Source: Rhodohalobacter mucosus
GTDB taxonomy: Bacteria; Bacteroidota; Rhodothermia; Balneolales; Balneolaceae
Reading direction: 5' to 3'
Length of the DNA stretch: 64,000 nucleotides
NCBI RefSeq assembly: GCF_003150675.1
Contig: NZ_QGGB01000005.1
Location: 62,001-126,000 of the forward strand
The notes beneath the pieces were generated by a model. That model was not told where the DNA came from and made no database searches. It was given only the letters and a program-made list of their open reading frames with translations. How positions within the stretch are numbered: position 1 is the stretch's first letter; every line of letters starts with the position of its first letter. Both the position numbers and the translations under genes were made by a program. Of the stretch, positions 1 through 64,000 are shown piece by piece.

Positions 1-2
1 TG

Positions 3-464
3 AAATACAATCATTTAAGGGGGGTGGGTAACGAACTGGGTTACATTGCCGGAAGAACCTTTCTGGATCGAATGGACGCAGATACGCTTCAGTTTCTGGA
101 TGCGCGTAACCCGGTGTTGATACCGGTACCGCTTCATGCCGCAAAGCGAAGAAAGCGCGGCTACAATCAGGCTCGTGCACTTGCCGAGGGTCTTTCAGTA
201 TCTTTAAAGTGGGATCTTTGCGAGGCGGATGACGTGATCAGGATCCGTAAAACACGCACCCAGACGGGGCTTACCACCCTTCAAAGGGCAGACAACCTGA
301 AAGGTGCATTTAAAATGACCAACAACCATTTGCTGGATGATGAGAACCGTTTTCCCATACTGGTAGATGATGTGATCACAACGGGGGCTACAACCTATGA
401 GCTGGCATCGGCCATTTGCAGCAGCGGCGTGCGATGCGGTATTCTTGCCATAGCCCGTGCATGA
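3..464 (+). CDS. comF: ComF-family phosphoribosyltransferase, 5' end cut by window
   Basis: This is the C-terminal part of a ComF-type phosphoribosyltransferase-like protein. The reading frame is open to the left edge, and residues before the GTG at 24 (K-Y-N-H-L-R-G) fit the family's conserved 'KY...R..LG' segment. The gene therefore starts outside the window and 24 is not the true start. The signature PRPP-binding motif VDDVITTGATT is present near the C-terminus, and an RGYNQA motif typical of ComF lies upstream of it. ComF homologues are linked to DNA uptake in competent bacteria, but many carry the gene without known competence, so the biological role here is unproven. It ends 9 bp from the convergent metH stop, with no room for a terminator between them. 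Confidence 0.85.
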   Translation, partial: KYNHLRGVGNELGYIAGRTFLDRMDADTLQFLDARNPVLIPVPLHAAKRRKRGYNQARALAEGLSVSLKWDLCEADDVIRIRKTRTQTGLTTLQRADNLKGAFKMTNNHLLDDENRFPILVDDVITTGATTYELASAICSSGVRCGILAIARA

Positions 465-473
465 GGTGTGATC

Positions 474-3400
474 TCAGTCGCCATAAGCCAATACAGGACT
501 GAGCCAGCGCTCGACCTCTTCCACACTCATTCCTTTCCTGGCCGCATAATCCTCAACCTGGTCTTTCTTAATTTTTCCAAGGTTAAAATATTGTGCCTCC
601 CGGTTGGCAAAATAGAGACCACAAACTGATGCAGAGGGTGCCATTGCGAGATGTTCGGTCAGGGTGATGCCTGTTTTTTCTTCAACAGAGAGCAGGTCGA
701 AAAGTGTCGTTTTCTCTGTATGATCGGGCTGGGCGGGATAACCCGGAGCAGGGCGTATGCCTCTGTACTCTTCACGGATAAGCTGATCGTTATCCAGATC
801 CTCAGCCGGGGAGTACCCCCAAAGACTTTTTCTTACTTTCTGATGAAGCATTTCCGCAAATGCTTCGGCAAAGCGATCGGCCAGAGCCTTCGCCAGAATG
901 GCGTTATAATCATCGTGATCTGCCTCGTACTTCTTCACAAGTTCTGCAACGCCGTGCCCGGCTGTCACCGCAAAAGCTCCAAGATAATCGGGACGCCCCG
1001 AGCTTCTGGGCGCAACATAGTCAGAGAGCGCCTTGTTGGGCTGTCCGCTTCTTTTTTTGGACTGCTGCCGGAGCGTGTGGAATGTTGCCAAAACATCGTT
1101 CCTCTGCTGATTTTTGTAGATTTCAATATCATCTCCAGTCGAATTAGCCGGGAATAACCCCAGTACGCCATGAGCCTGAATCAGCTTTTTGCTGATCATC
1201 TCATCGAGGAGTGTGTTGGCGTCATCAAACAGTTTTCGGGCTTGTTCACCCGCTTTTTCATCCTGCAGAATATCCGGGAATTTGCCCTTCATTTCCCATG
1301 CAATGAAAAACGGTCCCCAGTCGATATAGCGCCGGAGCTTGTCGAGAGACATGTCTTTGAAAACGGTGATGCCCGGTTCGGCAGGCGGACAAATATCGGT
1401 CTGTTTCCAGTCGATCGCTGCACTGTTTTTCCTGGCATCTTCAAGGCTCAGGTAGGATTTTTTTCTTCCCCGGCTGCTGTACTGCTCACGGAGGTCATCG
1501 TATTCGCTGCTGATTTCATCCAGAAAACCGCTCTTAAGCGTCCTGGAAACGAGTCGGTTTACAACGGTAACGCTTCGTGATGCATCCAGCACATGAATTA
1601 CGGGGTTGTCATAATTGGGTGCAATTTTCACGGCAGTATGCATTCGCGAAGTGGTTGCTCCGCCAATCAGAAGCGGTGTTTCAAATCCCTCGCGCTTCAT
1701 TTCAGAAGCCACATGAACCATTTCGTCCAGCGAGGGGGTGATAAGACCGCTCAGGCCGATCACGTCCACATTATGTTCTCTGGCGGCTGCAAGAATTTTA
1801 TCGGCCGGGTTCATCACCCCGATATCAATTACCTCATAGTTGTTGCAGCTCAGAACAACGCCCACAATATTTTTACCGATATCGTGAACATCGCCCTTCA
1901 CCGTTGCAAGAAGCACTTTTGCCTTGGGTTCGGACCGGTTATTCTTATCCTTTTCAGCCTCGATGTAGGGTATTAGAACGGCAACGCCTTTTTTCATCAC
2001 ACGGGCGCTTTTTACCACCTGTGGCAGAAACATCTTGCCTGCACCAAAGAGGTCGCCCACTACATTCATCCCATCCATCATCGGTCCCTCAATCACCTCA
2101 ATGGGCTGCGGGTATTTTTGACGGGCCTCTTCAACATCGTCTTCGATGTAGTCTACAATGCCTTTGATAAGAGCATGCTGAATACGCTCTTCAACGGTGC
2201 CATCGCGCCATGCGTCTTTTTTGACGGCCACATCATCTTCGTTCTGATCCTTTATTTTATCGGCGTACTGAATCAGACGTTCGGTTGCGTCATCCCTGCG
2301 GTTCAGCAGTACGTCCTCAACCAGTTCCTTCAGTTCCGGCTCAATCTCCTCGTATACCTCAAGCTGGCCCGCATTTACAATTCCCATATCGAGGCCTGCT
2401 TTTATCGCGTGATAGAGAAATGCGGCATGAATAGCTTCTCTGACCACATTGTTTCCGCGAAATGAAAATGAGATGTTGCTGACTCCACCGCTTACTTTGG
2501 CAAGCGGCAGGTTCTCCTTGATCCATTTAACAGTTTCAATAAAATCAACCGCATAGTTATTGTGTTCAGCCATGCCGGTGGCTACGGTTAAAATATTGGG
2601 ATCCAGAATGATGTCCTGAGGCGGAAAACCCACCTCGTCAACAAGGATATCGTAGGCGCGCTTGCAGATCTCTTTACGGCGCCCGAGCGAGTCAGCCTGC
2701 CCTTTTTCGTCGAAAGCCATTACCACTACAGCAGCACCAAAGTCCAGAATTTTACGTGCCTGTTCCCTGAAAACCTCTTCGCCCTCTTTCAGACTGATGG
2801 AGTTGACTACGCTTTTTCCCTGTGTTGTTTTGAGGCCCGCAAGCAGAACATCCCATTTGGAACTGTCGACCATAAACGGGATGCGTGCAATATCGGGTTC
2901 GGCAGCCATCAGGTTAATAAAATCTTTCATCACCTCTTCCGAGTCCAAAAGCCCTTCATCCATATTTACATCAATGATCTGGGCGCCTCCCTCCACCTGA
3001 TCACGAGCCACCGAAAGCGCCTCTTCATAATTCTCTTCCTTGATCAGTCTTTTAAATTTGGCCGATCCGGTGACGTTGGTTCGTTCGCCTACATTCACAA
3101 AATTTGTATCAGGCCGGACAACCAAAGGTTCAAGGCCGCTCAGACGCAGGTAGGGGTTAACATCCGGCCTTAGGCGCGGCTTATGGCTTTGCGCTTCGTT
3201 TGCGATGGCGCGGATGTGATCGGGGGTGGTACCGCAGCATCCACCCACAATGTTTACAAATCCTTCTTCTGCGTAACCTCTGAACTGTTTTGCCATATAC
3301 TCAGGCGATTCACCGTATTCTCCCATTTCATCGGGCAAACCGGCATTCGGATAGAGACTTGTAAAACATGTAGCGTGCTTTGACAACTCCTGAATATATG

Positions 3401-4169
3401 GACGCATCTGTTTTGAGCCGAGAGCACAGTTCAGGCCAACACTCAAAAGCGGAGCTGCATGCTGAACGGAAATCCAGAAAGCTTCTGTGGTTTGTCCGGA
3501 GAGCGTGCGACCGCTCTGATCCACAATTGTGCCGGATATCATGATTGGAATCTGCTTTCCAATTGTTCGGCAGTGTTGATGAACCGCATAGATGGCAGCC
3601 TTGCAGTTCAGTGTGTCAAAAACTGTTTCGATAAGCAGAACATCCACTCCACCATCCACAAGGCCCCTGATTTGTTCCGTGTACGCGTTAACTAGGGTAT
3701 CGAAGGTGATGGCGCGAAATCCGGGGTTCTCCACGTCCGGGGAGAGTGAGAGGGTTTTGTTGGTTGGGCCGATAGCACCTGCAACGAAACGGGGCTTATC
3801 CGGATCAGACCGTGTAAAACTGTCGGCGGCTTCCCTGGCTAGCCGTGCTGAAGCCCGGTTCAGCTCATAGGCCAGATGTCCCAGGTTGTAGTCGTCCTGA
3901 GAGATAGGGTTTGCGTTAAACGTATTGGTCTCAAGGATATCAGCTCCGGCGGAGAGAAAATCTTCGTGAATGGAGCGAATGATATCAGGCTGAGTTATGC
4001 TGAGAAGGTCATTATTTCCCTTTAGTTCTGATGAAAAGTCCTTAAATTCATCACCCCTGAAATCATTCTCATCGAGCGAGTGGCCCTGAATCATTGTACC
4101 CATGGCACCGTCCAGAACCAGAATTCGGTCCTGTAAAATTTTAAACAGAGGATGATTGAAACGCGACAT
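474..4169 (-). CDS. metH: Cobalamin-dependent methionine synthase
   Basis: Full-length MetH (1231 residues), which transfers a methyl group from 5-methyltetrahydrofolate to homocysteine through a cobalamin cofactor. The order of domains is complete. The homocysteine-binding barrel covers about residues 1-330, with zinc ligands C248 and the GGCCGT motif at 309-314. The pterin-binding barrel covers about 350-620. The cap and B12 Rossmann domain cover about 650-900, with the DVHDIGKN motif supplying the axial histidine near residue 760. The C-terminal SAM-binding reactivation domain contains [12 protein letters not shown]. It is divergent from metF, whose product makes the methyl donor, so the two genes form one functional unit. 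No cobalamin or SAM riboswitch was recognised upstream. All recognised catalytic motifs are intact. Confidence 0.98.
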
Positions 4170-4220
4170 CAGTAAAAAACCGTTAAGCAGATAGAATTAT
4201 TTGCAAGACCGTAAAATCTG

Positions 4221-4249
4221 CATTTTTGATCAGAAAAACATCAAAAATG
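4221..4249. promoter_or_regulatory. Perfect 10-bp inverted repeat between metH and metF
   Basis: CATTTTTGAT (4221-4230) and ATCAAAAATG (4240-4249) are exact reverse complements separated by 9 bases. The repeat lies in the 128-bp divergent control region of metH and metF. It is not followed by a T-run on either strand, so an operator for a dimeric regulator controlling both genes is likelier than a terminator. The regulator is unknown. Confidence 0.45.
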
Positions 4250-4297
4250 TAAGATAACGGCTTCTCATTATATCAATTACCAGTCCGCAACCGGAAA

Positions 4298-5251
4298 ATG
4301 AAAGTTATTGAACATTACGAAAACTCAACCGAGCCTCTGATCTCATTTGAAATCATTCCGCCAAAACGCGGTGGCGCCGTTCAGGATGTGTTTAAATCGC
4401 TCGACAGAGTGGTTGAAGAGGTTAAGCCGCCTTTTATTGATGTAACCTACCACGCAGCGGAGGCGTATGTGGAGGAACTTCCCGACGGTACGCTCAAGAG
4501 AAGAGTCAGAAGAAAGCGGCCGGGCACAATTGGTCTGTGTGCAGCCATTCTGCACAGGTATGGCATTGACCCTGTTCCACATCTTATTTGCGAAGGTTTT
4601 ACCAAGGAAGAGAGCGAAGACGCCCTGATCGAGCTGAATTATCTGGGCATTCACAATGTGCTTGCCATCCGTGGAGACAATACCGGCTCTCAGGTATCCC
4701 TGAACCTGAATGGTACGGTAAACAAATATGCGGTCGATCTGGTGAAACAGATCCGGAATATGAATCATGGCGACTACCTGGAAGATATCGTCAATGCAGA
4801 GCCCACCAACTTTTGCGTAGGCGTTGCCGGTTACCCCGAAAAGCATTTTGAGGCTCCAAATCTGGACTGGGATGTAAAAAAATTGAAGGATAAAGTGGAT
4901 GCGGGAGCGGACTACGTGGTAACGCAGATGTTTTTTGATAATGCGGCATATTTTCAGTTTGTAGAAAAATGCCGTGAGAACGGTATTGACGTACCGATTA
5001 TACCGGGCCTGAAAATTTTGTCTACAGAAAATCACCTCAAATCGCTGCCGAAGTATTTCTATCTCAATATACCCGATGAACTAACGGCGGAAGTGGATGC
5101 AAATCCCGCCAGCGTAAAGGATATCGGAACCGAATGGTCGTTGAATCAGTGCCAGGAGCTTCTGGATAACGGTGTTCCGGGAATACATTTTTATATCATG
5201 GGCGACCCTCAGCCGGCACTGAATGTAATAAGCGGCCTGAGAGGACGGTGA
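4298..5251 (+). CDS. metF: Methylenetetrahydrofolate reductase
   Basis: A 317-residue MetF flavoprotein that reduces 5,10-methylene-THF to 5-methyl-THF, the methyl donor used by MetH. The N-terminal SFEIIPPKRG segment and the internal stretches NVLAIRGDN, YPEKHFEAPN and DAGADYVVTQMFFDN are family hallmarks that line the FAD and folate sites. The length is typical of the bacterial enzyme, which lacks the C-terminal regulatory domain of eukaryotic forms. It is transcribed away from metH, and the shared intergenic region carries a perfect inverted repeat, which suggests joint regulation. The ATG at 4298 starts just before the conserved core, so the start is well supported. Confidence 0.97.
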   Translation: MKVIEHYENSTEPLISFEIIPPKRGGAVQDVFKSLDRVVEEVKPPFIDVTYHAAEAYVEELPDGTLKRRVRRKRPGTIGLCAAILHRYGIDPVPHLICEGFTKEESEDALIELNYLGIHNVLAIRGDNTGSQVSLNLNGTVNKYAVDLVKQIRNMNHGDYLEDIVNAEPTNFCVGVAGYPEKHFEAPNLDWDVKKLKDKVDAGADYVVTQMFFDNAAYFQFVEKCRENGIDVPIIPGLKILSTENHLKSLPKYFYLNIPDELTAEVDANPASVKDIGTEWSLNQCQELLDNGVPGIHFYIMGDPQPALNVISGLRGR

Positions 5252-5356
5252 CATTTCATTCTATATGTGCCAGATGTCGCCGAATTTAAATAAGAATGAT
5301 GGTTCGATGGATACAAAGCCGTTTTATCTGACTGCTTTTGGTCTGATTGGCTGAGG

Positions 5357-5413
5357 TTGTGACAAACATTTCGAATTCGTACCCTTTTTCTGTTTTTTAA
5401 TCGTTGAGGGTAC
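5357..5413 (+). promoter_or_regulatory. Possible promoter and 7-bp inverted repeat before the BadF-type kinase gene
   Basis: A TTG at 5357 is followed after 20 bases by TACCCTTT (5380-5387), which loosely matches the Bacteroidota TTG-N19/21-TAnnTTTG pattern. Overlapping it, GTACCCT (5379-5385) and AGGGTAC (5407-5413) form a perfect 7-bp inverted repeat with a 21-bp gap, a possible operator. The match to the -7 consensus is imperfect. Confidence 0.3.
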
Positions 5414-5474
5414 ATTGTTAAGCGCTTCATGCATTTATCAGTACTCAACTCATGTCAATTTTGGGAGTAATTTC

Positions 5475-6314
5475 ATGAATATTCTGATCGCTGACAGCGG
5501 TGCCACAAAAACAGATTGGCTATTCTATGACGGACTTGAATTTATTCAAGTAAGAACACAGGGCCTCCATCCGGCAACCATCAGTGAACCAGACGACAGT
5601 ATAGATATTCATGCCAAAGTAGGTCACCTGAATCCCGATAAGGTCATGTTTTACGGTACAGGCCTGGGTAATCCGGTATCGGATGAAATTATCCGAAGGT
5701 TTTTGGGAAATGTTTTTTCTGATTGCTCCATTGAAATTTATTCGGATCTGGAAGGGTCGGGACGTGCATTTTATGGTGATGGCAGCGGTGTTGTCTGTGT
5801 TTTGGGAACCGGATCGGTGTGCGCAAAAATTGAGAGCGGACAGATAATAAAAAAATCAGCATCCCTCGGATTTGCCATTGGTGATGAGGGAAGTGCCGCC
5901 GACCTGGGCAGAAGGCTGCTTAAAATGTACTACCGAAAGAGTGTTCCGGAAAATGTGGTCCGTTTTATAGGCGAACGCCTGGACGACCCGGATTATGGTG
6001 AGATGATGAACAGAATTTACACGCTATCCAAGCCCAACAGGGAACTGGCTGCTGTAGCGGGTACTGTTTTGGTAAAACCGTTTCCCGTTGAGCTGGAAAC
6101 GATGCTCCGTAATGCCTTTTCAGATTTTATTACCAATCAGCTCTCAACACTGAATCTGTCGGGAGATGAAGAGATACGGTTTACCGGAAAGGTTGCAGAC
6201 ACACATTCCAGCCTTCTCAAACAGGTGATGAATAAAAATGGATTTTCAAGGGTAGACGTGACTCATCCGGTTATTGCCGCATGGAGAGACAGGCTTCGCA
6301 GCCATGAAGATTAA
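5475..6314 (+). CDS. BadF/BadG/BcrA/BcrD-type ATPase, N-acetylglucosamine kinase-like
   Basis: A 279-residue protein of the ASKHA fold. The N-terminus MNILIADSGATKTDW is the phosphate-1 loop of the BadF/NAGK family, and the later CVLGTGSVCAKI and GFAIGDEGSAADLGRR stretches form the phosphate-2 and sugar-binding parts. The closest functional type is an N-acetylglucosamine or glucosamine kinase that phosphorylates salvaged amino sugar in the cytoplasm. The frame stays open 20 codons upstream, but I chose the ATG at 5475 because it has a GGGAG ribosome-binding sequence about 8 bases before it and begins exactly at the conserved motif. The substrate is not provable from sequence. The next gene, tatD, follows 48 bp downstream and may be co-transcribed. 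Confidence 0.85.
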   Translation: MNILIADSGATKTDWLFYDGLEFIQVRTQGLHPATISEPDDSIDIHAKVGHLNPDKVMFYGTGLGNPVSDEIIRRFLGNVFSDCSIEIYSDLEGSGRAFYGDGSGVVCVLGTGSVCAKIESGQIIKKSASLGFAIGDEGSAADLGRRLLKMYYRKSVPENVVRFIGERLDDPDYGEMMNRIYTLSKPNRELAAVAGTVLVKPFPVELETMLRNAFSDFITNQLSTLNLSGDEEIRFTGKVADTHSSLLKQVMNKNGFSRVDVTHPVIAAWRDRLRSHED

Positions 6315-6362
6315 ATACATTTACAATAGAATCTGAAAATTAGTTAAAGAAATCCATCTGTT

Positions 6363-7130
6363 TTGATACTTACAGACACGCACTGCCATCTCTATCTTGA
6401 TCAGTTTCATGAAGATCTTCAGGAAGTTCTTGACAGATCGGCTGAAGCCGGCGTTTCACATATTTTCTTGCCGGCCATCGACTGGAGTTCCATATCCCAG
6501 ATGGAGAGGCTGAATCATCCGGAGATAACGTTTTATAAAATGGCGGGTATCCATCCCTGCAGTGTGGAAGAGGTGTGGCCTGTTGATGAGGAAAAACTTT
6601 TTGAACTCTGCAGTCGCGACGACTTTTTGGGTGTGGGTGAGACGGGGCTGGATTATTATTGGAGTACGGGATTTGTAAAAGAACAGAAAGAGAGCCTTCG
6701 GTTGCATTGTGATGTAGCGAGGCAGACGGGGAAGCCTGTTGTACTGCACAACCGGGAGAGCACAAAAGATCTGCTCGATTTGATTGAAGATGAACAGGAC
6801 GGGACGCTTTCGGGCGTATGGCACTGCTTTACGGGCACCCGTGATGAGGGAAAAAGGGCACTCGACCTGGGGCTCTATCTTGGCGTAGGAGGTGTATCTA
6901 CTTTTAAAAATGCGGGAGTTGATAAAGTACTGGCCGAAATGCCTCTTAATCGTCTCATTCTTGAAACCGATGCTCCTTATCTCACACCCGCGCCCCACAG
7001 GGGAAAAAGAAATGAACCTTCATACATCAGGCTGATCGCTGAAAACCTGGCGGAACTAAAAGAAGTGAATCTGGACGAAATTGCGAAAGCAACTACAAAG
7101 AATGCGTTCGATCTGTTTGGCGTGGAGTAA
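6363..7130 (+). CDS. tatD: TatD-family metal-dependent hydrolase/DNase
   Basis: A 255-residue amidohydrolase-fold protein. The start DTHCHLYLDQF supplies the metal-binding HxH. GVGETGLDYYW, KPVVLHNRES, GVWHCFTGT and LILETDAPYLTP are the further metal and catalytic motifs of the TatD family, in the expected order. TatD proteins are metal-dependent 3'-5' exonucleases or deoxyribonucleases acting in the cytoplasm. The start codon is TTG at 6363, four codons before the DTH motif, and no better start is available. It lies 48 bp after the BadF-type kinase in the same direction. Confidence 0.93.
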   Translation: MILTDTHCHLYLDQFHEDLQEVLDRSAEAGVSHIFLPAIDWSSISQMERLNHPEITFYKMAGIHPCSVEEVWPVDEEKLFELCSRDDFLGVGETGLDYYWSTGFVKEQKESLRLHCDVARQTGKPVVLHNRESTKDLLDLIEDEQDGTLSGVWHCFTGTRDEGKRALDLGLYLGVGGVSTFKNAGVDKVLAEMPLNRLILETDAPYLTPAPHRGKRNEPSYIRLIAENLAELKEVNLDEIAKATTKNAFDLFGVE

Positions 7131-7282
7131 GGGTTCGGCAGGGGTAGAAGGGGAAAGATGACCTAAGCAGATGCTTTTTTGAAACAATTCGGCCAATGTT
7201 TCAACTCAGTGCCGTTCTGTTTAAGTTAAAATGATTGAACGGGTCTAAGGTTCATTTCGGCGCACGTATAAAACACTGAGGC

Positions 7283-9061
7283 ATGACATTTGAAATCATT
7301 TTCGTATTCCTGCTTCTGGGGATTGCCGTTTTCCTTTTTGTGACAAAATATGTCACCTACGACATTGTCGCGCTTATCATTATGGCTTCGCTCCTTTTGT
7401 CGGGAGTACTCAGCCTGCAGGAGGGATTGTCAGGTTTCAGCAATTCTGCGACGATCACCGTTGCATGTATGTTTATTCTGAGTGCGGGCGTGAAAAATAC
7501 GGGTATACTGGAGCGCGTCGGCGAATACTTTGCCGACAAGATGGATCACAATTTTCATTTTTGGTTCTTCTGGCTGCTTCTTTGTGTAGCAGTTATATCG
7601 GCATTTATCAATAACACGGCCGCCGTGGCAATCTTTATTCCTGTAATGATGGGTATATCTGCCCGGATAGGGGTAAGCCCGTCCAAAATGCTGATACCGC
7701 TCTCATTTGCGGGTATGTTCGGCGGTGTAACTACTCTGATAGGCACCTCTACCAATATTCTGGTGAGCTCCATCGCTGCCGAACGTGCCCTTGATCCCAT
7801 CGGCATGTTTGAGCTTACACCAATGGGGATCGTTTTTATGGCCGCTGGATTTCTTTTTCTGTTTACAATCGGTACCCGCATGATACCCTCCCGCAGAGAT
7901 GCCAGTGAGCTTACCGAACAGTATGGAATGCAGGATTACCTGACGGATGTGCAGGTTATGGAAACATCTGATCTGATAGGCAAAAAACTGAATCACCAGA
8001 AGCTCACGGAGAAACTGGATCTGGATGTAATAAGAGTATTCAAAGAGAAAGGTGACAGTTCTGCACAAAGGGGAGACGTTTACATTGAGCCGGGTGATAT
8101 AATGAGGGTACGAGGCAAAAGCTCGGATATTCAAAAACTTCAGTTACGTGAGGATCTCACCATCTTTACAAAAAAAACATGGGGGGATAAAGATCTTGAA
8201 TACGGGGGGGATTTAATAGTTGAAGTGGTCATTGCACCTGAATCATCGCTTGTAAAGTCAAATCTTGACAGTTTTCCATTTGCAGATAAAATGGGAGCAT
8301 TACCACTAGCTATACGCCAGCGGGGAGAACTAAAACACAATGATTTGAATGAGGTGATCCTGGAGGCAGGAGATTCACTCCTGCTCAGCATCAGTGCAGA
8401 GCGAATGGATGATTTGCAAAAGGATTCCGCCTTTATCATCGTATCCAAGAAGGAAACGCAAAAAACCGCATCCGGGAAAACCGTACAGGCGATCGCTATT
8501 CTGGCTGCAGTGGTAATAACTGCCGCACTGGGAATTTTCCCAATCGTTATAACAGCATTATCCGGAGCTGTGCTTATGATATTAACCGGATGCCTGAGAA
8601 CAGAAGAAGCGTACAGGGCGATCAACTGGAAAGTAATCATGCTGCTTGCCGGTGTGCTGCCGCTAGGAACAGCTATGGATAAAACGGGTGCGGCACAGTG
8701 GATGGCTTCGGGTATGTTGGACGTACTCGCTGACTCCGGTCCGACCGTACTGCTCTCAGGGTTTTTCGGTTTAACGCTATTGGTTACATCGGTTATGTCG
8801 AACAATGCATCCGCAGCACTGCTTGCACCCATAGCCATTGAAGCGGCAGGCAGAATAGGGGTGTCACCCGAACCGCTACTCTATTCCGTGACATTTGCAG
8901 CCTCACTGAGCCTGATTACTCCGTTTGGTTATCAGACAAACACCATGATTTTTGGCCCCGGACATTATGAAATCAAGGATTTTTTAAAAATAGGAACTGT
9001 ACTGAACCTCATTTTCTGGGTATTGGCTACATTGCTGATCCCCGTAATCTGGCCATTCTGA
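7283..9061 (+). CDS. SLC13-type permease with two RCK_C (TrkA-C) domains
   Basis: A 592-residue integral membrane carrier of the divalent anion:Na+ symporter / ion transporter superfamily. The N-terminal membrane half (about residues 1-200) contains the hairpin signature NNTAAVAIFIPVM and FGGVTTLIGTSTNIL. About residues 210-390 hold two consecutive cytoplasmic TrkA-C-like domains, each with an E-GD-LL/MRV pattern. The C-terminal half repeats the transporter motif as MSNNASAALLAPIA and ITPFGYQTNTMIFGPG. This 'SLC13 with tandem RCK_C' architecture is common in marine bacteria, and sulfate or dicarboxylate uptake is usually inferred. The RCK_C domains suggest ligand gating. The substrate cannot be assigned here. 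It stands alone with about 150 bp of spacer before it. Confidence 0.88.
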   Translation: MTFEIIFVFLLLGIAVFLFVTKYVTYDIVALIIMASLLLSGVLSLQEGLSGFSNSATITVACMFILSAGVKNTGILERVGEYFADKMDHNFHFWFFWLLLCVAVISAFINNTAAVAIFIPVMMGISARIGVSPSKMLIPLSFAGMFGGVTTLIGTSTNILVSSIAAERALDPIGMFELTPMGIVFMAAGFLFLFTIGTRMIPSRRDASELTEQYGMQDYLTDVQVMETSDLIGKKLNHQKLTEKLDLDVIRVFKEKGDSSAQRGDVYIEPGDIMRVRGKSSDIQKLQLREDLTIFTKKTWGDKDLEYGGDLIVEVVIAPESSLVKSNLDSFPFADKMGALPLAIRQRGELKHNDLNEVILEAGDSLLLSISAERMDDLQKDSAFIIVSKKETQKTASGKTVQAIAILAAVVITAALGIFPIVITALSGAVLMILTGCLRTEEAYRAINWKVIMLLAGVLPLGTAMDKTGAAQWMASGMLDVLADSGPTVLLSGFFGLTLLVTSVMSNNASAALLAPIAIEAAGRIGVSPEPLLYSVTFAASLSLITPFGYQTNTMIFGPGHYEIKDFLKIGTVLNLIFWVLATLLIPVIWPF

Positions 9062-9196
9062 AGAGTACGTCGAGTTCAGCCGAAAAGCCTTCTGGGGCAA
9101 TGAGGGTATAGGCTTTTTCGCTTGTCATAATCCCGATTTGATTCCTGCAAAATTTTTGGGAATATAAGTCCGCTAACAATCACGTAAACTAACCTG

Positions 9197-10633
9197 ATGG
9201 TGATGGATAAAAAGGACCAGGATACAGCGATTTCAACCGATAATTTGGGAAGGGTAATATTTCTCTCCACTGTTGCCGCAATAGGCGGGTTTCTTTTTGG
9301 GTTTGACAGCGGTGTAATCAACGGAACTGTAAATGCACTGCAGCTCGCGTTTGATTCGGATGCGGTTGGAACCGGTTTTAATGTGGCTTCAATGCTTCTC
9401 GGTTGTGCGGTTGGAGCATTTTTCGCCGGAACCCTATCTGATAAATTTGGCCGTAAGCCTGTTTTGTTATCTACCGCGATTGGTTTTTTGATCAGTGCAT
9501 ATGGATCAGGGGCCGCCACGTCTTCCGAGATATTTGTAGCTGCCAGGATTCTTGGCGGACTCGCATTGGGCGCTTCCAGTATTATCGTGCCCGCTTATAT
9601 CAGTGAAATTGCCCCTCCTAAAATACGGGGTGCACTCACCACACTGATGCAGCTGATGATTGTGATCGGCCTTTTTGTGGCTTTCTTAAGTAATTACGCC
9701 ATTGCGGGCAGTGCAGGCGGCGCCAGCGAAACATTCTGGGGCGGTTCCCAGGCGTGGCAATGGATGTTCTGGGTAGAGATGTTTCCTGCAGCCATCTTCT
9801 TCACAGGGCTTCTGATGATACCTGAGTCTCCGCGGTACCTGGTGGCAGCCGGTAAAATTGATGCCGCAAGAGATGTTCTGACCAGCCTTTCGGACGTAAA
9901 CGACGCAAATGCAAAAATTGAAGATATTCAGTCTACACTTGAGAAAGGCCATAAACCGCGTCTTTCCGACATTATTTCCAAAAAAACAGGACGAATTCAC
10001 CCTATTATCTGGGTTGGTATAGGGATTACCACACTACAGCAGTTTACCGGAATAAATGTGGTTTTTTATTATGGTGCCACACTCTGGCAGGCTGCAGGTT
10101 TTACAGAAGAAAATGCACTCCTGCAGAACGTGATAAGCGGGTCGGTGAACGTTATTTTTACATTTGTGGCTATTGCATTGGTGGATAAAGTAGGCCGTAA
10201 ACCGCTGCTTTCGATCGGAGCACTGGGTCAGGCCGTAATGCTTGGCAGCCTGGCGCTTATTTTCGGTACGGCCCAGGTATCGGCCGGCGGCGACCTGATA
10301 CTGGATGAACAGATGGGGCTTTATGCACTTCTCTCAGCCAATGCGTATATCGCGTTTTTTGCCTTCACATGGGGACCAATTATGTGGGTAATGCTGGGCG
10401 AGATGTTTCCCAATCAGTTTCGCGGAGCCGCTTTGGCCGTATGCGGACTTATACACTGGACGTCCAATTTTACCATCACGATGACATTTCCCATTCTTCT
10501 GGCAAGCATCGGACTCGGTCTTTCGTACGGGATATATGCCGGTTTCGGAGTACTCGCCTTCTTCTTTGTGCGAAGTTTCGTAAAAGAGACCAAGGGCAGA
10601 ACCCTGGAGGACATGTCGAGGGATGTGGAGTAA
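9197..10633 (+). CDS. MFS sugar porter (GLUT/XylE-like)
   Basis: A 478-residue twelve-helix transporter of the sugar porter family. Family signatures are in order: GFDSGVINGT in TM1, DKFGRKPVLL in the first cytoplasmic loop, PESPRYLV after TM6, QQFTGINVVFYYG in TM7, DKVGRKPLL in the TM8-9 loop, and the terminal KETKGRTLE. The QQ-TGIN motif contacts sugar in XylE and GLUT proteins. It most likely imports a hexose or pentose with H+ or Na+. The exact sugar is unknown. ATG codons at 9197 and 9203 are both possible starts. The gene is monocistronic, followed by 373 bp without a gene. Confidence 0.93.
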   Translation: MVMDKKDQDTAISTDNLGRVIFLSTVAAIGGFLFGFDSGVINGTVNALQLAFDSDAVGTGFNVASMLLGCAVGAFFAGTLSDKFGRKPVLLSTAIGFLISAYGSGAATSSEIFVAARILGGLALGASSIIVPAYISEIAPPKIRGALTTLMQLMIVIGLFVAFLSNYAIAGSAGGASETFWGGSQAWQWMFWVEMFPAAIFFTGLLMIPESPRYLVAAGKIDAARDVLTSLSDVNDANAKIEDIQSTLEKGHKPRLSDIISKKTGRIHPIIWVGIGITTLQQFTGINVVFYYGATLWQAAGFTEENALLQNVISGSVNVIFTFVAIALVDKVGRKPLLSIGALGQAVMLGSLALIFGTAQVSAGGDLILDEQMGLYALLSANAYIAFFAFTWGPIMWVMLGEMFPNQFRGAALAVCGLIHWTSNFTITMTFPILLASIGLGLSYGIYAGFGVLAFFFVRSFVKETKGRTLEDMSRDVE

Positions 10634-11006
10634 AATCCTGAGCCTTTTCACAGGATGATATTGCTTCATCCGCTGAGCTGAAGGTTTGGGATTTTGAATC
10701 TGGACCCGGACTAACCCCCTGTCCTCCTCTCTGTGAACAGAGGGGGGATCACATGAACTGGGTCAGGGGTAAGATCGGAATTGCTGAATAAAATCAATTC
10801 GATATTGCGCTAACTCTATTCTGCAGAAAGAGAGCCGATTCTGTGGGATACACCAGGTGAAGCAAGGGCCCCCATTAGGTGCAGCTCCACAATCAGCGCA
10901 GAGATGAAGCCGTGTTCATAGCATCAAATCCATTCAGAAGACCGCCCGCTTTTCCCGCAACGATGGGGCAGGTGTGTGAGCTAAAAAACAGGGCGTGAGT
11001 TCTGAG
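10634..11006. other. Gene-free spacer with an imperfect palindromic element
   Basis: This 373-bp stretch separates two convergent genes (sugar porter and ppc). It contains a nested stem-loop: an inner 10-bp stem at 10724-10747 with a TGAA loop and two G-T pairs, inside an outer 6-bp stem of CCCCTG (10716-10721) and CAGGGG (10764-10769). No T-run follows, so it is not a standard terminator. Nothing else recognisable was seen. Confidence 0.4.
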
Positions 11007-13802
11007 TTAACCCGTACTCTGCATGGCTGCCGCAACACCGTTAATGCTCAGAAACAAGGCTTGTTTGAGTTCCTTTTGGTACTCCGTGTCTGATGAACTT
11101 TCCCATCTGTCGAGCAGCTCTGCCTGAATGACATTCAGCGGATAGGTGAATACATTTCTGAAAGCTATGGAGTTTTGTATAACCTTTCTGCTGTCTAGAA
11201 TCTCTTTTTGACCGGTTATATCCAGTATAATTTTTTTCGATTTTCGGAAATCCTCCAGAATTATTTCGTGAATGCGGCTATCCGTGTTTGAATTATATAG
11301 CTCGGTAGTGAGAATATGAGTGCGCGCCATTTCCCGTTGCGCATTATCAACGATGGTTCCGAAAAAGCTCCATTCGCGGTACCATTTCTGCATCAGTTCC
11401 AGGGCATCCTGGTGATCCTCCAGAACGGGCTCCAGTGCGGTGCCTAACCCGTACCATCCGGGTACATTATACCGTACCTGTGTCCAGCCGAAAACCCATG
11501 GAATTGCGCGCAGATTTTCGAACTGCAGACCGTTTTTCCCGCCGCGGGATACGGGCCTTGACGCAATCGGGAGGTTTCCGATATGTTCAACGGGTGTGAT
11601 CTTTTTAAACCAGGGCCAGAACCTATCATCATCAATCAGGCTCCTGTAGGCAGTCATGGAGCCTTCCGATATGCGATCCATGATCTCTTCTGTGCGATCG
11701 CCCTCCACGATTGGTTTTTGTCCCTCACCAGCCGTTACCCTTGAGACGGCATTCACTATTTGTTCGAGATGGCGCCGCGTTATTTCGGGCAGGGAGTAGC
11801 GGAAAGAAATGATTTCGCCCTGTTCCGTGAAGCGGATACGTCCGTTGTTGCTGATCGAGGGCAGTCCAAGTATGGCACGGTTTGAGCGACCTCCGCCGCG
11901 ACCTACCGACCCGCCTCTTCCGTGAAAGAGCCTGAAGTCTACATCCAGCTCCCGAAGTGTTTTGCCAAGCTCAAGCTGTGCTTTCTGCAGTGCCCAATTG
12001 GCCATCCAGTAGCCCCCGTCTTTATTGCTGTCGGAGTAGCCCAGCATAATTTCCTGAAAGTTGTTACGGGCCTTCACCTGCTCCTTGTAGATTGGGTTCG
12101 TCAGAATGCGCTGCATCTGATCAGAACTTTTTTCAAGATCTCCGATCGTCTCAAAGAGCGGTACCACATCGATTTTACTTTCCACCCTGTTATCTTTGCC
12201 AAGACGCCAGAGCCCCGTCTCTTTAGCCAGCAGCACAACTTCGAGCATATCGCTCACGCCATGGGTCATACTGATAATGTAGCTTCCAAATGAATTTTCA
12301 TCCAGCTCAAGGAGCCTGTTGATTAACCGGAAAACTTGTATGATCTCCTCTGTGGATTCCGAGAGAGACGCGCTGAAAGGAACAAGCGGTCTTGGGTTAC
12401 GTAGTTCTTTCATAAGAAGATCCACTTTCTTCTCTTCGTCAAGCGACGCATAGTCGCCATGCACATTGGCCGTCTCCAGAAGTTCAGCCACAGCTTCTTC
12501 GTGACGTCCGCTGTGTTGACGAATATCCATTGCGGCCAGGTGAAAACCGAATGTATGGACGCGAATTCTCAGGTCATTGAATTCACCGAATCGCGCAACA
12601 TCTTCCAAACCGCTTTCAGTGAGTGAATCGGCTATAAGGGTGAGGTCATTTTCAAAATCAGACGCCCTGTAGACTGCAGAGTCGATCACCTCCTGTTCGG
12701 TACCGTCCAGAGCCTCATACATCTTCTCAAGCCGTCGCATAATATGTGAAATCTTGCGCCGGTAAGGTTCATTTTTATAGTGTCTTTTGTATACGGTGCT
12801 AAGCGGAACCTCTTTTTCATCCTTTTCCAGGGAACTGACCAGGGCCTCGGGTACATCCACAAAATTGCGCGAAACCGATAGATAACGCCTGATCATGCGC
12901 AGATCTTTCAGATAGGTGCTGATGGCAACCCTTCGGTGCTGGACAATGGTATCCCAGGTAACGTCTCTTGTTACATTTGGGTTGCCGTCCCTGTCGCTGC
13001 CTATCCAGGACCGATAGCGAAGAATCGTGGGAAGGTCGGGTGTTTTGCCATACTGCTGGGTGAATGCCGAGCGTATATCGTCATACAGACGGGGAACTGT
13101 TTTCCATATCGAATTTCTGAAGAAATAGAGACCGTTTTCAACCTCATCATGCACCGTGAGACGTTCGGATCTGACTTCATCTGTAGAGATAAGAAGTGCG
13201 ATTTCATTCAGGATGTGCTGAATGAGCGCCTCCCGCTCAATGGGCGTCAGATTCTCCCTGTGAATCTTCCCGATGCCGGATGTGATCTCTTCCTGTTTAT
13301 AAAGAATACTGCGCCGGCGCGCTTCGGTGGGGTGGGCAGTTATGGTTGGCTGTATGTCGAGACTTCTGAAAAGTTTGAGTGCGTCATCATAACTCATGCC
13401 TTTCTCCTTGAAATAGCGGAGAGCATCGGAAATGCTTTCAGACCTTGGGTTATTAATGTCAATATCCTTCGCCCGTTCGCGGTTTACGCGAATGATTTCG
13501 TGCTGCTCCAGCGAATTTACAAGATGGAAGAAAATTGTGGTAAGACGAAGAAGTGACATGACCTCATCAAGTCCCATTTCTGAGATCTTCTTCTGCAGCT
13601 CACTGTTGGCATGGCCGCCCCTTTCAGCGAAGGCCCTTGCAGAGAGTTCCGGAAGCCGGGCCGAGAGTTCCTGAAGGCGAAGGTCGCCTCTATGCTCAAG
13701 CTGTTTTTCAAGCAGGCCGGTTAGTGAAATGAGCTTTTGAGTGAGGGGTTCTGCAATATTTGCTTTTTCAGCGTAATGCTGAATCGTTGCTTTCCAGGTC
13801 AT
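11007..13802 (-). CDS. ppc: Phosphoenolpyruvate carboxylase
   Basis: A full-length PEPC (931 residues), which carboxylates phosphoenolpyruvate with bicarbonate to oxaloacetate to replenish the citric acid cycle. The catalytic histidine is H157 in TAHPTEARRRS. The second family signature, GYSDSNKDGGYW, and the glycine-rich loop FHGRGGSVGRGGG follow in order. The extreme C-terminus reads M-Q-S-T-G, whereas the family nearly always ends N-T-G: the terminal glycine is kept but the asparagine is serine here. The gene is transcribed alone. Oxaloacetate supply fits with the 2-oxoglutarate dehydrogenase gene elsewhere in the window, but the two are not linked as an operon. Confidence 0.97.
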   Translation of the reverse strand: MTWKATIQHYAEKANIAEPLTQKLISLTGLLEKQLEHRGDLRLQELSARLPELSARAFAERGGHANSELQKKISEMGLDEVMSLLRLTTIFFHLVNSLEQHEIIRVNRERAKDIDINNPRSESISDALRYFKEKGMSYDDALKLFRSLDIQPTITAHPTEARRRSILYKQEEITSGIGKIHRENLTPIEREALIQHILNEIALLISTDEVRSERLTVHDEVENGLYFFRNSIWKTVPRLYDDIRSAFTQQYGKTPDLPTILRYRSWIGSDRDGNPNVTRDVTWDTIVQHRRVAISTYLKDLRMIRRYLSVSRNFVDVPEALVSSLEKDEKEVPLSTVYKRHYKNEPYRRKISHIMRRLEKMYEALDGTEQEVIDSAVYRASDFENDLTLIADSLTESGLEDVARFGEFNDLRIRVHTFGFHLAAMDIRQHSGRHEEAVAELLETANVHGDYASLDEEKKVDLLMKELRNPRPLVPFSASLSESTEEIIQVFRLINRLLELDENSFGSYIISMTHGVSDMLEVVLLAKETGLWRLGKDNRVESKIDVVPLFETIGDLEKSSDQMQRILTNPIYKEQVKARNNFQEIMLGYSDSNKDGGYWMANWALQKAQLELGKTLRELDVDFRLFHGRGGSVGRGGGRSNRAILGLPSISNNGRIRFTEQGEIISFRYSLPEITRRHLEQIVNAVSRVTAGEGQKPIVEGDRTEEIMDRISEGSMTAYRSLIDDDRFWPWFKKITPVEHIGNLPIASRPVSRGGKNGLQFENLRAIPWVFGWTQVRYNVPGWYGLGTALEPVLEDHQDALELMQKWYREWSFFGTIVDNAQREMARTHILTTELYNSNTDSRIHEIILEDFRKSKKIILDITGQKEILDSRKVIQNSIAFRNVFTYPLNVIQAELLDRWESSSDTEYQKELKQALFLSINGVAAAMQSTG

Positions 13803-14037
13803 AAGTGGGATCAGGATAGTTTTTAAAAATGAACGCAGCCCTAAAATGACTGAATCCGTAATGTATGGGTTTTACAGGTTTTATAGTATGTTGGAAATGG
13901 GATTTAAGGCTGTTATCTGCCGCTATTTTGGAAAAAGCGCTTGTTCATCGTGAAATACGGGCCTTTCATCGAATAAATTTTTGGATAGGCGGATATTGAC
14001 GGATACTTGCACTGAACCCAAATGAAACTTTCGTACC

Positions 14038-14775
14038 ATGAAAATAACAACACATCACCTGTTGATGACTTTATCCGCGGCAGCCTTGTTGATTCTGACA
14101 GGTTGCGGAATTCCGTCTGTTCACCCCCTTTACGAGCAGGAAGATCTGATAGTTGACGAGAATCTGACCGGTACATGGGAAAATGAAAGCGGAGAAACCC
14201 GTTACGCCGTAATGACGGTGACGGATCTGAAAAAGAAACTTGAGCAAACGAATGAGGATATGGTTCTGCCCTATGATCCGGTGGTGGTCGACGATATGGA
14301 AATTTCGATGGATGACAACGTGCTGGGCCTGCTGGAAGGGTTGGAGGAGAAGGGTTTGGGAAATATTTATCTTGTCCAGAACCTTGGAAAGCCTGAAAAT
14401 GTGTACCTGGCTGGATTGATTGAACTGAATAGCGGATACTACATTGATTTTACGGTTATAGATGTCGGTGCGGATGTGTTCAGATTCCCGGTCCATATCT
14501 TTATGAAAGCAACCGTTGAAAATGATGAAATCAGATTTGATTCGTTCAGCGAAGAATGGCTGATGGGGTTGATCAAAAACCGCCAGGTGCGGATAAACTA
14601 TGAGATGACAGATTTCGAAAGATTTTTGCTCACAGCCGGTACCGATGAACTTCAAAAATTTGTCGGGAAGTATGGCGATATGAGTGAGGATGAAGGAATT
14701 TACGGAAACAGTTTCACCTACAGGAAAGTCAGTGCTGATGCAGAGTTCATCTATGATTCCGGTGAAGCTGAATAG
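14038..14775 (+). CDS. Hypothetical lipoprotein upstream of LytS/LytTR pair
   Basis: A 245-residue protein that I do not recognise as a named family. Residues 1-23 form a lipoprotein signal: a positively charged start, a hydrophobic core and the lipobox L-T-G-C, with the lipidated cysteine at about 23. Soon after comes a GTWENESGETRYAVMTV stretch, similar to the 'GTWE' strand openings of small lipocalin-like or calycin-like beta domains, but this is only a resemblance. It ends 9 bp before the histidine kinase start, so the three genes probably form one transcript. A role as envelope sensor or target of that system is a reasonable guess, not shown by sequence. Confidence 0.7.
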   Translation: MKITTHHLLMTLSAAALLILTGCGIPSVHPLYEQEDLIVDENLTGTWENESGETRYAVMTVTDLKKKLEQTNEDMVLPYDPVVVDDMEISMDDNVLGLLEGLEEKGLGNIYLVQNLGKPENVYLAGLIELNSGYYIDFTVIDVGADVFRFPVHIFMKATVENDEIRFDSFSEEWLMGLIKNRQVRINYEMTDFERFLLTAGTDELQKFVGKYGDMSEDEGIYGNSFTYRKVSADAEFIYDSGEAE

Positions 14776-14784
14776 CAGAAAGAC

Positions 14785-15849
14785 GTGAACAGAAATTCAT
14801 ATGACATACTGAAAGTACCCGGCAGACGCTGGATTGAATATATCCTTTTCTGGATGATCTCAATCTGGTTTCTGTCGTCATACTTTTCCATGGGGGATCA
14901 GATTCAACGAATAGATCTGATCTACACTCTTTTATTTCACATCAGCATCTGGTTCGGGGTAACAGTGAACAGCTTTGTGCTGATTCCTCGGTTTCTGGCA
15001 AACCGGAAAAATCTCACATACATCGTTTTGTTTGTGCTGCTTCTGGAGGCCTGTATACGCCTCAATCAGTTTACGTTCAACTGGCTCTCGGATATCCTGT
15101 TTCCTGACTACTTCTTCATTTCCTACTATGAGAGAGTGGATCTGTTCTATTTCATGATCGCCTATCTTGGCATTACATCCCTGATCCAGTTCTCGCGCAG
15201 CTGGTTTCGTGAATCGGACGACAGGCGCCGGCTTGCACAGATCAAACAGGAGAAAACACGTCATGAACTTCAGGCACTGCGAAGCCAGGTGCAGCCGCAT
15301 TTTCTGTTCAACAGCCTGAATACTATCTACGGATTTATCCGCAGGCAGTCGCCCAGGGCAGAGGAAGCGGTTCTGAAACTATCTGAGCTTTTGCGGTACA
15401 CAATCAGGCAAAGCGAACGGGAAAAGGTACCCCTTGAAGAGGAGATTGGATACCTGTCGGATTACATTGGACTGCAGAAAATGCGACTCAATCAACCCGA
15501 TAAGGTTCACTTTACGATATCGGGCGATGTTGATAATGTAATGATCATTCCCCTGCTGCTTATCGTATTTGTGGAAAATGGGTTTAAGTATGCAGATCTT
15601 GAATCGGGCGATCCGCTTGCGATCTCACTGACGGTGGAGGATAATGTGATACAGTTTACCATGAAAAACCGCATTGCCAATGATATTACTGCGGGAGACC
15701 CTGAGGAACAAGGCAATGGGACCGGGATTCAGAATGCGCGAAAACGGCTGGAGCTTCATTACCCCGATCGATACCGGCTTGATATCCGAACAGACAAGGA
15801 GTTGAATACCTACAACCTCGAACTGATCATAGAAACAGAGAAATCGTGA
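14785..15849 (+). CDS. LytS/YehU-type sensor histidine kinase
   Basis: A 354-residue sensor kinase with an N-terminal membrane block of about four helices (residues 20-135), a short linker helix, and a His_kinase (PF06580-like) domain. The phospho-accepting histidine is H172 in QVQPHFLFNSLN. The ATP-binding part contains PLLLIVFVENGFKYA (N box) and GNGTGIQNARKRL (G box). It starts at a GTG 9 bp after the lipoprotein gene. Its stop overlaps the GTG start of the response regulator by 4 bp, a translational-coupling arrangement. The signal is unknown, and the membrane block lacks a recognisable extracellular sensor domain. Confidence 0.92.
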   Translation: MNRNSYDILKVPGRRWIEYILFWMISIWFLSSYFSMGDQIQRIDLIYTLLFHISIWFGVTVNSFVLIPRFLANRKNLTYIVLFVLLLEACIRLNQFTFNWLSDILFPDYFFISYYERVDLFYFMIAYLGITSLIQFSRSWFRESDDRRRLAQIKQEKTRHELQALRSQVQPHFLFNSLNTIYGFIRRQSPRAEEAVLKLSELLRYTIRQSEREKVPLEEEIGYLSDYIGLQKMRLNQPDKVHFTISGDVDNVMIIPLLLIVFVENGFKYADLESGDPLAISLTVEDNVIQFTMKNRIANDITAGDPEEQGNGTGIQNARKRLELHYPDRYRLDIRTDKELNTYNLELIIETEKS

Positions 15850-16520
15850 CCTGTCTCATTGTAGATGACGAACCTGTAGCCCGGGAAATCCTGGAAAACT
15901 ACATTGCTGATACACCGGGGCTGACACTTCTGGCAAGCTGCAGCTCTGGAATGAGTGCGTTTCAGCTTCTCAAGACAGAACACCCTGACATTCTCTTTCT
16001 GGATGTTAAGATGCCGGGCCTGAGCGGGATGGAGCTGCTTCGCACGCTGGAAAAACCTCCGGTGGTAATTCTTACAACGGCATATCCCGACTACGCACTG
16101 GAGGGCTATGACCTGAGCGTGACCGACTATCTTCTGAAGCCCTTCTCATTTGAGAGATTTTTGAAAGCGGTGCAAAAGGCGGAGAATAAACTGACCGGCA
16201 GCAGTGATACGGAAAATGTGCTCATGATCAGGGCAGATAAAAAAACATGGCCTGTGAAGATGGCTGATATTTTGCTCGTTGAATCTGCCGGTGATTATGT
16301 AACCATCCATACAAAAGAGCGGAAAATCACGGCTCACGGTACATTGAAGCAAATGGAAGATCAGCTTTCGCCCAATTTCCAGAGAGTTCATAAATCCTGG
16401 ATTGTTTCAAGAAACGCCATTGAGTACATGGAAGGAAATACACTGATGGTTCACGGATTTCAGATCCCCATCGGAAAAACCTACAGGGAACCGGTCCGGG
16501 ATTGGATGCAGGGAATCTAA
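15846..16520 (+). CDS. LytTR-family response regulator
   Basis: A 224-residue two-domain regulator. The receiver domain (1-120) has the acidic pair in VDDEP, the phospho-acceptor D53 in FLDVKMPG, and the switch lysine in DYLLKPF. The C-terminal LytTR DNA-binding domain (about 125-224) carries IRADKKTWPVK, ADILLVESAGDYVTIH and FQRVHKSWIVSR. LytTR regulators bind paired direct repeats upstream of target promoters. The partner kinase overlaps it by 4 bp. Which genes it controls is not evident. The nearest downstream gene is convergent, so the lipoprotein operon itself is the simplest candidate. Confidence 0.94.
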   Translation: MTCLIVDDEPVAREILENYIADTPGLTLLASCSSGMSAFQLLKTEHPDILFLDVKMPGLSGMELLRTLEKPPVVILTTAYPDYALEGYDLSVTDYLLKPFSFERFLKAVQKAENKLTGSSDTENVLMIRADKKTWPVKMADILLVESAGDYVTIHTKERKITAHGTLKQMEDQLSPNFQRVHKSWIVSRNAIEYMEGNTLMVHGFQIPIGKTYREPVRDWMQGI

Positions 16521-16565
16521 CGAATGGGAGAGGCTTCTGGCAGTGTCTTTTTTAAATGAAAGAGT

Positions 16566-17507
16566 TCATTCCCGGAGCTCTTCGCAGGTCTCGGATAATG
16601 CCTCAATATCTTCAACTGTGAGCTGAAGGGGAGTGGTATGCTGATATTCGGCTCTGTAGTACATTACGGAAAGCCGGTTTTCAACATGCGGAATGCCAAG
16701 GGCGTGTCCGAATTCATGAGCCAGTACCAGTTTGAGCTGTTCCGGATCATCGAATTGATAGATATTGATTTTAGGACGGTCCGCAATATTGGTGTAGGAC
16801 CCTTTTTTAAATGCAGTCCAGGTTCCAAGCAGCCTGTTTTGCCGGTAGATCAGCTCATTGATATGGTCTGCAAGATCATTAAGCTCATCGGCCAGATCAG
16901 TGAGTCTTTGTTCTTCACTTTCTGCGTTCCGGCCGGCTTCTTCAAGAACGGGCCGTATTCTTTCTGCCTCCGATTTGTACTGATCAAGCCGTTCCTGCTC
17001 TCTGGCACTGCGGGCACCGGATACCTGTACTCTTGCAAGAGACTCATTGTATAGCTCAATCGCACGATTATATCGGGTAAGCTGACTATGGTACCGGTTC
17101 AGCGCCTGTCGATATGTGGCCATTTGATTTCTGTAGGAAACCTGTTTGGGAAAAAATGTTTGCCTGAGCACCCTGATCGAATCGGCAAGCTGGTCTTCCT
17201 CGTCAAATTGGCTTTGCTGTGAACTGTAAATCAGGTGAATGGTGAGAATGCTGTCGGCTTGAAGGGGTGTGAAGCTGAACAAATCACGTCCCGCAGCATC
17301 CGACCAGAGCCCGGTTACCTCTTCCACTATACCGGTGAGCTCATTTTTCGATAAACCAAACCGCTCATCAACCGAACCAATGGTCCATTCGACTGCCTCT
17401 CCACAGCTTCCGGCAGCCGGGTTTTGATTCAGACCCTGGCCTTTAGCAGAACTGAAAAGAAAAATCCAGATAAGAGCTGAAAGGTAAAAGCTGGTTTCAG
17501 GTTTCAT
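16566..17507 (-). CDS. Secreted matrixin-like zinc metalloprotease
   Basis: A 313-residue exported protein. An N-terminal signal peptide (about residues 1-23, no lipobox) precedes a segment with the matrixin-type fold start LW.DAAGRDLFSF. The zinc site HEFGHALGIPH at 264-274 matches HExxHxxGxxH of metzincins, and SVMY 10 residues later is the Met-turn. Between the two halves of the catalytic domain, residues about 110-220 are rich in R, E, Q and heptad-like leucines, predicting a long coiled-coil insertion that is unusual for matrixins. There is no obvious propeptide cysteine switch. It faces the LytTR regulator gene convergently, with 45 bp between. Confidence 0.82.
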   Translation of the reverse strand: MKPETSFYLSALIWIFLFSSAKGQGLNQNPAAGSCGEAVEWTIGSVDERFGLSKNELTGIVEEVTGLWSDAAGRDLFSFTPLQADSILTIHLIYSSQQSQFDEEDQLADSIRVLRQTFFPKQVSYRNQMATYRQALNRYHSQLTRYNRAIELYNESLARVQVSGARSAREQERLDQYKSEAERIRPVLEEAGRNAESEEQRLTDLADELNDLADHINELIYRQNRLLGTWTAFKKGSYTNIADRPKINIYQFDDPEQLKLVLAHEFGHALGIPHVENRLSVMYYRAEYQHTTPLQLTVEDIEALSETCEELRE

Positions 17508-17614
17508 GATTATGCTTTAGATCGAAGAACTCAATAACGGCGTTTTTTTACTTTTTCAGATAAAAGGAGTGTACAAAAAGGTTCACTGTTTCAGATAACG
17601 GTTCTTTTTAAAAG

Positions 17615-19762
17615 TTATTGATTCAAAAACCGCTTAATTTGTTCCAGTTCGGCACGGTAAACCCTGTTTGCAGGATCAAGGTCTGCGGCCTGCCTGTAGT
17701 AGTCTGCAGCCTCGCGCATGCGCTTATCTATCTCTTCATTCAGCCTCATAGCTTCCTCTTCATCGATGGTTAGCAATCGAATCTCCTCAAGAAATGAAGC
17801 AATGTTCACATTAATCCGACCCGACAGGGCATAACTTTCAGTGTGATCGGGATCGTTGTTTATGGCCACGGTAAGATCGCGGGATGCCTGGTCCGTGAGT
17901 TGATAAGCCTCGTTCAGTACCATGCTCTTTTCATCGGTGAGCCGGTCTTTTTCGCCCTGAATTTCTTTCAGTTCCTCAGCATCCGTGGTCCCGAAGCGGC
18001 GCATGTCAAGGTCCCATATCATTTCTTGTAAAACGGTTGCCCGTTCAAAAAGATCCATGGCCGTTCCTGTAACCCCGAGTGCCCGTGCATACCTGTATCG
18101 GGGTTCTTCAGGGTAGGTTTCAATGAGCCGGTCAAGAGAACCGGATGACACAGATTGTCCGGGATCATCCATTGAGATTTCCAGATCCGCAAGGTACTCA
18201 AGAAATATCGGTTCCTCCGGGTAGAGGGTATTGGCGTCAAGGGCAGTGATGCGTGCAAGATTCCGCTGATCCGTGAGCATATACAATCTTATCAGCAGAT
18301 CATAAAGGCCAATCCCTGCATCTGTCGGTTGGGAACGCTCAAAAGCAACTTCAGCGGCAGAGAGAGCTGATTCAGCATTGCCGGACTGCAGTCGCGCATA
18401 GGCAAGATTCAGCCAAGAAGTGCTGCTGTCGGGCATAATAATTGCAGCATTGGTAAAATGATTGATAGCTGTGTGTAATGAATCATCGGGTATGTTTTCC
18501 GGACTTTCCAGGTAACGGTTATAGATTTCTGCACCCCGGTTGTTTTCCGCAGCAAAATAGATGGCCGGTATATCCCTTAGGTGGTCGGCCACACCCTGAG
18601 GCATACGGCTGCTGCTGTAGTAACTTTGAATACCCTGCATTACGAGAACCATCCGGCGATAGAGATTTGAACGCTGAAGCGGGTCATCCAGCTGCATTGC
18701 AAAATCGCCGTATTTCAAAACTCTGTTAAGCAGTTCAATTGCCTCACTGTCTGACTCAATAAATATATCCGGAGCCTGAATCCGTACCGGATCAACGTGG
18801 GTAACCGGAAAATCCAAACGTATCAGTGTTCCGCCGTTTCCCGATATCCATACCGTTCCGGACTCCAGAGCATGTATATCCAGTAAGTCTGCATCGATAC
18901 CGGTTTCGATTTTTTCCCAGTTTTTTCCGCCGTCGCTTGTCTGCCAGAGCCCACCGTTTTGCGCAGATGCCCATCCCGTCCGGTCATTCAGGAAAGAGAG
19001 TGCCGTAAAGCCGGCGGATTCAGATCGCTCGAAAAGCTCATAATCCTGTTGAGTGACTTCAATTCGCTGTATAAAGGTTCCGGAATCATCTGCTGCAATT
19101 GCATATCCGGCATCTGAACCGGTCATAAACAAAGAATGGAGTTCAGCTTCGTGCGATGTAACGGAGTTCAGGCGCATCCATGTCTGCCCGCCATCGCGGC
19201 TGTTCCATACGGCGCCGCAGGCCGTAAAAAACCCGGTATCGGGATCGGTAAAATGCAATGATCGTATAGTACAGGCTTCCGGAAGAACCGTATTTCTCTG
19301 CCAGGTGAGCCCGCTGTTTTCAGAAGCGTAAAACCACTGTGCCGGTCCGCCACCAGCCTGAACGCGGTTTAAACCACTGGAATAAAGTGTGTGGATATGT
19401 CGCGCACCCGTCGAACCCGGTCTGTAATCGGCCCAGTTTCGACCGGCATTGTTGGTAAATAACAGTATTTCACCGCCGCCGGCAATCCATCCGGTCTGGT
19501 GATCAAAGAATGAGATCTCAAAAAAAGAATCGGAATACTGGGTTTGTATCTGTTCCCAGTTCGAGCCGCCGTCGCTGGTTCTCAGGATCGTACCGGCTTC
19601 CCCCACAGCCCAGCCGTGCAGCTGGTCTGAAAAATAAACCGCATATAAATCTTTGGTACTGCCGCTTTCGATTATGGACAGCGACTGTGCGAGGCATGGC
19701 TGACTTGATGAAAAGCCAAAGAGCCCAAACAGGACAAGTGCAAAAATGGGGACATATCTCAT
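17615..19762 (-). CDS. Secreted YCF48-like beta-propeller protein with TPR C-terminus
   Basis: A 715-residue exported protein from the preferred ATG at 19762. The frame extends 16 codons further, but only the inner start gives a clean signal peptide ending near S-S-Q-P-C-L-A-Q-S. Residues about 25-320 contain at least four YCF48/BNR-type blades, each with a 'GWAVG...G.I..T.DGG..W' pattern, as seen at WAVGEAGTILRTSDGG and WASAQNGGLWQTSDGG. From about 340 to the end it is helical and TPR-like, for example SSTSWLNLAYARLQSGNAE. YCF48 domains assist photosystem assembly in phototrophs, but in heterotrophs the role is unknown. A periplasmic or surface scaffold is the safest reading. A cysteine in the signal region does not form a good lipobox. 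Confidence 0.8.
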   Translation of the reverse strand: MRYVPIFALVLFGLFGFSSSQPCLAQSLSIIESGSTKDLYAVYFSDQLHGWAVGEAGTILRTSDGGSNWEQIQTQYSDSFFEISFFDHQTGWIAGGGEILLFTNNAGRNWADYRPGSTGARHIHTLYSSGLNRVQAGGGPAQWFYASENSGLTWQRNTVLPEACTIRSLHFTDPDTGFFTACGAVWNSRDGGQTWMRLNSVTSHEAELHSLFMTGSDAGYAIAADDSGTFIQRIEVTQQDYELFERSESAGFTALSFLNDRTGWASAQNGGLWQTSDGGKNWEKIETGIDADLLDIHALESGTVWISGNGGTLIRLDFPVTHVDPVRIQAPDIFIESDSEAIELLNRVLKYGDFAMQLDDPLQRSNLYRRMVLVMQGIQSYYSSSRMPQGVADHLRDIPAIYFAAENNRGAEIYNRYLESPENIPDDSLHTAINHFTNAAIIMPDSSTSWLNLAYARLQSGNAESALSAAEVAFERSQPTDAGIGLYDLLIRLYMLTDQRNLARITALDANTLYPEEPIFLEYLADLEISMDDPGQSVSSGSLDRLIETYPEEPRYRYARALGVTGTAMDLFERATVLQEMIWDLDMRRFGTTDAEELKEIQGEKDRLTDEKSMVLNEAYQLTDQASRDLTVAINNDPDHTESYALSGRINVNIASFLEEIRLLTIDEEEAMRLNEEIDKRMREAADYYRQAADLDPANRVYRAELEQIKRFLNQ

Positions 19763-19927
19763 GGCAGCTGTGTATACATGGAATGCTAACAGATCGGAAC
19801 AAATTTTCAAAACCCGTTTCTTTCACGGCATGGTTCACCTTGCATTTTGCACAAAAGATAAACAAAACACTGTTTTGATATTGTTTACCTGTTTCCATTT
19901 TCAATACGGTTTGATTACATTTTTTAT

Positions 19928-20395
19928 ATGATTCGTTTAGCAACATACCGTCAGCTTATCTTGTGGTCTCTCCTGATGACTGCGTTCCTGATCTCGTGTA
20001 TGCCGCAAATGTCTGTATTTAATGAAGCGGCATACAGACAGGCCGTGGAACTTAAAGTTGCGTCATTGAATTTGCTGGACAAAGCATCTACGCCTTATGC
20101 AGAAAACAGGGAGCAGGTTGAGACATTGAAACTGGAGCTGCTGAAAGCCTGGGAATATGCAAAGGGCAGGCCGGACAATGAGACAAGTGCAGAGCAGTGG
20201 GAAATACTTATTGATCCGGAGCGTAACCGACTGGGTAATTTTTTTGTGAGGTGGGAGGAGAGGGAAAGGCTGTCACCGGCCATCGTACGAGAATACAGAC
20301 TCATTATCTCTGATACGTTCGATATGATTATTTCACTGGAAAGCGGGAAATTAAAGCCGGAGGAAGTCATTCAGCAGTCTCCGGTGATACAGTAA
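19928..20395 (+). CDS. Small hypothetical lipoprotein
   Basis: A 155-residue protein without recognised family. The N-terminus MIRLATYRQLILWSLLMTAF is a signal segment followed by the lipobox L-I-S-C at about residue 24. The mature part is mostly predicted helix with many E, K, R and L residues and no cysteines or metal motifs. It diverges from the YCF48/TPR gene with 165 bp between. Its final codons lie inside a predicted intrinsic terminator. A periplasmic, membrane-anchored helical protein is all that can be said. Confidence 0.65.
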   Translation: MIRLATYRQLILWSLLMTAFLISCMPQMSVFNEAAYRQAVELKVASLNLLDKASTPYAENREQVETLKLELLKAWEYAKGRPDNETSAEQWEILIDPERNRLGNFFVRWEERERLSPAIVREYRLIISDTFDMIISLESGKLKPEEVIQQSPVIQ

Positions 20396-20407
20396 CGCCG
20401 TTTTTTT
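20382..20407 (+). terminator. Intrinsic terminator overlapping the lipoprotein stop
   Basis: CGGTGATA (20382-20389) pairs with TAACGCCG (20393-20400) with one mismatch and one G-T pair around a 3-base loop, followed directly by seven T. It overlaps the last codons and the TAA of the upstream gene. It lies in the convergent gap to the antiporter operon. Confidence 0.45.
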
Positions 20408-20505
20408 GCATTTCAGCGTGAACCGAATCCCATTGCCTTGCGAAGGAGAGGATGTTTACAAGCAGATACAATATCTATCCGGAAAATGAGACCCGGGTAC
20501 TGCGA

Positions 20506-22224
20506 TTACAGAAAGTAAACGGCTGCAAAGATTAAAAATCCAAGCAGAACAAAGCTCATTACCACCTCCATGGCCGGGCTGTAGCCGGCGGCACGGTTCT
20601 CTTTTGAGGTGAATGGGTTGAGCCAGGTCATTGGGTTTTTGAACTGCTCAGAAAGGAATCGCGCAATTCCCAGAACGGTATCCTCAAACCAGCCATATAC
20701 CGCATTGGGTACGTTTACAAAAAGTTTGCGGACGGTGGGAGCCGGTTTTCTGTAGAACCAATCGGTATCGAGCGCAATTTTGGGATCGCCTTCCAGCTTC
20801 TTGCGAAGAATCCAGAATCCGATATAGGTAAACACCAAAATCTGAATCATCTCCACCAGATGGTAGATGGTGTAGGGCTTGTACTCAACCGGGTAGGGCA
20901 GATACTGGTAGAGGAGTGCCGGGTAAACACCGAACAGTGTGCAAAAGAAGGCACCGATACCCATCGCAACCAGCATGTTGAACGGTATGGGTCCTACCGT
21001 GATGTCACTTTTCGACTCACCGAACCAGGTGAAGTAGGGAAGCTTAAGACCCGTATGTAAGAAGGTACCCACCGAAGCGAGGATCAGCAGCAGCATCACG
21101 ACCTCCAGGTGCGCTTCGCCGGCGGAACTCACCACCATCGACTTACTGATAAATCCGTTAAACAGCGGGAAACCGGAGATCGAGAAAGCTCCGATCATGT
21201 AGAGAAAAACCACCGCTTTCATTTTGGATGCGAATCCGCCAAGCTCCGTAAGTTTGCTCTTGCCGGTTGAATAGAGAACCGCACCGGCCCCCATAAACAG
21301 CAGTGATTTGTACAATATATGGCTGAATGCGTGGGCTGTGGTGCCATTTAAAGCCATTTCAGTTCCGATACCCACACCGGCCACCATATATCCAACCTGC
21401 GAAATAATGTGATAGGCAAGGATTTGACGGATATCGTTCGCCAGTACCGCATACACCACACCGTATAGCGCCATGGCCACTCCAAACCAGATCAGAATAT
21501 CCCAGCCGGGGAAAACCCGCACGAGAACATAGACGGCCGACTTGGTTGTAAACGCACTCATGAATACCGCGCCTGTAACGGTGGCCTTGGGATAGGCATC
21601 GGCCAGCCATGCATGAAGCGGTGGTATGGCGGAGTTGATGGCCACGCCAAGAAGAATCAGAACGGATGAAAACGTATATGCATCGGGCAGGCTTTCAACG
21701 GTTATGGAACCGGTCTGGCTGATATGCCACAGTATGCCGCTGAAAAGGAGGCCGCCCCCGAAAATATGAACCAGCAGATAGCGGAGTCCCGCTTCGTTGG
21801 TCTCCTGCGTGCGTCGGGCCCAGATCAAATAGGTGGAGCTGACGGCCATCAGCTCCCAGAAAATAAACAGGGAAAACCAGTCGCCGGCAAATGTGACCCC
21901 AAGCGCTCCTCCACCGTAAACAAGCGCCGAAGTTTGCTGGCCAAGATCTTTCAGGTGAAAGGCGTAAATGCCTCCTATCACGGCAATCATTGCGAATATG
22001 GTGCCGAAGATACGGCTGAGCGAATCCACAAAAACCGGTGTGAGCTCATAACTGCCGAAAGGAACGGTAAGCGAGTAACCGTCGGGCAGCTGCCACAGTA
22101 CTCCCAGGGCCGCCAGCGGGAAGAGCAGGAACGCCGGGGAGCGCAGCTTTTCGGGGATCAGAGGGAGGACAAAGGCTCCCAAAATGACAATTACAGCCGG
22201 CATGAGAAGCAAATCAACGATCAT
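20506..22224 (-). CDS. MrpD/NuoL-like antiporter subunit lacking the TM7 lysine
   Basis: A 572-residue polytopic protein of the proton-conducting transporter family (Proton_antipo_M), last gene of the Mrp operon. The TM5 glutamate is present in FWELMAVSS and the TM8 lysine in FTTKSAVYVLVR. At the TM7 position where the other paralogues read GVKA, this one reads A-I-N-S, so the conserved lysine is asparagine. A long C-terminal extension (about 450-572) contains amphipathic stretches around DTDWFYRKPAP and VYGWFEDTVLG, resembling the lateral helix of NuoL/MrpA. It may stand in for the missing NuoL-like half of MrpA. It overlaps the 71-residue gene upstream by 11 bp. Confidence 0.85.
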   Translation of the reverse strand: MIVDLLLMPAVIVILGAFVLPLIPEKLRSPAFLLFPLAALGVLWQLPDGYSLTVPFGSYELTPVFVDSLSRIFGTIFAMIAVIGGIYAFHLKDLGQQTSALVYGGGALGVTFAGDWFSLFIFWELMAVSSTYLIWARRTQETNEAGLRYLLVHIFGGGLLFSGILWHISQTGSITVESLPDAYTFSSVLILLGVAINSAIPPLHAWLADAYPKATVTGAVFMSAFTTKSAVYVLVRVFPGWDILIWFGVAMALYGVVYAVLANDIRQILAYHIISQVGYMVAGVGIGTEMALNGTTAHAFSHILYKSLLFMGAGAVLYSTGKSKLTELGGFASKMKAVVFLYMIGAFSISGFPLFNGFISKSMVVSSAGEAHLEVVMLLLILASVGTFLHTGLKLPYFTWFGESKSDITVGPIPFNMLVAMGIGAFFCTLFGVYPALLYQYLPYPVEYKPYTIYHLVEMIQILVFTYIGFWILRKKLEGDPKIALDTDWFYRKPAPTVRKLFVNVPNAVYGWFEDTVLGIARFLSEQFKNPMTWLNPFTSKENRAAGYSPAMEVVMSFVLLGFLIFAAVYFL

Positions 22225-22429
22225 AATACTCCTCGCTTCTGAAGATGAACAGTTTGCCCAGCCACTTGCTTACATAAATGATCACAACGCAGCTTAAAAA
22301 CCCCCAATAGATATAAAATCCGGGTATGGCGTTCCACCAGTGTGAATCGTAATCGGCCAGGAATACAAACTCCAGAACCAGGCTGATCACGGTCAGAATG
22401 CCGAGTGCTATCCAGTGCCAGGTTTTCAT
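22214..22429 (-). CDS. Small two-helix membrane protein in Mrp operon
   Basis: A 71-residue protein with two predicted membrane helices (about 5-26 and 36-58) and a charged tail. I do not recognise a named family. It sits between two MrpD-like genes, 43 bp after the upstream one and overlapping the downstream one by 11 bp, so it is very likely translated as part of the antiporter operon. Aromatic residues (HWWNAIPGFYIYWGF) cluster at the loop between the helices. An accessory subunit helping assembly of the terminal D-like subunit is an inference from position only. Confidence 0.7.
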   Translation of the reverse strand: MKTWHWIALGILTVISLVLEFVFLADYDSHWWNAIPGFYIYWGFLSCVVIIYVSKWLGKLFIFRSEEYYDR

Positions 22430-22472
22430 ATAAATATCGGATTCATGTGTTTCGGTATCGTTTCCGGATGGC

Positions 22473-23954
22473 CTAGCCTCCGGTAAAAAGTGTTGCGGCT
22501 ATTGCGCTTGCCAGGTCAAAAAAGTTGAAAAAGAGATTCGGGAAGATCCCGAACAGAATCGAAAGTACCGCCGTTGCGAAAAGGGGCACCACCATAAAAG
22601 GGGATGCCTCACCATAATTTTCGAGTCCCTCGCCTTTGCGGAAATACGCGCGCTGGATGATCGGGAAGAAATAACCGATGTTCAGCAGGCCGCTAACCAC
22701 AAGAATAAGTAGCGGAATAATCATGTCTCCTTCAAGGGAACCGAGCGCCAGGTACCATTTGCTTACAAATCCGTTAATTGGAGGTACGCCGGCAAGCCCC
22801 ATCGATCCGATGGTAAACGCAGCCATGGTCCAGGGCATCACTTTTGCAATACCGTTCAGCTCGCTGATGTTCTCTTTATGGAGGTTTACATAGATTGCTC
22901 CGGCGCAAAAGAAGAGGGTGATTTTCATTGTGGCGTGTGCCGCAATGTGCATAATGCCTCCCTGCATCCCCAGAGGTGTGATCAGCGCTACGCCGAGAAC
23001 GATGTAGGACAGGTGGCCCACGGTTGAATAGGCCAGCCGGCGCTTCAGGTTATCCTGTGCAAAAGCAAGGAGTGACGCAATAATGATGGTCGCTCCGGCC
23101 AGTACAATCAGAATATCGTTCAGGCCATATGCCAGCATCACGTCGGTGCCAATCACAAAGCCGACGACCCGTATTACGGCAAACACACCCGATTTCACCA
23201 CGGCTACGGCGTGCAGCAATGCACTTACCGGTGTGGGAGCGGCCATAGCGGAGGGCAGCCAGCTGTGAATCGGCATAATGCCCGCTTTCACGCCCACCGC
23301 ACCCAGGAAAAGTATAAAAATGACCAGCATGGCTGAGTGGGGGATATCCGTGTTGTTGAAGAGTCCGCCCGGGGTAAAGTCAAGGCTCCCTGTATAGGTG
23401 TACACCATTCCGGATGCAGCTATTAGCAGTAGTCCGGCGGTAAGGGTGTATGCGAGATATTTTCGTCCCGCATTGATCGCTTTGCTATTCTCCTTGTGAA
23501 TCACAAGGGGATAGGTGGCCAGCGTCAGCATTTCATAGAAAAGAATAAACGTGAGAAGGTTGGCTGAAAAAGCGATGCCTATTGTAGCGGACAGACACAC
23601 TGCAAAACTGGCAAAATACCGGGTTTGCTTGTGTTCGCCCGCTCCGCGTACGTAACCGATGGAGTAGAAGGATGTGAATATCCACAATCCGGATGCAATC
23701 ACCGCAAAGAACACACCCAGCGGATCGGCTTTCAGTGCAAGCGGCAATCCCGGCGCCAGGTCCAGGATATGCAGCTCAACCGAACTGCCCTCAATGGCTC
23801 CGGGGAGCAGTGTAAGCACCAACCCGAATTTGACGACGGCCGCCAGGATGGTCCAGAATTCCCGCAGGTTTGGTTTCTCCGAACTCAGCAGAATCGGGAC
23901 CACCGCAACCAGCGATACCAGAATTGCCATCAAAGGAACAAGAGAAAGATCCAT
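22473..23954 (-). CDS. mrpD: MrpD-like cation/proton antiporter subunit, second copy
   Basis: A 493-residue polytopic protein of the Proton_antipo_M family with about 14 helices. The TM5 glutamate lies in FYEMLTLATY. The TM7 lysine is in GVKAGIMPIHSWLP, followed by APTPVSALLHAVAVVKSG with the TM8 histidine and lysine. These are the residues thought to form the proton channel in MrpD, NuoM and NuoN. It is the second of three D-like genes in the operon, separated by 117 bp from the first. Such extra D-like subunits occur in some Mrp-like and Mbh-like complexes and presumably add a further ion-pumping unit. Both lysines are intact, unlike in the third copy. Confidence 0.88.
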   Translation of the reverse strand: MDLSLVPLMAILVSLVAVVPILLSSEKPNLREFWTILAAVVKFGLVLTLLPGAIEGSSVELHILDLAPGLPLALKADPLGVFFAVIASGLWIFTSFYSIGYVRGAGEHKQTRYFASFAVCLSATIGIAFSANLLTFILFYEMLTLATYPLVIHKENSKAINAGRKYLAYTLTAGLLLIAASGMVYTYTGSLDFTPGGLFNNTDIPHSAMLVIFILFLGAVGVKAGIMPIHSWLPSAMAAPTPVSALLHAVAVVKSGVFAVIRVVGFVIGTDVMLAYGLNDILIVLAGATIIIASLLAFAQDNLKRRLAYSTVGHLSYIVLGVALITPLGMQGGIMHIAAHATMKITLFFCAGAIYVNLHKENISELNGIAKVMPWTMAAFTIGSMGLAGVPPINGFVSKWYLALGSLEGDMIIPLLILVVSGLLNIGYFFPIIQRAYFRKGEGLENYGEASPFMVVPLFATAVLSILFGIFPNLFFNFFDLASAIAATLFTGG

Positions 23955-23971
23955 CGGTTATGTTTAGGAAT

Positions 23972-24025
23972 TACAAATTTTTGTTAGTTGTCAAATGTCA
24001 GTTGTCTGTTGTCAATTGGACACTG
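23972..24025. repeat. Short degenerate tandem repeat in the spacer between mrpD copies
   Basis: The 117-bp gap between two mrpD-like genes contains a run of 6-7-bp degenerate units of the form TTGTCAA / TGTCAGT / TGTCTGT. It is the only sizeable gap inside an otherwise tightly packed operon. There is no T-tract or palindrome suggesting a terminator. Confidence 0.45.
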
Positions 24026-24071
24026 TATACTCCATTCAATACGCACGCTTCATCCTATTCAGAACAAGGCG

Positions 24072-25553
24072 CTACATCGGGAAGACTCCCAAAAGGATTC
24101 CAACGATGGCCGCATTTGCAAAGCCAATCACAAACAGGCTGACAGCCAGCACGGAGGTGGGTATCAGCATGGATGCTTTCGGCTCGTTATAGGATCCGCC
24201 GGAAGGTTGTTTCTGCTCCTTCGACGGATTCATCATATATACTTTTTCAAGAATGCGGAAGAAATAGACCGCATTAAGCAGTGAACTCACAAGTATCACT
24301 GCAAGGAACAGCCAGTTGCTGTTGTCGATGGTTCCAAGCGCCAGGTACCACTTGCTGAAGAATCCCGCAAGCGGAGGGAGGCCCACCATCGATATGGCGC
24401 CAATCGAAAAGGCCGCCATGGTCCAGGGATATTTTTTCCGGTAGCTGTCATTGAATAGGCTGATATCGGAATGACCCTCTTTCACCCGAAGATGACCGCT
24501 CACCATGAAAAGACAGGCTTTCATGACGGCGTGGTTCAGCACATGAAGCAGGGCGCCTGCGAATCCCCATGGATTGGCCAGGCTGAGGCCCATAATAATA
24601 TATCCGATCTGTGATACCGAGCTGTAAGCCAGCATCCTCTTCATTTCCGTTTGCGCAATGGCCATGACAGAACCATACAGTATGCCTACACATGCCAGAA
24701 CACCCACTACATAGGAGACAGGAGCAAACGCATCGGTAAGCTCGATGCCGAAAAGCCAGAGCATAATTCTGAACAGAATGTAGGCTCCGACCTTTGTTCC
24801 GATGGGTGCAATTAGTGCAGTGGAGCTTGTAGCGGCATAGGTGTAGGAGTCGGGCAACCAGCCATGCATGGGGAAAAGGGCTGCCTTCACACCGATCCCC
24901 ACAATCATCAGTATCAGGGCGGCAAATGCGGCCGAGCTGTCTATGAACATCGGGAGCATGGCGGTCATGTCAATAATATTGAGCGTACCTGTAACCGTGT
25001 ATAGAAACCCGACACCAAGCAAATAAAGCGTGCCGCCGGTGGTTCCGATAATGAGGTAGCGAAATGCCGCAAAAGGGGCCGGTTTGTCTCCGATGGAAAT
25101 CAGCGCATACGACGACAGGGAGGAGATTTCCAGAAATACATAAAGATTGAAAAGGTCACCGGTCATCAGCATCCCGTTAAAACCGAGCAGCATAAGCATC
25201 GAAAGGGCAAAATAGGGCATCACCTTGTCGGGAAATTCAATTCTGGAAATTTCCCTGGAGTAGATCAGTACAAAGAATGCAACCAAATTAATGACCAGTA
25301 CGAAAAAACCGGAAAGCCCATCATACACGAACTCAATTCCGATAGGCGGTTCCCATCCGCCAAAGTAGTATCGGATCATCCCGTTGTTCAGATAATCGAT
25401 AAAACCAATCAGTGAAAATAGAGAAGCCAGGCCGGTACCCAGGACGGCAAGCGGCTGACAAAGATCCCGCCTCCAGAGTCCAAACGACGGAATCAGGATG
25501 GAGAACAGAACGTAAGTCAGAGCGATGTAAGCAGGAATATGCGACTCGATCAT
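24072..25553 (-). CDS. mrpD: Na+/H+ antiporter subunit MrpD
   Basis: A 493-residue polytopic subunit of the Mrp antiporter. The TM5 glutamate is in FLEISSLSSYALI, the TM7 lysine in GVKAALFPMHGWLPDSY, and the TM8 region contains TSSTALIAPIGTKVGAYI with its lysine. The C-terminal part keeps GLPPLAGFFSKWYL, a loop typical of MrpD. It overlaps mrpC by 4 bp, following the standard C-D order, so I regard this copy as the orthologous MrpD. It acts in the cytoplasmic membrane, exchanging cytoplasmic Na+ for external H+ as part of the hetero-oligomeric complex. Confidence 0.93.
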   Translation of the reverse strand: MIESHIPAYIALTYVLFSILIPSFGLWRRDLCQPLAVLGTGLASLFSLIGFIDYLNNGMIRYYFGGWEPPIGIEFVYDGLSGFFVLVINLVAFFVLIYSREISRIEFPDKVMPYFALSMLMLLGFNGMLMTGDLFNLYVFLEISSLSSYALISIGDKPAPFAAFRYLIIGTTGGTLYLLGVGFLYTVTGTLNIIDMTAMLPMFIDSSAAFAALILMIVGIGVKAALFPMHGWLPDSYTYAATSSTALIAPIGTKVGAYILFRIMLWLFGIELTDAFAPVSYVVGVLACVGILYGSVMAIAQTEMKRMLAYSSVSQIGYIIMGLSLANPWGFAGALLHVLNHAVMKACLFMVSGHLRVKEGHSDISLFNDSYRKKYPWTMAAFSIGAISMVGLPPLAGFFSKWYLALGTIDNSNWLFLAVILVSSLLNAVYFFRILEKVYMMNPSKEQKQPSGGSYNEPKASMLIPTSVLAVSLFVIGFANAAIVGILLGVFPM

Positions 25554-25918
25554 TGAATTTTTTCTATCAGTTCCTGTTCATCCAGCGTGCCGTAACGGTT
25601 ATAGATCGCCATGAGCAGTGTAAAAGCTACGCCCAGTGTTGCAACACCTACCACGATGGCGGTCAGCATCAGCGTATGGGGAAGCGGGTTAAGGTACTGT
25701 GCTACCTGATCAACCGGGATGGAATCATCAATTACTGTAACGGTAGCTCCCCACTTGGAGGCAATGGCCACAAAATAGAGCACAACGGAAGCCTGTATAA
25801 TCACAAGGCCAAGGGTTTTCTTGACCAGGTTCTTTTTGAAAAGAATGCCGTACAAACCGATGCACAGAAGTATAATTGTAAACCAATAGGCATAATGGCC
25901 CGTAATAAAATCAACCAT
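25550..25918 (-). CDS. mrpC: Na+/H+ antiporter subunit MrpC (NuoK-like)
   Basis: A 122-residue three-helix protein homologous to NuoK/MnhC. The first helix includes the start of LCIGLYGILFKKNLVKK, and the last helix contains LTAIVVGVATLGVAFTLLMAIY, the stretch typical of NuoK-like proteins. It overlaps mrpD by 4 bp and mrpB by 8 bp, so translation is likely coupled. In the Mrp complex this subunit packs against MrpA and MrpD and forms part of the central ion path. Confidence 0.92.
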   Translation of the reverse strand: MVDFITGHYAYWFTIILLCIGLYGILFKKNLVKKTLGLVIIQASVVLYFVAIASKWGATVTVIDDSIPVDQVAQYLNPLPHTLMLTAIVVGVATLGVAFTLLMAIYNRYGTLDEQELIEKIQ

Positions 25919-26351
25919 AGTCTTCCCCTTTAACCATATTGTCGAATATCATAATCAGGATAGCCATTACAGCGAGACCAATTCCCACTTCAATGATAAG
26001 AATACCGTAGTAACGCAGCATATCAGGTTCAAGGCCCGGAATGGGCAGCTGGCCGTAATCCAGAAAATAGCCACCCATGGCCATTGCGGTGAGTCCGGTT
26101 GCGAAATAGATCAGCACACCCACAACCGCAAGAGGGGTGGTTGCAAATTCCTGAATCTGCAGCCGCGATATTCTGCGTCCGCTGGCCACCCTCATCAGCA
26201 GGACGGATGCCGCAAGAAGCGCACCACCCTGGAATCCGCCGCCGGGGCTGTAGTGCCCGAAAAAAATTACATACCACCCGAAAACCATGATGTAGGGGCT
26301 CAGAAGACGGGCACCCAGGAGTACAATCGGACTTTCAAACTGACGCCTCAT
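25911..26351 (-). CDS. mrpB: Na+/H+ antiporter subunit MrpB (MnhB domain)
   Basis: A 146-residue four-helix membrane protein with the MnhB domain. The defining stretch FGHYSPGGGFQGGALLAAS lies between the first two helices. It overlaps mrpC by 8 bp and the MbhE-like gene by 4 bp. The order DUF4040, MbhE-like, MnhB, NuoK-like, D is that of the Mbh/Mbs sodium-translocation module, and MrpB is equivalent to MbhF. Confidence 0.92.
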   Translation of the reverse strand: MRRQFESPIVLLGARLLSPYIMVFGWYVIFFGHYSPGGGFQGGALLAASVLLMRVASGRRISRLQIQEFATTPLAVVGVLIYFATGLTAMAMGGYFLDYGQLPIPGLEPDMLRYYGILIIEVGIGLAVMAILIMIFDNMVKGEDYG

Positions 26352-26668
26352 AGTGCGGAACTCCTCCCAAGCCTTCTGGTTCGGCGCAGCACCAGCAGAG
26401 TAATGAGTCCCGCGGTGTAGATTACAATCTGTTCGCCAAACGTATCAACGCTTCGATAGTCGCCCAGTATAACCGTTACAATATTGGGAGTATGAGCATC
26501 ACGATATGCATTTTGAATGGCATAATTCCCGATTACGCGCGTATTGTTAACGCTGCGCTCTGCATGCATGCGGTTATCGGGATCGCCCCGGAAAGGCAGG
26601 TCGGAAGCTGCGAAAATCATGATCGCTGCAAACAGAATCAGTAAAAGTATTTTTAAGCCTTTCTGCAT
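26348..26668 (-). CDS. MbhE-like subunit (C-terminal MrpA fragment)
   Basis: A 106-residue protein with two membrane helices (about 5-22 and 82-98) and an extracytoplasmic middle. The segment VTVILGDYRSVDTFGEQIV matches the MbhE / MrpA C-terminal domain, with GDYR.xDT.GE as its core. In canonical MrpA this domain is fused to a NuoL-like part; here it is a free protein. It overlaps mrpB by 4 bp and follows the DUF4040 gene by 3 bp. It is predicted to sit in the same complex, helping form the sodium channel region. Confidence 0.85.
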   Translation of the reverse strand: MQKGLKILLLILFAAIMIFAASDLPFRGDPDNRMHAERSVNNTRVIGNYAIQNAYRDAHTPNIVTVILGDYRSVDTFGEQIVIYTAGLITLLVLRRTRRLGRSSAL

Positions 26669-26671
26669 GGG

Positions 26672-26917
26672 TTAATCGTTTGAGTGTCTTGACGTTTGAT
26701 AAATCACAACCACGAACAGGATTCCGGTGATGCCTGCACCTATAACAGCCTCTGTAAAGCCAACGTCAATAGCCCCCATGGCAATGAAGAGCAGGGCCAT
26801 CAGAAAGCTGAAAACAGTCATCAAAACTACCGCAACCAACAGGTCCCTGCTTTCCAGGGCAACTACTGCCGTGATTGCCAAAAAGAGATAAAGTACCAGT
26901 TCCAGCTCCCAGATCAT
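26672..26917 (-). CDS. DUF4040/MbhD-like subunit (NuoJ-like part of MrpA)
   Basis: An 81-residue three-helix protein corresponding to the DUF4040 (MbhD) domain, with the core stretch AIDVGFTEAVIGAGITGIL. In most bacteria this domain is part of the large MrpA; here it is separate, as in the archaeal Mbh module. It overlaps mrpG by 4 bp (ATGA) and is 3 bp from the MbhE-like gene. The conserved glutamate in FTEAVIG is present and is thought to take part in ion movement in MrpA. Confidence 0.87.
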   Translation of the reverse strand: MIWELELVLYLFLAITAVVALESRDLLVAVVLMTVFSFLMALLFIAMGAIDVGFTEAVIGAGITGILFVVVIYQTSRHSND

Positions 26918-27240
26918 GACGCTTTCTCCTCCTCAATATCATCCTGAAGTTTGGCTTTCAACCCCTTCTTTATAGCGGCTTTTGCAAGTGCGTGAGAACC
27001 GACAGGGTTTGCCAGGGCAATGAAAAGAATAATGAGAACCAGTTTAAGGCTGCTCAGGGTGAAACCTTCGTAGATAACCAGGCCGCTGATTACAAAAATA
27101 ACGCCCAGCGTATCACTCTTGCTCACAGCGTGCGTCCGCGTGAAAAAGTCAGGAAGCCTGATGATGCCCACGCTGCCTACAAGAATAAATGCAATGCCAA
27201 GAACCACAAGAACGATGGTGAGGATATTCTGAATCTCCAT
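26914..27240 (-). CDS. mrpG: Na+/H+ antiporter subunit MrpG
   Basis: A 108-residue three-helix subunit (MnhG/PhaG). The signature GIIRLPDFFTRTHAVSKSD is complete at about residues 24-42, followed by the second helix TLGVIFVISGLVIY. It overlaps the DUF4040 gene by 4 bp and follows mrpF by only a few bases. The role is structural or ion-translocating within the Mrp complex. Confidence 0.93.
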   Translation of the reverse strand: MEIQNILTIVLVVLGIAFILVGSVGIIRLPDFFTRTHAVSKSDTLGVIFVISGLVIYEGFTLSSLKLVLIILFIALANPVGSHALAKAAIKKGLKAKLQDDIEEEKAS

Positions 27241-27243
27241 AAA

Positions 27244-27516
27244 TCAATTCCTCCTGGTTCTGGGTGATTCAATATATTTTGCAATGGCAAGCGATCCCAC
27301 AAACCCGAGAACGGCGTAGGCCAGCGTAATATCGATAAACATGTCGATGCGGCCGAAAAGAAACCCGATGAGGCAAATCAGCACAATGGTTTTGGTGGCG
27401 ATGGCATTGGTTGCAAGAATGCGGTCGAATACAGATGGACCTTTTACAACCCGGATCAGCGGGATGGCGATAATGATCGTCAAAACAACAGCGCTATAGA
27501 GAAAAAAATCTTCCAT
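27244..27516 (-). CDS. mrpF: Na+/H+ antiporter subunit MrpF
   Basis: A 90-residue three-helix subunit (MnhF/PhaF), with the conserved RVVKGPSVFDRILATNAI motif after the first helix and DITLAYAVLGFVG in the last. MrpF is associated with sodium or bile-salt efflux in other bacteria. It lies between mrpE (32 bp gap) and mrpG (3 bp gap), in the order E-F-G. Confidence 0.93.
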   Translation of the reverse strand: MEDFFLYSAVVLTIIIAIPLIRVVKGPSVFDRILATNAIATKTIVLICLIGFLFGRIDMFIDITLAYAVLGFVGSLAIAKYIESPRTRRN

Positions 27517-27548
27517 TGATGGTATTAAGCTGAAACAGGTTGGCCCGT

Positions 27549-28106
27549 TTATACCTCCGAGGCTTTCGTGACCACTCGTACATTGCTCACAACCTGGCGG
27601 TCTTCATCGGAAAAGAGCTTTAAAACCTGACGCGGCATCTCATCGTTAATGATACCTTCCCGTGATTTGGTATCGATGGAGTGAACCGTGAACCTGCTTC
27701 CGGAAATATCAAGTGTTATGGTGCCCGGCGTAAGCGTGATAGAGTTTCCCAGAATCATGCGCGCGTGTACGTTAGGCAGATCCGCGTCGAAAGTGATGAT
27801 CGCGGGCTTGATGGGCATGGCAGGCCGTGCGATAAGTTTCAGGACATGAAAACCGGCAACAATAATTTGACCGATCATCCAGAAAAAATAGTATGTAGCC
27901 CTTCCGTACCTCAGCTGCTGCAGCCCGTCGATATCATCCTCGAAAAACCTGTATCGCCTCACATTGTGATTTACGTAGAGCACGCTGGCTACGGAGAATA
28001 CACCAAAGCCGATATAAATCGCGTCAAACTTACCACTCATAATGAGCCAGAAGATCATCAGAGTGGTGAAGGAAGTTGCAAGACTAAAAAACGAGAGCTT
28101 TTTCAT
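27549..28106 (-). CDS. mrpE: Na+/H+ antiporter subunit MrpE
   Basis: A 185-residue subunit, first gene of the leftward operon. Two or three N-terminal helices precede the conserved cytoplasmic part with NSITLTPGTITLDISG, the MnhE signature. The protein is slightly longer than typical MrpE (about 160 residues) owing to its C-terminal tail. Being first, it is probably served by a promoter in the 321-bp divergent region shared with nuoL. Confidence 0.92.
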   Translation of the reverse strand: MKKLSFFSLATSFTTLMIFWLIMSGKFDAIYIGFGVFSVASVLYVNHNVRRYRFFEDDIDGLQQLRYGRATYYFFWMIGQIIVAGFHVLKLIARPAMPIKPAIITFDADLPNVHARMILGNSITLTPGTITLDISGSRFTVHSIDTKSREGIINDEMPRQVLKLFSDEDRQVVSNVRVVTKASEV

Positions 28107-28427
28107 CAGTTGGTTTGATACCGGATTTTACCCGCACAATTCAATGTCAAAGAACATATCAAAAAAGAGGAATCATCTGCAATAAATTCTGGATGCTTTC
28201 TGCAGGCAGGTAATATACTTTATAATAAAGGGCTCCAGCTCTTTTGCTTTCTTTTACAGTTAGGAATCCCTTAATTGCGTGCGCGGGCAGAGAGTGACTA
28301 AGAACTGCGTTGAGATTTACCCCTAATTGAGTTTATCTTGGAACAGATTTTTGTATCTTTGCCACCTGAAATTTCGTGGCTTTCATTATTGGCCTCTTTA
28401 AGCGCAAAATTATAATTAACCTGTTGA
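28107..28427. other. Divergent control region between Mrp operon and nuoL
   Basis: This 321-bp gene-free stretch separates the leftward antiporter operon from the rightward nuoL-M-pcd-N operon. On the plus strand it carries a clear TATCTTTG box (annotated separately). No equally clear box was found for the leftward operon. No riboswitch or tRNA was seen. Confidence 0.5.
28327..28361 (+). promoter_or_regulatory. Bacteroidota-type promoter for nuoL
   Basis: TATCTTTG at 28354-28361 fits the -7 consensus TAnnTTTG exactly and is preceded by a T-run (TTTTTG), a common Bacteroidota context. TTG triplets lie at 28327 and 28338, neither at the ideal 19-21 base spacing. Transcription would start near 28368, giving a leader of about 60 bases. 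Confidence 0.5.
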
Positions 28428-30446
28428 ATGGAATCACCCACAGCGCTCGTTAGCCTGATCGTAGGTCTGCCGTTGCTCGGTTTTGTACTTAATGGTTTGC
28501 TGGGCTTGTCATCTGAAGGATACCGGGAAAAGAAAACCCTCATCGGAGCGATAGCCAATCTATCAGTTTTTATTCCATTTCTGATCGCTCTATACTTTTT
28601 CATCAATTTTACTTCGGGTTCAGAAGCGGTATCCGCGAAGCTTTTTACGTGGATGCAGGCCGGATCCTTTTCAGCCGACATTGCCTACAGTCTGGATGAA
28701 CTTTCACTGGTAATGGTATTGGTTGTAACCGGTGTGGGCTCGCTGATTCACTTCTACTCGATCGGCTACATGTTTCATGATCCGGGGTACTGGAAGTTTT
28801 TCTCCTACCTGAATCTGTTCATCTTTGCCATGCTGAATCTTGTTATGGCAGATAACCTCCTGCTGCTGTTTCTTGGCTGGGAAGGTGTGGGCCTCTGTTC
28901 GTACCTGCTTATCGGGTTTTGGTATACGGATATGCTGAAGTCGGATGCAGCCAAAAAAGCATTTCTCTACAACAGGGTGGGGGACTTCGCATTTCTGATC
29001 GCTATCTTTATGATTTTTGAGGCGGTTGGCAGTCTCAATTTTGATGTAATACTGGCCAATCTTGACCTTTTTACGGATGATGCCCTGTTCTGGATCGCTT
29101 TCCTGATGTTTATCGGAGCAACCGGAAAAAGCGCTCAGATTCCGCTCTTCGTATGGCTGCCGGATGCCATGGCAGGCCCCACATCGGTTTCGGCACTGAT
29201 TCACGCGGCAACGATGGTTACCTCCGGAATTTATCTGATTACCCGCCTTTCGCCGATGTATGTGATGAGTCCTGAAATTCTAATGATTGTAGCCGCAATC
29301 GGTGCCCTTACGGCCATTGTTGCCGCCACCATTGCCATTACACAAAATGATATCAAAGGAGTTCTCGCATATTCCACGGTTTCACAGCTGGGCTTTATGT
29401 TCCTTGCGCTTGGATCGGGAGCCTACACGGCGGCGATTTTTCATGTGGCAACGCACGCTTTTTTCAAGGCGTGTCTCTTCCTGGGCTCCGGATCTGTCAT
29501 TCACACCATGGAGCATGTTGAGCACGAATTGCATGACAAAGGCAAACATGTTCATTTCGATCCCCAGGATATCCGTTTTATGGGTGGTCTTCGAAAATAT
29601 ATGCCGCACACCTACAAAACTTTTTTGATTGCCACGATTGCCATTGCGGGTATTCCACCGCTCGCAGGTTTCTTCTCGAAAGATGAGATCGTAATGCATA
29701 CATTCAACATGGGCTTCGGTGAATTTGCGGGCGCAATGTACTTTGTTCTCTGGACCGTTGCGACTATAACCGCTTTTCTTACTGCATTTTACATGTTCAG
29801 GCTTACCCTTACCACATTTCACGGAAAATTCAGGCTTCCTGATAAGGTGGAGGGCGCGGAGGATGCCGCTTCATATCTCCACGAGAGTCCGGTAACCATG
29901 ACCTTTCCGCTTTGGGCACTGGCTGTTCTTTCTATTGTGGGGGGCTTTATTGGAATACCTAATTTTATCTCAAAAACATTTGGCGGCGACGGACATATCA
30001 ACTGGCTGCACGACTGGCTGAGCCCGGTAGCGGCGGATATACCGCTCACTCTCTCCATACCGGCTGAGTGGGTTCTAATGATTTTTGCAATTCTGGTTGC
30101 TGTGGGAGGCGTTTTTCTTGCTTTCAGAATGTACGGCCAGGGGCAGCAGGAGGAGTCGGATGCGGCTATCGAGCGTCGTTTCGGCGGTCTTTACCAGGTG
30201 TGGAAAGAGAAATACAACTTCGATGAAGCCTATGAAGGGGCTATTGTTCAGCCCATTGTGAAATTTTCAGATAAGGTACTGGCCGTTTTCGATATGAAAG
30301 TTGTTGACGGCATCGTGAACGCTGTGGGCGGTACGGTGCGGCTGGTCGGTAGCCTGCTTCGGTATATTCAAACAGGAATTGCAACGAGTTATGCCCTCTT
30401 TCTTATTCTGGGTGTGATTCTCGTACTAACCATGCTGCTTTTTTAA
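28428..30446 (+). CDS. nuoL: NADH-quinone oxidoreductase subunit L
   Basis: A 672-residue NuoL, the distal antiporter-like subunit of complex I. The TM5 glutamate is in GWEGVGLCSYLLIGFW, the TM7 lysine in GATGKSAQIPLFVWLPDAM, and the TM8 histidine in SALIHAATMVTSG. The C-terminal 110 residues (from about KEKYNFDEAYEG) form the long lateral amphipathic helix and final TM typical of NuoL, which separates it from MrpA and MrpD proteins. No nuoA-K genes lie nearby, so the rest of complex I must be encoded elsewhere. NuoM follows after 6 bp. Confidence 0.95.
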   Translation: MESPTALVSLIVGLPLLGFVLNGLLGLSSEGYREKKTLIGAIANLSVFIPFLIALYFFINFTSGSEAVSAKLFTWMQAGSFSADIAYSLDELSLVMVLVVTGVGSLIHFYSIGYMFHDPGYWKFFSYLNLFIFAMLNLVMADNLLLLFLGWEGVGLCSYLLIGFWYTDMLKSDAAKKAFLYNRVGDFAFLIAIFMIFEAVGSLNFDVILANLDLFTDDALFWIAFLMFIGATGKSAQIPLFVWLPDAMAGPTSVSALIHAATMVTSGIYLITRLSPMYVMSPEILMIVAAIGALTAIVAATIAITQNDIKGVLAYSTVSQLGFMFLALGSGAYTAAIFHVATHAFFKACLFLGSGSVIHTMEHVEHELHDKGKHVHFDPQDIRFMGGLRKYMPHTYKTFLIATIAIAGIPPLAGFFSKDEIVMHTFNMGFGEFAGAMYFVLWTVATITAFLTAFYMFRLTLTTFHGKFRLPDKVEGAEDAASYLHESPVTMTFPLWALAVLSIVGGFIGIPNFISKTFGGDGHINWLHDWLSPVAADIPLTLSIPAEWVLMIFAILVAVGGVFLAFRMYGQGQQEESDAAIERRFGGLYQVWKEKYNFDEAYEGAIVQPIVKFSDKVLAVFDMKVVDGIVNAVGGTVRLVGSLLRYIQTGIATSYALFLILGVILVLTMLLF

Positions 30447-30452
30447 GACGAT

Positions 30453-32078
30453 ATGACTATGGAGCTTCTTCTCAATATTGTTATCTATCTGCCGGTTGCG
30501 GGTATTGCTGCCCTTTTCGCAGTAAAAAGCGATGAAGCGGTAAAGTGGGTGAGCCTGGTTGTTACCTTTGCTGCGTTCATTCTGTCTCTGCCCCTGCTAT
30601 TCGGATTCGACATCGCCAATTCAGCGGTGCCTCAGTACCTTACAGAAGGGGGGATGGTTTTCAGCGGCATGGATGTGAAGTACCTGGTGGGGCTTGACGG
30701 CCTGAGCCTGCTTCTCTTTATGCTTACCACCCTGATGGGACCAATAGTGATTCTCTCATCCTGGAATTCGGTCACCAAGAGCCTGAAAGGCTATTATTCG
30801 ATGCTCCTTCTGCTTCAGACAGCATCGCTTGGCGTGTTTGCGGCTCTTGACCTGGTTGTATTTTACGTATTCTTCGAGCTTTCACTTATCCCCATGTATT
30901 TTCTTATTGGCATCTGGGGTGGTGCTGACCGGATCAAGGCTACCATCAAATTTTTTATCTACACCCTGGTGGGTTCACTTCTGATGCTAGTTGCGCTTCT
31001 TTACCTCGGGTATGACGCAGGTGCCTCCACCGGCCTGTACGACTTTACTTCCGACTGGCGGTACATTTCAGGTCCCGAATATACCCTGGGCCTGGTTGAA
31101 CAGACATGGCTTTTTCTGGCGTTTGCCCTTGCTTTCTGTATCAAGGTGCCGCTCTTTCCGTTTCACACCTGGCTGCCCTATGCGCATACGGAAGCACCAA
31201 CAGCCGGTTCTGTTGTTCTTGCGGCGATCATGCTGAAACTGGGAACCTATGGCCTGATCCGCGTTGCCATGCCGGCATTTCCGAATGCATTCATGGAGTT
31301 CGCGCCCTGGATGGCTGTACTGGCCGTGATCGGTATAATTTACGGCGCCCTGGTAGCCATGGTTCAGAAAGATGTGAAGAAACTGGTGGCCTACTCGTCG
31401 GTGAGCCACATGGGTTTTGTGGTTTTGGGGATATTTGCGTTTAACACCGTTTCAATGCAGGGGGCCATCATTCAGATGATTAATCACGGACTTGCCACCG
31501 GAGCACTCTTCCTGATTGTAGGGATGATTTATGATCGTCGTCACACCCGCATGATTTCTGATTTTGGCGGACTTGCAAAGCAGATACCCGTATTTGCCGT
31601 CATGTTCATGATTGCAACACTTGCCTCCATTGGCCTTCCCGGACTGAACGGCTTTGTGGGTGAGTTCCTGATTCTGAACGGATCCTTCTTCTCTGAGTTA
31701 TACGCCAATAAAACATACGCAGTTCTGTCGGCTACGGGTGTAATTCTGGCGGCGGTATATATGCTATGGATGTACCAGAGAGTGATGTTTGGTCCCATTA
31801 CACAGGAAGAGAACAAAACGTTGTCCGATCTGAACGCGCGTGAAGTGGGACTGCTGGTGCCGCTTATGCTATTTATGTTCTGGATCGGTATTCGTCCTAT
31901 CGATTTCACCCAATATTCTGAGCAATGGGTAGAAAGTTATATCGATGCTTCAGCTCAGAAAGGCGAACAGGTTCTCGAAACAAGCAGCCTGGATGAGCTG
32001 CCCGACTGGACAGCCAGACTTTACGATGTAGGAACCGTAGAGAGAGAAGATGACGGTACGCTTGTTTCAACGCAGTAA
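30453..32078 (+). CDS. nuoM: NADH-quinone oxidoreductase subunit M
   Basis: A 541-residue NuoM. The TM5 glutamate lies in FFELSLIPMYFLIGIWGG and the TM7 lysine in CIKVPLFPFHTWLPYAH. EAPTAGSVVLAAIMLKLGTYG carries the TM8 lysine. The protein is somewhat longer than E. coli NuoM because of a hydrophilic C-terminal tail rich in acidic residues after WIGIRPIDFTQYS. It pumps protons in the membrane arm of complex I. Starts at 30453 or 30459 (ATG) are both possible. Confidence 0.95.
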   Translation: MTMELLLNIVIYLPVAGIAALFAVKSDEAVKWVSLVVTFAAFILSLPLLFGFDIANSAVPQYLTEGGMVFSGMDVKYLVGLDGLSLLLFMLTTLMGPIVILSSWNSVTKSLKGYYSMLLLLQTASLGVFAALDLVVFYVFFELSLIPMYFLIGIWGGADRIKATIKFFIYTLVGSLLMLVALLYLGYDAGASTGLYDFTSDWRYISGPEYTLGLVEQTWLFLAFALAFCIKVPLFPFHTWLPYAHTEAPTAGSVVLAAIMLKLGTYGLIRVAMPAFPNAFMEFAPWMAVLAVIGIIYGALVAMVQKDVKKLVAYSSVSHMGFVVLGIFAFNTVSMQGAIIQMINHGLATGALFLIVGMIYDRRHTRMISDFGGLAKQIPVFAVMFMIATLASIGLPGLNGFVGEFLILNGSFFSELYANKTYAVLSATGVILAAVYMLWMYQRVMFGPITQEENKTLSDLNAREVGLLVPLMLFMFWIGIRPIDFTQYSEQWVESYIDASAQKGEQVLETSSLDELPDWTARLYDVGTVEREDDGTLVSTQ

Positions 32079-32103
32079 CAATTAATTTACCATAACCAAT
32101 ACC

Positions 32104-32394
32104 ATGAACACATTAACCAGAGATGAGATCGACCGTGAACTGAAAGAACTCAATGGCTGGGAGTTCAGTAACGATAAAATTCACCGTGAGCTTACATTCG
32201 GGGATTTCAGGCAGGCTCTCTCTTTTATGGTTCGGGTGGGTTTTGAGGCCGAAGAGCTTGTTCATCATCCCGAATGGAGAAATGTGTACAACACGGTCAA
32301 TATCAGCCTTAGCACGCATGATGCGGGCGACAAAGTAACATCCAAAGACATTAACCTCGCCAAAGCGATCGACAAGATTTATAAAACGTACTGA
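32104..32394 (+). CDS. Pterin-4a-carbinolamine dehydratase between nuoM and nuoN
   Basis: A 96-residue PCD/DCoH-family protein. PCD removes water from 4a-hydroxytetrahydropterin to recycle the tetrahydropterin cofactor of aromatic amino acid hydroxylases. The active-site histidines are kept: H54-H55 in LVHHPEW and H72 in STHDAG. The usual K/N residues just before the HH pair read E-L-V here. It sits 25 bp after nuoM and 2 bp before nuoN, so it is part of the complex I operon. In Rhodothermus marinus a pcd gene lies in the same position and is co-transcribed with complex I genes. Its role there is not understood. Confidence 0.92.
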   Translation: MNTLTRDEIDRELKELNGWEFSNDKIHRELTFGDFRQALSFMVRVGFEAEELVHHPEWRNVYNTVNISLSTHDAGDKVTSKDINLAKAIDKIYKTY

Positions 32395-32396
32395 GA

Positions 32397-33836
32397 ATGG
32401 ACTACCTGCACGATATTATTTCATTTTTGCCCGGTGTCATCACCGCCGTAACGGGTTTGATCGTGATACTGCTTGCGGCATTTAAAAGGGGAGTCGGTCC
32501 TGTTTACTGGTTGTCTGTAGCCGGTTTGGCGGCTTCTCTTGTAGTCGCAGTAACCGATCTTTTCGGTGAAACAGGTACTGCATTTTCCGGCATGACCGTT
32601 TATGGAGGCGTTGCGTCATTCGGTACGGCAGTTGTTTTGCTGGGTGCGCTTCTCTGTGTGATACTCTCAAAGGAATATTTGAGTGATCAAGGGCTGAATT
32701 ACAGTGAAGTATATGGCATGGTGCTATTTGCCACTACAGGTATGCTGGGACTTGCCGTTTCAAACGACCTGATTACGCTTTTTATCAGTCTCGAAACGAT
32801 GTCGATCTCGCTCTATGTGCTTGCGGGTTTGATGTATTACGAAAAGAAAGGGGCGGAAGCGGCGCTCAAGTATTTTCTGCTGGGAGCCTTTTCCACAGGC
32901 TTCCTGCTATACGGCATTGCGCTTCTTTACGGTGCAACGGGGCATACCAACCTGAATGAAATAGCAACAGCTGCACAGCCGACGCCACTGTTTTTGGCCG
33001 GCTCAGGGCTTCTGCTTGTGGGGATCTTCTTTAAGATCGCTGCCGTACCGTTTCATATGTGGACTCCTGACGTTTACCAGGGCACACCGACTACACTTAC
33101 GGCATTCATGGCAACGGCTGCAAAATCCGCAACATTTGTCGCATTCATACTTGTTATTACCAGGATGCTGCCCGAATCGGAGGCCGGAGCCTGGGGCAAT
33201 GTGATACAGGTTGTATCCATAATTACCATGATAGTGGGAAACCTGATTGCTCTCGCACAGGACAATGTAAAACGTATGCTTGCCTACTCAAGCATTGCCC
33301 ATGCCGGCTACCTGTTGGTGGGTCTGGCAGCGGGAACTGCAGCAGGCTACTCGGGTGTACTTTACTACCTTTTCGCTTACACGCTGATGAACGTGGGTGC
33401 ATTCGGTGTGATTGCCTATTATGAACGAAACAAGGGTCTCGATTTTACAGAGATCGACAGTTACGCCGGGCTCGGATACAGGGTTCCTGCTATGGGTGTA
33501 ATGCTATCCATCTTCCTGTTTTCGCTTGCGGGTATACCGCCGTTTGTGGGCTTTATCGGAAAATACTATGTATTTGCAGCGGCCGTTAACGCAGATCTAA
33601 TTACGCTTGCCGTTATTGGAGTTCTGGCCAGTGCCGCCAGTGTGTACTACTATTTGCGTGTAATGGTGTTTATGTATTTCAGGGAAGCTCACAAGGAAGT
33701 TGAACTAAAGTCTCCAGGCATGCTCTTTAAGGCCACTCTCGTTTTGCTGGCGGTCCTCACCATCTATTACGGCGTTGAGCCTGTTCTGCCGACAACCGGA
33801 TTGATTGAGCTTATTACATCGTATTATGCGGTGTAG
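32397..33836 (+). CDS. nuoN: NADH-quinone oxidoreductase subunit N
   Basis: A 479-residue NuoN, with the TM5 glutamate in SLETMSISLYVLAG, the TM7 lysine in GIFFKIAAVPFHMWTPDVYQG, and AFMATAAKSATFVAF with the TM8 lysine. The C-terminal loop AGIPPFVGFIGKYYVF is typical. It begins 2 bp after the PCD stop, so translational coupling is likely. It is the last gene of the operon; no T-tailed terminator was seen downstream. Confidence 0.95.
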   Translation: MDYLHDIISFLPGVITAVTGLIVILLAAFKRGVGPVYWLSVAGLAASLVVAVTDLFGETGTAFSGMTVYGGVASFGTAVVLLGALLCVILSKEYLSDQGLNYSEVYGMVLFATTGMLGLAVSNDLITLFISLETMSISLYVLAGLMYYEKKGAEAALKYFLLGAFSTGFLLYGIALLYGATGHTNLNEIATAAQPTPLFLAGSGLLLVGIFFKIAAVPFHMWTPDVYQGTPTTLTAFMATAAKSATFVAFILVITRMLPESEAGAWGNVIQVVSIITMIVGNLIALAQDNVKRMLAYSSIAHAGYLLVGLAAGTAAGYSGVLYYLFAYTLMNVGAFGVIAYYERNKGLDFTEIDSYAGLGYRVPAMGVMLSIFLFSLAGIPPFVGFIGKYYVFAAAVNADLITLAVIGVLASAASVYYYLRVMVFMYFREAHKEVELKSPGMLFKATLVLLAVLTIYYGVEPVLPTTGLIELITSYYAV

Positions 33837-34132
33837 TTTTTAGCAGTGAGAGGGTAAAAAGGGAGAAGGCAAAAGGGAGAAGGCAAGGCGATCTCTGATT
33901 GGTCCCGAAATCTCGGGAGTGATTGTCGATCTCAGAAGAATTTCCAATAGTGCCCTTTGTAGACTGCACCCTGTTGCGTGTAGTTCACTTCATGGGAATC
34001 GCCTTCGGCTCATGGCGCAGTCCCGATCCTGCGGAATACCCTGCACCATACCTTGTCATTGCACCTCACCGAGCCTTTCCGTATCTTTTAAGGCTCTGTT
34101 ATCGGCGTAGTGCACGATGACTGTTTCCAATA
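33837..34132. other. Gene-free spacer with dispersed repeat fragments
   Basis: This spacer holds a tandem 14-bp repeat, AAAAGGGAGAAGGC twice at 33857-33884, and a 6-bp stem TCCCGA/TCGGGA at 33903-33918. It also holds the fragment GTAGACTGCACC at 33959-33970. Two of these pieces recur in the spacer at 50797-50891. The remainder precedes the rpsF promoter. Confidence 0.5.
34059..34096 (+). promoter_or_regulatory. Promoter of rpsF-rpsR-rplI with flanking inverted repeat
   Basis: TTG at 34059-34061, a 20-base spacer and TATCTTTT at 34082-34089 match the TTG-N19/21-TAnnTTTG promoter class with one mismatch. GAGCCTT (34071-34077) and AAGGCTC (34090-34096) form a perfect 7-bp inverted repeat around the -7 box, a possible operator. 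Confidence 0.5.
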
Positions 34133-34165
34133 ATGGAAATCAACCAAAGACAAATACTTACCAGA

Positions 34166-34552
34166 ATGAAGAAAGATTTCTACGAAATGACCTACATTCT
34201 GAATCCGGTTCTCGATGAAGAGAAGTTTTCAGAAATGGTTAATTACGTCAACAAGCTTATCGAAGACAATGGCGGTGAATTGGTGGAAGTTGATGAGTGG
34301 GGAGTGAAAAAACTGGCCTACGACATCGACAAGAAAAGCACCGGCTATTATGTGAATCTCTATTTTAATGCTCCCGCAGAAACCATTGCGCCCGTTGAGC
34401 GAAACATGAGAATTCATGATGATATCATGCGTTATCTCACCCTGAAATATGATGCCAAAATGAAGCGGCATTATGACCTGCGCAAAAAAGGCGAGCTACC
34501 GGCACTTTTTGAGGATCCGGAAGGCGAGCAGGAAAGCGACGACGATAAATAA
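34166..34552 (+). CDS. rpsF: 30S ribosomal protein S6
   Basis: Ribosomal protein S6 of the 30S platform, with the conserved start F-Y-E-M-T-Y-I-L-N-P-V-L and the strand WGVKKLAYDIDKKSTGYYV. I prefer the ATG at 34166 (128 residues) because S6 homologues begin within a few residues of the 'YE..YI..P' strand. An in-frame ATG at 34133 would add 11 residues, and neither has a Shine-Dalgarno sequence. The C-terminal tail is acidic (EDPEGEQESDDDK). It heads the rpsF-rpsR-rplI operon; the ssb gene often found after rpsF is absent. Confidence 0.95.
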   Translation: MKKDFYEMTYILNPVLDEEKFSEMVNYVNKLIEDNGGELVEVDEWGVKKLAYDIDKKSTGYYVNLYFNAPAETIAPVERNMRIHDDIMRYLTLKYDAKMKRHYDLRKKGELPALFEDPEGEQESDDDK

Positions 34553-34589
34553 TTAAACTGATTACAGATTAGAATACCGGAGAACAACC

Positions 34590-34841
34590 ATGATTAACAA
34601 TCCATCACATCCGAAGAAAGGCCATCTAAAAAGCAGAGACTGCAAATTTACCAAGGCCGGCATCGAATATATCGATTACAAGCAAACCGAGATACTGGAA
34701 CGATTTGTGAACGACCAGGGAAAAATTCTGCCCCGCAGGGTAACCGGCAACAGTGCACGGCATCAGCGACAGCTCTCTACCGCTGTAAAAAGAGCTCGTT
34801 TTATGGCACTGATTCCATATGTAACTGAAAACCTGAGATAA
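34590..34841 (+). CDS. rpsR: 30S ribosomal protein S18
   Basis: An 83-residue S18, which binds S6 and 16S rRNA on the 30S platform. The core [20 protein letters not shown] and [20 protein letters not shown] is complete, including the arginine-rich rRNA-binding face. It follows rpsF by 37 bp and precedes rplI by 13 bp. A cysteine is kept near the N-terminus (RDCKF), but the multi-cysteine zinc motif of some S18 proteins is absent. Confidence 0.97.
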
Positions 34842-34854
34842 CACCAGAATTATT

Positions 34855-35301
34855 ATGAAGCTTATTTTAAAAGAAAATGTAGAAAAACTGGGTGAAGCCG
34901 GCGATCTGGTTGATGTCAAAGACGGGTACGGCCGCAACTACCTGATACCTCAGGGTAAAGCAACCCTGGCCACGCCCGGCGCCATTCGCCAGTTTGAACA
35001 CCTGCAGCGTCAGGCTGCACTTCGCGCGGATCTGTCGGTTGAAGCTGCCAAGGAACTGGCACAACAACTTGAAACAACATCCGTTACAATCCCCGTTACG
35101 GTAGGCGAAGATGACAAGATCCACGGAACAGTTACCAATATACAGGTAGCCGAAGCCCTTGAAGAGCGGGATATTATCATCGATCGCCGAAAAATCAGCC
35201 TCGATCAGGATATTAAAACCCTTGGCGAATATACCGCCACTGTTGACCTGATGGGAGATCTGAACCCTAAAGTAAAAGTCTGGGTAGTTAAGGAAGACTG
35301 A
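34855..35301 (+). CDS. rplI: 50S ribosomal protein L9
   Basis: A 148-residue L9. The N-terminal rRNA-binding domain contains the signature KLGEAGDLVDVKDGYGRNYL, followed by PQGKA. A long connecting helix (about 42-75) leads to the C-terminal domain with TVGEDDKIHGTVT. It is the last gene of the ribosomal operon, 13 bp after rpsR. A weak stem-loop follows. Confidence 0.97.
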   Translation: MKLILKENVEKLGEAGDLVDVKDGYGRNYLIPQGKATLATPGAIRQFEHLQRQAALRADLSVEAAKELAQQLETTSVTIPVTVGEDDKIHGTVTNIQVAEALEERDIIIDRRKISLDQDIKTLGEYTATVDLMGDLNPKVKVWVVKED

Positions 35302-35324
35302 TTCTCATCCCAATGGATACAAAT

Positions 35325-35346
35325 CCTGCCTGCATCAGCGGGCAGG
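35325..35346 (+). terminator. Weak stem-loop after rplI
   Basis: CCTGCCTGC (35325-35333) pairs with GCGGGCAGG (35338-35346) around ATCA, with one G-T pair. The following sequence is only GTAAATTTT, so it is a weak terminator candidate or an mRNA 3'-end stabiliser. Confidence 0.3.
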
Positions 35347-35378
35347 GTAAATTTTACCTTATAGAATCGGCCGGTTAA

Positions 35379-37289
35379 ATGAAAAAGATTGGAATCATAA
35401 TGGGGATCGCCTTATCGGTGCTTTCCCCTTTTTTTGTATACGGGCAGCTTCTTGATCCGGTTGATTATACCGTGATATCTGTACCCGATACGGTACGCGC
35501 CGGAGATGTATTTGATGTTCGCGTCGGCGCAACCATAGAGGGCGACTGGCATCTCTACTCCGTGCTCAATGACCCCGATGCCGGACCCTTTCCCACGTCT
35601 TTCTCTTCTTTCTCTTCCGACATGGCCGTCGCCGGGTCGGTAACGGAATCTGAAGCCGAAATTGCATTTGACCCCAATTTTAATACCGAGCTCGGCTGGC
35701 ACTCAAAAAATGCCGAATTCACTATTCCTGTGGCCTTTCGTTCGGAGCTGCAGGGGCTGCAATCCATCTCCCTCGAAGTTCTCTACCAGGTATGTGACGA
35801 TGTATCCTGCCTTCCGCCAAAAACCAAGCAGATTGAAGCCGAGGTGGTTCTTGCAGGAGTATCCGATACGCCGCACACCGATTTCCCCGAACCGCAGATC
35901 GCGGAAGATGAGCAGTTTGAACTAACCAGCAGTTCCGGACTTCCTTCGGATGACCTGTGGGGTTATCTCTGGCTGGCCATTACAGCGGGCCTTGCAGCAC
36001 TTCTTACACCTTGCGTTTTTCCTCTTATACCTCTCACGGTATCCTACTTTTCAAATCAATCCGGAGAAAAAAAATCAACAGGCTGGGGGCAGGCGATAAT
36101 TTTTGGTATATCGATTGTGCTTATCTTCACGCTGCTCGGCGCTCTCCTTGCGCTGATTTTGGGTGTAAGCGGCGTGAGCCAGTTTGCGTCCAATCCCTGG
36201 GTCAACCTTGTTATAGGAATCATGTTTATTGTATTCGGAGTTAGCCTGCTCGGAATGTTTGAACTGAGGCTTCCCTATCAGCTCACAAACTGGCTTAACA
36301 AGAAGAGCAATGAGAGCGGAGGAGTAATGGGTACCCTTTTTATGGGATTCACAATCAGTGCCGTCTCATTTTCCTGCACGGCTCCATTTGTGGGCGCGAT
36401 TCTGGCCGCTACAGCAGGAGGGGAGTGGTTCTATCCGATCATCGGAATGCTGGGTTTCTCTACCGCGTTTGCAAGTCCTTTTGTGCTTTTTGCGATGTTT
36501 CCCGGCTACCTGGAATCCCTGCCGAAAAGCGGCGCATGGATGAACGTGGTGAAAGTAATTCTTGGGTTTGTAATTCTGGCTGCTGCCGTAAAATTTCTTG
36601 CCAACGCGGATATCGTATGGCAATGGGGAATCATTTCACGTCCGCTGGGCATCGCTGCCTGGATGACCTTTTTCTTTCTTGCAGGCCTCTACATACTGGG
36701 TGTATTTACGCTTCACGAAGACAAAAAGCCTGAGCATATTTCGACAGGCAGATTGCTCATTGCGATGCCGTTCATTCTGTTCACATTTTATCTGATTCCG
36801 GGGCTTCTGGGGGCTTCACTCGGAATCTGGGACGCATGGCTCCCCGCGCGGCAGGCTACCGATGTGAGCGTTGTAAATTCGATCAGCGTTACAGGCGGAG
36901 CAGAGGACTCGGAGAAGTGGTCGGATGATTATGCCGCATCAGCAGAACGGGCGGCCGCGGAGAACCGGCCCGTGTTTATCGATTTTACAGGCTACACATG
37001 CACCAACTGCCGGGCCATGGAGTCTACCGTATTTCCCCTTGAAAATGTTCAGCAACGCTTTTCACAAATGGAGCTGGTGAAACTTTATACCGACGGGGGA
37101 TCGGATGCACGTGAAAATCAGCAATTTCAGTTTGACCTCACCGGCACGGTTGCTTTGCCCACATATGCAATCGTAAACCCGGAATCCGGTGCGGTGCTCG
37201 ATCAGCTGATCGGCTACACCAAAGCAGAGAGCTTCGAGGAATTTCTGGACCGGGGCATTGAAAGGCACCGTGTATCCGCCTCCCGGTAG
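35379..37289 (+). CDS. DsbD-family thiol:disulfide interchange protein
   Basis: A 636-residue transmembrane thiol reductase with all three DsbD modules. A signal peptide is followed by the periplasmic alpha domain (about 25-165), with its cysteine pair in VCDDVSCLPPKT. The central eight-helix CcdA-like domain has the redox cysteines in LLTPCVFPLIPLT and SFSCTAPFVGA. The C-terminal thioredoxin domain (about 500-636) has the CxxC site in GYTCTNCRAME. DsbD carries electrons from cytoplasmic thioredoxin to periplasmic disulfide isomerases or cytochrome c maturation proteins. Every expected cysteine pair is present, so it should be functional. It is transcribed alone downstream of the ribosomal genes. 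Confidence 0.92.
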   Translation: MKKIGIIMGIALSVLSPFFVYGQLLDPVDYTVISVPDTVRAGDVFDVRVGATIEGDWHLYSVLNDPDAGPFPTSFSSFSSDMAVAGSVTESEAEIAFDPNFNTELGWHSKNAEFTIPVAFRSELQGLQSISLEVLYQVCDDVSCLPPKTKQIEAEVVLAGVSDTPHTDFPEPQIAEDEQFELTSSSGLPSDDLWGYLWLAITAGLAALLTPCVFPLIPLTVSYFSNQSGEKKSTGWGQAIIFGISIVLIFTLLGALLALILGVSGVSQFASNPWVNLVIGIMFIVFGVSLLGMFELRLPYQLTNWLNKKSNESGGVMGTLFMGFTISAVSFSCTAPFVGAILAATAGGEWFYPIIGMLGFSTAFASPFVLFAMFPGYLESLPKSGAWMNVVKVILGFVILAAAVKFLANADIVWQWGIISRPLGIAAWMTFFFLAGLYILGVFTLHEDKKPEHISTGRLLIAMPFILFTFYLIPGLLGASLGIWDAWLPARQATDVSVVNSISVTGGAEDSEKWSDDYAASAERAAAENRPVFIDFTGYTCTNCRAMESTVFPLENVQQRFSQMELVKLYTDGGSDARENQQFQFDLTGTVALPTYAIVNPESGAVLDQLIGYTKAESFEEFLDRGIERHRVSASR

Positions 37290-37610
37290 CGCAGTATCGG
37301 CAGAGGCCGAAAACGGATTATTCTTGACTCAATACCGGCATTCAGAGCTGATTCATCGTGCAGACCACGGAGTCATTTACATATTTTTTGAAAATCAGGC
37401 AGAATAATTCAAAATAATAACTATTTCGGTTTGGCAGTTAGGCTTTTCATCCAATATATTCCGAGACAGTTATTTTTAAACTGGCAGTGAAAGATTTTTG
37501 GAGTGCAAGAGGTTCAGGGCAGTTTGTTGTTTTGACATTTAGGCTCAAATGATCTATCATTTTGCTTCAATTTTTAGCTCAATAACCAAAACATAACGCG
37601 GAGTAATTGT
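37290..37610. other. Spacer upstream of the exbB operon
   Basis: This 321-bp stretch has no plausible ORF. Its right part is A/T rich and contains the promoter described separately. Nothing else was recognised. Confidence 0.45.
37532..37560 (+). promoter_or_regulatory. Promoter-like elements before exbB
   Basis: TTGACA (37532-37537), a 17-base spacer and TATCAT (37555-37560) fit a classical sigma-70 pattern. The next bases (TTTG) also give a loose Bacteroidota-type -7 box. The predicted start near 37567 leaves a leader of about 44 bases to the exbB ATG. Confidence 0.45.
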
Positions 37611-38321
37611 ATGACTTCATCCATAGCTCTCTTTTTTCTTCAAGCTGGGGCTGATGCTGGCTTTTTTAATGTAATCGTAGAAAAATTCAATGAAGGCGGT
37701 AACTTCATGTGGCCCGTATTGATCGCCCTTATACTTGGACTTGCGATCTTTCTCGAGCGTATCATCACACTCAACCTTGCCGACATTAACACACGAAAAT
37801 TTATTGTTGAAGTTCAGCAGGCACTGCAGGAGGGCGGCATACCCGCGGCTCAGGAACTATGTGCCAAAACACGCGGGCCGGTAGCTTCCGTATTTCAGGC
37901 AGGACTGATGCGTGCCGATGAGGGTATTGATGCAGCTGAAAAAGCCATTACCACGTATGGTTCCATAGAAATGAGTTTTCTTGAACGGGGCCTGGTATGG
38001 CTTTCATTGTTTATTTCCATTGCTCCGCTTCTCGGATTCCTTGGAACGGTGGTAGGTATGATCGAGGCTTTCGATGCCATTGAAGCCGCAGCCGATATAT
38101 CTCCAAGCCTTGTAGCCCGGGGTATTAAAATTGCGCTTCTCACCACTGCAGGCGGTCTCTTGGCCGGTATTATACTCCAGATCGGATACAATTACTGTGT
38201 ATCCAAAATTGACCGCTTAATTTCCGATATGGAAGAAGGCTCTATCACTCTTATTGATTCAATCGTACTTCTGAAAGAAGGCAAGCAAATTGTTCCGGAA
38301 CAAGGATCAGACGAGGTGTAA
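37611..38321 (+). CDS. exbB: MotA/TolQ/ExbB proton channel protein
   Basis: A 236-residue ExbB/TolQ-type protein with three membrane helices: one near residues 30-50 and two near 115-140 and 170-195. The hallmark ISIAPLLGFLGTVVGMIEAF lies in TM2. With ExbD partners it forms the proton channel whose energy is transferred by TonB to outer-membrane receptors. The operon also holds a small membrane gene and two exbD genes but no tonB. A TonB-dependent receptor is encoded about 8 kb downstream and is one plausible client. TolQ-type function cannot be excluded. Confidence 0.92.
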   Translation: MTSSIALFFLQAGADAGFFNVIVEKFNEGGNFMWPVLIALILGLAIFLERIITLNLADINTRKFIVEVQQALQEGGIPAAQELCAKTRGPVASVFQAGLMRADEGIDAAEKAITTYGSIEMSFLERGLVWLSLFISIAPLLGFLGTVVGMIEAFDAIEAAADISPSLVARGIKIALLTTAGGLLAGIILQIGYNYCVSKIDRLISDMEEGSITLIDSIVLLKEGKQIVPEQGSDEV

Positions 38322-38365
38322 ATCGAACTGACCGGAATTAACCCAAACCTTCAAATTCAGAAATT

Positions 38366-38635
38366 ATGATCGACAATTTAGCAATAGGCCTGACGTTGGC
38401 TCTGATTGGCATTGGCGTTCTCGGTATCCTCTTTTCAGGTGTCCGTAACGTGATCAACGGCAATTCAGAGTTTAAGAAAGTAAGCATCATGCTGATTCCG
38501 GTGGCAATATTCGGAATTTCTTTTGCCGTTCTGGGTTCAGTAGCTCAGGCAGGAGTGGCTACCATGATCTTTATGATCGGTGCCATGATACTGGGTATCC
38601 TGATTACAGGAACACGCGGAACATTTAAGTTATAA
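38366..38635 (+). CDS. Small three-helix membrane protein between exbB and exbD
   Basis: An 89-residue protein made almost entirely of three hydrophobic segments (about 4-25, 42-60 and 65-83) joined by short charged loops (GVRNVINGNSEFKK). I do not recognise a named family. It is 44 bp after exbB and 3 bp before the first exbD, so it belongs to the energiser operon. An accessory subunit of the ExbB-ExbD complex is an inference from context. Confidence 0.72.
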   Translation: MIDNLAIGLTLALIGIGVLGILFSGVRNVINGNSEFKKVSIMLIPVAIFGISFAVLGSVAQAGVATMIFMIGAMILGILITGTRGTFKL

Positions 38636-38638
38636 TGT

Positions 38639-39184
38639 ATGCTTAAGAAAAAAGGAAAAAGAGAAAGCGGGGAAATTGACGGATCGTCACTTGCTGATAT
38701 CGCGTTTTTGCTCCTCATTTTCTTCCTCGTTGTAACCACGATTGACGTTGATACCGGAATTGGGCTGGTACTGCCTCCGATACCGGATGAAACCACACCG
38801 CCGCCGCCGGTCAGGGAGAGAAATCTCCTCAATATTCTGGTGAATGCACAGGGTATGGTACTCATGGATGAAGAACCCACAAGCATTAATGCAGTGCGGG
38901 AAAAAATAAAAACATTCGTGGATAATAACGGTGAAGACCCGGAGCTGTCGGTATCACCTGATGATGCGATTGTTTCCATCAAAACAGACCGCAGAACTCC
39001 GTACAACGTCTACATAGATATGCTGGATGAAGTGATGGCGGCGTACGACGAACTGCGTAATGAAGCTTCGATGGAGCGTTTCGGGGTTCCGTTTTCGGCT
39101 CTGGAGCGTCAAAGTGTAGAACGCGAGGAGATAACCGAGATGTATCCGAAGAAAATATCAATCGCTGAACCGGACGAGGGGTAA
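38639..39184 (+). CDS. exbD: Biopolymer transport protein ExbD, first copy
   Basis: A 181-residue ExbD/TolR-type protein. A short cytoplasmic basic tail precedes the single membrane helix, which contains the essential aspartate D20 in LADIAFLLLIFFLVVTT. The periplasmic part (45-181) has the ExbD fold and a proline-rich stretch (PPIPDETTPPPPVR) just after the helix. It is longer than usual (about 140) because of the tail after about residue 125. It starts 3 bp after the small membrane gene. Confidence 0.9.
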   Translation: MLKKKGKRESGEIDGSSLADIAFLLLIFFLVVTTIDVDTGIGLVLPPIPDETTPPPPVRERNLLNILVNAQGMVLMDEEPTSINAVREKIKTFVDNNGEDPELSVSPDDAIVSIKTDRRTPYNVYIDMLDEVMAAYDELRNEASMERFGVPFSALERQSVEREEITEMYPKKISIAEPDEG

Positions 39185-39190
39185 TCGACT

Positions 39191-39637
39191 ATGGCGCATT
39201 TTAAAAAGAAACAAGCCGGAACAAGTCAGAACGTTCCAACATCAGCTATGCCTGATGTGGTATTTATGCTTCTGATCTTCTTTATGGTAACCACAGTGCT
39301 TCGTGAAGTAGAACTTCAGGTTCAGATCGAATACGCAGAAGCGGAAACGATCGAGAAGATTGAGGAGAAACGTCTCGTCAGCTATATCTACATCGGGCCT
39401 GAACGGCTGGGTGGAAATCAGGTTGGTGAAACACGCGTGCAGATCGATGACGTGCTGATCGAAGAGATGGGTGAAATCAGAAACATCATGTATGACAAAC
39501 TGATGGAAGAGCCCAGGCTCATTGTATCGCTTCGCGTGGATCAGGATTCCGAATTTGGTATCGTAACCGATGTTCAGCAGGAGCTCAGGCATGCCGGAAC
39601 GCTGCGAATCAACTACTCCACCAGAAGGGAAATCTGA
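39191..39637 (+). CDS. exbD: Biopolymer transport protein ExbD, second copy
   Basis: A 148-residue ExbD paralogue. The essential membrane aspartate is D22 in AMPDVVFMLLIFFMVTT. The periplasmic domain is shorter than in the first copy and diverges strongly from it. Two distinct ExbD proteins next to one ExbB are common in Bacteroidota, where ExbD heterodimers may form. It begins 6 bp after the first copy and is followed by a strong terminator. Confidence 0.9.
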   Translation: MAHFKKKQAGTSQNVPTSAMPDVVFMLLIFFMVTTVLREVELQVQIEYAEAETIEKIEEKRLVSYIYIGPERLGGNQVGETRVQIDDVLIEEMGEIRNIMYDKLMEEPRLIVSLRVDQDSEFGIVTDVQQELRHAGTLRINYSTRREI

Positions 39638-39687
39638 TCGATAACGTTTCTGATCCCTTTCCAATAACACCATTCGTTTAATTAATC

Positions 39688-39734
39688 AAAGGCATCTGTC
39701 CCCATCACGCGGGACAAATGCCTTTTTTGTTTTT
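39688..39734 (+). terminator. Strong intrinsic terminator ending the exb operon
   Basis: AAAGGCATCTGTCCC (39688-39702) pairs with GGGACAAATGCCTTT (39711-39725) with a single mismatch around an 8-base loop. A T-rich run to 39734 follows. The T-run ends immediately before the ATG of thiL at 39735. Confidence 0.85.
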
Positions 39735-40763
39735 ATGGCAGAAGATACTTTTCAACAAATTCATGAAATCGGTTTTAAAAGACTGATTGATAAATTTAAA
39801 ACCCATACCGGTACAGAGCACCCGGCAGTGAGGAGAGGTATCGGCGATGACGCTTCGGTAATCGTACATGAGGAGGCATCAGCAATCTGTACCACCACCG
39901 AGGTTTTTTTGGAAGGAGTGCATTTCGACCTCACGTACACTCCTTTTAACTACCTGGGATATAAGATTGTGACGGCTGCCGTGAGTGATATTCTGGCTAT
40001 GAATGCACTGCCAGAACAGGTTTTAATCGGGCTTGCCATACCCAACAAATACTCCGTTCAGATGATGGAGGACCTGTACAGGGGTGTGGATGCAGCCTGC
40101 AGGGACTATGGAATTCAGCTCACCGGCGGTGACACAACGGCGTCCCATCAGCTGCTTTCTGTATCCGTAACCGCAACGGGTGCAGCTCCTGCTGATAAGC
40201 TGATATACAGAGATGGTGCTCAATTGGGGGATATTGTCTGTGTTACCGGTGATCTTGGTAGTGCACTTGCGGGTTTGAGGGTCTTGATGCGTGAAAAAAA
40301 AGCATGGCAGGAGAGCCGTTCGGAATCCCAGTTTCAGCCCGATCTACATGAGTATGAATTTGCCGTACAAAAACAGCTTGTTCCGAAAGCGAGGAAAGAT
40401 CTGATTGAATCGATTGCAGAGAGCGACATCAGGCCTACTTCACTGATAGACGTTACACAGGGACTCATATCCGAACTTGGCAGCGTTGCAAAAAGCTCCG
40501 GCCTTGGAATGGAAGTTTATTCACCGGCAGTTCCCATAGCCCTTGAAACGCGCAGGATTGCCGATGAAATGAATGAAGATGTAGATAAGTACGCGTTTTA
40601 TGGCGGAGAAGACTTTGAAATGGTGTTTACCATACCTGAAGAGTCGGTTGAAAAATTTAAATCAGATTTTGATGACTTTGTCGTTATAGGCAGGATGACG
40701 GAAAAAGAAAAGCAGCTGACCATCAATACAGGCGAGGATAAGAGTTACCAGCTGGAATTGTAA
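39735..40763 (+). CDS. thiL: Thiamine-monophosphate kinase
   Basis: A 342-residue ThiL, which phosphorylates thiamine monophosphate to the active cofactor thiamine diphosphate using ATP. The metal and ATP motifs are present: GIGDDASVIV near residue 38, CTTTEVFLEGVHFD, QLTGGDTTAS, and VCVTGDLGSALAGL. The homology begins at about residue 8, so the start at 39735 is sound, yet it directly abuts the T-run of the exb terminator. The mRNA would then need read-through or be leaderless. Its product is needed by the ThDP-dependent 2-oxoglutarate dehydrogenase at 50.9-54.6 kb. Confidence 0.95.
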   Translation: MAEDTFQQIHEIGFKRLIDKFKTHTGTEHPAVRRGIGDDASVIVHEEASAICTTTEVFLEGVHFDLTYTPFNYLGYKIVTAAVSDILAMNALPEQVLIGLAIPNKYSVQMMEDLYRGVDAACRDYGIQLTGGDTTASHQLLSVSVTATGAAPADKLIYRDGAQLGDIVCVTGDLGSALAGLRVLMREKKAWQESRSESQFQPDLHEYEFAVQKQLVPKARKDLIESIAESDIRPTSLIDVTQGLISELGSVAKSSGLGMEVYSPAVPIALETRRIADEMNEDVDKYAFYGGEDFEMVFTIPEESVEKFKSDFDDFVVIGRMTEKEKQLTINTGEDKSYQLEL

Positions 40764-40832
40764 AGGTTGAAAAAAGGATCATCGTACCCCTGAAATCAGG
40801 ATTGATTGTCCTGAAAATTTCGTTAATCTGAC

Positions 40833-40848
40833 CTGTGCCAACGCACAG
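40833..40848. promoter_or_regulatory. 6-bp inverted repeat upstream of ftsH
   Basis: CTGTGC (40833-40838) and GCACAG (40843-40848) are perfect reverse complements with a CAAC loop. They lie about 50 bp before the ftsH start and just upstream of a TATATTTA sequence that could be the -7 element. An operator role is speculative. Confidence 0.25.
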
Positions 40849-40899
40849 TTACCCAAAAAGAGTTATATTTAAGGCTCGTCTGTGATCAAAAATATTTAA

Positions 40900-42981
40900 A
40901 TGGCAAAAAAACAGAACCCAATTAAGAAAAACAGCTCTCAGAAGAATAGTGAGCGAAAGGCCCCCAAATTTCCTATTTGGATCTACATCGTTCTATTTCT
41001 CGTCCTCATTGCGTTTAACTTTTACTTCGTGCCCGGAGAGAGCTCCGAACGAATCAAGTACAGCGAGTTCCTGGATTATGTACAAAACGGCTACGTGGAA
41101 GAGGTAGTGATTGTAAATAATACAAGAATAGAGGGGCAATTCTCTGACAAAGCAATTGAAGACGGTATTATTGAGCCGCCACAGCCATCAGAAAACCGCT
41201 GGGAGCGTACCGAAGGCGACACCAGCCGCTTTACCACCACCATGCTTGAAGGTGATGAAATACGTGCACTTTTTGACCAAAACGAAGTGGTGTACGATGT
41301 TCGGATTGAGGAAGACTGGTTCAGCGGCATCCTTATCTGGCTGATACCGATTGCGCTTATCATTGCATTCTGGGTTTTCATATTCAGACGAATGAACCCC
41401 GGCCAGCAGGTGCTCAACATTGGAAAAAACAAAGCATCGCTATACGATAAACAAACCGAGAGTAAAGTTTCTTTCAAGGACGTGGCAGGCCTTCAGGAAG
41501 CCAAAGCGGAAGTGGAAGAGGTTGTAGAGTTCCTCAGCAATCCCAAAAAGTTTACCAACCTGGGCGGTAACCTTCCGAAAGGCGTGCTCCTTGTCGGGCC
41601 TCCGGGTACGGGTAAAACCCTTCTTGCCAAAGCTACGGCAGGTGAGGCGGATGTACCGTTCTTTTCACTCAGCGGTTCCGACTTCGTAGAGATGTTTGTA
41701 GGTGTGGGCGCTGCGCGTGTACGCGACTTGTTCAAACAGGCCAAAGAGAAAGCGCCGTGTATTATTTTTATTGATGAGATTGACTCCATAGGCCGTACGC
41801 GTGGACGCGGAATGCAGATGAGTTCCAATGATGAGCGTGAAAATACCCTGAATCAGCTTCTGAGCGAGATGGACGGATTTAACTCGGATAAGGGCGTGAT
41901 CATCATGGCCGCCACCAACCGTCCGGATATTCTCGATTCAGCTCTGCTCAGGCCCGGCCGCTTCGATCGCCAGATCCTAATCGACAAACCCGATCTTCAC
42001 GGCAGAATCAAGGTGCTGCAGGTGCATTCGAAAAAGCTTAAGCTTGCCAAAGATATTGACCTGAAGGTGCTTGCATCACAAACACCCGGTTTTGCGGGGG
42101 CGGAACTTGCCAACCTGTGTAATGAGGCGGCATTGCTGGCGGCACGCAGGAACAAGGAGGCTGTCGAAATGATCGACTTCCAGGATGCCATCGAACGGGT
42201 TGTTGCCGGTCTGGAGAAGAAAAACAAGCTGATCAATTCGAATGAGAGAAAAATTGTAGCCTATCACGAGTCGGGACATGCAATTGTAGGCTGGTACCTG
42301 GAGTACACCGACCCGGTTCTCAAGGTCAGCATTGTACCCAGGGGCTTTGCAGCGCTAGGGTATACCCTTCAGACCCCTCTCGAAGATCGTTTTCTGATGA
42401 CTACAGAGGAGCTGGATGATAAAATTTGTGCCCTTCTGGGCGGGCGCGTTGCCGAAGAAATTGTTTTTGGGAAAATTTCCACCGGTGCACAAAATGACCT
42501 TGAGCGTATTACCAATATGGCATTCGCCATGGTGGCCGAATACGGAATGAGCAGCGAACTTGGATACCTGTCGCTGAAAGACTCCAGCAGCCCCGAGAAC
42601 AGCTACGGATTCAACAAAAAATACTCGGAGCATACGGCACAGCAGATTGACGAAGCTGTCCGGGGAATAATTCAGCGGAATTATAAGCGTACGGTAGAGC
42701 TTCTGGAAAAGCACCGTGACAAACTGGAACAAATGGCGGAAACGCTTCTGGAGAAAGAAGTGCTGAACCATGTGGATCTGAGGGAAATGCTGGGTGACCG
42801 GCCAAGCGGAAATTATCCTGAAGGAATATTTGAGACTGAGCAGGATGGCGATGAGGCCGGCGAAGAGGAAAACAAAGAGAACGATCAGGCTGTACCCAAA
42901 AACGGTACCTCAAATGGCAAAACAGGTGAAACGGATAAAAAACAGGCCTCTCAAGAGATTAGCGACGATAAAGACGGATAG
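40900..42981 (+). CDS. ftsH: ATP-dependent membrane zinc metalloprotease FtsH
   Basis: A 693-residue FtsH. The N-terminal cytoplasmic stretch is basic. Two membrane helices (about 25-43 and 145-165) enclose a periplasmic domain. The AAA+ module has Walker A GPPGTGKT, Walker [12 protein letters not shown], and the second region of homology [16 protein letters not shown]. The peptidase site is HESGH near residue 457. The C-terminus is a long acidic, low-complexity tail. FtsH degrades membrane and regulatory proteins as a hexamer. The gene is monocistronic with about 136 bp upstream. Confidence 0.97.
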
Positions 42982-43107
42982 AAAAGAAAGGGAAACATCA
43001 AATCTTATCAATTTCGTCATATTGAAATAATATTTTCTAAATAGTAGATTAAAGTTTGAGAGTGGACTATAATGAATCCAGACTCACAAACTTCTTAATA
43101 CTGTCAC

Positions 43108-44355
43108 ATGAACCTGTCATACTATTTCAAGGGTATTCTGATGTCAGTTCTCCTGCTTGGATTTGTTTCTGCTTGTGGTGACGATAATCCAGCTTCAACA
43201 GAAGTCAATTCTCCTGATGTTACCGTGTTTAACATTACAGAGAATATCTCAAGCGACACGACCTGGGAAACCGGAAATACCTATATTCTGGGTGGCCGTA
43301 TTACAGTACTGGCAGGGGCGACATTAACGATTGAGCCCGGCGTAGTTGTCAAAGGTGAGACTGGTTCAGGATCAAATGCGACTGCACTTCTTGTAGCCAG
43401 AGGCGGGACACTGAATGCAAATGGACAAACAAACTTACCGATTGTTCTTACATCAATTAGTGATGATATTACGCCTGAACAATTGGCAGGGGGCGATTTA
43501 GCCAGTCCTAACCTTGGACCGAACATATCCGGACTCTGGGGTGGTTTAATTGTGCTTGGTAATGCCCCGATATCAGCTACTAATGAAAGCGGCGACGTTA
43601 CCGAAACACAGATTGAAGGCATTCCGACATCAGATTCAAATGGATTATACGGTGGTAACGATCCAGGCGACAGCTCAGGTTCTATCAGGTATATCTCCAT
43701 CCGACATGGTGGTGCCAATATTGGCGAAGGAAATGAGATTAATGGTCTTACTCTGGGTGGCGTGGGTTCTGGTACGACCATTCAAAATGTGGAAATTGTT
43801 GCCAATCAGGATGATGGTATTGAGTTGTTCGGCGGTACGGTTAACGTAACTAACGTCCTTGTCTGGAACGCAGGTGATGATGCGATTGATACCGATCAGG
43901 CATTCTCAGGCACGATCGATAATATTCTGATTGTCGGCCCTAAGGGATCAGCCTTTGAATTGGATGGACCGGAAGGAAATTTTACCAGTACGGGGCACAC
44001 GATTCAAAACGCAACTACATATCTGCAGGGTAATGGTTCTGAACTCATGATAGATGTGGATGCCAATACGGACGTATTCATGAATAATCTGCTTTTTACT
44101 GGCCTTGATGAAGGTGGCGGAATCTCTTCAGATTATATTGATTATGCCAATAATCCGAATGGCTATGCAATTACGGACATCGAAGTTATACTCCCACCTG
44201 GAACTTCAATTGGAACTTTCTTTCCTACAGAGCTGGCATCGGAAGTTACATCTGTTGCTAATCTCGGTTCTGCAACCGTTGGAGCTAATGTTAACGCTTT
44301 TATATGGACTTGGGCCAGGCAGGATAATCCACAAGGATCCATCGGTCTCGAATAA
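43108..44355 (+). CDS. Parallel-beta-helix-like lipoprotein, first of a tandem pair
   Basis: A 415-residue surface or periplasmic lipoprotein with a lipobox ending S-A-C at about residue 23, then the acidic spacer GDDNPAS. The body repeats short beta-strand turns such as NTYILGGRITVLAGATLTIE, GLWGGLIVLGNAPISA and GANIGEGNEINGLTLGGVGSG, typical of a right-handed beta-helix. Related Bacteroidota proteins are often labelled 'multidrug transporter' or 'T9SS target', neither supported here, and no T9SS sorting domain is visible. It is paralogous to the gene at 44684 and lacks that gene's extra Ig-like domain. Binding of a substrate for the adjacent TonB-dependent receptor is inferred from position. 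Confidence 0.82.
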   Translation: MNLSYYFKGILMSVLLLGFVSACGDDNPASTEVNSPDVTVFNITENISSDTTWETGNTYILGGRITVLAGATLTIEPGVVVKGETGSGSNATALLVARGGTLNANGQTNLPIVLTSISDDITPEQLAGGDLASPNLGPNISGLWGGLIVLGNAPISATNESGDVTETQIEGIPTSDSNGLYGGNDPGDSSGSIRYISIRHGGANIGEGNEINGLTLGGVGSGTTIQNVEIVANQDDGIELFGGTVNVTNVLVWNAGDDAIDTDQAFSGTIDNILIVGPKGSAFELDGPEGNFTSTGHTIQNATTYLQGNGSELMIDVDANTDVFMNNLLFTGLDEGGGISSDYIDYANNPNGYAITDIEVILPPGTSIGTFFPTELASEVTSVANLGSATVGANVNAFIWTWARQDNPQGSIGLE

Positions 44356-44398
44356 TCAATCTTCTCTCCTAATTCATATCTGCATTCGGTTTAAATCG

Positions 44399-44607
44399 AA
44401 AGCAGGTACTTCTACCTGTTAATAGTATCCTTTATTTATTAAACTATGCGAGAAATAATGAAAACAATATCAGCCTTTTTATCAATAGCCATTGGTATCT
44501 AATTGGTTAATGCAAGGCCATCAGCCTCCCAGGAGGTTTCTGACGATTACCCCCACAGAATAGCAAGGGGAACAGCAATTCTTAGCAATTTCGTAACATT
44601 GGAGTAA
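44399..44607 (+). pseudogene. Likely decayed start of a TonB-dependent receptor gene
   Basis: Bases 44396-44429 resemble the segment just upstream of the receptor gene (46245-46278), about 28 of 34 identical by eye. An ATG at 44446 follows at the equivalent place. The frame reads a signal-peptide-like MKTISAFLSIAIGI, a TAA at 44500, then LVNARPSASQEVSDDYPHRI, then A-R-G-T-A-I-L-S, ending at TAA 44605-44607. This parallels the receptor start (signal peptide, L-A-Q-E-N-V, then I-R-G-T-V-L-D). The rest of the gene is missing. The alignment is short and made by eye. Confidence 0.45.
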
Positions 44608-44683
44608 CCTGTTCATAATGGTGTAATGTTAGTTTTAGATCGGGTAAAAACTAATCCTAATCTAAACTCATTCAAACCATCAT

Positions 44684-46201
44684 ATGAACCTCTCGTACTA
44701 TCTAAAGGGAATCCTGATTTCTGTTCTGTTACTCGGGTTTATTGCTTCATGCGGCGATGACAATCCCGCCGAAGTAGACGTAAATCCACCTAGTTTAACT
44801 GCACCGGGAGCACAGGAAGTCGTGCTCGGTAATTCAGTCACTCTTTCTTTCAGCGTAACTATCTCCGGCGGATATGCTTCTGCTCAGGCATCTGCCCAGA
44901 ATGGATCCGCAAACGTCACTACTGAGCCTGCCAGCGGTGCAACAAGCGGAGCTGTAGAAGTTGAATTCACACCGAATAGTGTTGGTGCGGCATCTGTCAC
45001 TCTTACCGTAACCGATTCGGACGGGCAGACCGACGATGCTACGGCCGTTGTTACGGTAGTTGCCGAGCAAACGGTGTTTCAGGTAACTGAGAATATCTCA
45101 AGCAACACAACCTGGGAGACTGGAAACACCTACATTCTCGGCGGTCGTATTACCGTTCTTGCGGGTGCAACCCTCACCATCGAGCCGGGAGTAATTGTGA
45201 AAGGAGAAGCAGGAACCGGTGCCAACGCGACAGCACTGTTGATTGCGCGTGACGGTACGCTGAATGCAAATGGTGAAGCAAATGCGCCAATCATATTCAC
45301 ATCCTTTGCAGATGAGATTACCCCCGAGCAGGTAGCTGCAGGTGATTTCACAAGTCCCAACCTGGATCCCGATATTAGCGGTCTCTGGGGAGGCGTTCTT
45401 ATTCTCGGTAATGCGCCGATTTCTGCTTCAAGCGAAGGCAGTGACATCACTGAGACACAAATCGAAGGTATTCCGACCTCTGATTCAAACGGACTCTATG
45501 GAGGCAATGATCCATCAGACAGCTCAGGATCCATTACCCATATCTCTATCCGTCATGGCGGTGCCAATATCGGTGAAGGTAATGAAATTAACGGCCTCAC
45601 ACTGGGTGGCGTTGGTTCCGGCACAAACATTCAGAATGTAGAAGTTGTGGCGAATCAGGATGATGGTATTGAGTGGTTCGGCGGCACGGTTGACGTGACC
45701 AACGTATTGGTCTGGAATTCATTCGATGACGCCATCGATACAGACCAGGCATGGGCGGGAACGCTGGATAATGCTGTTATCGTAAGCCCGGAAGACTCAG
45801 CATTTGAACTTGACGGTCCAGAAGGTTCATTCACGAGCACCGGCCACACTATACAAAATGCTACCATCTACCTGCAGGGTAATGGCGCAGAAGAGCTGAT
45901 CGATGTGGATGATAACACAGACGTATCCATGAATAATCTTCTCTTCTTTGGCTTGGATGAAGGTGGTTCTCTTTCATCAGATTATCCCGATTATGCGGCT
46001 AATCCGGATGGATATGCCATCACCAGTATCGAAGCCATTATTCCGGCTGGGTTCACCGTTACAGATTTCTTTCCCGGTCTCGAATCTGAAGTAACCGAAA
46101 TTGCTGACCTCAATGCGGCTACGCTTGGCGCAGACGCATCCGTATTCGGATGGACTTGGGCCAGCCAGTCAGGAGCATTGGGTTCACTTGGAGTTGAATA
46201 A
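44684..46201 (+). CDS. Parallel-beta-helix-like lipoprotein with extra Ig-like domain, second of pair
   Basis: A 505-residue paralogue of the preceding lipoprotein, with nearly the same signal peptide (lipobox I-A-S-C) and the same beta-helix body (NTYILGGRITVLAGATLTIE, GVLILGNAPISASS). It differs by about 90 extra residues after the acidic spacer (about 33-125): a Ser/Thr/Ala-rich beta-sandwich stretch such as GNSVTLSFSVTISGGYAS and SVTLTVTDSDGQTDDAT, resembling PKD or Ig-like surface domains. It lies 99 bp before the TonB-dependent receptor, so the two probably form an uptake unit. The ligand is unknown. Confidence 0.82.
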   Translation: MNLSYYLKGILISVLLLGFIASCGDDNPAEVDVNPPSLTAPGAQEVVLGNSVTLSFSVTISGGYASAQASAQNGSANVTTEPASGATSGAVEVEFTPNSVGAASVTLTVTDSDGQTDDATAVVTVVAEQTVFQVTENISSNTTWETGNTYILGGRITVLAGATLTIEPGVIVKGEAGTGANATALLIARDGTLNANGEANAPIIFTSFADEITPEQVAAGDFTSPNLDPDISGLWGGVLILGNAPISASSEGSDITETQIEGIPTSDSNGLYGGNDPSDSSGSITHISIRHGGANIGEGNEINGLTLGGVGSGTNIQNVEVVANQDDGIEWFGGTVDVTNVLVWNSFDDAIDTDQAWAGTLDNAVIVSPEDSAFELDGPEGSFTSTGHTIQNATIYLQGNGAEELIDVDDNTDVSMNNLLFFGLDEGGSLSSDYPDYAANPDGYAITSIEAIIPAGFTVTDFFPGLESEVTEIADLNAATLGADASVFGWTWASQSGALGSLGVE

Positions 46202-46300
46202 ATCATTCTCACCTATATACAAGCCTGCTTCTGGCCAAAGTGCCGGAAGCGGGTTTTTCTACATGTTGATAGTATCCGTTAGTCTAACACAATACATAAA

Positions 46301-49225
46301 ATGAATAAAATAATAGCCGTTATAACTGTTGCCCTTCTCTTTGCTCTGGGTTTAACAGAACTATCTTTAGCACAGGAAAATGTTACCCCGGGATCCGGAT
46401 CTGATGAAAATACGGGCACGATCAGGGGAACTGTACTTGACCACGAAACCGCGGAACCCATATTTGGGGTGACGGTTTTTGTTCTTGGAACCTCAAGCGG
46501 TGCAAGCACCGATTTTGATGGTAAATTTGATATTCGCATTGCTCCCGGCACATATGATGTGCGGTTTTCATTTGTATCCTATACCACGATTGTGGTTGAA
46601 GATGTGGAAGTGATTGAAGGGGAGGTAACATCTCTGGGAGATGTTCTTATGCGCAGCTCCATTGAGGAGATGGATGAACTGGTGGTAACCGCTGCCATGA
46701 TCAGCACATCGGAAGTGGCCATGATGAGCATGAAAAGGCGATCTCCGAATGTAATGGACGGTATTACCGCCCAGCGATTCAATGAAATAGGAGATTCAGA
46801 CGCATCCGAAGCGCTTAAGCGCGTAACCGGTGTGTCCGTTGAAGGCGGCAAGTACGTTTACGTTCGCGGCCTTGGCGACCGGTACACCAAAACCATGCTT
46901 AATCAGGTTGACATTCCCAGCCTTGATCCGGACAGAAACAGCCTTCAAATCGATATCTTTCCTACAAATCTCATCGATAATATGGTGATATCGAAAAGTG
47001 CGGTTGCGCATATGCCGGCCGATTTCACCGGTGGTATTGTGAACATTGAGACCAAGGATTTTCCGGAAGTTCCGATTCTGGATATTTCCGCAAGTATCGG
47101 CTACAATCCCGATATGCATTTTAACAACGGGTTTTTATCATACGGTGGCAGCAATACGGACTTCCTGGGTTTTGACAACGGAGCAAGGGCTCTGCCTGAT
47201 GCTGCACGGAACGCTACCATCCCCACACCAATCAGCGGCGATTCCCCGCAGCAGGTAAGTGAATTTGTAAACAGCTTCAACTCCACACTGGGCCCTACGG
47301 AAAACACCAACCTGATGGATTACAGCTTTGGGGTAACCGTTGGCAATCAGTTTGATGTATTTGGTGATAAAAAGCTGGGCTATATTCTTACAGGTTCCTA
47401 CAAAAATGCGAATAATCACTATTCAGACATGCGGTACGGTGAATACCAGACGCAGGTGGGAGCGACGAATTATGACCTGATCTATGCCACAACGCAGAAC
47501 GGAACACTTTCTGAGAGAAATGTATTGCTCAGCGGACTGGGAGGTATTGCATTCAAGACAGAACGTTCAAAGTATCGCTTAACTGCCATGAGGCTTCAGA
47601 ATGGTGACAGCAGTGCAGGAAACTTCTTTATTGATAACAGCAATGATGCACCCGGACAGTCGGGTTACACCGCTGATTCGTACAATCTCGAATATTCTCA
47701 GCGAAGCATTACCAACTTCTTTTTGGGCGGTACTCACTATTTTGACGGTCCCAGCATCGAGATTGACTGGAGGTTTTCACCGACGTTCTCAACCATGAAC
47801 GACCCTGATATCCGCAAGACAGCCTACACATTGTCTTTGACGGACAATCCTCCCAGGTTTAATGCCGGTGCCGGTGGTAACCCAAGCCGTTTGTGGAGAT
47901 ATATGGATGAAGTGAATTACAACGGGCGTCTTGACCTCAACAAAGATTACTTTCTTTTTTCGGGTGATGCCAAAGTGCGTGTAGGTGCAAGTTATTCGTA
48001 CAAGGAGAGGGATTTTGAAATTCTGGCTTTTGACCTTCAGAGTTTCGGCTCCTGGCCTGCACTGACGGGCGATCCTTCGGAGGTGCTCAGGGAAGAGAAC
48101 ATTTACCCGAACGGTTCGGTCTATTACCAGTCAGGTAACCCCGATCCAAATCCGAACCAGTACTCATCGAATGTCAATTACGCCGCAGCGTACATCTCCA
48201 ACGAATTTGTACTGGTACCAAGACTGAGAACGTATCTGGGCCTGCGCGTAGAGAACTACGTGCAACGACACACGGGCCGTGATGCGCTTTTTGCACAGAG
48301 CGGCACATCCGGGAATAACCTGGATAACGCTAAAGTACTCGACTCCACCGATTTCTTTCCGTCAGCTAATTTCACCTACGACATTACTGACAATATGAAC
48401 CTGAGGCTGTCGTACTCCAGAACCATTGCAAGGCCTACATTCAAGGAGCTTTCATTTGCACAGATTCTGGATCCCGTATCCGACAGGATTTTTAATGGCG
48501 GATTATTCCCTATCGGTGACTGGGACGGAAACCTGACCGAAACCCGAATCGACAATGTCGACCTGAGATGGGAGCGATTTGGTGCTGACGGGCAGCTGTT
48601 GTCACTGAGCGGATTCTATAAAACGTTTGATAAACCCATTGAAGTGGTTCGAATACAGGTTCAGGCAACATCCAGTGAGTTTCAGCCCCGAAATGTGGGT
48701 GATGGCGAGGTGTTTGGAGCAGAACTGGAATTCAGGAAAAATCTGAATTTTCTTGGTTCAGCGTTCAGATGGTTTAACGTGAATGGAAACTTTACCTATG
48801 TATTGTCTCAGATCGATATGACCGATCAGGAGTTTAATGCCCGGCTCAGCAGGGAAAAAGATGGCCAAAGTGTTGACAATTCACGTCAAATGGCCGGCCA
48901 GGCTCCTTACATTATCAATGCGGGGCTTCAGTACGATAATCCGGAGATCGGCATGGACGCAGGATTCTTCTACAACGTAAATGGTGAAACCCTTGTGATC
49001 GTAGGCGGGGGGCTTTTCCCGGACGTCTATGCAGATCCGTTTCACAACCTCAGATTTAATCTGAACAAGTCGATAGGAGATAAAGCTTCCGTAAACCTGA
49101 GCGTATCCAATATTCTGAACGACTCCAACCAGGAGCTGTATAAAGCCTTCAGAGCTGAAAGTGAAATATTCAGCAGCTTTGATCCTGGCCGGTCGGTCAG
49201 CCTTGGAATCAAATATTCATTTTGA
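46301..49225 (+). CDS. TonB-dependent outer membrane receptor with carboxypeptidase-regulatory-like domain
   Basis: A 974-residue outer membrane receptor. A signal peptide (1-25) is followed by a CarboxypepD_reg-like beta domain (about 38-115: GTIRGTVLDHETAEPIFGV). The plug domain (about 125-260) includes YVYVRGLGDRYTKTMLNQ and FPTNLIDNMVISKSA. The rest is a 22-strand-type barrel ending in SLGIKYSF, with the terminal phenylalanine used for outer membrane insertion. No SusD-like partner is present; instead the two beta-helix lipoproteins precede it. It should need ExbB/ExbD and TonB energy; the exb operon is about 8 kb upstream. The substrate cannot be read from sequence. Confidence 0.93.
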   Translation: MNKIIAVITVALLFALGLTELSLAQENVTPGSGSDENTGTIRGTVLDHETAEPIFGVTVFVLGTSSGASTDFDGKFDIRIAPGTYDVRFSFVSYTTIVVEDVEVIEGEVTSLGDVLMRSSIEEMDELVVTAAMISTSEVAMMSMKRRSPNVMDGITAQRFNEIGDSDASEALKRVTGVSVEGGKYVYVRGLGDRYTKTMLNQVDIPSLDPDRNSLQIDIFPTNLIDNMVISKSAVAHMPADFTGGIVNIETKDFPEVPILDISASIGYNPDMHFNNGFLSYGGSNTDFLGFDNGARALPDAARNATIPTPISGDSPQQVSEFVNSFNSTLGPTENTNLMDYSFGVTVGNQFDVFGDKKLGYILTGSYKNANNHYSDMRYGEYQTQVGATNYDLIYATTQNGTLSERNVLLSGLGGIAFKTERSKYRLTAMRLQNGDSSAGNFFIDNSNDAPGQSGYTADSYNLEYSQRSITNFFLGGTHYFDGPSIEIDWRFSPTFSTMNDPDIRKTAYTLSLTDNPPRFNAGAGGNPSRLWRYMDEVNYNGRLDLNKDYFLFSGDAKVRVGASYSYKERDFEILAFDLQSFGSWPALTGDPSEVLREENIYPNGSVYYQSGNPDPNPNQYSSNVNYAAAYISNEFVLVPRLRTYLGLRVENYVQRHTGRDALFAQSGTSGNNLDNAKVLDSTDFFPSANFTYDITDNMNLRLSYSRTIARPTFKELSFAQILDPVSDRIFNGGLFPIGDWDGNLTETRIDNVDLRWERFGADGQLLSLSGFYKTFDKPIEVVRIQVQATSSEFQPRNVGDGEVFGAELEFRKNLNFLGSAFRWFNVNGNFTYVLSQIDMTDQEFNARLSREKDGQSVDNSRQMAGQAPYIINAGLQYDNPEIGMDAGFFYNVNGETLVIVGGGLFPDVYADPFHNLRFNLNKSIGDKASVNLSVSNILNDSNQELYKAFRAESEIFSSFDPGRSVSLGIKYSF

Positions 49226-49261
49226 TTTAGCTTCGTTTAACGGATAAAAAGTCAATATTCT

Positions 49262-49309
49262 GCCGTGTACGGTCTCTTGGCAGCAAGAGAAACCGTACAC
49301 GGCTTTTTT
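49262..49309 (+). terminator. Strong intrinsic terminator after the TonB-dependent receptor
   Basis: GCCGTGTACGGTCTCTT (49262-49278) pairs with AAGAGAAACCGTACACGGC (49285-49303), leaving a 2-base bulge and a 6-base loop. Six T follow. It ends the lipoprotein-receptor unit. Confidence 0.88.
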
Positions 49310-49428
49310 ATGTATACGGAGATCGGTTGCTGATCCGACTGCTTATGCTACTTTCTTTTCATCAAAGGGAACCGGAAAGCAGGAGGTAGTGTTAAAACCT
49401 ATTCAAACCAAAGAAAATAAAGACCGAT

Positions 49429-49860
49429 TTGATTTACGTAACCAGAAAAGCTCATTTCAATGCATCTCACAGGCTTCATAATCCGGAGAAATCCGATCAG
49501 TGGAATCGTGAGACATTTGGCAAGTGCAACAATCCTAACTGGCACGGGCATAACTATGTGATAGAAGTCACTGTTCAGGGACTGCCGGATCCTGAAACCG
49601 GTTATGTTATCGACCTGGGAGATCTCAAATCGATTATTAAGCACAAAATCCTCGACCCGTGCGATCATAAAAACCTGAACCTGGAAGTGGATTTTCTGGA
49701 GGGAATTATACCCACTACGGAGAATCTTGTGAAGGTGTTTTTTCAACGGTTGAATGAACAGGTATCATCTGCAGCTTACGGAGAATCAAAGCTTTATTCG
49801 GTGAAGTTATTCGAGACCGAACGAAATGTTGCAGAATATTGTCCTTTCCGGAGAGATTAA
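49429..49860 (+). CDS. 6-pyruvoyl-tetrahydropterin synthase (eukaryote-like active site)
   Basis: A 143-residue PTPS/QueD-family enzyme acting on dihydroneopterin triphosphate. Zinc ligands are H14, H39 and H41 and the catalytic cysteine is C33. The motif [14 protein letters not shown] keeps the C-x5-H-x-H spacing of animal PTPS, not the shorter C-x3-H-x-H of typical QueD. This favours 6-pyruvoyl-tetrahydropterin (BH4 pathway) over the queuosine intermediate, although bacterial PTPS-type proteins can be mixed in activity. The start is a TTG at 49429, directly before the first beta-strand. FolE2, which makes the substrate, is 20 bp downstream, so the pair forms a pterin operon. Confidence 0.88.
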
Positions 49861-49880
49861 AAAAGATATACATACAGATC

Positions 49881-50780
49881 ATGATTACGACAAATTTACG
49901 ACGATTTTACGACCCCACATTTACAGTTACCGATTCATACAAGGAGAGTTTGCCCGATTTGCAAAACGGCCCTGCTTCATTGATTGAAGGAGCCAATGTA
50001 CCGATTCAGCAGGTGGGTATTTCCAATTTCAAGCTGCCACTTAAATATCCGACCCCGAGCGGTGAGCTTCTCACACTCGAGACATCGGTTGACGGATATG
50101 TAGGACTGGATGCCGGAAAGAAAGGTATCAATATGGGACGGATCATGAGAACGTTCTACAAATTTCAGCACGACGTTTTCCATCCCGACAAGCTGGAAGA
50201 GGTGCTCAAAGCCTATCAGGATGACCTGGAAAGCCGGTCAGCATTCCTGAAGCTCTCATTCAGCTATCCTATGATGAAGGAGAGCCTCCGGTCCGGATTG
50301 GCAGGGTATCAGTACTATAATGTATCCATCGAAGGCAAACTTGATGAAAGCGGACAGTTTACAAGCTATATGCACCTTGATTTCGAATACAGCAGTGCAT
50401 GTCCGTGCTCCTATGAACTATCGGAGCACGCACGGGAGTCGAGAGATCTTGCAGCCATACCGCACAGCCAGCGCAGCGTGGCCACGATTACCGCTCAGCT
50501 GAACAGTGAAATCTTTGTAGATGATATGGTAGAGATTTGCCGTGAAGCCCTTCAGACGGAAACGCAGGTAATAGTAAAGCGTGAAGATGAGCAGGCATTT
50601 GCCGAGATGAACGGTGCATTTCAGAAGTTTGTGGAGGACGCAGCACGCCTTCTTTACGACGAACTGAACAAAGATGAGCGCATCCGCGACTTTGTGGTAC
50701 GATGTGCCCACCTTGAAAGTCTGCACAGCCACGACGCCGTAAGCCGAATCTGCAAAGGCGTTCCCAACGGACTCAGGTAG
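49881..50780 (+). CDS. folE2: GTP cyclohydrolase FolE2 (type IB)
   Basis: A 299-residue FolE2 (COG1469), a metal-flexible enzyme converting GTP to 7,8-dihydroneopterin triphosphate for folate, BH4 or queuosine. The metal-binding cysteine motif lies in [18 protein letters not shown], and the histidine site in [10 protein letters not shown]. The homology begins at about residue 10 of the [14 protein letters not shown] start. I therefore chose the ATG at 49881, 20 bp after the PTPS stop, over the in-frame start 14 codons earlier that would overlap it. FolE2 is often used under zinc limitation as a replacement for FolE. Together with PTPS and the PCD gene it suggests tetrahydropterin synthesis and recycling. 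Confidence 0.93.
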
Positions 50781-50796
50781 AAGTTGGTCTTGAGTC

Positions 50797-50891
50797 GGGA
50801 GAAGGCAAAAGGCAGAAGTTGGTGGTTTGTTGCCTGTAGCTTGCTGCCTGCACCCCTTGGTCTACGAAGCTTCAGCGTAGTAGACTGCACC
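50797..50891. repeat. Dispersed intergenic repeat fragments shared with the rpsF spacer
   Basis: GGGAGAAGGCAAAAGG at 50797-50812 is identical to 33861-33876. GTAGACTGCACC at 50880-50891 is identical to 33959-33970. Between them, CTACGAAGCTTCAGCGTAG forms an imperfect palindrome. The copies lie in spacers about 17 kb apart and look like remnants of a dispersed intergenic element. Confidence 0.5.
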
Positions 50892-50926
50892 ACGAGCCCT
50901 GAACCCTGAGCCCCGGATTCTGAATT

Positions 50927-53900
50927 CTATCCCAGCGCTGTTTCAATCAGTTTTTTCTGTTCCGCCTCATGGATGGCTTTTTGTCCGGCTGCGGGTGACG
51001 CAGAGGCTTGCCTGCCCGCATAGGTTAACTTCTGACCCTTGCCCAGAATAGATTCAATTCTGTTGGAAACAAATGTCCATGCACCCATATTGCGCGGCTC
51101 TTCCTGACACCATACGATCTCTTTGACATGGCTCATTTTTTTCAGATAAGAGCGCAGATCCTTGTCAGGGAACGGATAGAACTGTTCGAGTCGCGCGAGT
51201 GCAACGGATGATTTCTCCTGTTCATCACGCTCCTTGTAAAGATCGTAGTACACCTTGCCCGAACAGATAACCAGACGGTCAATCGATTTCTCATCTTCTA
51301 CGTCAAGATCCTCTATAAAAGGATGAAATTTCCCTGTTGCCAGCTCCTCCACATTGCAAACGGCAAGGGGATGACGAAGAAGGCTCTTAGGCGACATGAT
51401 GATCAGGGGTTTCTTTTTGTCCTGAAGAACCTGCTTTCTCAGAGCATGGAAATACTGTGTGGGCGTGGTAAAATTGGCTACCTGGATATTATCTTCAGCG
51501 CAAAGCTGCAGAAAGCGTTCGAGCCTGGCGGAAGAGTGTTCAGGTCCCTGTCCTTCATAGCCGTGTGGAAGCGTCATAACGATGGACGACTGCTGCCCCC
51601 ACTTGGCTTCGGATGAAGTGATGAACTGATCAATTATGACCTGCGCGCCGTTCGCAAAATCTCCGAACTGCGCTTCCCATACTACCAGGGCATCCAGTTT
51701 TGCTGAGGCATATCCGAATTCAAATCCGAGCGCTGCAAACTCACTGAGAAGACTGTTATAGGGCGTAAATATTCCCTGATTCTCATAGAGATTGTTGAGT
51801 GGTATAAACTTCTGTGCAGTATTCGTTCCGTGAAGCACCGCATGCCGGTGTGAAAAAGTACCTCTCTCCACATCCTGGCCGGTAAGGCGAATGGTGGTTC
51901 CGTCTTTTAGCAGTGACCCGAAAGCAAGCGCCTCTGCAAAACCCCAGTCAATTTTTTTCTCATTGTTCTGGGCAGCTTCAGCACGTTTGGCAAGCTGTCG
52001 AAGCAGTTTTGGGTTGGCGTCAAAATTTTTAGGAACCGTATTCAGCTTAACGGCAATCTCTTTAAGGTCTTCAATCGGGAAGGTGGTATCAGGAAAGGTG
52101 TCGCGTTCCTTTTGCGTCTCCTCCGACCGGTCGAGCATCTTATCGGTTACTTCAAGAGCCGGTGAGCTTTTCGCGTCTTCAAAAGCCTGATTCAGCAGCT
52201 CCTCAAATTCATTGAAAATGGAGTCGGTCTCTTCCTTGCTGAATTCACCTTTACGTAACAGCTCCTCCAGGTAGATGTCTCGCGCAGTTGGGTGATTTTC
52301 TATCTCTTTATAAAGGCCGGGCTGGGTAAAGGCCGGTTCGTCACCTTCATTGTGCCCGTGCTTTCTGTAGCAGATCAGGTCGATTACCACGTCTTTTCCG
52401 AACTGCTGTCGATATTCAAGTGCCAGACGCATTGCATGCACGGCAGCTTCCGGATCGTCTCCGTTGACGTGAAAAATAGGAGCCAGAATCATTTTGGCAA
52501 GATCCGAAGCATATTCCGTGGAGCGTGCATCCAGTGGAAGCGTGGTAAACCCAATCTGGTTGTTGATAATGATATGGATGGTGCCGCCGGTCTCATAACC
52601 GCGCAGCTGCGACATATTGAGCGTTTCGGCGACCACACCCTGTCCCGCAAACGCAGCATCGCCATGCATCAATACGGGAATAATTTTCTTCTCTGCATCA
52701 TTCGATCCGTGGTGATCCTGGCTTGCCCGTGCAGCACCTTCCACAACCGGGTTTACCGCTTCAAGGTGACTTGGATTCGGCAGCAGCTCCAGTTCGATCT
52801 CATGTCCGCTCTTGGTTTCATAGTTTCCTTTCGTGCCAAGATGGTATTTCACGTCACCCGATCCCTGGATGGAATCCGGGTCAATGTTCCCCTCAAAGTC
52901 TGCAAAGACTTTTTGATAAGGTTTATTCATAATATTGACCAGGATGTTGAGCCTGCCGCGGTGGGCCATGCCAAAGAAAAATTTCTCCACATCCTTTTCA
53001 CCCGCTTTTTCCATTAGAAAATGCATCATGGGGATCAGCGTCTCGGCACCCTCCAGTGAAAACCTTTTGTGCCCGATGTATTTTCTGTGAAGAAACTGCT
53101 CAAAGGCCATAGCCTGATTGAGCTTATGCAATATATCCTCTTTTTCGTCCTTGGTGAGGTTTGGAGTGTTCGTGGTCGACTCCATCGACTCGCGAAGGAA
53201 TTTGCGCTCATCGAGATCCAGAATGTGCATGTACTCAGCGCCTATCTTGCCGCAATAGGTATTTCTGAGAAGCTTAATGATGTCGCGCAGCCTGGTGATG
53301 TCCTGTCCGCCAAGGCCTTCACAGTAAAACTCACGGTCGAGGTCCCAAAGGGTCAGCCCGTAATAATCAAGGTCCAGTTCGGGTGAGTGTCCGGGCTCAG
53401 CACCGAGCGGATCCAGGTCGGCCAGCACATGACCGCGCATGCGGTACATATTAATGAGTCTCCATACCGCTATGGCGCGCCGGTCCTGTTCAAGGGTGTT
53501 GGCTTTACCGCTCAGCTGCCCTTCATATTTGTCTTCACCGTACGGCAGCGGCGCATAAGGTATTTCAAGATCCTCAAAGATGGCATCGTAAAAGGTCTCT
53601 TCACCGTTCAGCAGGGAGTGCACTTTCTGAAGAAACATGCCTGATTCCGCACCCTGAATAATCCGGTGGTCGTAGGTACATGTCACGGTCATAACCTTAC
53701 TGATACCAAGCTGATTCAGCACGTCCTGCGCCATCGACTGGTATTCTGCCGGGTAGTTGATAGCACCCGTGGCAATGATTGCACCCTGCCCCTTCATCAG
53801 CCTCGGAACCGATGACACGGTACCGATGGTGCCCGGGTTGGTGATGCTGATTGTCGTGCCCTGAAAGTCGGACAGCTCCAGGTTTCCGCTTCTGGCTTTC

Positions 53901-54601
53901 TCGATCAGTTCAGCGTAAGCGTAAAGAAATTCCCGGAAATTCATCCGGTCTACATTTTTTATGTTGGGAACCACCAGGTTTCGTGACCCATCCTTACTCT
54001 CGAGGTCCACAGCTATTCCAAGGTTTACCGAGGATGGTTTCACGCGATAGTGAGAACCCTCTTTCTGAGCATAGAACGAGTTGATCGAGGGAAAATCCTT
54101 CAGAGCCTGAATGACCGCCCATGCGATAAAATGTGTAAAAGAGGCTTTTGGCTCGCCCCGCTGCAGCAGGTGCGTATTAACAATGGTACGATCTTCCGTA
54201 AGCATTTTGACCGGCAGAACGCGCAGTGAGGTCGCTGTGGGTACCTCAATGCTATTATCCATGTTCTCGACTATCTTAGACGAGACCCCTTTGATCTTTT
54301 CCAGTTCCGCATCATCCGGAATTACAACATCCGGCTTCTCTTTTTCAGGTGCTTTTGCAGGCTGTTTCTTTTCCGGAGCTTTTGCCTCTGCTTCCGGTTC
54401 TTCCTCTGTTTCCGGGGCTTTCACAGCAGGCGCGCCATTCGATTCAGGTTCCGGCTCGGGAACCGGTGCCTCTTTGCCTTCTATTTCGTCAAAATACTTT
54501 TTCCAGTGGGGCGGGACGGAATCCGGATTTTCCAGATATTGGTCATAAAGCTCTTCAACCAGTGCGGAATTGGGTCCAAATACGGCTTCAAGTGATTTCA
54601 A
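50927..54601 (-). CDS. 2-oxoglutarate dehydrogenase, Kgd-type E2-E1 fusion
   Basis: A 1224-residue fusion of the size of mycobacterial Kgd and corynebacterial OdhA. Residues 1-40 carry the SucA-type N-terminal segment (YLENPDSVPPHWKKYF). A Pro/Glu/Ala-rich linker runs to about 95. The E2 acyltransferase-like core covers about 115-350, with the catalytic histidine near 311 in TYDHRIIQGAESG. The rest is the ThDP-dependent E1, with the cofactor motif starting HGDAAFAGQG and ending IIINNQIGFTT. No lipoyl domain is present, so a separate lipoylated E2 is needed. It decarboxylates 2-oxoglutarate in the citric acid cycle. No sucB lies next to it. Confidence 0.94.
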   Translation of the reverse strand: MKSLEAVFGPNSALVEELYDQYLENPDSVPPHWKKYFDEIEGKEAPVPEPEPESNGAPAVKAPETEEEPEAEAKAPEKKQPAKAPEKEKPDVVIPDDAELEKIKGVSSKIVENMDNSIEVPTATSLRVLPVKMLTEDRTIVNTHLLQRGEPKASFTHFIAWAVIQALKDFPSINSFYAQKEGSHYRVKPSSVNLGIAVDLESKDGSRNLVVPNIKNVDRMNFREFLYAYAELIEKARSGNLELSDFQGTTISITNPGTIGTVSSVPRLMKGQGAIIATGAINYPAEYQSMAQDVLNQLGISKVMTVTCTYDHRIIQGAESGMFLQKVHSLLNGEETFYDAIFEDLEIPYAPLPYGEDKYEGQLSGKANTLEQDRRAIAVWRLINMYRMRGHVLADLDPLGAEPGHSPELDLDYYGLTLWDLDREFYCEGLGGQDITRLRDIIKLLRNTYCGKIGAEYMHILDLDERKFLRESMESTTNTPNLTKDEKEDILHKLNQAMAFEQFLHRKYIGHKRFSLEGAETLIPMMHFLMEKAGEKDVEKFFFGMAHRGRLNILVNIMNKPYQKVFADFEGNIDPDSIQGSGDVKYHLGTKGNYETKSGHEIELELLPNPSHLEAVNPVVEGAARASQDHHGSNDAEKKIIPVLMHGDAAFAGQGVVAETLNMSQLRGYETGGTIHIIINNQIGFTTLPLDARSTEYASDLAKMILAPIFHVNGDDPEAAVHAMRLALEYRQQFGKDVVIDLICYRKHGHNEGDEPAFTQPGLYKEIENHPTARDIYLEELLRKGEFSKEETDSIFNEFEELLNQAFEDAKSSPALEVTDKMLDRSEETQKERDTFPDTTFPIEDLKEIAVKLNTVPKNFDANPKLLRQLAKRAEAAQNNEKKIDWGFAEALAFGSLLKDGTTIRLTGQDVERGTFSHRHAVLHGTNTAQKFIPLNNLYENQGIFTPYNSLLSEFAALGFEFGYASAKLDALVVWEAQFGDFANGAQVIIDQFITSSEAKWGQQSSIVMTLPHGYEGQGPEHSSARLERFLQLCAEDNIQVANFTTPTQYFHALRKQVLQDKKKPLIIMSPKSLLRHPLAVCNVEELATGKFHPFIEDLDVEDEKSIDRLVICSGKVYYDLYKERDEQEKSSVALARLEQFYPFPDKDLRSYLKKMSHVKEIVWCQEEPRNMGAWTFVSNRIESILGKGQKLTYAGRQASASPAAGQKAIHEAEQKKLIETALG

Positions 54602-54919
54602 AACAAAAGGGTGTCTTTAGGGTAATAAAATGAACGGTATGCGTGGCAGATTTCCGGAATGGCCAACATCTCTCCCGGTATTGGAAGCTGCTGAAAATAA
54701 GTGACAATAGGCGATCCCAAGAAGGATAGATAATTACGTTAACTGCCCGGTTTTCCGTTTAATTTTGAACAATTTCTAAATTAACCATTATTGCGTAAAA
54801 AAACGATGATATTTCAGCTTAAAGAAACACAAAAGAAGTGCATTTCTGAATTCAAAGAGGGTGAATCATTGTTTATATTCACGCTGAGTTTCAATCCTAA
54901 ATGAACATCAATACCAATT
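54602..54919. other. Divergent control region between the Kgd-type gene and pepF
   Basis: This 318-bp A/T-rich stretch holds no plausible gene. GTGAAT and ATTCAC form a short inverted repeat near 54861-54882, close to the pepF start. No clear -7 consensus box was found for either direction. Confidence 0.35.
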
Positions 54920-56725
54920 ATGAGCAGTAACGGTGAAAAAGAGAAAAGCGGAGCAGAAAACATTCAGTGGGACCTCTCCGATCTGTACGCCTCTCCGGAC
55001 GCCCCCGGGCTGAAAGAGGATCGCAAAAACCTGCTTGAGCGCGCAGATGCTTTTGCGGAAAAGTACAGGGGGCGGATAGCGCAAATATCTCCTGAAGAGT
55101 TTGCGGAAATGCTTACGGAATACGAAGAATTGGTTCAGACTTCCGGTAAGATCGGATCTTACTCACATCTGATCTGGTCGACCAACACGGAAGATTCTTC
55201 CTATGGTAAACTGCTTCAGGAAGCAAGTGAACTGAGCGCCGAACTTAGTCAGAAGCTGGTCTTTTTCGATGTTGAATGGCTCAGGCTGGAAGAAGAACGG
55301 GCATCCGCGCTGATCAATGCCCCGGAACTGGAACGCTGGAAGCACTATCTGGAAGTATCACGCAGCTATAAAGAACATGTTTTGAGTGAAGAGGCTGAAA
55401 AAGTGATGAGTGCCAAATCGGTAACCGGAAGCAGGGCATGGAATCGTTTCTTCGATGAAACACTGGGTGCGGCACGCTTTGAACTGGACGGAGAACAATT
55501 TACCGAACAGGAAGTACTCAGCAAGCTGCACAATCCAGATCGCGAATTGAGGCAGAAAGCCCATGCATCACTTACAGAAACATTCAGAGATCACTCGCGG
55601 TCCCTCACGTTTATCTTCAACACGCTGCTGGCCGACAAGTATACCAACGACAAGCTGCGAAACTATGACAGCTGGATTGCGTCCAGGAATCTTTCCAATC
55701 AAACGGACGCGAAAACGGTAAATGCACTCATTGAAGCCGTTACCGGAAAATATGAGCTTGTACAGCGATACTACAGGCTTAAGCGCACGCTGCTGGGCCT
55801 GGATGAAATTTTTGACTACGACCGGTACGCTCCGATTGTCAAAACCACAGAGACGGTTCAGTGGACCGACGCGAAGGAGATGGTTCTCGAAGCTTACTCA
55901 GACTTTCACCCTTCAATGGGTGAGATTGCGGGGCACTTTTTTGAAAATAACTGGATCGATGCAGCCATCAGGCCCGGTAAGAGGGGAGGTGCGTACTCCG
56001 CCAGCACCGTTACATCGGTTCATCCTTACGTATTTATGAATTACGACGGTCAGCTGAGAGATGTGCAGACACTTGCCCATGAACTCGGACACGGCGTTCA
56101 TCAGTATCTTTCAAGGAAGCAAGGTGAACTGCAATCGTCGACACCCCTTACAACAGCAGAAACCGCTTCTGTTTTTGGGGAAATGCTGGTCTTTAACCGT
56201 CTGATGGACCGGCTCGATGATCCTAAAGAGAAATTGGCGCTTCTAATCAGCAAAATCGATGATACCATCGCTACCGTATTCAGACAGGTGTCGATGAACC
56301 GATTCGAAGACCGCATACATACCGGCAGAAGGGAACAGGGGGAGCTGACAACAGAACAGTTTTCCGACCACTGGTTTGAAACCCAGAAAGCCCTGTATGG
56401 CAATTCCGTAACCATAACCGATGAATACAGGCTATGGTGGTGCTATATTCCGCACTTCCTGCATACACCGGGCTATGTGTATGCGTACGCCTTCGGAGAA
56501 TTGCTGGTACTTGCACTCTACGATGCATACAAGTCGGAGAGCAATGGATTTGCGGATCGTTACATGGATCTGCTGGCAGCGGGAGGGTCTGACTGGCCCC
56601 ACAACCTGATCGCCGGTATGGGTATCGATATCCGCGACCGGAATTTCTGGAACCGGGGTCTGGACCTCTTCGAATCCATGATCAGCAGAGCTGAAGAACT
56701 TGCCGCAGAAACTGCCACTTCCTGA
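54920..56725 (+). CDS. pepF: Oligoendopeptidase F (M3B metallopeptidase)
   Basis: A 601-residue cytoplasmic zinc peptidase of family M3B. The zinc motif HELGH lies in TLAHELGHGVHQYL near residue 395, and the third ligand glutamate in TTAETASVFGEMLV about 25 residues later. Substrate-binding histidine and tyrosine residues are in IPHFLHTPGYVYAYAFGELL. The N-terminal PepF domain (IQWDLSDLYASPD) is intact. It hydrolyses peptides of about 7-17 residues. No signal peptide is visible. It starts an operon with the GAF-domain gene (11 bp downstream) and deoB. Confidence 0.95.
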   Translation: MSSNGEKEKSGAENIQWDLSDLYASPDAPGLKEDRKNLLERADAFAEKYRGRIAQISPEEFAEMLTEYEELVQTSGKIGSYSHLIWSTNTEDSSYGKLLQEASELSAELSQKLVFFDVEWLRLEEERASALINAPELERWKHYLEVSRSYKEHVLSEEAEKVMSAKSVTGSRAWNRFFDETLGAARFELDGEQFTEQEVLSKLHNPDRELRQKAHASLTETFRDHSRSLTFIFNTLLADKYTNDKLRNYDSWIASRNLSNQTDAKTVNALIEAVTGKYELVQRYYRLKRTLLGLDEIFDYDRYAPIVKTTETVQWTDAKEMVLEAYSDFHPSMGEIAGHFFENNWIDAAIRPGKRGGAYSASTVTSVHPYVFMNYDGQLRDVQTLAHELGHGVHQYLSRKQGELQSSTPLTTAETASVFGEMLVFNRLMDRLDDPKEKLALLISKIDDTIATVFRQVSMNRFEDRIHTGRREQGELTTEQFSDHWFETQKALYGNSVTITDEYRLWWCYIPHFLHTPGYVYAYAFGELLVLALYDAYKSESNGFADRYMDLLAAGGSDWPHNLIAGMGIDIRDRNFWNRGLDLFESMISRAEELAAETATS

Positions 56726-56736
56726 AATACCTGATT

Positions 56737-58197
56737 ATGCCGGCCAAACGCGAAGAAAAAGCACTTCTGGAATTCAAGCATGCGGTTGATGATGTGGTAC
56801 GTCTGCTCCGTAAAGCATCCGAAGCGCAAACGGTCTACCTCTATTGGGTGAACCGTCAGCGTGGTCAGTTTGTTCTGGAAACCAGCTCAACCATCCTTCA
56901 GAACGTCATGTTTGAGGACAGGGTTGGCTTCGAGGCGCACTATCTTGACGGGTATAAGGACATCGAACAGATTACTCAGTTAAAGGTTCAGGAAGACGTG
57001 CCGAAAGATGCCCTCAAACACTATCATGAACACATTCCCGTTCGCTTTTTAACATTGGTTCCATTTACCAACAATGGTGAAACCGTGGCAGTCACGGTCA
57101 TCGAAACGGAAGAGCAGATCAGCACTACAGAGCTTGAAGAGACGCTGTCGGCCTACAGAAATGCACTTCTAAACCTTCTGAACACCTACCTGGAGCTGAC
57201 GGATCTTTATGAAGTGCAGCGGGAGTGGCCCGATTATGAAGAGTCCCTCGAAAAACTGTCCCCCAGGCTTCATAAAGTGGAGAATATTAAAATTCTTGTT
57301 GAGGAGATGCAGAAACTGCTCCCTTCCGGCGACGTACTTATAGTGGCACGCGGCATGGACAGCTGGGTTTCACTGATTGGCTCCAAAAAAGGAACATCGG
57401 TAACCTCACCCGGTCTGATGGTGGAAGAAAAATCGATGGCCTACGATGCCCTCCAGAAGGGAACAGCCCAGTTTTCGATGCATTTTAACCAAAACCCAAA
57501 GAGGATTTCTTCACTTGAATCAGATACAAGAGGGGCAACGCTGGCCATTCCGGTACTGATCAATGACAGGCGGCATGCAGTGGTGCTGGCTTACGACAAA
57601 AATCCGCTTGTCTTCAAGGAATCAACCAAACATCAGCTGAAAAACGTTGTGAGGGTAGCATCACTTTCCATTCAGGTTCATCTGGGGAAAATAGGAGTGG
57701 ATGAAGACCTTCTTACCAGTGAATACGGCAGCTTCATTCCGGAAATGTGGGAGTATGGTCTTGAAGTGATGATAGCCAATGCGGGGAAAACAGAACGCAA
57801 AGGTTGGTTTGGATTTGCAGGTGTGGAAAATGCAGCAGAACTGAGATCCAGGTTTCGTCTGGAAACACTTAAAAAACTGCAGAAACTGATTGTGAAAAAA
57901 TTAAACCCTGCAGCGTCCGGTTACAGCGGATATATTGGTTTTAATTCCGATTACATCTACTCATTTCTTCTGTACAGCGAGGATGAAAATGAATATGCGG
58001 AGTGGAAAAAGAGTGTTGAGAAAATATTCGCGGAACCCCTGGAGCTTATTGATGGACAGAAAGCCGAAGTCAGTATCAAAATGGGATCGGTGTACGTAGA
58101 TGGGCCCGGAGCTGATATTCATGATGTAATGGACAGTGCAAAAGAGGAGCTTTCGGCTGCGATGAAGGAGAATGTCAAAGATGAAGGGAATAACTGA
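56737..58197 (+). CDS. GAF-like domain protein of unknown function
   Basis: A 486-residue soluble protein. Residues about 10-150 and 180-325 look like two GAF-type sensor folds, each with a final strand-helix pattern (RFLTLVPFTNNGETVAVTVIE and GATLAIPVLINDRRHAVVLAYD). They are joined by a helix rich in E, L and Q. The C-terminal 150 residues resemble a GGDEF-type fold in layout (GLEVMIANAG, YIGFNSDYIYSFLLYSED, VSIKMGSVYVDG) but lack the GGDEF motif, so cyclase activity is not expected. Its stop overlaps the deoB start by one base (TGATG), indicating coupling. A ligand-sensing or scaffolding role is plausible but unproven. Confidence 0.68.
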   Translation: MPAKREEKALLEFKHAVDDVVRLLRKASEAQTVYLYWVNRQRGQFVLETSSTILQNVMFEDRVGFEAHYLDGYKDIEQITQLKVQEDVPKDALKHYHEHIPVRFLTLVPFTNNGETVAVTVIETEEQISTTELEETLSAYRNALLNLLNTYLELTDLYEVQREWPDYEESLEKLSPRLHKVENIKILVEEMQKLLPSGDVLIVARGMDSWVSLIGSKKGTSVTSPGLMVEEKSMAYDALQKGTAQFSMHFNQNPKRISSLESDTRGATLAIPVLINDRRHAVVLAYDKNPLVFKESTKHQLKNVVRVASLSIQVHLGKIGVDEDLLTSEYGSFIPEMWEYGLEVMIANAGKTERKGWFGFAGVENAAELRSRFRLETLKKLQKLIVKKLNPAASGYSGYIGFNSDYIYSFLLYSEDENEYAEWKKSVEKIFAEPLELIDGQKAEVSIKMGSVYVDGPGADIHDVMDSAKEELSAAMKENVKDEGNN

Positions 58198-59375
58198 TGG
58201 GCAGGGTCTTTTTGGTGATCATAGACGGACTGGGAATAGGAGCCCAGGAAGACGCAGCAGAGTACGGTGATGAATCTGCAAATACGCTGGCCGGGGTTAG
58301 CAGGGAAACGGGATGCAGGCTTCCGAACTTTGAGAAACTGGGGCTGGGAAATATTGAGCCCCTGCCGTCTATTCCACCCGTTGATTTTCCCGTTTCGTGC
58401 GTGGGGAAGATGCGGGAGGTTTCGGCTGGAAAAGATTCTACCACAGGGCATTGGGAACTTGCGGGACTGATTCTCGACAAAGCATTTCCAACCTATCCCA
58501 ACGGATTTCCTGAGGATGTTATTGAACGGTTTTGTACCGTAACGGGTCATCAAGGTGTTTTGTGTAATCTGCCCTATTCGGGTACGGATGTAATCAGGGA
58601 TTACGGGAAAGAGCATCTGTCAACCGGCCGGCCGATTGTTTACACTTCGGCTGACAGTGTTTTTCAGGTGGCCTGCCATGCGGATGTGACACCGGTTGAG
58701 ACTCTCTACCGATGGTGCGAGCATGCCAGGACGAATGTTATGGTCGGAGAACATGCAGTGGGGAGGGTTATCGCAAGGCCTTTTGAAGGGAAGCCGGGTT
58801 CGTTTGAGCGCATTTCAGACCGCAGAAAAGACTATTCACATCCGGTTCCAACACCCAATATGTTAAGTGTGCTGCAGAAAGCGGGCGTAAAAACCTACTC
58901 GATCGGTAAGGTGATCGACCTGTTTGCAGGTGAGGGATTCAGCCAGTACCGCAAAACAAGAAGTAATGCAGAGGGAATTTCACAGCTTCTCAGCCTGATG
59001 AGCGCAGGTATCAACCATAGTTTTACATTTATCAACCTGATTGATACCGATCAGCTGTATGGTCACAGACAGAACCCGGAGGGATACGCTAAAGCGCTCG
59101 GTGAAATAGATCGCGCCCTGCCTGCCATGCTGGAAAAGCTGTCCGGTGAAGATCTTCTGATTATCACAGGCGATCATGGGAACGACCCCACCGATAACTC
59201 TACCGACCACACCCGTGAATTTGTCCCGCTGCTTGTATTTAAAGGAAGACCGGAAAAAAAGGACTGTGATTTGGGAGTGAGGGAAACGTTTGCTGACGTT
59301 TCAGCAACGATTCTGGACTACTTTGGCTGCGCAAATCCGCTAAATGGAAACTCTTTTTTGAAACAAATCAGCTGA
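58197..59375 (+). CDS. deoB: Phosphopentomutase
   Basis: A 392-residue alkaline-phosphatase-superfamily mutase that interconverts ribose (or deoxyribose) 1- and 5-phosphate in nucleoside salvage. The N-terminal metal site is VFLVIIDGLGIGAQEDA. The phospho-acceptor threonine lies in GKDSTTGHWEL, and the second metal cluster in NLIDTDQLYGHR and IITGDHGNDPT with the following STDHTREFVP. The length matches bacterial DeoB. Translation is probably coupled to the preceding GAF-like gene through the TGATG overlap. No other nucleoside-salvage genes are adjacent. Confidence 0.95.
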   Translation: MGRVFLVIIDGLGIGAQEDAAEYGDESANTLAGVSRETGCRLPNFEKLGLGNIEPLPSIPPVDFPVSCVGKMREVSAGKDSTTGHWELAGLILDKAFPTYPNGFPEDVIERFCTVTGHQGVLCNLPYSGTDVIRDYGKEHLSTGRPIVYTSADSVFQVACHADVTPVETLYRWCEHARTNVMVGEHAVGRVIARPFEGKPGSFERISDRRKDYSHPVPTPNMLSVLQKAGVKTYSIGKVIDLFAGEGFSQYRKTRSNAEGISQLLSLMSAGINHSFTFINLIDTDQLYGHRQNPEGYAKALGEIDRALPAMLEKLSGEDLLIITGDHGNDPTDNSTDHTREFVPLLVFKGRPEKKDCDLGVRETFADVSATILDYFGCANPLNGNSFLKQIS

Positions 59376-59552
59376 AATTTACGCATATATCAGAGGGGCT
59401 GATAAACATAATAACGACCCTGTAGATTTTGTCAAATTTTGGTATATTTAATGTTTCGTATGAAAACTTGGCGCAACATCTTCAGGACCGTATCGTTCTC
59501 ATACCAGTCTATAGCAGGCTATTAGCAATCTGAACATAGAAAACAATTAAAC

Positions 59553-60407
59553 GTGGCAAAAAGCTCAGGAATTTCTACCAGAGAGTCCGAATCACTGGAC
59601 CGCTATCTACACGAAATTGGAAAAGAGAAACTGATTACCCCGGACGATGAGGTCCGTCTTGCAAAAGAGATACAGAAAGGGTCGCAGAAAGCTCTTGAAG
59701 AATTAACCAAAGCCAACCTGCGTTTTGTGGTATCTGTCGCCAAACAGTACCAGAACCAGGGGTTGTCGCTGGGTGACCTTATCAATGAAGGGAACCTCGG
59801 ATTGATCAAGGCGGCAAAACGTTTTGATGAAACCCGCGGATTCAAATTTATTTCCTACGCCGTTTGGTGGATACGTCAGTCGATTCTGCAGGCACTGGCC
59901 GAGCAGAGCCGAATTGTGCGTCTGCCGCTTAATCGGGTTGGTGCACTGAACAAAATCGGAAAAGAGCTCTCCAAGCTGGAACAGGAGTATGAACGTGTAC
60001 CCTCCGCAGCCGAACTGGCTGAAAGCCTGGATATGACCGTTTCGGAAGTTGCGGATACGCTCAAAATTTCAGGACGACATCTCTCCATGGATGCCCCGTT
60101 TGCACAGGGCGAGGATAACCGCCTGCTCGACGTGCTCGAAAACGAAGAGATCCCCAATCCGGATAACGATCTGATGGGCGAATCGCTGAAAGTGGAAATT
60201 GAGCGCGCCCTTTCCAAGCTGACCAAGCGGGAAGCAGAAGTGATCCGGCTCTATTTTGGTATCGGCCGTGAGCACTCCCTGACGCTTGAAGAGATCGGCG
60301 AACGTTTCGATCTTACTCGCGAGCGCGTACGACAGATTAAGGAAAAAGCACTGCGCAAGCTGCGGCATCATAACCGCAGCGCCGCACTCCGCGCTTATCT
60401 GGGCTGA
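59553..60407 (+). CDS. rpoD: Primary sigma factor RpoD/SigA (short Bacteroidota type)
   Basis: A 284-residue sigma-70 factor with regions 1.2 ([19 protein letters not shown]), 2 ([30 protein letters not shown]), 3 ([20 protein letters not shown]) and 4 ([20 protein letters not shown]). Region 1.1 and the long non-conserved insert of proteobacterial RpoD are missing, as is normal for the primary sigma factor of Bacteroidota and relatives. These recognise the TAnnTTTG promoter type, boxes of which are seen in this window. The start is a GTG at 59553. It is followed by a strong terminator. Confidence 0.94.
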
Positions 60408-60433
60408 TCCATCCCTCAACCTATGAGTTTGTC

Positions 60434-60467
60434 AAAGCCGCTCTCCCAATCCGGAGCGGCTTTTTTT
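60434..60467 (+). terminator. Strong intrinsic terminator after rpoD
   Basis: AAAGCCGCTC (60434-60443) pairs perfectly with GAGCGGCTTT (60454-60463) around a 10-base loop. The T-run reaches 60467. It marks the boundary to the A/T-richer segment that follows. Confidence 0.88.
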
Positions 60468-60533
60468 ATCGTATTAATTTATTTATACAATAAATCATTG
60501 TCATTTATGACTTTCAATAATATTTAAAACTTC

Positions 60534-60541
60534 TATATTTG
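60534..60541 (+). promoter_or_regulatory. -7 promoter box before the restriction-type gene
   Basis: TATATTTG at 60534-60541 is an exact TAnnTTTG -7 element. A matching TTG at the usual upstream distance is lacking. The predicted start near 60547 gives a leader of about 30 bases to the ATG at 60578. Confidence 0.4.
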
Positions 60542-60577
60542 ATAGTGATTTTGAATAAAATTTGATATCTGTCATTA

Positions 60578-63500
60578 ATGCAGAATAAAAACCCAATTCT
60601 AAATAGCCCATATAAAGAGCCAAAATATCACTATGCGACTAGAGGAGACGGTAGCCTGGATTATGCTGAAGTAATTGAAGGGCGCAGATTATTTGTACCG
60701 GATTTGAATGCTCCTATTCCGAATAAAGCGGGTGATCAAAAAGAAGTATTCAGCGTAAATGATTTTGGAAGGCAATATGATACTTTACTTGTCAACCAGG
60801 TAAGAAAGCATACCAGGGATTGGAGAGAACAGAAGTATCCTGGGGTAACAAGAGTATCAAAAGATTTAATGTCTCACTGGTTTCTTCAATATGAAGATGA
60901 GCCTCGAAAGAACCTCTTTTTTGCACAGCGAGAAGCTATTGAAACAGCAGTTTGGCTGAATGAAGTAGCATCTAAAAGCAATTATGGTCAAAACATTATA
61001 CAAAGACTGCAAACTGAACAGCAAAACGTAAGTAAGAAAAAAGCAGAGCAGTTGCCGCGAATTGCCTTTAAAATGGCAACAGGAACAGGTAAAACCGTGG
61101 TAATGGCTGCTTTGATTCTGTACCACTATCTAAATCGAAGCGAGTATAAACAAGACACACGATTTGCCGACTATTTTCTTGTTGTGGCTCCAAGTATTAC
61201 TATTAGAGACAGATTAGGAGTTTTACAGGTTGATCGTAGCTCTGATAGAGAAGTTGAGCGGAATGATTATTACGCAGAAAGAAAACTGTGTCCTCCGAAA
61301 TACAGAGATCAGTTAAACGGGATCAATTCACGGTTAGTGATTACCAACTACCATAGCTTTATGCCTAAAACCCTTCAGGGGAATAAGAAAAGCCCGTATG
61401 ATGGGAAAGTGGATGCAGAAGGTAACAAACAAGAGGCAAAAGAATCACCATCACAAATGGTGAAGCGTGTTCTCAAAAATTTCAAATCCGGAAGCCGTTT
61501 ATTGGTTTTAAATGATGAAGCTCATCACTGCTATCTTCCAAAACGAAAAGGAAGAACAAAAGATCACGAAGGTAGCAACGAAAATGAGAAAGCAGCGGTA
61601 TGGTTTTCAGGACTGTCAGAAATTGGCAAAAGATTTCAAATCAATAATGTTTATGACCTTTCTGCTACACCATACTATTTAAATGGATCTGGATACACTC
61701 CTTACAGTCTTTTTGGATGGGTAGTTTCTGATTTTGGTTTGATTGAAGCGATTGAAAGCGGGCTTGTGAAAATCCCTTTCCTTCCTATTGATGATACCTC
61801 TCAGGAATTGGATGAAGCAAAATTGAAGAATCTATACGATCATGTAAAAGATAAACTTCCGAAGAAAGGTCGGCGGAAAAGGAAGAAAGAAGCAAAAAAG
61901 AAGGGGAAATCGATAGGTGATGAAGTACCGGATTTACCCCCTCTTGTTCATCTTGCTATGGAGAAGTTTTACAAAGACTATCTCGATTATGAAGAAGGAT
62001 TACGTAAGGAAGGTGAGATAAGTCCGGATCTGTTATCGTCACCACCCGTTTTTATTGTTGTTTGTAACAACACATCCGTTTCTCGTGAGATGTATAAAGC
62101 GATAGCCGGTTACGAGATTCTGAATGAGGATGATGAAATAGAACGGGTTGTTGGAGGAAAACTGGACTTATTTTCCAACTATGATGAGCAAACCAATCGC
62201 CCTAAGAGAAAATCACCTACTCTCTTGATTGATAGTGAAGCGCTGGATGATGCTGATCAGATTAATAAGGATTTTAAAAAGATTTTCGCATCGGAAATTG
62301 AAGAATTTAAGAAACAGTACGCTAATCAATATGGACAGGGGACGGCTGATCGGATTGATGATGCAGATATATTACGAGAGGTGGTAAATACAGTTGGTAA
62401 ACCCGGAAAACTTGGAGGACACATTCGCTGTGTAGTCTCAGTTTCGATGCTTACTGAGGGGTGGGATGCTAACACTGTAACTCACATTATGGGTTTGCGT
62501 GCTTTTGGCTCTCAACTATTGTGTGAACAGGTGGCTGGTCGGGCTTTGCGGAGAATGAGATACGATCTGGTTGGGTATGATAAAGAAGGAAACCCGACGA
62601 AAGATCAGCGGAAAATAGTAGAGTATAAATTTCCACCTGAATATGCCCAGATCATCGGTGTTCCCTTTAAACTGTTTAAACAAGGTGCTACGGAACTGCC
62701 TGAGCCTGTTGAAACACATCGAATTTATGCCATGCCGGAGAGGCAAAAAGAGCACGAAATTACGTTTCCTGTATTGAGCGGTTATCGTAAAGAGTTTTCA
62801 GAAGATGAATTGACTTGTGACTATACAGATGTTGAGCCGTATGAAGTAGATTTAACGGACTTACCACTTGGGACAACTATGGGATCTGCTTTTACGGATG
62901 ATGACCGGCAGCTAAAAGTTCAATCTGTGAAAGAAAAACGGGATCAGGAAGTTATTTTCAATTTGACCCGACACGTTCTTCGTTATCATTTCTCAGATGG
63001 CGAAAAGAATCTAAACTTTGGCCTGTTCAACAGGGTGAAAAAGATAGTTGAGAAGTGGTATGATGAGCGATTGACGGTTATAGGGCATGAAGACAATGTG
63101 TATAAACGGCTGATTGAAATCTATGATCCCATCGCGGTTACAGATCACATTATGAGAGGTGTGAATGCGGTAAAGAACACGGAAGAGTTTATTCGGCCCA
63201 TTTTTGCCCGTTCCTCAGAAAAGTTTGGCAGTACCCGGTATGTAAATGGTGTAACGCAACGTGAAGTACGGCCTACAACCAAAAGCCATGTGAATGCGGT
63301 TGTAGCTGATTCCGACTGGGAGCAAATCGCCGCTAAAGAGATGGAGAATCTGGATGAGATCCTGAGCTATGTAAAAAACGACTATCTCGGTTTTTTTATC
63401 CCATACCTCAAAGATGGTTCGGAGCGAAATTACCAGCCGGACTTTCTATGCCGGTGCAAAACACCATCCGGAAAAATCATAAATCTGATTCTCGAAATCA

Positions 63501-63676
63501 GCGGTTACAATAAGGATAAAGCTGAAAAGAAATTCTATACAGAAAAATTCTGGCTGCCGGCCGTGAATGCGGTTCGGGATAAATACAAGTATGATGAATG
63601 GCATTTCCTTGAGGTGGCCAACGATATTCGCAATACGCGGCAGCTTTTGATCGATAAAATCAGGTCGATAACATGA
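60578..63676 (+). CDS. BPTD_3080-family (type III-like) restriction endonuclease
   Basis: A 1032-residue superfamily 2 helicase-nuclease. The helicase motifs are Walker A ATGTGKT (167-173), DEAH (313-316), SATPYY (362-367), and motif VI near EQVAGRALRRMRYD. A basic, low-complexity stretch lies around KKGRRKRKKEAKKKGKS. The C-terminus (about 970-1032) has a PD-(D/E)xK-like layout, YQPDFLCRC then LILEISGYN, with serine where the catalytic lysine is usually found. Related proteins are annotated as type III restriction subunits of the BPTD_3080 type. No methyltransferase lies within the window; it may be downstream. The gene is A/T-richer than its neighbours, suggesting transfer. Confidence 0.8.
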   Translation: MQNKNPILNSPYKEPKYHYATRGDGSLDYAEVIEGRRLFVPDLNAPIPNKAGDQKEVFSVNDFGRQYDTLLVNQVRKHTRDWREQKYPGVTRVSKDLMSHWFLQYEDEPRKNLFFAQREAIETAVWLNEVASKSNYGQNIIQRLQTEQQNVSKKKAEQLPRIAFKMATGTGKTVVMAALILYHYLNRSEYKQDTRFADYFLVVAPSITIRDRLGVLQVDRSSDREVERNDYYAERKLCPPKYRDQLNGINSRLVITNYHSFMPKTLQGNKKSPYDGKVDAEGNKQEAKESPSQMVKRVLKNFKSGSRLLVLNDEAHHCYLPKRKGRTKDHEGSNENEKAAVWFSGLSEIGKRFQINNVYDLSATPYYLNGSGYTPYSLFGWVVSDFGLIEAIESGLVKIPFLPIDDTSQELDEAKLKNLYDHVKDKLPKKGRRKRKKEAKKKGKSIGDEVPDLPPLVHLAMEKFYKDYLDYEEGLRKEGEISPDLLSSPPVFIVVCNNTSVSREMYKAIAGYEILNEDDEIERVVGGKLDLFSNYDEQTNRPKRKSPTLLIDSEALDDADQINKDFKKIFASEIEEFKKQYANQYGQGTADRIDDADILREVVNTVGKPGKLGGHIRCVVSVSMLTEGWDANTVTHIMGLRAFGSQLLCEQVAGRALRRMRYDLVGYDKEGNPTKDQRKIVEYKFPPEYAQIIGVPFKLFKQGATELPEPVETHRIYAMPERQKEHEITFPVLSGYRKEFSEDELTCDYTDVEPYEVDLTDLPLGTTMGSAFTDDDRQLKVQSVKEKRDQEVIFNLTRHVLRYHFSDGEKNLNFGLFNRVKKIVEKWYDERLTVIGHEDNVYKRLIEIYDPIAVTDHIMRGVNAVKNTEEFIRPIFARSSEKFGSTRYVNGVTQREVRPTTKSHVNAVVADSDWEQIAAKEMENLDEILSYVKNDYLGFFIPYLKDGSERNYQPDFLCRCKTPSGKIINLILEISGYNKDKAEKKFYTEKFWLPAVNAVRDKYKYDEWHFLEVANDIRNTRQLLIDKIRSIT

Positions 63677-63737
63677 AGAGAAGGAATGAATATGCGATTA
63701 GTTGGGAACTTTTTAGTCAACCTATAAGTTGATTACC

Positions 63738-64000
63738 ATGAAAATTGTTCCTATAATCGAAGATCCTGAGCCGATACTGTATACTGTTCAGTATCTTAAT
63801 GAAGAAAAAGATGAGTTAGACAAGGCGTTTGATGAATGGATGGATCCCGAGTTTTTGAAGCATTTCTTTGAATTAAACTCAGAGGACTTGAAAGCGTATA
63901 ATAATTTTCATGGCACCCATTACACGGTAGATGAAGCAGTATCAAAGACAATTGACGATGCCTTTGATTTTCAAGATCTATTATACGAGGCTGCAGACCC
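63738..64000 (+). CDS. Hypothetical protein, cut by window end; possible toxin-like partner
   Basis: An open frame of 87 codons runs from the ATG at 63738 to the window edge. It begins MKIVPIIEDPEPILYTVQYL and continues with acidic helical segments (EEKDELDKAFDEW, NSEDLKAYNNF). From memory it resembles a family of Bacteroidota proteins of about 190 residues usually paired with a small HTH gene and suspected to be toxin-antitoxin components, but I cannot verify this. A short inverted repeat, TCAAC (63717-63721) / GTTGA (63728-63732), lies just upstream. It is 61 bp after the restriction-type gene and shares its A/T-rich composition. Confidence 0.5.
   Translation, partial: MKIVPIIEDPEPILYTVQYLNEEKDELDKAFDEWMDPEFLKHFFELNSEDLKAYNNFHGTHYTVDEAVSKTIDDAFDFQDLLYEAAD

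Follow-up and report, generated by a model that had tools for sequence, protein, structure and literature searches.

The closest described arrangement to the one examined here is that of Rhodothermus marinus, whose complex I genes are accompanied by nhaD and pcd, as the title of Melo et al. (2005, BBA 1709:95-103) indicates. The pcd gene encodes pterin-4a-carbinolamine dehydratase (PCD), which recycles the pterin of aromatic hydroxylases; PhhB acts with PhhA in this manner, according to extracts of one report (PMC3458870). Extracts of another assign PCD a role in the metabolism of the molybdenum cofactor, or Moco (PMC3223725). A further precedent is acRAF, a PCD-like protein that is suggested, again in an extract, to be a Rubisco assembly factor and whose gene lies beside a carboxysome operon (PMC12918739).

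We analyzed a 64,000-nucleotide stretch (the window) of contig NZ_QGGB01000005.1 from Rhodohalobacter mucosus, in which a pcd gene is embedded among genes for the membrane arm of complex I. On the forward strand, nuoL (28428..30446; TIGR01974, 681 bits, and NF005141, over cut-off) is followed by nuoM (30453..32078; TIGR01972, 576 bits versus a cut-off of 263.8), pcd (32104..32394, 96 amino acids; PF01329, 104 bits versus a cut-off of 26, and NF002017 over its cut-off) and nuoN (32397..33836; TIGR01770, 413 bits versus a cut-off of 332.6). The three TIGR subfamily models identify NuoL, NuoM, and NuoN as complex I subunits L, M, and N, distinct from Mrp proteins. There are 25 bp from the nuoM stop to the pcd start and 2 bp from the pcd stop to the nuoN start. 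To the right lie rpsF, rpsR, and rplI (34133..35301, forward strand; PF01250, PF01084, and PF01281/PF03948), which are syntenic in relatives. To the left, Mrp-type antiporter genes run divergently on the reverse strand (20506..28106; PF00361, PF00420, PF04039, PF01899, and NCBIfam models) and encode three PF00361 proteins, one PF00420 protein, one MnhB, and one MNHE, with small frames between them read by eye. None of the open frames listed in this interval is long enough for a full-length MrpA. A preliminary description of this DNA had given the gene order, both gaps, and residues H54, H55, and H72 of the PCD, all of which are exact. Its divergent Mrp neighbor is confirmed by the profile matches, no further nuo genes occur among the listed open frames of the window, and the 25 bp between nuoM and pcd leave nhaD absent from that interval, as had also been claimed.

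The arrangement suggests that pcd is co-transcribed with its neighbors. A promoter-like site (28389-28416, 10 of 12) lies just 5′ of nuoL, and two weak forward sites (9 of 12) fall at the pcd-nuoN junction (32369-32419). A scan of the window revealed no forward sites resembling promoters from 29053 to 32369 or terminators from 30709 to 32519, with promoter and terminator counts close to those in shuffled sequence (10 promoter-like sites versus 8.7 expected).

Other complex I genes reside on a different contig of the same genome (G000:C3, locus L067). There, nuoD, nuoF, and nuoH match over cut-off, nuoG matches below cut-off, and nuoB (partial), nuoC, and nuoE were recognized by reading translations. 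The NuoG frame (L067:13249-14979) is short at 577 amino acids, and its match to TIGR01973 covers only the first 342 of 606 positions. The genome encodes a single PCD and one phenylalanine 4-monooxygenase (NF008877 over cut-off, 256-amino-acid frame), the latter on the same contig and 101 kb from pcd. A profile search for MoaA (PF06463) gave no match in this genome. Two adjoining genes located 17 kb downstream of pcd (49432..50777, forward strand) are candidate pterin supply genes, encoding a PTPS-like protein (TIGR00039, 89.9 bits, below the cut-off of 125.5) and the GTP cyclohydrolase FolE2 (NF010200, 280 bits, over the cut-off of 215). PTPS, QueD, and folate forms are not separable by family.

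The product of the window pcd gene is best read as an ordinary PCD with predicted dehydratase activity. H54, H55, and H72 are all present, and sequence comparison matches the region to solved PCD/DCoH chains, most strongly to 4c45_A (E 8e-21). The same three histidines are kept in all 199 PCDs read from the class, including 99 from genomes with no match to the aromatic hydroxylase family PF00351. The PCD signature motif [EDKH]x3H[HN][PCS]...[HW]...D, which Naponelli reportedly set out in 2008 along with the catalytic roles of its residues, is present in 197 of these 199 proteins. Of 19 chosen pairs, 15 gave a finite dS (above 1 in several of them), and in these 15 pairwise dN/dS for pcd ranges from 0 to 0.21, both with and without a hydroxylase. 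The preliminary description had raised the prospect of a moonlighting DCoH-like dimer. The complete invariance of the three histidines (199/199) makes a solely moonlighting role unlikely.

The placement of pcd is a trait of most of the class. PCD was found in 221 of 244 class genomes and in 158 of the 162 that are near-complete. A survey of nuoM/nuoN surroundings in relatives, as the preliminary description had proposed, located pcd directly upstream of nuoN in 176 of 199 PCD loci (one locus per genome, taken from the 221 PCD-positive genomes with 20 left out), which is more than chance would give and rules out an order limited to isolated genomes. This adjacency occurs in 18 of 21 class families, the other three being f3, f13, and f20, and it is also present in genomes G024 and G030 as judged from their NuoN loci. 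Second PCD copies in G026, G069, G073, G076, G122, G126, and G223 fall outside these counts or are not the counted locus. Two of the 23 loci without adjacency (G158 and G179) run into a contig edge just past pcd. The median distance from pcd to nuoN is 15 bp, and 163 of the 176 loci have at most 100 bp between the two genes. A second, partially overlapping scan of named genomes placed pcd beside nuoN in 36 of 39 class loci by hand count, and the three exceptions (L296, L305, and L352) all lack nuoL, nuoM, and nuoN.

The surroundings of this gene pair vary among families. Many loci of f8-f17, f19, and f21 carry a gene of the PF16980 (CitMHS_2) family between nuoM and pcd, which we call NhaD-like after the name in the title of the R. 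marinus paper. No such gene was seen at this site in f1-f5 or f18 among the loci read. In these latter families, nuoK, divergent Mrp genes, or divergent nhaD lie to the left of nuoL, depending on genus, wherever the flank is long enough. The order nuoN-rpsF-rpsR-rplI or nuoN-sod is likewise conserved nearby. The class-wide pcd-nuoN pattern appears to be new here, with the R. marinus arrangement already in print as far as its title conveys. Among the literature matches listed, a set whose scope excludes most subscription journals, there is no paper on pcd-nuo linkage besides the R. marinus citation.

Linkage is not a trait of this type of PCD sequence as such, as 41 loci from outside the class with similar PCDs show no nuo match above 50 bits (40 are titled as Verrucomicrobia, Verrucomicrobiota, or Opitutae types and one as Phycisphaerae, and some of the contigs are short). 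In a PCD tree, which was built on 99 columns only and has many weak forks, the class PCDs do not form a clean clade, with Verrucomicrobiota and two f31 PCDs placed among the linked class proteins. The single PCD of G072 groups with the type found in family f28, and the f13 PCDs cluster with another Bacteroidota PCD. The f20 PCD falls inside Verrucomicrobiota. These three cases look like replacement of the linked gene by an unlinked copy. PCDs that remain in place in genomes lacking complex I group among the linked ones.

These latter genomes form one half of a set of natural deletions. No nuoH match was found in 34 of the 244 class genomes or in 12 of the 162 near-complete ones, and all 12 of the latter have PCD. 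An emptied nuoL/M/N site still occupied by pcd, with rpsF or sod following it, is seen at 12 loci, each from a nuoH-less genome (ten of these genomes are near-complete). The order is Mrp-pcd-rpsF in G021, pcd-rpsF at a contig end in G028, divergent nhaD-pcd-rpsF in G032, G033, G036, G039, G040, G041, G082, and G084, and nhaD-pcd-sod in G216 and G218. The rpsF-rpsR-rplI cluster serves as a marker of the site in such complex I-less relatives. NuoN does not match over the family cut-off in any of these 12 genomes, and the matches in G021 and G028 are Mrp-like only. Three nuoH-less f13 genomes, including the near-complete G159 and G160, carry PCD elsewhere and are uninformative regarding retention in place. 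From this distribution, we infer three to four independent losses of complex I with pcd kept in place.

The converse separation also occurs. In G103, G104, G105, and G072, nuoM adjoins nuoN without pcd, and the same is true of a more distant complex I in G235-G237; by taxon, the pcd-less order was found in f3, G072, and f20. Absence of PCD is convincing in only one of the four near-complete genomes that lack a match, namely G105 (90% complete), which has nuoH. For the PCD-less G056, a contig end cuts off the sequence immediately 5′ of nuoN, and no pcd-type nuoN turned up in G050 or G147. A second, more distant type of nuoN exists in G056, G103, G128, and G129, each with two NuoN matches over cut-off, and also in G045, G050, and G121, where the flanks were read and nuoM adjoins it without pcd. 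Because pcd and the complex separate in both directions, a complex I function for PCD becomes less likely. An assembly factor should be lost with its complex and required where the complex is present, and pcd follows neither pattern. PCD as a subunit or assembly factor is therefore not our leading view, given that gene and complex are lost independently of each other. PCD activity seems to be wanted in the cell, and its genomic place seems dispensable. The preliminary description had taken the persistence of pcd at this site to imply a real link with complex I. The persistence stands (176/199 loci, 18/21 families), but the natural deletions oppose a working link, leaving the proposed connection only partly supported.

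We favor, with a probability of roughly 0.6, the reading that an ordinary, active PCD has been inherited and co-expressed within an old nuo operon while acting independently of complex I. The gene would have joined the nuo operon at its end ahead of the diversification of the class, and would have been inherited there since. Co-expression with complex I would presumably scale PCD to respiratory capacity, which may be the regulatory reason for the linkage. The enzyme, as its conserved residues predict, would dehydrate 4a-hydroxy-tetrahydropterin to quinonoid dihydropterin, probably in the cytoplasm and with no need for complex I. In R. mucosus, the phenylalanine 4-monooxygenase gene lying 101 kb away would supply the obvious partner for this reaction.

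That partner is not available to every member of the class. PF00351 matches in 76 of 162 near-complete genomes and MoaA in 83 of 162. No PF00351 match was found in 125 of the 244 class genomes (86 of the 162 near-complete), which excludes an aromatic hydroxylase as the universal partner. Likewise, Moco is excluded as the universal partner by the absence of a MoaA (PF06463) match in the R. mucosus genome and in 79 of the 162 near-complete genomes. The usual source of PCD substrate is missing in 84 of the 158 near-complete PCD genomes because these have no PF00351 match; 37 match neither PF00351 nor MoaA, and nuoH is present in 35 of them. Genus g64, which we take to be that of R. marinus, is represented by seven genomes, all with MoaA and without a PF00351 match. 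A model with two partners, in which PCD is kept for either one, would fit, because PF00351 is found in 10 of 12 nuoH-less versus 66 of 150 nuoH-bearing near-complete genomes (Fisher p 0.013, uncorrected for kinship). A long form of the hydroxylase, with PF00351 matching in two pieces and open frames mostly of about 590 amino acids, is present in G001, G005, G032-034, G036, G039-041, f2, f3, and G107, unlike the 256-amino-acid frame of R. mucosus.

A second neighborhood of pcd and complex I genes exists in another class of Bacteroidota. In a phylum sample of 148 near-complete genomes, 111 of them outside the class, PCD is found in 80 of the 111, and 71 of these 80 also match NuoN. Coordinates place PCD within about 11 kb of NuoN in three of them, G303, G338, and G247, where pcd lies at the opposite end of the operon and diverges from nuoA (loci read for G303 and G247, coordinates used for G338). 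The PCDs of these three genomes branch apart from the linked class PCDs in the tree. The class of G303 comprises 98 genomes, 54 with PCD; eight of the 98 have pcd and nuoA diverging from each other within 0.8 kb (G303:C8, G338:C6, G344:C50, G411:C105, G412:C66, G413:C35, G414:C54, and G247:C1). By a split on family f28 that was made after the result was seen, the pairing occurs in 8 of 12 genomes outside this family and in none of its 86 members, of which 42 have PCD (G406, among these, has no NuoA match). Of the remaining genomes outside f28, G309, G347, and G416 lack the pairing, and in G415 the two genes are 17 kb apart. This second pairing makes accident less comfortable as an explanation and weighs against the inherited-PCD reading.

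Perhaps PCD instead performs a dehydratase role that is coupled to respiration and needs neither an aromatic hydroxylase nor Moco, such as removing the 4a-hydroxy or quinonoid pterins that oxygen chemistry would generate close to an active NADH-oxidizing chain. We consider this unlikely. It would account for the 35 near-complete genomes with PCD and nuoH and no PF00351 or MoaA match, for the invariance of the three histidines in genomes without those matches, for the adjacency in 18 of 21 families, and for the nuoA pairing in the other class (8/98 genomes, 8/12 outside f28). However, G021 and G084 retain PCD with no match to nuoH, PF00351, or MoaA, whereas G105 has nuoH and no PCD match, the pairing is absent from all 86 genomes of the largest family of the other class, and the proposed role lacks a known substrate. 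An extended form of this speculation, which we regard as unlikely, is that the class PCD has a dehydratase function that is independent of aromatic amino acid hydroxylases and of Moco and is tied to aerobic respiration, and that on two or more occasions in Bacteroidota its gene was for this reason incorporated in a complex I operon or placed next to one.

It is quite improbable that rare rearrangement alone, with no selection on co-expression, has kept pcd in place. The conserved neighboring order nuoN-rpsF-rpsR-rplI or nuoN-sod is what such a frozen accident would produce. Yet the locus has otherwise changed a great deal, with the NhaD-like gene inserted, lost, or moved and with Mrp genes or nuoK to the left of nuoL, and pcd and nuoN have nonetheless stayed tightly spaced. 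Finally, it is very improbable that a PCD dimer or tetramer assists complex I in assembly or regulation, a role that might be suggested by the acRAF precedent (extracts of PMC12918739) and by the placement of pcd immediately before nuoN in most class members, given that pcd outlives complex I in place in several lineages, that nuoM-nuoN elsewhere stands without pcd, and that the catalytic histidines never decay.

An intact PCD gene is thus kept within the respiratory operon by the majority of a bacterial class, a warning that operon neighbors are not to be taken for subunits. Genomes that lost complex I and kept pcd, or moved pcd and kept complex I, provide ready controls. In our judgment, the part most worth following is the partner of PCD in genomes without hydroxylase and MoaA matches. 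With 37 of 158 near-complete PCD genomes in this category, the old oddity of R. marinus becomes a testable question on the role of PCD.

The window locus resembles the R. marinus type in that pcd lies between nuoM and nuoN, directly upstream of nuoN. The precedent cited in the preliminary description, which included nhaD, agrees with the title of the R. marinus paper. All seven g64 genomes show the order nuoM, NhaD-like gene, pcd, nuoN. In contrast, the window has nothing between nuoM and pcd, has divergent Mrp genes beside nuoL, and has a pcd-nuoN gap of 2 bp rather than the 49 bp of the g64 genome G166. With PCDs of the PhhB type (Pterin_4a, PF01329, COG2154), the window protein shares the family match, the three histidines, and the signature motif, but its gene is not beside phhA, and the PF00351 gene is 101 kb away. 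It resembles acRAF in being PCD-like and in having its gene next to those for a large, unrelated complex; the difference is that pcd in this class stays in place after complex I has been lost.
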